22,642 bases of DNA, from IMG/VR virus record IMGVR_UViG_3300046787_000457, positions 1-22,642 of that record; one strand, given 5' to 3'. The notes under the pieces were generated by a model that saw only the letters and a program-made list of their open reading frames with translations, was not told the DNA's origin and made no database searches. Below are positions 1 to 22,642 of the stretch, one piece after another (position 1 is the stretch's first letter; each line of letters begins with the position of its first letter). The stretch is from a virus. The position numbers were made by a program, and so were the translations under genes.

Positions 1-14
1 CGAAGCAGCCCCCT

Positions 15-44
15 ATTATATATCAGCCTTCACAAGCTAAACAA
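15..44 (-). promoter_or_regulatory. possible sigma-70 promoter, leftward, after nrdA
   Basis: A perfect -10 hexamer TATAAT (15-20, minus strand) lies just past the nrdA stop codon. A weak -35 TTGTTT (39-44) sits 18 bp upstream. It would drive whatever lies left of the window, plausibly the small ribonucleotide reductase subunit. The weak -35 keeps confidence low. Confidence 0.35.
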
Positions 45-1813
45 GTTTCGTTGTTAACTAATGCTGAAATATCAATTTCATCCTCAATTCGTTTGCGTTC
101 AACCTTCTGACCAACTTTATCCGCTTTACGTAGTTTAGAACTACGAACATAATACAAAGATTTCAATCCTTGCTTCCAAGCTTGAAAGTGAACTGCATGT
201 AAATACTTTACACTTACATCCGGTCTAAAGAATAAATTTGTACTAATCGCTTGATCTACAAACTGTTGTCTATCGGAAGTCTGTTCAATAATCCAACGCT
301 GATCAATTTCAGCAGCAGTTTTGAATACATCTTTGGTGTACTGATCCATCCATTCAAGATTTTGCACAGAACCATCATCTGCAATAATACTTGCCCATGT
401 ATCATCATACCAAGATTCTTCGTGTTTCAACGCTTCCTCTTTAATAAGCTTATCTAAGAATCTGTTCTTATTTAAGAATGCACCAGAAGTTGTATCTTGA
501 CGATATGCATTCGCTGAATAAGGTTCAATGCTCGGTGATGTATTACCCATGATGATGGAACTTGATGCATTAGGTGCTACAGCCATGACATGACTACAAC
601 GCTTCATTACACCCATAGTAGCAGCATCTGGACACGGACCACGTACTAGAGCTAGTTTTTCATTTGCAGCATTTAGTTGTGTTCTGATGTGTTTAAACAT
701 ACGCATGTTTGTACTTTTAGCCACTACACCTTCAAATACAATATTGTTCTTTTGTAAATAAGCATGGTATCCTAAAGCACCAACACCTACACTTCGCTCT
801 TGCATTGCACTGAATCTAGCTCTTACAATTTCATCAGGAGCATTTTGAATAAAGTACTCAATAACATTGTCAAGCATTTCTAGTACATCGGGGATGAACT
901 GTTCATCAGTTTTCCAAGTATCGAAGTATTCTAAGTTTAATGAACTTAAGCAACAAACTGCAGTACGCTCTGCTGATGTAGCTAGTGAAATTTCACTGCA
1001 CAAATTTGAACCGCGATTCTTCAATCCTAGTTTCTTTTGATACTCTGGTAATCCCTCGTTTGCACGATCAATAAACCACAAGTAAGGTTCACCAGTTTGC
1101 ATACGCAATTCAAGTAGCTTCATCCATAGTGCTTTAGCAGAAACAACTTCAGTTACTTTACCGCTATGTGGTTGTATAAGTTCCCAAGAATCGTCTGCAT
1201 TAGGATCAATCATGCAGCGTTCAATAATTTGCATGAACTTATCACTGATGTTTACACCGTGATTCAAATTCAATGCACGCATGTTTTGATCACCAGTTGG
1301 TTTACGCATTTCTAAGAACTGAGTAATATCTGGATGACTAATATCCAAATAAGCAGCGTATGAACCTCTACGAGTTGTACCCTGCTTATAAGCCAAGCTA
1401 GATGCATCATATACTTTTAAGTGCGGCATCACACCTGCAGATTTATCATCGCAACCACGAATACCTACGTGTACTCCCACGCCGCCACCCATCATAGATA
1501 ACCAATTGGTTTCAGATAAGTTGTTAACCAAACCTTCAGATGTATCATCTAAGAAATTCAGATAACAGCTAATTGGTAAACCACGCTTATTTCTACCAAA
1601 AGATAGAATTGGTGTTGAGTACGATAACCAATGTTTTGAAGCATAGTCATATAGACGTTGAGCGTGTGCTTCATCTGTAGCGAAAGATTCTGATACAAAG
1701 GCGAATCTATCTTGAGGTGATTGTTCATCCTCTCGCATGTACGATTCTTTTAATCGTTTCAAACCAAGTTCATCGAACAATGAATCTCGGGTGTAATCTT
1801 TCTTAATTTGCAT
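23..1813 (-). CDS. nrdA: class I ribonucleoside-diphosphate reductase, large (alpha) subunit
   Basis: Reduces ribonucleoside diphosphates to deoxyribonucleotides in the cytoplasm, together with a small radical subunit (NrdB). At 596 residues it is shorter than the ~760 of E. coli NrdA because the N-terminal ATP-cone is missing. Family residues are visible: the active-site redox pair at C83 (PISCYL) and C287 (AVCCLSSLNL), the N-x-C-x-E catalytic triad at N270/C272/E274, the radical-transfer tyrosine pair Y554/Y555 (SLYYVRS), and a C-terminal CLACEG tail whose C591/C594 would re-reduce the active site with thioredoxin or glutaredoxin. Its ATG directly follows the TAA of the upstream gene, implying coupling. 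No nrdB is in the window; it may lie left of base 23. Loss of the ATP-cone suggests loss of dATP overall-activity inhibition, as inferred for other phage enzymes. Confidence 0.95.
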   Translation of the reverse strand: MQIKKDYTRDSLFDELGLKRLKESYMREDEQSPQDRFAFVSESFATDEAHAQRLYDYASKHWLSYSTPILSFGRNKRGLPISCYLNFLDDTSEGLVNNLSETNWLSMMGGGVGVHVGIRGCDDKSAGVMPHLKVYDASSLAYKQGTTRRGSYAAYLDISHPDITQFLEMRKPTGDQNMRALNLNHGVNISDKFMQIIERCMIDPNADDSWELIQPHSGKVTEVVSAKALWMKLLELRMQTGEPYLWFIDRANEGLPEYQKKLGLKNRGSNLCSEISLATSAERTAVCCLSSLNLEYFDTWKTDEQFIPDVLEMLDNVIEYFIQNAPDEIVRARFSAMQERSVGVGALGYHAYLQKNNIVFEGVVAKSTNMRMFKHIRTQLNAANEKLALVRGPCPDAATMGVMKRCSHVMAVAPNASSSIIMGNTSPSIEPYSANAYRQDTTSGAFLNKNRFLDKLIKEEALKHEESWYDDTWASIIADDGSVQNLEWMDQYTKDVFKTAAEIDQRWIIEQTSDRQQFVDQAISTNLFFRPDVSVKYLHAVHFQAWKQGLKSLYYVRSSKLRKADKVGQKVERKRIEDEIDISALVNNETCLACEG

Positions 1814-2224
1814 TTATTCTTCCTCTGTTATTGTCGCATATTTATCTCTAGATTCCAGCAATGCCTGAGCATCTTCTGTTTCGTATCTAGCACGATAAAT
1901 GTCTTCTGTTAATTTACTTCCGCTGGCTTTGTCAATTGCGGGTCTACTTGCGTATCCACTTTTGATCCAAGCACTATCTAACCGTTCTTCACCAACCCAA
2001 CGACTGCATACAACGATTTCGTTAAAACGATTTCTATGCTGTAAACCATCTTGTCGTTGGTATGGTCGATCTACGTTCATTCCTAGAGAATAAAGGAAAT
2101 CTTTAAATTCTTCATCCCTGTATTCAAATTCACTGCTGTAATTGGGCATTACTTTTACGATCTCTGATTCAGAAATAATAGATAATGCTACAATTGCATT
2201 GGGTCGAGTTGTGTTTTTATTCAT
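1814..2224 (-). CDS. hypothetical protein, upstream of nrdA
   Basis: A 136-residue soluble protein with an acidic C-terminus ending in ITEEE; I do not recognise the family. It has no signal peptide or membrane segment. The start is supported by an AAAGG site about 9 bases upstream. It has its own good promoter (2257-2285), and its stop touches the nrdA start, so the two are probably co-transcribed and translationally coupled. Position suggests an accessory role in nucleotide metabolism, but nothing in the sequence proves it. Confidence 0.8.
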   Translation of the reverse strand: MNKNTTRPNAIVALSIISESEIVKVMPNYSSEFEYRDEEFKDFLYSLGMNVDRPYQRQDGLQHRNRFNEIVVCSRWVGEERLDSAWIKSGYASRPAIDKASGSKLTEDIYRARYETEDAQALLESRDKYATITEEE

Positions 2225-2256
2225 TGTTACTGCCTTTCAGAATAAACGAGAGTCCT

Positions 2257-2285
2257 ATTATATCACTGCTTATTGGTTAAATCAA
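2257..2285 (-). promoter_or_regulatory. sigma-70 promoter for the nrdA pair
   Basis: On the minus strand, TTGATT (2280-2285), a 17-bp spacer and a perfect TATAAT (2257-2262) preceded by TG (extended -10). Start of transcription would be near 2250, giving a leader of about 25 bases before the 1814-2224 gene. It overlaps the 3' end of the small gene at 2263-2421. Confidence 0.6.
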
Positions 2286-2421
2286 GGTTATCTTGATAAT
2301 CGGTGTCTTCTTTTATACTATGAAGTTCACGATGTTCGTTTACTAATTTAATAGCAACAGCGTACATTATGATAATAATAAATATTAGGACTAATACACT
2401 AATTATTTGCAATAAAATCAT
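2263..2421 (-). CDS. small single-pass membrane protein (52 aa)
   Basis: A short reading frame in an otherwise empty gap. It starts MILLQIISVLVLIFIIIIMY, giving one strongly hydrophobic N-terminal segment (residues 2-26), and continues as a charged tail of about 25 residues (NEHRELHSIKEDTD). That is an N-anchored topology with a short soluble tail. The start has a good ribosome site, AAGGAT about 7 bases upstream, and lies 3 bases after the stop of the preceding gene, as expected in an operon. No family recognised; small phage inner-membrane proteins are often host-takeover or exclusion factors, but that is only analogy. Confidence 0.65.
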   Translation of the reverse strand: MILLQIISVLVLIFIIIIMYAVAIKLVNEHRELHSIKEDTDYQDNLDLTNKQ

Positions 2422-2424
2422 TTG

Positions 2425-2985
2425 TTATCCTTTTTTGAGTTTAGGGTCAAGCATAAATTCCAGCAAGAACATTGCGTTAACGGCTACAGCAGCCATGTGG
2501 AGCATATCTGGTACGCTACTATCTGTGTCATACAGTTCGCCTCTTCTATGGGCTTCTAAGTGCCTATAAAGAGCATCTAGATATCGCTGTTCTGCACCAT
2601 GCACCTTCTTCCAGTTATCTCGTTCTTTGTACTTCTTAAGACCAACTGTAAGATTCTTAGCAATTTGTTCTAGAGCATGAGAAGGGATCAAGCTGTATTG
2701 CAACTTGTCCTGATCATACTTAGTACCTACTGGTTGACTATCAATTGGTTTAATAGCGTTGGTAGGTTGCCAATCTTTCATTTGTTGAGTAGCTGATCGT
2801 AAATCTACTGTTGATGCTGGTACAAAATGCACAGCACTATGAGAGCACCTAATTATTTCATTGGCTTTCTCACAAAGATAATCATTATTACGAAAAGCAC
2901 AATCTGAACAACCGTTGGAACTTAAGCGATCATCTTCAACAGGTGTATATTCTTTACCATCAATTGTAATATTATTTAAACTCAT
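2425..2985 (-). CDS. dATP/dGTP diphosphohydrolase-like protein (DUF5664 type)
   Basis: 186 residues. The C-terminal two thirds (KYDQDKLQYSLIP, then GLKKYKERDNWKK, RYLDALYRHLEAHRRGE, and PDMLHMAAVAVNAMFLLEF) matches my memory of the phage DUF5664 family, annotated as the N-terminal domain of dATP/dGTP diphosphohydrolases. The conserved K-x-D-x-x-K, Y and the H-x-E-A-x-x-x-G region are present. The N-terminus carries a Cys cluster (GCSDCAF..YLCEKAN..RCS) that could bind zinc. A GTG at 2991 is in frame, but AGGAGG ends almost on it; the ATG at 2985 is 7 bases from AGGAGG and is preferred. It lies directly after a MazG-like gene, so the pair likely tunes the dNTP pool. The exact substrate is inferred. 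Confidence 0.65.
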   Translation of the reverse strand: MSLNNITIDGKEYTPVEDDRLSSNGCSDCAFRNNDYLCEKANEIIRCSHSAVHFVPASTVDLRSATQQMKDWQPTNAIKPIDSQPVGTKYDQDKLQYSLIPSHALEQIAKNLTVGLKKYKERDNWKKVHGAEQRYLDALYRHLEAHRRGELYDTDSSVPDMLHMAAVAVNAMFLLEFMLDPKLKKG

Positions 2986-2987
2986 AT

Positions 2988-3491
2988 TCACTCCTCCTTA
3001 AAACCATTCAGTAGTAAATCTTCAGGGATGCAATTGCTAAGATCATTACTTTCGAATCCAACAGGTTTCATAATCTTGTCTTTCATATTCTTGATTACAA
3101 ATAGTTCGCATTCACTATTGTACTCAACGTTTACTTGCACACCTTCTTGTTCGTATTTAACTGCAGTTTCAATAGCAGTACGTTCATCAGAAGGATACTT
3201 GGTTAAGTTATTATAAGCAGTATCTCGCATAGCTTTATTCATATCCACACCAAGATGCTCTAGTTTTTGCACAAGACCTAATGCTGTTACCATTACATCC
3301 ACTACACCGTCAACTACTTCTTTAGCATTGTTGCAGTTAATACCTTTTTCTTTAATCTCTTTAGTTTCCTCTAGAATTAAATTGTACTGAAACTCAATAT
3401 CTTTTAAAGATGTTAGAGTATTTTTACCTGCAATTTCATTAAAAGCATAGCAGTCATCTTGAAAATCGGAAATGTCATAATCGTAAATCAT
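2988..3491 (-). CDS. MazG-like all-alpha NTP pyrophosphohydrolase
   Basis: 167 residues. The segment LILEETKEIKEKG followed by EVVDGVVDVMVTALGLV gives the E-E-x-x-E ... E-x-x-D metal-binding signature of the all-alpha NTP-PPase (MazG/HisE/dimeric dUTPase-like) superfamily, which splits NTPs or dNTPs into monophosphate and pyrophosphate with Mg2+. The region after residue ~110 is less conserved and unrecognised. The ATG overlaps the stop of the upstream membrane-protein gene (ATGA), with AAAGG about 10 bases upstream. The likely role is dNTP-pool sanitising or removal of an alarmone or unwanted nucleotide; the substrate cannot be read from sequence. Confidence 0.7.
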   Translation of the reverse strand: MIYDYDISDFQDDCYAFNEIAGKNTLTSLKDIEFQYNLILEETKEIKEKGINCNNAKEVVDGVVDVMVTALGLVQKLEHLGVDMNKAMRDTAYNNLTKYPSDERTAIETAVKYEQEGVQVNVEYNSECELFVIKNMKDKIMKPVGFESNDLSNCIPEDLLLNGFKEE

Positions 3492-3658
3492 AGGTTACCT
3501 TTCTTTGCGTTTTTAATACTATTCAATTCATGCATTGCATCATCTACTGCATTTTCTGTATACGCCAGTAGGAATGCTGGTAGAACAATTAACCATACTA
3601 GATACACCAGAAACTTCATGTTGTTATTAATACACCATTTTACCCAAGGTTGAAACAT
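3488..3658 (-). CDS. small single-pass membrane protein (56 aa)
   Basis: A short gene between the terminator and the MazG-like gene. Residues 15-33 (MKFLVYLVWLIVLPAFLLA) form one transmembrane helix, preceded by a short Trp-rich N-terminus (MFQPWVKWC) and followed by a polar, partly acidic then lysine-rich tail. The start is well supported: AAAGGAG six bases upstream of ATG. Its stop overlaps the start of the next gene in an ATGA junction. Function unknown; it is the first gene after a strong terminator, so it should be led by its own promoter, which I could not place with confidence. Confidence 0.75.
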   Translation of the reverse strand: MFQPWVKWCINNNMKFLVYLVWLIVLPAFLLAYTENAVDDAMHELNSIKNAKKGNL

Positions 3659-3675
3659 AGAACTCCTTTACTAAG

Positions 3676-3702
3676 AAAAAAATCCCCGGCTGTTAACCGG
3701 GG
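3676..3702 (-). terminator. rho-independent terminator, leftward
   Basis: On the minus strand CCCCGG, a 7-base loop and CCGGGG (stem 3684-3689 with 3697-3702) are followed by a run of seven T after one A. It ends the transcript of the exonuclease-fusion gene. Confidence 0.88.
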
Positions 3703-3720
3703 TTGAACTCGAATTGTCAA

Positions 3721-3735
3721 GTGCTAGTATAGCAC
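3721..3735. repeat. inverted repeat with embedded -10-like box
   Basis: Perfect 6-bp arms GTGCTA and TAGCAC around GTA. The minus strand reads TGCTATACT here, an extended -10, with a weak TTGTTG 17 bp upstream. A start at about 3719 would run at once into the terminator at 3702-3676, so this may be an operator, an attenuated promoter or chance. Confidence 0.3.
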
Positions 3736-3742
3736 AGTTTTG

Positions 3743-4702
3743 TTACATCAACAAATTTTTACGCTTTTGTTTTGATGTTTTCGATTCACGATGACGATGA
3801 ACAGCACCGCACTCATTACAACGAACTTCATCAAAGACATTCAAAGATGTTTCGATTGTACGACCTGTAACTTCAACATCTGAACTACCACATACACGAC
3901 AACGCACAAGATCATCATCATGATACAACGCTGCATTAAAGTCAGAACCTGCACGACCTAGTTGTCGAGTACGCAAGTAAACTTCATACAGTAAGTCAAC
4001 ATCTTGTAAGCAGTATTCTACCATCTGTTCCATCGCTTCTTCATCACCTTCTTGAACTTTACGCCAGAGTGAAATACCACCAGTGCTGATCTTGCGACCT
4101 AGACCGAAGAATTCACCAATTGCATCCAAGCGATTACTTGGTAGCTTCAAGTACTTCTTTACTAATTGTAAGGTATCCAGCACTTTAACTTGCGGTAATG
4201 GAGAAAAACCATTGTAGATTGCCCTTGTCTGTACAACCTTATGATCAAAGCCTTGGGAGTTGTGTGCTAGTACAGCATCCGCTTGTTCATATAGTTCAAA
4301 CAACTTTGCAACAATTCTGGAATCATCTTTGTTTAATACTTCTTCTTGTGTAAGGTGAATGCTTTCTGTAACATTACTACCCAACCAGCGCCAGCAAGCA
4401 CACAAAATCCATCCACCATTATCTAAGATATTATCCTGTGATAAGTTAACTTTGAATCGACCAAAGGTAAGAGCAGTAGCTGCTGCTGTTTCAGTATCGA
4501 ATACTAAAATCTTTGGTCCTTCTACTTTCTTGAAAGCTACTTCATCTGGATCATAGAAAGGTTTAGGATCAGCAATCCAACGATTCCAAATATCATTAAC
4601 ACTTGTTTTGCTAATACCAAGTTCTTCTGCAACGTACCGACTGCTCATTCCAGCACCCGTCATTCTTACTACTTTCTCTACGATATCAATCGAATGCTTC
4701 AT
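3743..4702 (-). CDS. HTH - DEDDy 3'-5' exonuclease - zinc ribbon fusion protein
   Basis: 319 residues with three parts. Residues ~7-42 form a helix-turn-helix of the transposase/resolvase kind (SSRYVAEELGISKTSVNDIW). Residues ~64-245 form a DnaQ-like RNase H-fold exonuclease: Exo I FDTET (D69/E71), Exo II LAHNSQGFDHKVV (N148, D153), and Exo III YCLQD (Y230/D234, the DEDDy pattern). Residues ~266-300 form a zinc ribbon with CRVC (C268/C271) and CNEC (C295/C298), followed by a basic tail. It probably trims 3' ends of DNA or RNA at sites chosen by the two nucleic-acid-binding ends. The DNA polymerase in this window already has its own proofreading domain, so this is a separate nuclease. Start: ATGA overlap with the upstream gene and AAGGAA seven bases before ATG. 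Confidence 0.85.
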   Translation of the reverse strand: MKHSIDIVEKVVRMTGAGMSSRYVAEELGISKTSVNDIWNRWIADPKPFYDPDEVAFKKVEGPKILVFDTETAAATALTFGRFKVNLSQDNILDNGGWILCACWRWLGSNVTESIHLTQEEVLNKDDSRIVAKLFELYEQADAVLAHNSQGFDHKVVQTRAIYNGFSPLPQVKVLDTLQLVKKYLKLPSNRLDAIGEFFGLGRKISTGGISLWRKVQEGDEEAMEQMVEYCLQDVDLLYEVYLRTRQLGRAGSDFNAALYHDDDLVRCRVCGSSDVEVTGRTIETSLNVFDEVRCNECGAVHRHRESKTSKQKRKNLLM

Positions 4703-4884
4703 TCTACATTTCCTTCCGTTACTGTTGCATCATGTTTATATATCCAATTTAATGCATTGAATACTCCATCTCGCTCTCTTGTCCAGTAGGATTTATCGTC
4801 AACAAATCTTACTTCAAACTCTTCACCAATGTGCTTATTATACCAAAGAGAACTGTTGGTGCATTTTAGAATCTTAATTTTCAT
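4699..4884 (-). CDS. hypothetical small protein (61 aa)
   Basis: A 61-residue protein beginning MKIKILKCTNSSLWY, with a pattern of short strands (GEEFEVRFVDDKSYWTR) typical of small SH3-like or OB-like phage proteins; no family assigned. A longer frame to 4926 is open, but the ATG at 4884 has AAAGGA seven bases upstream and lies downstream of a consensus promoter whose -10 overlaps the extra codons, so the short form is chosen. The stop overlaps the start of the exonuclease fusion (ATGA), suggesting coupled expression. Confidence 0.75.
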   Translation of the reverse strand: MKIKILKCTNSSLWYNKHIGEEFEVRFVDDKSYWTRERDGVFNALNWIYKHDATVTEGNVE

Positions 4885-4885
4885 T

Positions 4886-5383
4886 TTATTCCTTTGCTTT
4901 GTTAGTAATATCTCGGATTGTATCATAAGTGAACTCCCGTGTCAATATGATCTTTTGAAATAACTTCTTGCGTTCAGTAGCATTGTTACCTGCAGTTTGA
5001 CCTAAAGCTAACAGCACCTTATCTTTTTGTGCTTCCTTTAGCTTATTAAAAGAAGTTCCAGCTTTCTTAATCCAACCGGGATGTCGCCATCTTCGATCAG
5101 GTTCTCTTTCGATGTAATCAGCACACATTCTTAGAAACTGCGGTAAACCTTCTGGATACCAATACAAGTATCTTACCGCTAAGTTCTCCAGCTTGCCCAA
5201 TGCAGCGTTAGCTTGCTTATGAGCAGCACCACGAACTAACTGTTCATCATCATGCTTATGATCTAGTGCAAAATTATTACTAGCAGTAGGTATCCCTGTA
5301 ATTGCACACAATCCATTTTGTTCTTTGATTAGATGCTCACGTACTTTCTTTACATCTGCTGTATTGTATAGGTCAATCGTCAT
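4886..5383 (-). CDS. endonuclease VII-like Holliday junction resolvase
   Basis: 165 residues related to T4 endonuclease VII (gp49), which cuts branched DNA during recombination and packaging. The His-Me finger core is visible: ALDHKHDD (D41, H42, H44), followed by VRGAAHKQANAALGKLEN, matching the family pattern DHxH...VRG..C..CN..LG..E. Remarkably, the zinc cysteines are mostly gone: only C26 remains of the first pair (GLCAITG), and the second pair is replaced (AAHKQAN). The C-terminal half is helical and basic. Start: AAGG about 9 bases upstream; it overlaps the upstream small gene by 11 bases. Placement beside the 5'-3' exonuclease fits a recombination module. Confidence 0.75.
   Translation of the reverse strand: MTIDLYNTADVKKVREHLIKEQNGLCAITGIPTASNNFALDHKHDDEQLVRGAAHKQANAALGKLENLAVRYLYWYPEGLPQFLRMCADYIEREPDRRWRHPGWIKKAGTSFNKLKEAQKDKVLLALGQTAGNNATERKKLFQKIILTREFTYDTIRDITNKAKE
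4917..4945 (-). promoter_or_regulatory. sigma-70 promoter, leftward
   Basis: Minus strand: perfect TTGACA (4940-4945), a 17-bp spacer and TACAAT (4917-4922) with an upstream TG (extended -10). It lies inside the 3' end of the resolvase gene and should drive the 61-aa gene and the exonuclease fusion, ending at the 3676-3702 terminator. Confidence 0.75.
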
Positions 5384-5588
5384 TTGTATTTAACCTTCGT
5401 TCTAATCGGTCAATGATATCATCCATTTCACTGATTACTGATTCTAACCTATAGATTTCATCAGCGGCTTCTTCAAGTAAATCAGCAATACGATCAGGTT
5501 TACCTTCTTGTACTGATTTTCTACTCTGAATACCTCTGCGAATTTCAGCGCGTTTTCTCAAGCGATAAATTAAAGATTCTTCACTCAT
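5373..5588 (-). CDS. hypothetical coiled-coil protein (71 aa)
   Basis: 71 residues with a basic first half (YRLRKRAEIRRGIQSRK) and a second half predicted as a heptad coiled coil (DLLEEAADEIYRLESVISEMDDIIDRLERRLN). The pattern resembles small phage proteins with a DLLEEAADxIxRLE segment that I have seen often, with no known function. The start at 5588 overlaps the stop of the exonuclease gene (ATG-AG-TGA); the nearest SD-like run is GAGGGG about nine bases upstream, so translation is probably coupled. Upstream in-frame Met codons lie within the exonuclease gene and lack SD sites. Confidence 0.75.
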   Translation of the reverse strand: MSEESLIYRLRKRAEIRRGIQSRKSVQEGKPDRIADLLEEAADEIYRLESVISEMDDIIDRLERRLNTNDD

Positions 5589-6564
5589 AAGGATTAACCC
5601 CTCTTTCCATTGCGAATTGCATAAAGCTACTAACATCATCCCAACTGCGTTTCATGTAAGCACAAGTCCAGTAAAGCGTTAACATATCAAACCAATCTAC
5701 TTCTTCATGAAATACACCATGACAATCTGTGTATTCAAAAGGTTCAGGATACAGGCGCTTGAACTCAGATATTAGCACTCTAATAATTTCTTGCTCAGTC
5801 TTACAATCCTGTAAAGCTTTCATTGCTTTAGCTGGACCATAACTTATTTTGGATAGCTCGTAACCTTTATAAGTATCTGCAGTATCTCCAGCCAGTACTT
5901 GCAAAGCTAAGAACATAAGCCCATCACCTTTGATAGCACTCTTTACTTTACGCAAATGACCAATATCAGGAATTAGTTCGATCTTAGGTTCCTCTGCAAG
6001 CCAGTTATACAACGATACACCTTGACACTGGTAGCTATCCTTATCTACGCTTGCTAACACGGCTTCCTGATCGTTTTGAAGGCATTCATAAGCACGTATG
6101 GTGACCACATCATCTACTTCCATACCGTTTTCAACAACCTTGGCTTTGTACTTGCGCTTTAGATGGTTTCTAACTGCAGTAAGATGCACGGGTTTAATCA
6201 TGTCTTCTCTGTTATCTTTATATGGTGAAGGTAAAGGTAAAGAATGCCTGAATGTTTTACCACTACCAATATAAATCTCTAATTCATCACACCAAGTATT
6301 TTCTAAAAGTTTTTCAATACTTGCATTTACAGTGCTAATAGCAAATGAAATATCCACAGGATGTTGATGATCTGTAATTTCATAGTCTTCTGCTTTGAAT
6401 TCTATATTCTTTTCAGTTAGAAACTTCTTAAGTTCAGTCCTAGTCTTAAACTCTTTTTCTCTACTGCTTTTTAAATGCTTTGCTATGATTGTGCGAGTCT
6501 CAGCAGCGGCAGCATGTCTGTACGCTACCAAATCGCCATCCACTATAAGTAATCTTTTACTCAT
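5581..6564 (-). CDS. 5'-3' exonuclease / FEN-family nuclease (T7 gp6-like)
   Basis: 327 residues. This is a FEN/PIN-fold nuclease that removes RNA primers and flaps and can degrade host DNA. Metal-binding acids occur in the expected order: VDGDLVAYR (D9, D11), YKDNRED arch-entry motif (~114-120), GMEVDDVV (E148, D150, D151), ASVDKDSYQ (D173, D175), and the helix-hairpin-helix-like LAGDTADTYKG...YGPAKAMKAL (D226, D229), which binds dsDNA. The long insert at 30-70 is charged and specific to this protein. The ATG has AAGGAG four bases upstream and lies just after a terminator, so a new promoter in 6565-6640 is expected, but none is convincing. Confidence 0.88.
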   Translation of the reverse strand: MSKRLLIVDGDLVAYRHAAAAETRTIIAKHLKSSREKEFKTRTELKKFLTEKNIEFKAEDYEITDHQHPVDISFAISTVNASIEKLLENTWCDELEIYIGSGKTFRHSLPLPSPYKDNREDMIKPVHLTAVRNHLKRKYKAKVVENGMEVDDVVTIRAYECLQNDQEAVLASVDKDSYQCQGVSLYNWLAEEPKIELIPDIGHLRKVKSAIKGDGLMFLALQVLAGDTADTYKGYELSKISYGPAKAMKALQDCKTEQEIIRVLISEFKRLYPEPFEYTDCHGVFHEEVDWFDMLTLYWTCAYMKRSWDDVSSFMQFAMERGVNPYE

Positions 6565-6578
6565 GGCTCTCCTTAAAG

Positions 6579-6607
6579 AAAAACCCCAAGGGTATTAGCC
6601 TCGGGGT
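6579..6607 (-). terminator. rho-independent terminator, leftward
   Basis: Minus strand stem ACCCCGAGG with CCTTGGGGT (one G-T wobble, loop of about 7) and five T directly after the stem. It separates the SSB sub-operon from the exonuclease gene. Confidence 0.85.
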
Positions 6608-6612
6608 AAAAT

Positions 6613-6628
6613 ATTAGCTTCGGCTAAT
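6613..6628. repeat. perfect hairpin next to terminator
   Basis: ATTAGC, TTCG, GCTAAT: 6-bp perfect arms with a 4-base loop. The stop codon of the 72-aa gene (6614-6616) lies in the stem. It sits six bases before the terminator and may form a tandem 3'-end structure with it. Confidence 0.6.
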
Positions 6629-6832
6629 GTCAATTGCTTTCAGAATTTCATCTGATTTAGCTTTTAATTCATCAACCTTGTTTTTAACGATTGCTTTTGC
6701 TACTGCACTAACAATTGATGGATCAAGACCTGATTCTTTAGCTTCATCTTTAATATCTTTAGCTTCTTCAGCCAGTGACTGCTCTTGAGTATAAATACGA
6801 ACTAGTTTTGCGATTGCTTCTTTTTGATTCAT
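6614..6832 (-). CDS. small helical DNA-binding-like protein (DsbA/GapR-like?)
   Basis: 72 residues, all predicted helix, with the arrangement LAEEAKDIKDEAKESGLDPSIVSAVAKAIVKNK. The spacing I(K)xEAK-x-x-G-hD-x-x-h-x-x-h recalls the T4 DsbA and GapR (DUF2312) small dsDNA-binding proteins, where a D/E-rich linker precedes a basic helix. This is a fold-level guess from pattern only. Such proteins coat AT-rich DNA or help late transcription and replication. SD AAGGGA five bases upstream of ATG; the upstream membrane-protein gene stops two bases before the start. Confidence 0.6.
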   Translation of the reverse strand: MNQKEAIAKLVRIYTQEQSLAEEAKDIKDEAKESGLDPSIVSAVAKAIVKNKVDELKAKSDEILKAIDISRS

Positions 6833-6833
6833 A

Positions 6834-7046
6834 TTAATCCCTTTTAAAAGTTAAAGCTGTTTTACCAAAGATGGTAGCGTTCATTACAACTACAGCAAGC
6901 CACTGCAAGAAACCATAAGGGATCGCTAGAAGTGGGAACAGTGTATTAAGCGACCAAATAATTGCAAGTGGTCCAAACACAAGAAGTAGTGCAGCAAACA
7001 CTAGTAAAGAGATGATGGTGATGATATCACGAGTTTGTTTTGTCAT
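6834..7046 (-). CDS. small two-helix membrane protein (70 aa)
   Basis: 70 residues with two hydrophobic segments, ~9-30 (IITIISLLVFAALLLVFGPLA) and ~37-58 (PLLAIPYGFLQWLAVVVM), and a lysine/arginine-rich C-terminus (ALTFKRD), suggesting both ends face the cytoplasm. SD GGAGGA six bases upstream, inside the end of the previous gene, with which it shares a TAATG junction. No known family. It is not holin-like by context, since no lysis genes are nearby. Confidence 0.75.
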   Translation of the reverse strand: MTKQTRDIITIISLLVFAALLLVFGPLAIIWSLNTLFPLLAIPYGFLQWLAVVVMNATIFGKTALTFKRD

Positions 7047-7225
7047 TAGTTATCCTCCGGTAAATCAAAATAATCAGAAACAGCATAGTTTACTTGTGCT
7101 AGTTCTGGTACGAAAATTTTATCTGTTAAGTAAGTTCCTTGGTTATCCCTACCCGTTAGAGTAAGGATATAACCATTGGAAATTCTTTCAATAGATAAAT
7201 CAGAATTTCTGGTTTTTAACTTCAT
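7046..7225 (-). CDS. hypothetical small protein (59 aa)
   Basis: A 59-codon frame in an otherwise empty 180-bp gap: MKLKTRNSDLSIERISNGYI, continuing with LTLTGRDNQGTYLTDKIF and an acidic end (DLPEDN). The pattern of short beta strands with a G-R-D turn is typical of small phage proteins. The start follows the SSB stop by two bases (TAA-TC-ATG), with no clear SD, so translation probably depends on coupling. The stop shares bases with the next start (TAATG). Intact frame and perfect junctions make it very likely a gene. Confidence 0.7.
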   Translation of the reverse strand: MKLKTRNSDLSIERISNGYILTLTGRDNQGTYLTDKIFVPELAQVNYAVSDYFDLPEDN

Positions 7226-7227
7226 GA

Positions 7228-7878
7228 TTAGAACGGAATTTCGTCATCATCTTCAGGAGTGGATTCAACCTTAGCACGAGCTTTTGGTTTAGCTTCAGCT
7301 TTTGCTGCAGGTTTAGTTTTTGGAGCTTCTGCAACTTCTGCTTCATCATCAAATTCACTACCAGCTTCATATCCTGAACCTTCTTCTTGCACATATTCAA
7401 TCATGTCAGTGACTAGAACGTTCTTGAGATAGAAAGAAGTTGTACCATTGGTGCGTTCAAACTTATCAATACTGATTGAACCGTAAGAACCATTTGCAGG
7501 TAGTTTGCTGTTGGTAACATCAACTAGTGCTTTACCGACTTTCTCAAAGACTTTCGGCTTGTACAAATCAGGAACAGGTTTACCAGTTTTACCTAGCTCT
7601 GTGCTCTTGCGCAAAGTTACAACCCAAATGTTCTTACCTGCATCTTGTGGAGGTGCTACTCTATAGATGCCTTCAAACTCAGCAGTCTTGACTTTCTTGA
7701 TTGAAGTCTTGGCATCAACCTTTTTAGCAAACTCTTCGTACTCATCTAGAACATCTTCATCTGTAATTGCTACAGAAGCTTTCCATTCATCTGGCTTTGT
7801 TGGCTCTCCCGGTTTAACATAAGCTTTTTGAGGCTTGTTTAGTGACACATAGAGAAGCATACCTGTTAGTTTTTGCAT
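7228..7878 (-). CDS. ssb: single-stranded DNA-binding protein
   Basis: 216 residues. The N-terminal ~165 residues are a beta-rich OB-fold-like domain (KLTGMLLYVSLNKPQKA, WKASVAIT, IWVVTLRKS, YGSISIDKFER). A low-complexity linker rich in A, K, E and P follows (APKTKPAAKAEAKPKARAK), and then the acidic tip PEDDDEIPF. That tip is nearly the universal bacterial SSB tail (DDDIPF) that docks partner enzymes. The domain is longer than bacterial SSB and is of the phage type. SD AAAGGA six bases upstream; led by the strongest promoter of the window (7942-7970). Confidence 0.88.
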   Translation of the reverse strand: MQKLTGMLLYVSLNKPQKAYVKPGEPTKPDEWKASVAITDEDVLDEYEEFAKKVDAKTSIKKVKTAEFEGIYRVAPPQDAGKNIWVVTLRKSTELGKTGKPVPDLYKPKVFEKVGKALVDVTNSKLPANGSYGSISIDKFERTNGTTSFYLKNVLVTDMIEYVQEEGSGYEAGSEFDDEAEVAEAPKTKPAAKAEAKPKARAKVESTPEDDDEIPF

Positions 7879-7941
7879 AATATTTCCTTTCGACTATTAA
7901 TAAAAGACTCTACTTGTAACGGAAGTAGTAACCGAAGTGCA

Positions 7942-7970
7942 ATTATAGCAAATTGCAGATGCTGTGTCAA
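7942..7970 (-). promoter_or_regulatory. perfect-consensus sigma-70 promoter for ssb
   Basis: Minus strand TTGACA (7965-7970), exactly 17 bp, TATAAT (7942-7947), preceded by TGC (extended -10). Transcription would start near 7935, leaving a leader of about 57 bases to the ssb ATG at 7878. It lies between the CAU tRNA and ssb. Confidence 0.9.
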
Positions 7971-7982
7971 TAGTTTATTGAC
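7966..7982. repeat. inverted repeat over the ssb -35 box
   Basis: Perfect 7-bp arms GTCAATA and TATTGAC around GTT. One arm is part of the TTGACA -35 box; the other presents TTGACT on the opposite strand. It could be an operator that blocks sigma-70 at a very strong promoter. Confidence 0.5.
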
Positions 7983-7989
7983 TTTATTT

Positions 7990-8065
7990 TGGTGCGACAG
8001 GAGAGAATTGAACTCCCGACCAAGGCTTTATGAGAACCCTGCTCTAACCACTGAGCTACTGTCGC
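7990..8065 (-). tRNA. tRNA with CAU anticodon, probably tRNA-Ile2
   Basis: 76 bases with encoded CCA. Acceptor GCGACAG pairs perfectly with CTGTCGC, D-stem GCTC/GAGC, anticodon loop CTCATAA, T-loop TTCAATT. A CAT anticodon can mean Met or Ile2 (lysidine-modified, reads AUA). The D-loop (AGTGGTTAGAGCAGG) and the TTGGTCG variable region match E. coli ileX as I recall it much better than metT, and the acceptor lacks initiator features, so Ile2 is favoured. It would need host TilS. It follows the end of the 105-aa paralogue by 6 bases and is probably processed from that transcript. Confidence 0.92.
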
Positions 8066-8071
8066 TTGTTC

Positions 8072-8389
8072 TTATTCGTAAACAGTAATTGTTTTCTCTT
8101 TTGGTTCTACAAAAACATATCCTCTGTATTCTGAACCGACATGACTTGCATACCAACCGTAGAATTTAACAAAGACTTTTTCATTGTCTTTGCCGAATGA
8201 ATACACAGCCCAGTATTCTGAACACATGTCTTCACCACCATAACTATCTACTTGTTTTATATTAATCAATGCAGCATCAAAAAACTCTTGTATTTTATCA
8301 CCATACATGAAACAACCATCCATCATGCATTCTTTATCATGATCGGATAACTTATCAATTATACTTGCTAAAGTTTCTTTAAGCGTCAT
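8072..8389 (-). CDS. tandem paralogue A, unknown function (105 aa)
   Basis: First of three adjacent related genes. The C-terminal domain (~residues 46-105) reads DSYGGEDMCSEYWAVYSF, then VFVKFYGWYASHVGSEY and VEPKEKTITVYE. The signature is Y-G-G-E-D ... S-x-Y-W-x-V-Y-x-F ... F-x-G-W-Y-A-S-x-x-G-x-x-Y ... V-x-P-x-E-K-T-I-T-V-x-E, an aromatic-rich beta domain I have met in phages and plasmids without a known function. The N-terminus is a short helical region. The frame is open to 8413, but ATG 8389 has AAGGAG five bases upstream and is chosen. It ends six bases before the CAU tRNA. Confidence 0.8.
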   Translation of the reverse strand: MTLKETLASIIDKLSDHDKECMMDGCFMYGDKIQEFFDAALINIKQVDSYGGEDMCSEYWAVYSFGKDNEKVFVKFYGWYASHVGSEYRGYVFVEPKEKTITVYE

Positions 8390-8399
8390 ATCTACTCCT

Positions 8400-8747
8400 T
8401 TATTTCTTTTCAAACACAGTGATGGTTTTCTCTACAGGTTGTACCTCATAGAATTCTTGATAAGTAGAACCCTCATAAGAAGCATACCAACCTTGGAATT
8501 GAATGAACACAACTTCCATACCGTCTGTAAATGAATATACAGACCAGTAATCAGAACCTTGATCTTCACCACCGTAACGATCTACTTCTTCAAAAGCAAT
8601 ACCTGCATTTAAAAGTACATTACGAAATTCTGTGATTTCTTCTGAATCCCAATCCCAAGCTTTAACTTGAAATTCACAATTGAAGAAGTCACTGAGTACA
8701 CTATTTTCAGCTTCAGCAAGCAAAGCTACAACTTTATCTTTTAACAT
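8400..8747 (-). CDS. tandem paralogue B, unknown function (115 aa)
   Basis: Shares with its neighbour the full C-terminal domain: DRYGGEDQGSDYWSVYSF, VVFIQFQGWYASYEGSTY, VEKTITVFEKK. DNA identity is also high in places (8563-8586 against 8229-8252, 22 of 24 bases), indicating a fairly recent duplication. The N-terminal ~45 residues differ (acidic, NCEFQVKAWDWDSEE). The TTG at 8762 is in frame but has no SD; ATG 8747 follows AAAGGA by six bases. Function unknown; the conserved aromatic surface suggests ligand, nucleic acid or protein binding. Confidence 0.8.
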   Translation of the reverse strand: MLKDKVVALLAEAENSVLSDFFNCEFQVKAWDWDSEEITEFRNVLLNAGIAFEEVDRYGGEDQGSDYWSVYSFTDGMEVVFIQFQGWYASYEGSTYQEFYEVQPVEKTITVFEKK

Positions 8748-8758
8748 ATTATTTCCTT

Positions 8759-9256
8759 TCAAGGGTTATAAGCATTAAACACAGTACCAGTTACTTGTTT
8801 TGGCTTTACAAAATAGAAGTTACTATACTCGTTACCATTATACGATGAATATTGGCAATTGATCTGAACGTAACCAACAATTTCTTTACCTTCAAGGACT
8901 TCAAAGATTGTATATACAGGGTACTCAGTCAAGTTGTAACTCTCAATATCAAATACACTTTCATTGTAAAGAGAGCTATCGAAGGTAGATGAATTGTATT
9001 TAACACTTAGATTAACTTCACGCAAGCAATCGTTGATTTTATCTACAACGTGACTTTCTGGTTCACGACCACGCATGTAACTATTAATATCAAGCTTACT
9101 ACCGCTTAATTTAAGATACTTCTCAAACGCATTCTTGAAGCGTTTATTCCAAGGTAATGCATTTTGAAGTTGCTTAATCTTTTCTGCAGCTTCTTTTTCG
9201 ATCTGAGCAATCTGCTGCTCTACTGTCAGTTCTACTACAGCTTTAGTTCGTGCCAT
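8759..9256 (-). CDS. tandem paralogue C, divergent, with coiled-coil N-terminus (165 aa)
   Basis: The most divergent member. The N-terminus is helical (LTVEQQIAQIEKEAAEKIKQLQ, a likely coiled coil). The middle contains a basic stretch (NKRFKNAFEKYLKLSGSK). The C-terminus (~110-165) repeats the family frame: ESYNLTEYPVYTIFEV, VGYVQINCQYSSYNGNEYS and FYFVKPKQVTGTVF, lacking the G-G-E-D motif. SD AAGGA about 8 bases before ATG, inside the end of the nucleotidyltransferase-like gene, which overlaps by 14 bases. It probably shares an ancestral role with its two neighbours but has a different partner-binding end. Confidence 0.78.
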   Translation of the reverse strand: MARTKAVVELTVEQQIAQIEKEAAEKIKQLQNALPWNKRFKNAFEKYLKLSGSKLDINSYMRGREPESHVVDKINDCLREVNLSVKYNSSTFDSSLYNESVFDIESYNLTEYPVYTIFEVLEGKEIVGYVQINCQYSSYNGNEYSNFYFVKPKQVTGTVFNAYNP

Positions 9257-10061
9257 GTTCTAGTTCCTTTCTGATGTTGTCAAATTTTATTGTATCACAC
9301 AAATTGAAGATTTCAGGATAATTATCTATCGCAAAATCTCTAAACCAACCACTGCACAATGTAGTACATACTTTATCAAGTGCTTTAAGATAAGCATGTC
9401 TTGGTGCATAGTTCCAGTTACTTGGTACTAGAAAACGCTCAATTGCAATTACTTGTGCTTCCTCAGCTACGCACTTCATTTTATCATCAGTTGATAACTT
9501 ATCCCACAAATCTTTGTCACACCATGCACTACTTGGATTGCGTTGAAGCTGAGTATACAACGGTTTATCGTGATACGCAACAAGTTCATGCAAATAATCA
9601 TGATTGTATTTCTTCTCTACATAGTCATCAAAGAAGTCTTTAACTGACTTTTTCAAGCTTGGATGACCTTGTGGGTAAGCTGCCATAGTTAGCTTTGTCC
9701 TGTTCTCAAGAATAAGTTCGTCAACTTCTGTAAACCCTGCACGATACTTTGCAAGATACTTATGATAGTGCGTAATGTGCTTTTGAAAGCTTAGATCACG
9801 CCACAGATGACTACGTTTGATAATCGCTAGTCCAATTGGAGTAACGATATGCACACGTTGACCTGCAATATCAATGTATTCATCGGATGCATAACGCTGA
9901 AGATCAGAGCTACCTAGTGCATTAAAAGAATGCCATTCAATGCGTTTGGTATCATCAACAATTTCACGCAAGCTAATAATGTCCCAATCAGCATCAGGTT
10001 TGCACTTGAAGTCAGGACTCCAGTATTCCAATGCACGAGAACCAATCAGTAGATTTTTCAT
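9243..10061 (-). CDS. nucleotidyltransferase-fold protein (DUF7275-like)
   Basis: 272 residues. The N-terminus carries the polymerase-beta-like nucleotidyltransferase signature: LLIGSRALEYW (G7-S8), then DADWDII with D25-x-D27; a third acid may be in EYIDIAGQRVHIVTP (~62-76). The rest is helical (HITHYHKYLAKYR, KKSVKDFFDDYVEKKYNHD). I associate the GSRALxxWxPDF...DWD start with a phage DUF of minimal nucleotidyltransferases with unknown targets. It could transfer NMP to a protein or RNA, or be inactive. It lies directly behind tRNA-Arg on the same transcript, so an RNA target is conceivable. SD AAGGAG four bases before ATG. Confidence 0.7.
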   Translation of the reverse strand: MKNLLIGSRALEYWSPDFKCKPDADWDIISLREIVDDTKRIEWHSFNALGSSDLQRYASDEYIDIAGQRVHIVTPIGLAIIKRSHLWRDLSFQKHITHYHKYLAKYRAGFTEVDELILENRTKLTMAAYPQGHPSLKKSVKDFFDDYVEKKYNHDYLHELVAYHDKPLYTQLQRNPSSAWCDKDLWDKLSTDDKMKCVAEEAQVIAIERFLVPSNWNYAPRHAYLKALDKVCTTLCSGWFRDFAIDNYPEIFNLCDTIKFDNIRKELEHGTN

Positions 10062-10074
10062 ATTACTCCTTATT

Positions 10075-10149
10075 TGGTACGGCTAGATGGAATCGAACCA
10101 CCATTCACAGGGTAGAAACCTGTTGCATTGTCCATTATACTATAGCCGT
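10075..10149 (-). tRNA. tRNA-Arg (UCU anticodon)
   Basis: 75 bases with encoded CCA. Acceptor ACGGCTA/TAGCCGT, D-stem GTAT/ATGC, anticodon stem ACAGG/CCTGT with loop TTTCTAC (anticodon TCT, reads AGA), T-stem GGTGG/CCATC with one G-T pair, T-loop TTCGATT. Preceded by a sigma-70-like promoter and followed 14 bases later by the nucleotidyltransferase-like gene. Supplies decoding of AGA, rare in many gammaproteobacterial hosts. Confidence 0.93.
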
Positions 10150-10160
10150 TTGATATCTCA

Positions 10161-10190
10161 ATTATACATCAGATTTCACTTCCAAGTCAA
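10161..10190 (-). promoter_or_regulatory. sigma-70 promoter for tRNA-Arg and downstream genes
   Basis: Minus strand TTGACT (10185-10190), 18-bp spacer, perfect TATAAT (10161-10166). The start near 10154 is only about 5 bases before the tRNA 5' end. The -10 overlaps the stop codon of the 57-aa gene. Confidence 0.7.
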
Positions 10191-10335
10191 TACTTCGCAA
10201 AATATTTTCTTTGATGTTCAATTGTGCCAACTTATTTAGATCGGATTTAGGCATCGGCATACAAGCCCTTAGCATACCATCTTTATACTGTTCCAAAGTA
10301 CTATGTTCTTTGTTGTATTTATAAATGTAACTCAT
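10162..10335 (-). CDS. hypothetical small protein (57 aa)
   Basis: 57 residues (MSYIYKYNKEHSTLEQYKDG at the N-terminus, lysine-rich, then KSDLNKLAQLNIKENILRSIDLEV). Mixed strand and helix, no membrane segment, family unknown. The ATG at 10335 has AAGGAG six bases upstream; the longer frame to 10353 lacks one. It overlaps the upstream gene's stop by four bases (ATGA-type junction). The tRNA-Arg promoter sits in its last codons. Confidence 0.72.
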   Translation of the reverse strand: MSYIYKYNKEHSTLEQYKDGMLRACMPMPKSDLNKLAQLNIKENILRSIDLEVKSDV

Positions 10336-10598
10336 GTATTCTCCTTCAACCATTGTTCGCGTTCACGTTCATACTGCAGATCAATGTGTGCAGAATCTAG
10401 CAGTAATTGATACGCTAACTTTTCTAGATTAGATGGAAGTTCACCTAATTCTGCTCGTAGTGCAATTTTTTCAAGATCATCAATGCAAGCTGAAACGAAA
10501 TTACTGTCGAACATACCATAACCTGCTAGGTGCAATCTTACCACAGGAGCAGTCCCTTGTGGTTGTAAACTATTCCTCAATCGTTTGATGATATCCAT
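10332..10598 (-). CDS. hypothetical protein (88 aa)
   Basis: 88 residues with an acidic helical C-terminal half (DDLEKIALRAELGELPSNLEKLAYQLL, then IDLQYEREREQWLKEN) and a beta-like N-terminus (APVVRLHLAGYGMFDSN). No family recognised. ATG 10598 has AAAGGA five bases upstream, and the polymerase gene stops just before it at 10600; the in-frame Met at 10634 lies inside the polymerase gene without SD. Co-expression with the polymerase is likely. Confidence 0.75.
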   Translation of the reverse strand: MDIIKRLRNSLQPQGTAPVVRLHLAGYGMFDSNFVSACIDDLEKIALRAELGELPSNLEKLAYQLLLDSAHIDLQYEREREQWLKENT

Positions 10599-10599
10599 T

Positions 10600-12786
10600 T
10601 CAATCCTTTCTGATAACAAGCTTCTCAGCTTCACTTACATAGTAATCCAAGTCTACATCATAACCGAAATCAGCGATGTTGTTGCAGGTTTTTACATTCC
10701 AAGATGTATCAATGCCCATTCTTCTATCGCTGTTGTCTTCGCTATCTGGTAGTGCTGGCATCAACTTCATCAGCTTACCACCTGTCTTACAAGGATAGTA
10801 CCTGCAGATGTTTTGCTGTTGCTCTATGCGACCATCTTCGAATTCTAGCACAAGTTTGGAACTACGAGGGACTTTTGTACGTAGCATGAAATCAAAGATA
10901 TGACCTTGATCAAGTCTATCTTGAATGAACTCTCGCACATCCTTACCATGCAGCATAGCGGCTTCTGCAGCCATTGGAATCACTAGACCACCTTGGTTTT
11001 GATGCCAACCTAAATCTTCGTACTGATAAGCACCTTTGCGCTTAACCTTACCATTTGTGTAAACAGCAACGTAGTTATTAACGTCACGAATATACATGTT
11101 CTGATAATCCACAAACTCTAAATCAAGCTTTACATCCTTTTGCCATTGAGCACAGATCGCATTGTATTGCTCTTCCGTATCTCGTGTCATAGCTACAGTC
11201 AAACCGTCTGTATTTAGCTGCACTAACTTAAGCTTTGGAATCTGTAGTAACCGATCAGCAAGCATAAGCAAAGACAATTGACCGTTGATGGTAATTGACA
11301 TTGTAAACTTGGGATCATAGAACACGGAGTATTTATCATTGCTCTTACCGTATGTGCCATTGAGTGCAAGTTTAAGCATAGCATTTTCTGGTGTATTCTT
11401 TGCATATGATTTACGCTGTTCGTACATGTCTTGATAGATCACACAGAACTCTTCACCAAGATGCTCAGGATAAATCTTATTTGAAATCGCAATGTTAGGA
11501 TACATAGAACTTACGTCAGCATCTCGCAGCATGTACAGCTTACCTGCACTAGCTACTTTTTCAGATAGAGAGGCATGTACACCACCTACTCCAAAGTCGA
11601 TCCTATAACCGTCTACAAGGACGTTTAGAGTTTCAGCAATACGGTAGCATCCCCAATACGATTTCTTAGGCACACGGACCTTCTTGCGCTTCTTACTGAG
11701 GTCTGGACAACCATCGGCATCCAGCGGATATTCCATAACGTGCTCACCATTAGCATCGAACAGATATTCAGTAGCCTTAAGCTCTTCAACTTCAATCCAA
11801 CCCATTGGGTGTTCGTTCTTGAATTCATCAGTATCTCTCTGCGTTGGAGTACCTTTGAACTTCTTGCGCTTTAAAGTAAGGTTTGCATACTTAGCTACTT
11901 CACCAAGATTGTGCTCTTCAATATCTGAAAACACACCTTTAGTCTCAGTGATAACTTGCCTAGAAAACCAATCGTAAACTGCTTGAAACTCTGGACGATC
12001 AAACTTGTAGTAACCAAACAGACAGTCTTTAATAGCGATCTTGTCTCTCTTGGTTTGCATCATGACTTTCTTACCGTCTTTGAACTTATGCAACTTTACA
12101 CCTGATTCCTCAAGCTTCATCTGAAAGAATTCTGCACCAATCTTAGTGTCATCAGCATTGGTAAAATCACGACCAAGTTTGATACTCAGGTTATCCCTGA
12201 ATTCAATCTGTGCAATGGACTTCAGATAAAACGCAAGAGTACAGCGCACATCATGCATGTTGTACGTTTTGAGTTTATCAATCTCAGCATCAGTTAGCTC
12301 TGCATCTACAGCATATGGTAGGTCTTCGATGTTATCCATACGCATGTTAAATTCCAGCATCTTCAAACCAGTAGCTCGTGCTTTGTTATTGAAGTGATGA
12401 ATGCGATACAGATCAACTTGAGGTACTACTTGTTCATCGGTCTTGATGCTATTACCAAAACCGTTATCCTTGAAGGAATCAATCTGCTTTTGTGCAAGCT
12501 TGTGTACATCAATAGCAACCTGTTTACCTGATTTGGCTAACCAACGACTGCGAGTTGTAAGAACTTCATGCAAGATTGGGTAGTCGAATCCTACGTTGTT
12601 AAAACCCACTAAACGACCTTCAGTTGATTCAATGTAATCAATACATGCATAGATGCTCTCAAGAAAATTTACACGTTTAGAAACCTCAAATACCCGCGCA
12701 TGTTTACCATCCGCACGAATAATAGCAAACGTAAAGGCTGACTTATACGTTTCAATGTCATAAATCCAGTCTTTGGTCAAATCCAT
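10600..12786 (-). CDS. family B-like DNA polymerase with 3'-5' exonuclease
   Basis: 728 residues. The exonuclease domain has Exo I YDIETY (D10/E12), Exo II GFNNVGFDYPIL (N64, D68), Exo III YNMHD (Y175/D179). Polymerase motif A is DADVSSMYPNI (D424, S427, Y429), the DxxSLYP pattern of family B; motif B is LKLALNGTYGKS (K472, N476, Y479-G480); motif C is QLNTDGL (N525-T526-D527), where family B normally has DTDS; and VYTNGKVKRKGAY is the post-motif-C KxxKG element. The first motif C aspartate is therefore an asparagine. No terminal-protein-priming inserts can be asserted. It replicates the phage genome with the adjacent gp4-like primase-helicase. SD GGAG eight bases before ATG; own promoter at 12815-12843. 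No intron or intein is visible. Confidence 0.92.
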   Translation of the reverse strand: MDLTKDWIYDIETYKSAFTFAIIRADGKHARVFEVSKRVNFLESIYACIDYIESTEGRLVGFNNVGFDYPILHEVLTTRSRWLAKSGKQVAIDVHKLAQKQIDSFKDNGFGNSIKTDEQVVPQVDLYRIHHFNNKARATGLKMLEFNMRMDNIEDLPYAVDAELTDAEIDKLKTYNMHDVRCTLAFYLKSIAQIEFRDNLSIKLGRDFTNADDTKIGAEFFQMKLEESGVKLHKFKDGKKVMMQTKRDKIAIKDCLFGYYKFDRPEFQAVYDWFSRQVITETKGVFSDIEEHNLGEVAKYANLTLKRKKFKGTPTQRDTDEFKNEHPMGWIEVEELKATEYLFDANGEHVMEYPLDADGCPDLSKKRKKVRVPKKSYWGCYRIAETLNVLVDGYRIDFGVGGVHASLSEKVASAGKLYMLRDADVSSMYPNIAISNKIYPEHLGEEFCVIYQDMYEQRKSYAKNTPENAMLKLALNGTYGKSNDKYSVFYDPKFTMSITINGQLSLLMLADRLLQIPKLKLVQLNTDGLTVAMTRDTEEQYNAICAQWQKDVKLDLEFVDYQNMYIRDVNNYVAVYTNGKVKRKGAYQYEDLGWHQNQGGLVIPMAAEAAMLHGKDVREFIQDRLDQGHIFDFMLRTKVPRSSKLVLEFEDGRIEQQQNICRYYPCKTGGKLMKLMPALPDSEDNSDRRMGIDTSWNVKTCNNIADFGYDVDLDYYVSEAEKLVIRKD

Positions 12787-12801
12787 TTGTACTTCTCCAA
12801 T

Positions 12802-12834
12802 AAAGAAAACCTAGAGTCTATCACAACTCTAGGT
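12802..12834 (-). terminator. terminator hairpin after the 182-aa endonuclease gene
   Basis: Minus strand: 9-bp perfect arms ACCTAGAGT and ACTCTAGGT (12834-12826 and 12817-12809) around an 8-base loop, followed by TTTCTTT. It is placed 14 bases after the stop at 12848 and just before the polymerase leader. The -10 of the next promoter lies inside the hairpin. Confidence 0.78.
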
Positions 12835-12843
12835 CTACGTCAA
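12815..12843 (-). promoter_or_regulatory. sigma-70 promoter for the DNA polymerase, overlapping a terminator
   Basis: Minus strand TTGACG (12838-12843), 17-bp spacer, TAGACT (12815-12820) preceded by TG (extended -10). Transcription would start near 12808, right after the hairpin, so its own transcript lacks the stem. Confidence 0.6.
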
Positions 12844-12847
12844 GCAA

Positions 12848-13396
12848 TTACGGTGTTATTTTAAAATTTAAAAGCGCATTGAAAACTTTAGGTTTCAACT
12901 GATCTTTGTATTTCGTAGCAAATTCTTTAATTTTACTTTCTTTAGATTCTTTATAAACTTTAAAACAATAATCAATGTCAGAACTAATACACAAGTGACC
13001 GGATTCCCGAACTCCTTGATCATTAAAGGACAATTGTGCTACATACTTTCCATGAGTAATTTTGTAGTATACACCTTGTGGTAAGTCATTATTCTTTTTC
13101 TTAACAATAATTAGCGAATTAAGAACAGGTGGTAGAAAGCAACAGGTTTCTTTAGAATAAATCTTTAATTCACCAGATAATAAATCTTTGTCAAGTTGCC
13201 AACCTTGAACATGGTTATCTTTAAACCAAGAATTAAAATTGGAATGAACTAACCATTCGTTTGATACTCTACAACCTATGTAAGTTGGCTTAACTTTTTG
13301 GTAAAGCGAACTATAACATCTGCGTAACATACCGTGCCATACAGCATACGACTCATTCGAAGAACTCATGTCGTTTATTCCAATTCCAAAAATCAT
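12848..13396 (-). CDS. putative homing endonuclease (HNH-like/AP2-containing)
   Basis: 182 residues. The first part reads AVWHGMLRRCYSSLYQKVKP, GCRVSNEWLVHSNFNSWF, GWQLDKDLL and SKETCCFLPPVLNSLI. This W-x-x-M-x-x-R-C-Y ... C-x-V-x-x-x-W ... F-x-x-W ... G-W-x-L-D-K-D ... Y-S-x-E-T-C-C-F-x-P order is that of phage HNH-fold endonucleases. The segment DLPQGVYYKITHGKYVAQLSF resembles an AP2 DNA-binding unit. ATG 13396 follows GAGG by five bases. It stands between primase-helicase and DNA polymerase and looks AT-richer than either, consistent with a mobile insert. The nuclease active site is not proven by sequence alone. Confidence 0.7.
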   Translation of the reverse strand: MIFGIGINDMSSSNESYAVWHGMLRRCYSSLYQKVKPTYIGCRVSNEWLVHSNFNSWFKDNHVQGWQLDKDLLSGELKIYSKETCCFLPPVLNSLIIVKKKNNDLPQGVYYKITHGKYVAQLSFNDQGVRESGHLCISSDIDYCFKVYKESKESKIKEFATKYKDQLKPKVFNALLNFKITP

Positions 13397-13407
13397 ATTA
13401 ACCTCAC

Positions 13408-15138
13408 TTAATTGTTTTCGTTTAACCAATCGTCCAAATCGTACATAGTATGACTTTCATTATCATAGTAATATTTACCAGCAACACCCGTCTTACCTGT
13501 CCAACGAATTTTGGTAGCCTTCATTGTTGTTGTGTTTCTTTCAATCGGGTCTTCTGATTCTTTGTTACGGGAAAACATCAAATTGCAAGCTGCACTCTTA
13601 TAAGCACTAGAAGCACCTTGAATATCTTCTTCATGTAAATCAGCACCAGCACTACCTGATTTTTGACCACTTGGTGTCTTTCGAGTATGCATTACATTGT
13701 AGAAGGTGCAATTATGGGATTTAACCATACCTTTTTGCCAGCCATAAAAAGACTCTTGCTCTTCGTTTGGTAGTGTTCCGATAACGTCATGAGTTGGATC
13801 AAGAACAATTACTTTACAACCGCAGCTAATTACAAGATTCTCAATAGCATCTTTTACATTGTCAACACCACCATCACGATCATCAATCAGATAAAAACGA
13901 TGCTCACCTGTATCTGTCCAGAAGAGTTCTTTTTCTTTTTCCTTTGTTTTATCTGAGGCTAGAATATCCAAAGCTTCTTGGTTGCTTTTCAGTTCAAGCT
14001 TAACACCGATATGTCGAGACAGTAACTTATTACCGTACTGTCCAGTGGTACTTTCCAGAGTAACAATACCGACTTTATGCGGTGAATTAAACAGCATGTA
14101 ATAAACAATTTCATCTACGATTGTACTTTTACCAGTACCGCTTGCACTTGCTAAGTTAACAATGCGTCCAAGTGGAATACCACCTGCCATCATATCTTGA
14201 AGCTTATGCATAAAGGGTGGTAAAGGAATCTTAGGTGTCATAAACTCTTCTCGCATAGAATCAGAGATTTCACCACTACCTACAATACCTACAGGCACAT
14301 ATGATTTAGCATTGTAGAAGTCACTCACAAACGCACGAGCCTCATCCTTCTCAAGGTACTCATTAGGGTCTTTAAAGCGCATATTCATGATCTTGACCTT
14401 ACCCTTAGGGAGCACTGTCAAAAGCTTCTCTGTGGCCTCTTTACCTGCCTTGTCGTTGTCGTAGCAAACAATGATCTGATCAAATGTATCAAAGAACTTG
14501 TACTGAGCAGCAATTTGCTTGTGCGATTGAGCACCTGTAGTTGGGGATACAACTGCAGTCTCAAAATCACTACCTTTGCTTTTATTATATTCAGACAGCA
14601 TTTGATAAGCAGACAAGGCATCAAGCTCACCTTCAGTGATTAGAATATACTTACCACCACGATTGAACTTAAACTGCATGAATAACTCGCAGTCAGCACC
14701 TGTTCTACCTTTGGAGTAAAAGTTCTTTGGTACTTCACGGATTTTATATCCTACAATTTGACCTTCTTGTGTAGTTGGGTAGTATTGCTCTTCTACTTCG
14801 CCATCTTTATCATAAGCATAGCGAACACCAAAAGGTTTAGTAGTTTCATCCTTGAGTCCACGAAAACCTTTACCAGCAACACCAGTTACAAATTTAATCT
14901 CTGTATTTTCATCCGGTGTCATAGCAGGTTTACCACTTGGTTTAACTTCCATATTCTTTTCTTCCTTTGCTGTTGATGTTCTAACTTTAGATGACTTCTT
15001 GGAATTTTGTTCCTTGAATTCTTCGGATGGTTTTACAGCTTGGCATGACCAGCAATAGGATGAACCATCTTCGTACAATGCTTTAGCATCTGAACTTCCG
15101 CATTTTTCACAACTTGTATGCTTAATAAAGTTTGCCAC
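13408..15138 (-). CDS. DNA primase-helicase (T7 gp4-like)
   Basis: 576 residues. A C4 zinc-binding domain (C10, C13, C29, C32) recognises the priming site. A TOPRIM primase core has ITEGELDAL (E169/E171) and CYDNDKAG (D227/D229). A linker leads to a RecA-like helicase (from ~300) with Walker A SASGTGKST (K337), Walker B VIVLDPTHD (D447) and a later GASSAYKSA loop. The enzyme unwinds the fork and lays primers as a hexamer. The start is GTG, with AAAGG eight bases upstream; it overlaps by 17 bases the end of the HNH endonuclease gene, which supplies its SD. Length and order match T7 gp4 (566 aa). Confidence 0.93.
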   Translation of the reverse strand: MANFIKHTSCEKCGSSDAKALYEDGSSYCWSCQAVKPSEEFKEQNSKKSSKVRTSTAKEEKNMEVKPSGKPAMTPDENTEIKFVTGVAGKGFRGLKDETTKPFGVRYAYDKDGEVEEQYYPTTQEGQIVGYKIREVPKNFYSKGRTGADCELFMQFKFNRGGKYILITEGELDALSAYQMLSEYNKSKGSDFETAVVSPTTGAQSHKQIAAQYKFFDTFDQIIVCYDNDKAGKEATEKLLTVLPKGKVKIMNMRFKDPNEYLEKDEARAFVSDFYNAKSYVPVGIVGSGEISDSMREEFMTPKIPLPPFMHKLQDMMAGGIPLGRIVNLASASGTGKSTIVDEIVYYMLFNSPHKVGIVTLESTTGQYGNKLLSRHIGVKLELKSNQEALDILASDKTKEKEKELFWTDTGEHRFYLIDDRDGGVDNVKDAIENLVISCGCKVIVLDPTHDVIGTLPNEEQESFYGWQKGMVKSHNCTFYNVMHTRKTPSGQKSGSAGADLHEEDIQGASSAYKSAACNLMFSRNKESEDPIERNTTTMKATKIRWTGKTGVAGKYYYDNESHTMYDLDDWLNENN

Positions 15139-15676
15139 CGTGTCTACCTTTCTTTGATTTCAGACCCATTGTTTTTATAAAAGCACCTATAGATTCCGAT
15201 GTTTTACCGAATGCTCTACCTATCTTAGCATTACTCCAACCATTTTCTCGCAATATTAGAACAGCTTCTCTACAAGTATTGTAATCATAATTCAGTGAAC
15301 GTAGATTATTTTCAAGAGCATGAATAGCATTTTCTTTTCTTGTACACCATTCTAAGTTATCTAATTCATTATTAGATTTAACACAATCTTTATGGTTAAC
15401 AACTAACTCTTCACAGCCTTTTTGATATCTAAAATTGATCATCAATAATCTATGAACCCTGTGAATTTCTTGCGTATCAACTCCATATAACATTACATAC
15501 TTATAACCATTGGAGTCAGTTCGGTGTTTTAAAAACTTCTCTTTTAAAGTTCTAAAACCGTTTGAACATCTTACAACTCTAGGTGGACAGTAAATTTGTC
15601 CATTTTCATATAAAACATAAAGTCCTCCTAGCAATGAAACTGATTGTAAATTTTTTAAATTATCATCTAATGCCAT
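15122..15676 (-). CDS. HNH homing endonuclease
   Basis: 184 residues. The N-terminal part (GGLYVLYENGQIY...) resembles NUMOD4-like modules. The HNH core is VHRLLMINFRYQKG then VVNHKDCVKSNNELDNLEWC, with N94-H95-K96-D97 and the closing N-x-x-x-N-L-E-W. A C-terminal helix-turn-helix (EAVLILRENGWSNAKIGRAFGKTSESIGAFIK in shape) should bind DNA. It cuts alleles that lack it and is copied into them. SD AAGGAG four bases before ATG. It lies between RNA ligase and primase-helicase, and its last 17 bases hold the primase GTG start. It looks AT-richer than its neighbours. Confidence 0.88.
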   Translation of the reverse strand: MALDDNLKNLQSVSLLGGLYVLYENGQIYCPPRVVRCSNGFRTLKEKFLKHRTDSNGYKYVMLYGVDTQEIHRVHRLLMINFRYQKGCEELVVNHKDCVKSNNELDNLEWCTRKENAIHALENNLRSLNYDYNTCREAVLILRENGWSNAKIGRAFGKTSESIGAFIKTMGLKSKKGRHGGKLY

Positions 15677-15684
15677 TTCACTCC

Positions 15685-16707
15685 TTATTCATTTTTGAGC
15701 AACCACGAGTTGCTGATGCTTTTCCATGAGCGATCATGCACTGTATTACTTTTCCATACTAATCCTTCTCGATTACTACCGTTTAGAATAGATTTACCTT
15801 CAGCTTGTGCAAGAACACTTTGAATAGTTTCTCCAACCAGCGTAGCAACTTCACCAATGATAGGTACATGTTTTAACCCAAGTTTCTCGCATGCTGCCTT
15901 AAGCTGCACTGGCAAAATGTATTGCCCTGTAGCTGTATTGTACATGTCGTACACGTAGAAGTCAAGCTGTGTTTTGTACTGATTACCTTGGATACCTTCA
16001 CCGATCATCTCACCTTGAATCGCCATACCAAGCATAAAGTTCCTACGCATGATATCTTCAATTTGAAACTTACGTGCTACTTTCCAGAATGAATTTGCTT
16101 CGTCTTCTTTAAGATCAAGATTACGTGAGCATACGTGAAATTCTCCTTCAGCATCTAGATAGAAAGTGCAAGATGAACCATCAAGCTTTTCAGTAATAGA
16201 CCAAGTATCAAGCTGGTACTCTGCAAAAGATCGAGTCAAGTTTTGGATACGCTCTTGATCAGTCTTTGGTACTAGCGCAGGAAAATTACCTCGTGCCATA
16301 CCAGCGAGTTGAGCGTTCATTGGGCGTTCCCATTTTTTAATACCCAAGACTTCTGTTACATCGTCACCAAGAATATCTACATCCGTAGTAGGTGGTAGTT
16401 CAAATACTACAGATAATGGTAGTAATAAACCTTGTGAGATTTGACCACGTAGTTTTACTGTACGTAGTCGTTCACCTTTTACACCTTCAAATTCACGAGG
16501 TTCTTTACCTTTGGATAGGAACGGTGCAAGTTCTGTTGGCACAAAACTATCCACCTCCAGAAACACCACTAAATCACCCACAGAGTATTTATCCACTGTA
16601 TCTACTACGAACCAACCATCGACACCATACGCACAGATTTTATCTGCTTCTGGAATGGCTCTTACTTCTGAGATTTTCCTGATGGTAGCTAATTTACGTT
16701 CTGTCAT
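15685..16707 (-). CDS. RNA ligase, DRB0094 (Rnl5) type
   Basis: 340 residues. An N-terminal OB-like domain (~1-120: VDGWFVVDTVDKYSVGDLVVF) precedes a nucleotidyltransferase domain. Motif I TEKLDGSS has the AMP-accepting lysine K174; motif IIIa-like QGEMIGEGIQG (~231-241), motif IV REGLVWK (~313-319) and motif V SWKSISNSWLLK follow. The order with an N-terminal OB matches Deinococcus DraRnl. It seals RNA nicks, which for a tRNA-bearing phage may repair anticodon-nuclease damage, but no polynucleotide kinase is in the window. ATG 16707 follows AAGGAG by six bases; the upstream ATG at 16743 has no SD. It overlaps the upstream HNH gene by 14 bases. Confidence 0.88.
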   Translation of the reverse strand: MTERKLATIRKISEVRAIPEADKICAYGVDGWFVVDTVDKYSVGDLVVFLEVDSFVPTELAPFLSKGKEPREFEGVKGERLRTVKLRGQISQGLLLPLSVVFELPPTTDVDILGDDVTEVLGIKKWERPMNAQLAGMARGNFPALVPKTDQERIQNLTRSFAEYQLDTWSITEKLDGSSCTFYLDAEGEFHVCSRNLDLKEDEANSFWKVARKFQIEDIMRRNFMLGMAIQGEMIGEGIQGNQYKTQLDFYVYDMYNTATGQYILPVQLKAACEKLGLKHVPIIGEVATLVGETIQSVLAQAEGKSILNGSNREGLVWKSNTVHDRSWKSISNSWLLKNE

Positions 16708-17167
16708 TTGTTTCTCCTTTTCTTTGCCAACGACCATTTTCATTACGTATTAAGTCTTTCATTATGTACGCTCTATGTACAGGATCAAGCATTCTTTTTC
16801 TATTTGCTTCGTTCATTTTCTGACGATGCTCTGGTGTGATAATTCCCTGCCTATTCTTATTAACCATGTCAATTGCGTTTTCTTGAACAGTTCCCCAAAA
16901 TAAGTGAGTTGGTTCAACACAATTGGGATTATCACATTTATGACAAGCTACATGTTTATCTGTAGGTCTTTTTATTCCTGATCTTTCCAACATGACTCTT
17001 GATACTCGTACCGGTTTTGAGTTCCTATCTCTAATCACTGGATACAAACCTCTACCTGCTTTTGCACCTTGCCACTCTAAACAACCTGTCTTTGTGGTGA
17101 TGCAATTTTTTAAAGCAGATTCTAGTCTTTCTTCAAAAGTAACATCTGAAAATTGATTTCTTTTCAT
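16694..17167 (-). CDS. HNH homing endonuclease
   Basis: 157 residues. The core HVACHKCDNPNCVEPTHLFW contains the HNH_3-type cluster H72, C75, H76, C78, C83, H88, followed by GTVQENAIDM. The N-terminal ~45 residues (CLEWQGAKAGRGLYPVI) are the usual strand pair of this group; the tail is basic (KMNEANRKRML). The start has AAGGAT about 6 bases upstream within the last ligase codons, and the ligase stop overlaps in ATGA. Its final codons contain the SD (AAAGGAG) and start of the RNA ligase gene. It is a free-standing mobile nuclease between DNA and RNA ligase genes. Confidence 0.9.
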   Translation of the reverse strand: MKRNQFSDVTFEERLESALKNCITTKTGCLEWQGAKAGRGLYPVIRDRNSKPVRVSRVMLERSGIKRPTDKHVACHKCDNPNCVEPTHLFWGTVQENAIDMVNKNRQGIITPEHRQKMNEANRKRMLDPVHRAYIMKDLIRNENGRWQRKGETNDRT

Positions 17168-18072
17168 AGATCATCCTTGTGTCTGATTGCAATGTAAATC
17201 GGAAAGCGAGGTACATTATATCCTGTTCCAACATCAAAGTACTTAACTTTTGCAAGTTGACCCATCAGTGATTCCCTGCGTTCCCACAGGTCTGCACGAA
17301 TAGCGTCAGTCATACCACTGCCACAACTGAATGTATCGCCTTTAGAGGTGCATAGAATCAACGATCCCATTGTATCCAAGGCTACCATACCTTCTTTAGC
17401 TGTAGATCGCTCTGTGCGTCCTAGCTCATTAGTCTTTGCTTCATTGGTGTTAGTGTACTTAGGCTCCCAACCAATGATTTGAAACTCATTATCTACAAAG
17501 CGTTTTACTTTTTGTAGTTCTGGTGTTTTAGTACCAGAGCGACCGCACTTATATTTAGCATCGGTGTCACGAATCATAACACCTTCTGCACCTTGAGCCA
17601 GCATTTCAGCTTCAAATTCATCAAGCTGTTCATCACATGATATTGAATAGTGCTGCAATACTTCTACTCGCAATGGTAGACGGTCATCACGATCTAGATT
17701 AACCAAACGTGCGTAACGCTCCAACCAAGTAGCTGTAGGATGCCAACGATCAAACACCCAAAATGTAAAATCTGGTTCACCCTCAATACGCATAACTCCA
17801 GAAGTACTTTGGTTGAATACATCAGGTGCATTCTTGTCACCAACGATCAGTTCACCATCTACACCATCTAGCATCTCCCAATGGTGCTTAACGTAAGCTT
17901 GAATAAACTTATTTGGAATTGGTTTAAGACTACGTGAGTAAGCTACACCACCAAATACAATGCAGCGAATACCGTCAAGTTTTTCTGACATATAACGGTT
18001 TGGTGGTTGTGTTTTAACCTTTGTTTGCTCAATTGCTAACTGTGGCTTAAAGCCTTCTGGAATTGTCATCAT
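17164..18072 (-). CDS. ATP-dependent DNA ligase
   Basis: 302 residues, a minimal two-domain ligase. Motif I SEKLDGIRC (K31 accepts AMP), motif III-like GVDGELIVG (~70-78), FTFWVFDRW, motif IV EGVMIRD (E163), and motif V QKVKRF (K188, K190) occur in order, then an OB-fold C-terminus (from ~200: GMVALDTMGSLILCT, then GSGMTDAIRADLWERR). It joins Okazaki fragments with ATP. Two adjacent ATGs (18072, 18069) follow AGGAG at 4 and 7 bases; the first overlaps the upstream 36-aa gene (ATGA), the second has ideal spacing. Similar in size to T7 ligase (359 aa) though shorter. Confidence 0.93.
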   Translation of the reverse strand: MMTIPEGFKPQLAIEQTKVKTQPPNRYMSEKLDGIRCIVFGGVAYSRSLKPIPNKFIQAYVKHHWEMLDGVDGELIVGDKNAPDVFNQSTSGVMRIEGEPDFTFWVFDRWHPTATWLERYARLVNLDRDDRLPLRVEVLQHYSISCDEQLDEFEAEMLAQGAEGVMIRDTDAKYKCGRSGTKTPELQKVKRFVDNEFQIIGWEPKYTNTNEAKTNELGRTERSTAKEGMVALDTMGSLILCTSKGDTFSCGSGMTDAIRADLWERRESLMGQLAKVKYFDVGTGYNVPRFPIYIAIRHKDDL

Positions 18073-18179
18073 CGTACTCCTACTTTAATTAATCGATATC
18101 GTTTGTTGCCGATCTTCAAGTATAAACCAGCATAGTAGAAAAATTTAGGTGATTGCCAAATTAATTTAGGTACGTTCAT
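18069..18179 (-). CDS. tiny basic protein (36 aa)
   Basis: A 36-codon frame, MNVPKLIWQSPKFFYYAGLY then LKIGNKRYRLIKVGVR, strongly basic (predicted charge about +8) and rich in aromatics. Its stop overlaps the ligase start in an ATGA junction, and its start overlaps the end of the 48-aa gene; a weak SD-like AGGTGG is 7 bases upstream. These junctions fit a real coupled gene. Function unknown; a nucleic-acid contact is possible from its charge. Confidence 0.55.
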   Translation of the reverse strand: MNVPKLIWQSPKFFYYAGLYLKIGNKRYRLIKVGVR

Positions 18180-18312
18180 GTTGCACCACCTGCAAAATCA
18201 TGTTAATACCTTGGATCACCATCTGTTGCTCCATTGGATTCAACTGATGCCATGTGCGTTTGTCACCGAACTTAGCTGCTACTGCAGTCCAAAACTTTTC
18301 TACATCTGACAT
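18166..18312 (-). CDS. small hypothetical protein (48 aa)
   Basis: 48 residues: MSDVEKFWTAVAAKFGDKRT then WHQLNPMEQQMVIQGINMIL and a QVVQ end. The helix-turn-helix-like LxPxEQxxhIxxINxhL ending is a pattern I associate with small phage early proteins, function unknown. AAGGAG lies five bases before ATG, inside the end of the upstream gene (13-base overlap). It fills what would otherwise be a non-coding gap before DNA ligase. Confidence 0.75.
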   Translation of the reverse strand: MSDVEKFWTAVAAKFGDKRTWHQLNPMEQQMVIQGINMILQVVQHERT

Positions 18313-18497
18313 ACATACTCCTTTAAGTTACCACAAATATTATACCATTCTTTTGAAGCTTCAACATCTTTCAACAACTCATCTAATCGTCTAGCTAAAG
18401 CCAAATCACGATCAGACTTAGGTTCATAGTATCCACCGTACAAAAGAATGGTGATGCTATTTAACTTTGAGATTGCTTCGTCAAAATTATCCTGCAT
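18300..18497 (-). CDS. hypothetical protein (65 aa)
   Basis: 65 residues, helical and acidic, with DLALARRLDELLKDVEASKEW as its clearest helix and two cysteines near the C-terminus (NICGNLKEYVC). No family assigned. AGGAG six bases before ATG; overlaps the 142-aa gene's end by 11 bases. Part of the early leftward small-gene block. Confidence 0.8.
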   Translation of the reverse strand: MQDNFDEAISKLNSITILLYGGYYEPKSDRDLALARRLDELLKDVEASKEWYNICGNLKEYVCQM

Positions 18498-18915
18498 TGT
18501 TTTCTCCTAAAGATAAAGTACTAGTTCGGTACAATAGTTCTTTCTTGAATAGCATCTCAACGTAAGTACCTTTGATCTGCGGCTGAGTCTCAAGTATAGC
18601 ATGAATATGATCGGTTGTCATATCGCACAAAGGAATATAAATTCCATGTGGATGCTCATAGTTTTTACCATAGCTTTTCCATACGAAAGCTTCACGTACT
18701 ACATCAAATGGATCACTTAGGTAAACATCTATAAATTCAGGAGGTGTTGTATTAATGCTACGGCGCAAGTAATCGTTACCACCATCTACAATGTAAGTTT
18801 CACCTGTGAATCTATCCAGATGTTCTACATAGTCATGTCGGTGATAGCTACGCAAGTAAGTACCATCTGGTGTAATAATTGCGTTTCGGATGATTATTTT
18901 GCTTTTATCAATCAT
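18487..18915 (-). CDS. conserved phage protein of unknown function (142 aa)
   Basis: 142 residues. The sequence IIIRNAIITPDGTYLRSYHRHDYVEHLD, then YIVDGGNDYLRRS, DPFDVVREAFVWKSYGK and TTDHIHAILETQPQIKGTYVEMLFKKELLYR in outline is widely seen in tailed phages. Conserved HRHDY, VDGGxDYLRR and (D/E)xxxTDHIxxIL blocks are visible. No catalytic family is known to me. AAAGGA about 6 bases before ATG. It lies in the early block and is probably co-expressed with neighbours. Confidence 0.85.
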   Translation of the reverse strand: MIDKSKIIIRNAIITPDGTYLRSYHRHDYVEHLDRFTGETYIVDGGNDYLRRSINTTPPEFIDVYLSDPFDVVREAFVWKSYGKNYEHPHGIYIPLCDMTTDHIHAILETQPQIKGTYVEMLFKKELLYRTSTLSLGENNAG

Positions 18916-18925
18916 GATTATCCTT

Positions 18926-19285
18926 TCAAGTTAAAGCTGCAGTCAGTACTACACGAGCATCTTCAATGAGTACATCACTGTAGAACTTCCATTGATCACC
19001 TTCATCAATTTCACAGATTTGTGCTTTGCACTTACCCAAAGCTTTAGCACCAGCAACAATCTGTTCTTGTGTAGGTTGACTACCTGTATAAAGCTCTCGT
19101 TTGATCTGCTCTGCGAGGTTTTGCTGATACTCTTCAGTTTGACACAAAGGAAACCTGCAGCTATTTTCTCGTAGCTTTTGCGATTCAGCTTCCAACCTGT
19201 CATTACGAGCACGCAACAGACGGTTTTCTTGCTCTAGCTCATCAATGTAATTCTGCATACGTTCTTCTGCAACTGTATAACTCAT
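18926..19285 (-). CDS. coiled-coil phage protein (119 aa)
   Basis: 119 residues. An N-terminal heptad coiled coil (residues ~5-42, MQNYIDELEQENRLLRARNDRLEAE in pattern) is joined through a Cys-containing linker (CRFPLC) to a C-terminal helical unit IVAGAKALGK...FYSDVLIEDARVVLTAAL. The latter, with D-A-R-x-V-L-x-A-A, recurs at the ends of many small phage proteins of unknown role. GGAG five bases before ATG, provided by the end of the 58-aa gene (ATGA junction). Confidence 0.8.
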   Translation of the reverse strand: MSYTVAEERMQNYIDELEQENRLLRARNDRLEAESQKLRENSCRFPLCQTEEYQQNLAEQIKRELYTGSQPTQEQIVAGAKALGKCKAQICEIDEGDQWKFYSDVLIEDARVVLTAALT

Positions 19286-19458
19286 AGTTTCTCCATCTTA
19301 ATATTCTTCAATGTAGGACTCTTACGCATTTGCATCAGATGCCAGCTTGCACTCTTATCATCACAAGCGTAAGTACGAGTTGAGATTGTACCATCATTTT
19401 TGACTTCTTGCCAAGATAGACGAACATTTTTAACATCTGTTTTCTTAAATGTCTTCAT
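19282..19458 (-). CDS. small hypothetical protein (58 aa)
   Basis: 58 residues: MKTFKKTDVKNVRLSWQEVK, then NDGTISTRTYACDDKSASWH and a lysine-rich end (RKSPTLKNIKMEKL). Overlaps both neighbours (14 bases with the upstream gene, ATGA with the next), as real genes here do. SD GGAG is a little far (10 bases). Function unknown. Its last codons carry the ribosome site of the coiled-coil gene. Confidence 0.72.
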   Translation of the reverse strand: MKTFKKTDVKNVRLSWQEVKNDGTISTRTYACDDKSASWHLMQMRKSPTLKNIKMEKL

Positions 19459-19825
19459 AGTGTCTGTTCTCCGGTGTAGCTGCAGTGAATCGATTGTGAA
19501 TCATGTCCCAAGCTTCGTAGTTAACTTGCATTGTAGCAGATAAATCACGAAAAGCTAAGTTTTTAATCTTTACTACATCATAACATTGACCACCTGTAGT
19601 GAATTCCCAAGCTGCAGTATTTTTCGCACGTTGTAAAGCTTGTTCATGCGTATACTCAGGCACTCTCTTCATTTTAAGCAAAGAGAACTCTGTTTGTTTT
19701 CTATAGTACATATAGAAATTCTTTACAGTTTGATCTTTAGCTTTGTTCAAAGACTCTAAATATTCATCACAAAGATTGAAGACTACCACTGCTGGAACGT
19801 CTGTTGTTACTTCTGGTGTGCTCAT
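19445..19825 (-). CDS. hypothetical protein (126 aa)
   Basis: 126 residues, soluble, with a helical middle (NLCDEYLESLNKAKDQTVKNFYMYYRKQTE in outline), and a C-terminal aromatic and acidic region (NYEAWDMIHNRF, ENRHYEDI). No family recognised. The ATG overlaps the stop of the 103-aa gene (ATGA), so it is the second gene of the leftward early operon. Confidence 0.8.
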   Translation of the reverse strand: MSTPEVTTDVPAVVVFNLCDEYLESLNKAKDQTVKNFYMYYRKQTEFSLLKMKRVPEYTHEQALQRAKNTAAWEFTTGGQCYDVVKIKNLAFRDLSATMQVNYEAWDMIHNRFTAATPENRHYEDI

Positions 19826-20133
19826 GATCCCATTTGCTCCTGTGCTACTGGTTTGTAAATTGTGTTGCGAGTGATGATTGTACCATTATCTAGCACTTTT
19901 TGGACAGTAGATGTTCTCACATCGTAACAGTTACCTAAAGCTGGATGACCTATGACATACTGTAGATGTGCAACAGGCCACTTCGGGTTACCATGCCAAT
20001 CAGAAAACTGCGGTAACCCTAGATAGTACACCACTGGTTTCTCTTGCTGTACCTCAAGCTTAACCTTTGGGATACAACCATTTTCCATACAATGCTTTAC
20101 TGTCTCGCACTCACTACAGATAACTCTATTCAT
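19822..20133 (-). CDS. hypothetical protein, possible zinc-binding (103 aa), first leftward gene
   Basis: 103 residues. The N-terminus VICSECETVKHCMENGCIP has C6, C9, C15 and C20 in a zinc-ribbon or CxxC-type spacing, then a strand-rich part (PVVYYLGLPQFSDWHGNP, VIGHPALGNCYDVRTSTV, IITRNTIYKPV). The second part looks like a small beta-barrel of the sort often annotated as hypothetical phage protein; function unknown. AAAGGAG about 6 bases before ATG; transcription begins about 148 bases upstream. Confidence 0.8.
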   Translation of the reverse strand: MNRVICSECETVKHCMENGCIPKVKLEVQQEKPVVYYLGLPQFSDWHGNPKWPVAHLQYVIGHPALGNCYDVRTSTVQKVLDNGTIITRNTIYKPVAQEQMGS

Positions 20134-20164
20134 AATTTACTCCTTTGATTGATTAAAAAATTAA

Positions 20165-20202
20165 CAATAAGAACCTAAGATAAACTTCAATAAGAACTTA
20201 AG
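20165..20202. repeat. 15-bp direct repeat pair, period 23
   Basis: CAATAAGAACCTAAG (20165-20179) and CAATAAGAACTTAAG (20188-20202), 14 of 15 identical, in the leader of the leftward transcript. Could be regulator or initiator binding sites. Confidence 0.65.
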
Positions 20203-20212
20203 TTATACTTAA
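20198..20212. repeat. palindrome with 6-bp arms
   Basis: TTAAGT, TAT, ACTTAA. Overlaps the second direct repeat and a TATAAC -10-like box on the minus strand that lacks a matching -35. Confidence 0.5.
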
Positions 20213-20287
20213 ATTGAAACTGAGTTTTTGAAACTTGAGCTTGTCAACTCTCGCTTGTCCCTCTGCTGCCCCTGACCCCTGAACCGA

Positions 20288-20316
20288 ATTCTACCAACAT
20301 CTTCAAGTCTTGTCAA
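20288..20316 (-). promoter_or_regulatory. main leftward sigma-70 promoter
   Basis: Minus strand perfect TTGACA (20311-20316), 17 bp, TAGAAT (20288-20293). Start near 20281, leaving a leader of about 148 bases that opens in the G-rich tract. A second TTGACA (20242-20247) downstream has no partner -10. Confidence 0.8.
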
Positions 20317-20349
20317 GCCTATCTACAAAAATAATTCTAAAAATATTTG

Positions 20350-20377
20350 TTGCGTTGTGCTAAAGCTGTGCTACAGT
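20350..20377 (+). promoter_or_regulatory. rightward sigma-70-like promoter
   Basis: TTGCGT (20350-20355), 16 bp, TACAGT (20372-20377) preceded by TG (extended -10). Start near 20384, about 26 bases before the first rightward ATG. TGTGCTA occurs twice here, 11 bp apart. Confidence 0.55.
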
Positions 20378-20409
20378 AGAGCTTCAATCAACCACCGAAA
20401 GGAAACATC

Positions 20410-20835
20410 ATGCTACTTAAAAACGAATTCTTCCATATGTGCAACAACCTTGGTCTAGAAGATGGTGAGCTAACCTTAGCCGAAATTGTATGGGAGAAAG
20501 CTGAACGAGCAATGCAAGGTAAACCCGTGCAAGAAGCTAAATTGCTGAAGAACGATAGTTTTACTCGAAATGGAAAACCCAATGATCTAACACAAGCCGA
20601 ACTGCAGATGCTAACAGATGGTCTAGCTTTAGTGCTTACTGATGATGAATGGCAGTTGAAAAACACTCAGCATCGTATCCAACAACTGTGGAACAAAAGC
20701 AACCCTGATGATAAAGATACTGAAACATACTTTGACATGATGAATAACTATCGTACTCAGCAGCGCAAGATGAAGAAAGCACACAAAGCTCTTGCACGTA
20801 TCCAACACAAGCTGAAAAAGCAGATGGGACGCTAA
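20410..20835 (+). CDS. hypothetical protein, first rightward gene (141 aa)
   Basis: 141 residues, highly helical and charged. The C-terminal ~40 residues are strongly basic (RTQQRKMKKAHKALARIQHK and onward to KKQMGR), while the first half is acidic (LEDGELTLAEIVWEKAE). This asymmetry suits a nucleic-acid-associated early protein; no family recognised. AAAGGA is seven bases before ATG. It is separated by one base from the deaminase start, so expression is coupled. Confidence 0.85.
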   Translation: MLLKNEFFHMCNNLGLEDGELTLAEIVWEKAERAMQGKPVQEAKLLKNDSFTRNGKPNDLTQAELQMLTDGLALVLTDDEWQLKNTQHRIQQLWNKSNPDDKDTETYFDMMNNYRTQQRKMKKAHKALARIQHKLKKQMGR

Positions 20836-20836
20836 C

Positions 20837-21178
20837 TTGACACGCAAACGCTATGAAATTATTGCAACGTGCTTTGACCGCAAAGGTAGAGTGCTAGGTA
20901 CAGGTGTAAATGATTACAGCAGAAGTCATCCTCTAATGAAGCACTTTGCAGTTAAAGCTGGAGAGTCTGAACAGAAAGATAAGCTTCACGCTGAACTATC
21001 TGCTGTACTAGCTTCTGGTCGCAAAAATATTCATAGTATCTTTGTGCAGCGTTTTCATAACGATGGTACAATGGCAGTAGCTGCACCATGTCCTACTTGC
21101 AAAGCTATGCTCAAGGGATTCGGTGTTAAGATTGTTCGTTATACACATCCAGAAGGTATAAAAGAATATGAAATTTAA
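20837..21178 (+). CDS. cytidine deaminase-fold protein (113 aa)
   Basis: 113 residues. The zinc signature is H51-A52-E53 (KLHAELSAVL) and P-C85-P-T-C88 (AAPCPTCKAML), the HxE...PCxxC core of the cytidine/deoxycytidylate deaminase superfamily. It is compact (no long insert) and differs from the dCMP deaminase two genes later. It could act on a free nucleoside/nucleotide, nucleic acid or modified base; the substrate cannot be told. The start is TTG at 20837: an in-frame stop at 20813 excludes earlier ATGs and the next Met is past residue 30, within the fold. The upstream stop is one base before, so coupling explains the weak start. The next HNH gene overlaps its end by 11 bases. Confidence 0.75.
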   Translation: MTRKRYEIIATCFDRKGRVLGTGVNDYSRSHPLMKHFAVKAGESEQKDKLHAELSAVLASGRKNIHSIFVQRFHNDGTMAVAAPCPTCKAMLKGFGVKIVRYTHPEGIKEYEI

Positions 21179-21680
21179 TGAAATATTTTATTATGATGAA
21201 ACAAGTCCAAGTTGTATAAGATGGCTAATAAAACCATCTTTTAACATAAACATACATGACGTTGCTGGTACTATGAATACTGGTAGCAGTAACGATTTAA
21301 GATACAGAGTTATGTATTTGGGAAAATATTATGTTGTATCAAGAGTGGTGTATTCTATGTTTTATGCTCTAAATGAACGACTGTTTATTGACCATATTGA
21401 CGGTAATCCTCTGAATAATAAAATCAATAATCTACGAGAAGTCGATGTTTCTTTAAATGGTAGAAATCGTAAAAAGAATGATAATAACATATCAGGTTTT
21501 ACTGGTGTTTATTTTCATGAAAAATCTAATTCTTGGAGAGCATCGTGGCATGAAGAAGGTATAATAAAGCAAAAATCTTTTTCTTGTAATAAGTACTCAA
21601 ATGCTTTCGAACTTGCTAAAGAATATAGAGATATATCGGTAAAGAAAATTGGTGGATATACAGAAAGGCATGGTAAATAA
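21168..21680 (+). CDS. HNH/AP2 homing endonuclease
   Basis: 170 residues. The HNH_3 core: VSRVVYSMFYALNERLFIDH and IDGNPLNNKINNLREV (D75-H76-I77-D78-G79-N80, N83-N84, N88-L89), then an AP2 DNA-binding unit at ~109-150 (SGFTGVYFHEKSNSWRASW). Extremely AT-rich compared with neighbours, a sign of recent transfer. The ATG overlaps the deaminase by 11 bases and its stop overlaps the dCMP deaminase start (TAATG), so it is wedged into a coupled operon without breaking it. SD is poor (GAAGG about 11 bases upstream). Confidence 0.9.
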   Translation: MKFNEIFYYDETSPSCIRWLIKPSFNINIHDVAGTMNTGSSNDLRYRVMYLGKYYVVSRVVYSMFYALNERLFIDHIDGNPLNNKINNLREVDVSLNGRNRKKNDNNISGFTGVYFHEKSNSWRASWHEEGIIKQKSFSCNKYSNAFELAKEYRDISVKKIGGYTERHGK

Positions 21681-22111
21681 TGGCTGATCAAAAACAACTA
21701 GATGAAACCTACATGGGTACTGCAATGCTTCACGCAAGGTTATCCAAAGCAAAAAGAGCACAGGTAGGAGCCGTTTTAGTCACTAGCCAAGGGGTTACCC
21801 TCACTGGTTACAACGGTACTCCTACGGGGCTTTCTAACGCTTGTGAAGTATTTCAAACGGTTCATGACAGTGGACCTGTTTATGTAACAAAGCCAGAAGT
21901 AATCCATGCTGAGTTGAACTGCATCTTAAAAGCTGCTCGTGAAGGCGTAAGCTGTATTGGTGCTACAATGTATGTTACACTATCACCTTGTGTACCTTGC
22001 GCTGCTATGATGATTCAAGCTGGTGTAAAACGCTTGGTGTACAAAGATACATATCGTATTCAAGATGGAACTGATTTATTGCAACGTGCAGGTGTTGTGG
22101 TAGAATCCTAG
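21680..22111 (+). CDS. dCMP deaminase
   Basis: 143 residues. Converts dCMP to dUMP, feeding thymidylate synthesis. Zinc motif H76-A77-E78 (VIHAELNCIL) with SPCVPCAAM (C104, C107), plus the family start (GTAMLHARLSKAKRAQVGAVLV) and the TGYNGTPTGLSNACE loop. Complete, of typical length. The ATG shares bases with the preceding stop; AAAGG about 11 bases upstream. Together with ribonucleotide reductase it adjusts the pyrimidine pool. Confidence 0.95.
   Translation: MADQKQLDETYMGTAMLHARLSKAKRAQVGAVLVTSQGVTLTGYNGTPTGLSNACEVFQTVHDSGPVYVTKPEVIHAELNCILKAAREGVSCIGATMYVTLSPCVPCAAMMIQAGVKRLVYKDTYRIQDGTDLLQRAGVVVES
22079..22106 (+). promoter_or_regulatory. possible internal rightward promoter
   Basis: TTGCAA (22079-22084), 16 bp, TAGAAT (22101-22106), at the end of the dCMP deaminase gene; would lead the 92-aa gene. 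The -10 overlaps a perfect 12-bp palindrome AATCCTAGGATT (22104-22115) that also contains the deaminase stop. Confidence 0.4.
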
Positions 22112-22149
22112 GATTGCACTCAATTTTAAATTAAATGAAAGGAATTAAC

Positions 22150-22428
22150 ATGAAAGAAGATCAGAAAGAAATAATTAAGGCTTGGATTGATGGTCAAGTT
22201 ATTCAATTCAAAGATGTTGATGGTTTATGGCGTGATCGACAAACATACGGAAATTGTAATATTGTGTATTTCAATGATGGTGCAATCTACCGTATTAAAC
22301 CCGAAATTTCAATAACTGAAGTTAGTGTTTTTGAAGATGGTACTAGTGTTGAAATCAATGATCTTTTTAAAGCAAATTTAAGATTGACATTTGAAAACGG
22401 TGAATTGCGTAAAGCGGAGGTTATCTAA
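22150..22428 (+). CDS. conserved small phage protein (92 aa)
   Basis: 92 residues. The first part IIKAWIDGQVIQFKDVDGLW, then YRIKPEI is a common module of phage proteins (WxDGxxIQ...DGxW...YRIKP) with no known function. The second half is beta-rich (VSVFEDGTSVEIN). ATG 22150 has AAAGGA six bases upstream; ATG 22135 lies before that SD and is not used. The stop overlaps the next start (TAATG). Confidence 0.82.
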   Translation: MKEDQKEIIKAWIDGQVIQFKDVDGLWRDRQTYGNCNIVYFNDGAIYRIKPEISITEVSVFEDGTSVEINDLFKANLRLTFENGELRKAEVI

Positions 22429-22642
22429 TGAGTAAGACACAACAAATTAATGCACTTGTACGAACTGAAACTGAAGTTGCAATTAAGATTAATCCTAGTA
22501 TTCCTTACTCTACTTTGATGAAAGAATTCAGTGAATGTATTTTTAAAGTAGAGACATATGAAGAACTCTTTCAGTTTATTGCTCGACAAATTGCTTGTGG
22601 TGAACATAATTTCATCGAAGGTATTGGTAAAATCGAATATGA
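22428..22642 (+). CDS. hypothetical protein, cut by the window end
   Basis: At least 71 codons: MSKTQQINALVRTETEVAIK, then INPSIPYSTLMKEFSECIFK, and FIARQIACGEHNFIEGIGKI, still open at the last base. GGAGG lies seven bases before ATG, in the preceding gene. Mixed charge; no family recognised. The 3' end is outside the window. Confidence 0.75.
   Translation, partial: MSKTQQINALVRTETEVAIKINPSIPYSTLMKEFSECIFKVETYEELFQFIARQIACGEHNFIEGIGKIEY

Follow-up and report, generated by a model that had tools for sequence, protein, structure and literature searches.

The locus

The window, that is, the whole stretch of DNA analysed here, comprises 22,642 nucleotides (positions 1 to 22,642 of IMG/VR virus record IMGVR_UViG_3300046787_000457). 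Three overlapping ORFs are present on the minus strand at 8072-9256, where the initial annotation had placed three adjacent genes. With starts at ATGs preceded by ribosome-binding sites, they encode proteins of 105, 115 and 165 amino acids, P0001, P0002 and P0003. The domain of these small proteins is termed "GWY", a label coined in this analysis. Lacking from the initial annotation is the gene upstream of P0003, for a nucleotidyltransferase (NTase)-like enzyme, and it is this gene that defines the unit. The features of the cassette and its borders are:

10075-10149, minus strand: tRNA-Arg(TCT), bordering the cassette upstream in the window's phage group
9243-10061, minus strand: NTase-like enzyme gene (272 aa), N-terminal DUF7277 and helical DUF7275; first gene of the cassette
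8759-9256, minus strand: P0003 (165 aa), divergent paralogue that has the GWY domain but no GGE loop and carries a coiled-coil-like stretch at the N-terminus; its start overlaps the NTase stop
8400-8747, minus strand: P0002 (115 aa), canonical GWY-domain protein, with a phrog_8206 match and an AlphaFold2 model
8072-8389, minus strand: P0001 (105 aa), paralogue with the GWY domain, a helical part that is shorter at the N-terminus, and a phrog_8206 match
7990-8065, minus strand: tRNA-Met(CAT), bordering the cassette downstream in the window's phage group

A single-stranded DNA-binding protein resembling Gp2.5, whose acidic C-terminal tail ends in DDDEIPF, is encoded at 7228-7878 and adjoins the cassette in the window's phage group. 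The tRNA-Met(CAT) and tRNA-Arg(TCT) genes stay beside the cassette and change sides or order among loci L078, L092, L103, L120 and L121, as if moving as units. The tRNA-Pyl(CTA) of 99 bases predicted by ARAGORN in Curvibacter phage P26059A (L003:2496-2594) is probably a false call; the same length recurs in L115.

Relatedness of the three small proteins

P0001 and P0002 share 51% identity over 78 amino acids (E 2e-24). The block of DNA identity first noticed between two of the genes, 22 of 24 bases, proved exact; the best blocks in 20 shuffles reached 16-19. P0003 is related to the other two in profile and sequence comparison (E 2e-8), and an HMM built without any P0003-type sequence recovers it at E 1.3e-6 and a P0003 orthologue at 2.3e-9. 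Orthologues of P0003 are found at four loci, with 71-90% identity. The initial annotation described one signature common to all three proteins. P0003 does belong to the family, but it does not carry the whole signature: only the remnant YSSYNGNEY...VKPK..TGTVF is present, and YGGED and GWYAS are missing. Likewise P0002 (E 2.6e-14) and P0001 (E 5e-9) match phrog_8206, while P0003 has no match to it in the profile search and is linked to the GWY family through the other comparisons only. All 74 members of the GWY-domain alignment match phrog_8206 and 60 of them match phrog_18295.

The N-termini had been thought unrelated. Profiles of the N-termini in the P0001 and P0002 groups are collinear over their full length (E 2e-4, with an HHalign probability of only 44%), and because they align end to end these two N-termini are probably homologous, so that for this pair the first impression was probably wrong. 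It stands for P0003, whose N-terminus has no detectable match to those of P0001 and P0002 in profile comparison, and which has the extra coiled-coil-like stretch that had been described.

The GWY domain

AlphaFold2 predicts P0002 with a pLDDT of 96.4 and a pTM of 0.86. The model consists of three helices followed by a four-strand meander (strands 51-58, 66-74, 79-89 and 93-102), with the GGExxG loop (residues 59-65, in the YGGEDQG motif) and the GWYASYxG turn (90-92) at the same end of the sheet. Residues G59, G60, E61, G86, Y88 and S90 are invariant in the GWY alignment (74/74), and G64 and G93 are conserved in 73 of 74 sequences. As loop and turn share a sheet end in the predicted topology, the invariant residues should form one patch.

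The P0002 model has five matches at E up to 0.001 in a viral structure library, including proteins of DSS3_VP1 and Gordonia phage OneUp. Foldseek comparison of the P0002 and fusion models (see below) with the PDB gave no match at E up to 0.001, and PDB sequence searches with P0002 and with the NTase returned nothing significant. An NTF2/cystatin-like fold was considered for P0002 and set aside, the curved-sheet matches being weak (Z 4.9 or less). Because the PDB matches are weak, we do not assign the GWY domain to any known fold family.

The nucleotidyltransferase-like enzyme

The protein encoded at 9243-10061 matches Pfam DUF7275 with an E-value of 9.2e-61 (205 bits, cut-off 27) and DUF7277 with an E-value of 1.5e-5, the latter at 26.0 bits, slightly below the 27-bit cut-off. 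Among 15 members of the family searched at E up to 1, all match DUF7275 and 14 match DUF7277, with a best E-value of 5e-28 for the latter; none of the 15 matches the DUF1814/AbiEii family. The NTase likewise has no match to the MNT, HEPN, CCA-adding or RlaP Pfam families. A detectable relative is present in 717 phage records. T4 NrdC.11, which is annotated as a nucleotidyltransferase, was considered as a relative and gave no match at the level tested. Our literature search found no paper naming DUF7275 and none on phage NTase anti-defence; M-cluster mycobacteriophages have been noted to encode aminoglycoside nucleotidyltransferase-like proteins (PMC12363180).

The N-terminus of the protein, GSRALEYW...DADWD, has the GS...DxD motif of Pol-beta-type nucleotidyltransferases. 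In an alignment of 50 NTase sequences G7, D25 and D27 are invariant, and S8 and K82 are each conserved in 49. The candidate partner of K82, position 98, is H, D or another residue in this alignment, in a comparison at the level of sequence with K137 and D152, the catalytic lysine and aspartate of MenT1. The NTase part of the fusion model finds its best PDB matches in MenT1 (Z 7.4 over 117 residues, 4.1 A), MenAT1 (8an5, 6.9), 5uvd (5.7) and 2ewr (4.8). The four best fold matches of the fusion model overall all fall on its NTase part, and all are NTases, with Z of 4.8-7.4; the Z of 7.4 to MenT1 lies in the range where the tool warns of a mere common arrangement, and a Z below 8 is no proof alone. 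Taken together, the GS...DxD motif and the fold match support assignment of the protein to the Pol-beta-type nucleotidyltransferase superfamily. Within the helical DUF7275 part H154-D155-x-x-H158, E200-E201 and E208-R209 are invariant in the 50 sequences, and these HDxxH, EE and ER motifs look like a second, possibly metal-binding or metal-dependent, active site.

Linkage of the NTase and GWY genes

Linkage was examined from both sides. A search of IMG/VR with the NTase only, followed by a scan of neighboring genes, gave 48 distinct loci, of which 2 were truncated. In 43 of the 46 assessable loci one to three GWY genes lie immediately downstream of the NTase, and three loci were scored as having none. 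One of these (L095) shows a downstream GGEDQG..GWYASHYG frame that ambiguous bases or a change of frame interrupt; in another (L112) the GWY genes are 1.6 kb off; and the third (L114) is a scoring artefact, the script having chosen a fusion ORF, and the second NTase copy of this locus has its own GWY gene. The reciprocal scan, led by GWY and blind to the NTase, gave 61 distinct loci, 59 of which have an NTase within the fetched stretch. The distance was at most 100 bp in 54 of the 61 and at most 700 bp in 56; three NTases were further off and two loci had none nearby. Both genomes of the last kind encode an NTase elsewhere.

The fusion is a natural one from a metagenomic virus (L114:133-1281), a single ORF of 382 amino acids that carries both domains, the NTase profile scoring 269 bits on residues 1-262 and the GWY profile 107 bits on residues 270-381. 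It was modelled with a pLDDT of 94.0 and a pTM of 0.77, a pTM that leaves the domain interface unsettled; the alignment behind the model includes in-frame read-through rows of adjacent NTase-GWY gene pairs. The same contig carries, at L114:133-4967, an apparent tandem cassette in which the NTase-GWY fusion, tRNAs and an SSB-like gene are followed by an NTase, a separate GWY gene, tRNA-Met and an SSB-like gene. Either a genuine duplication or the assembly itself could account for this.

The linkage was seen in phages of Limnohabitans, Curvibacter, Gordonia, Mycobacterium, Streptomyces, Pseudoalteromonas and Vibrio. Vibrio phage nt-1 has the opposite order: there GWY lies upstream of the NTase and is recognized at E 1.2e-5 by an HMM not built from nt-1. 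Cassette neighbors vary by lineage and include polB/exonuclease, terminase/tRNAs, WhiB/DnaQ and MazG/thymidylate synthase. With the patterns used, 84,980 bacterial and archaeal genomes yielded only five hits (two Mycolicibacterium, a Nocardia, a Sphingomonadales MAG and an Ekhidna MAG), all five with GWY matches downstream; the GWY frame on the Sphingomonadales contig is short. The NTase-GWY unit is carried by phages from at least three bacterial phyla.

NTases without a GWY partner

Five T4-like or related phages encode a long-form NTase of 313-319 amino acids and no GWY protein genome-wide. These NTases (L041, L042, L043, L045 and L046) are about 45 residues longer than the others, with the extra stretch between the DxD and KxSH motifs. 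T4 itself has neither the NTase nor the GWY family. The NTase family can therefore work without GWY. GWY without an NTase was found in no genome tested, and since NTases occur without GWY and never the reverse, GWY appears to depend on the NTase and not the NTase on GWY, the orphan side of this comparison being a small sample.

Copy number and evolution of the GWY genes

GWY copies per cassette range from one to four among 77 distinct cassettes, contigs cut at their ends included: one in 30, two in 32, three in 11 and four in 4. When copies were classed by simple sequence patterns, a canonical GGE copy was scored in 73 of the 77 cassettes, and 47 of the 143 GWY copies were scored as non-canonical; extra copies often lack the GGE loop. 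Of the four cassettes scored without a canonical copy, two (L098 and L222) are cut or short, and one (L008, phage BillNye) is a scoring miss, its last GWY copy having GGEGQG, which an overly strict turn pattern overlooked. The fourth (L223) is apparently a real exception.

The copy number is thus variable, as the initial annotation anticipated, and relatives do not always carry the window's three genes with the same N-termini. In Limnohabitans phage DC31, the closest sequenced relative (84% identity over the region), only the P2 gene is present and the P1 and P3 segments are cleanly absent. The N-termini also vary as proposed, drifting much faster than the C-terminal domain: among 13 P0002 orthologues mean identity is 45% over residues 1-55 and 87% over residues 56-115, with the same direction in all 78 pairs, which are not independent of one another. 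Given the change in copy number and the fast N-terminal drift, the suggestion of a single binding module that serves several purposes is reasonable. Rapid duplication in the recent past of the window's clade does not fit the data. In a tree of the GWY domain, a short domain analysed without formal support tests, the P1, P2 and P3 proteins of this clade form separate groups, indicating old, stable orthologous groups, and apparent later duplications fall in other lineages, such as L205, L191, L035 and L129.

Function of the cassette

The adjacent NTase gene is the constant feature of these cassettes, which argues that the GWY proteins are enzyme partners rather than free-standing decoys. Because phages of at least three phyla pair the two genes, once as a fusion, the GWY proteins are very probably dedicated partners of the NTase. 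That reading rests on the linkage, the one fusion, the near-universal canonical copy, the frozen C-terminus with its drifting N-terminus, and the retained catalytic residues of the NTase. We favor, with moderate confidence, the view that P0001, P0002 and P0003 are paralogous partner subunits of the NTase encoded at 9243-10061 and that together they form one phage operon.

The sequences and models are best read as small proteins that would dock on the NTase and regulate or target it. The conserved end of the GWY domain, with the GGExxG loop and GxYxSYxG turn, may be the part that docks, and the N-terminus, which is variable, helical or coiled-coil, and has been multiplied through duplication, would determine the timing or the target of NTase action. 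The enzyme would add a nucleotide either to the end of an RNA, possibly a tRNA, or to a protein. Such a pair would work like MenA-MenT or an MNT-type pair, the small protein and the NTase acting on each other, in a module carried by the phage with several alternative partners. A tRNA is suggested as substrate by the resemblance to MenT1, the bordering tRNA-Arg and tRNA-Met genes and the tRNA clusters of the Gordonia phages, and is a guess. A bolder proposal, which we hold to be unlikely, is that the cassette represents a new two-component class of phage enzyme, in which several interchangeable, fast-evolving partners would redirect one NTase to different host RNAs or proteins during infection.

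The same pairing might represent a phage toxin-antitoxin-like system, an account to which we assign a small but real probability. Here the NTase would block translation, for instance through changes to tRNA 3' ends, the canonical GWY protein would neutralise it, and the extra paralogues would neutralise related NTases of the host or of rival phages. The best match of the NTase part is indeed to MenT1, a tRNA-modifying toxin (PMC10435456); the adjoining gene is small, with overlapping ends; one canonical copy is kept almost always; and in the genomes tested GWY never occurs without the NTase, while the reverse does occur. However, long-form NTases are maintained as orphans in phages that have no GWY gene. 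Unlike ordinary toxin-antitoxin systems, the module hardly ever occurs on bacterial chromosomes (the patterns used found 5 loci in 84,980 species), and the AbiEii/DUF1814 Pfam family is not matched.

We see a rather slim chance that the enzyme acts in tRNA end repair or maturation, restoring or modifying tRNA 3' ends during infection while the GWY proteins aid RNA binding. Repair NTases, RlaP and CCA-adding enzymes among them, are known from phages (PMC7824862). Across most of the clade to which the window belongs, tRNA-Arg(TCT) and tRNA-Met(CAT) border the cassette, switching sides yet staying adjacent, and in Gordonia phages tRNA genes come after it. This association does not extend to L125-L129, most of L188-L206 or the T4-like loci, where no tRNA lies within ~3 kb; moreover, the window's tRNA-Met, as judged by eye, encodes its own CCA end, and the CCA-adding and RlaP Pfam families are not matched.

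The initial annotation proposed decoy or counter-defence proteins, which would stand alone and use their variable N-termini to bind host defence factors. Fast N-terminal drift and changing copy number would suit such proteins, but tight linkage and fusion to an enzyme would be unexpected of them and no convincing match to any defence model was obtained, so we regard the idea as very unlikely. Passive synteny, with the genes adjacent only through shared phage ancestry, has a negligible probability: one freshwater phage group makes up much of the sample, but the linkage recurs with different neighbors in Gordonia, Mycobacterium, Streptomyces, Vibrio and Pseudoalteromonas phages and on a Bacteroidota contig, with one reversal, and the fusion together with conserved pairing in differing gene contexts largely refutes this explanation.

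Comparison with known systems

Several toxin-antitoxin and defence systems are built around an NTase under the control of a small partner. The partner reading favored here finds its nearest likeness in MenAT1/AbiE (MenT1, PDB 8an4 and 8an5), which has in common with the cassette the NTase fold, the DxD motif, a conserved lysine (putatively K82 in the phage enzyme) and a small neighboring partner. The phage NTase differs in having no DUF1814 match and in its helical DUF7275 with invariant HDxxH, EE and ER; its partner, GWY, comes in one to four copies, and the pair is phage-borne and known here from sequence and model only. MenT1 is under the control of MenA1, a small non-kinase protein (PMC10435456, PMC11375011), which acts through repositioning of an active-site residue (PMC11375011); a small non-kinase protein can therefore control an NTase of this type. 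The HEPN-MNT (type VII) toxin-antitoxin systems also place a small NTase beside a partner gene, but the phage enzyme has no MNT or HEPN Pfam match and the predicted core of its GWY partner is a four-strand sheet. Phage RNA-repair NTases (RlaP and the CCA-adding enzyme) resemble it in being phage-encoded and, in some lineages, near tRNA genes; they differ in that neither family is matched.

Both halves of the cassette fall into families already listed. The NTase gene is a member of Pfam DUF7275/DUF7277 (phrog_2141 and phrog_6944), described only as domains of unknown function, and the GWY proteins match phrog_8206 and phrog_18295, which carry no function and whose listing is silent on a link to the NTase. 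What is new is that NTase and GWY recur as one unit, with a fusion in one case and partners that multiply. Two phage gene families that lacked an assigned function are thereby joined into one testable module, and a phage-borne NTase that has several partners could shed light on phage manipulation of host tRNA or defence enzymes.
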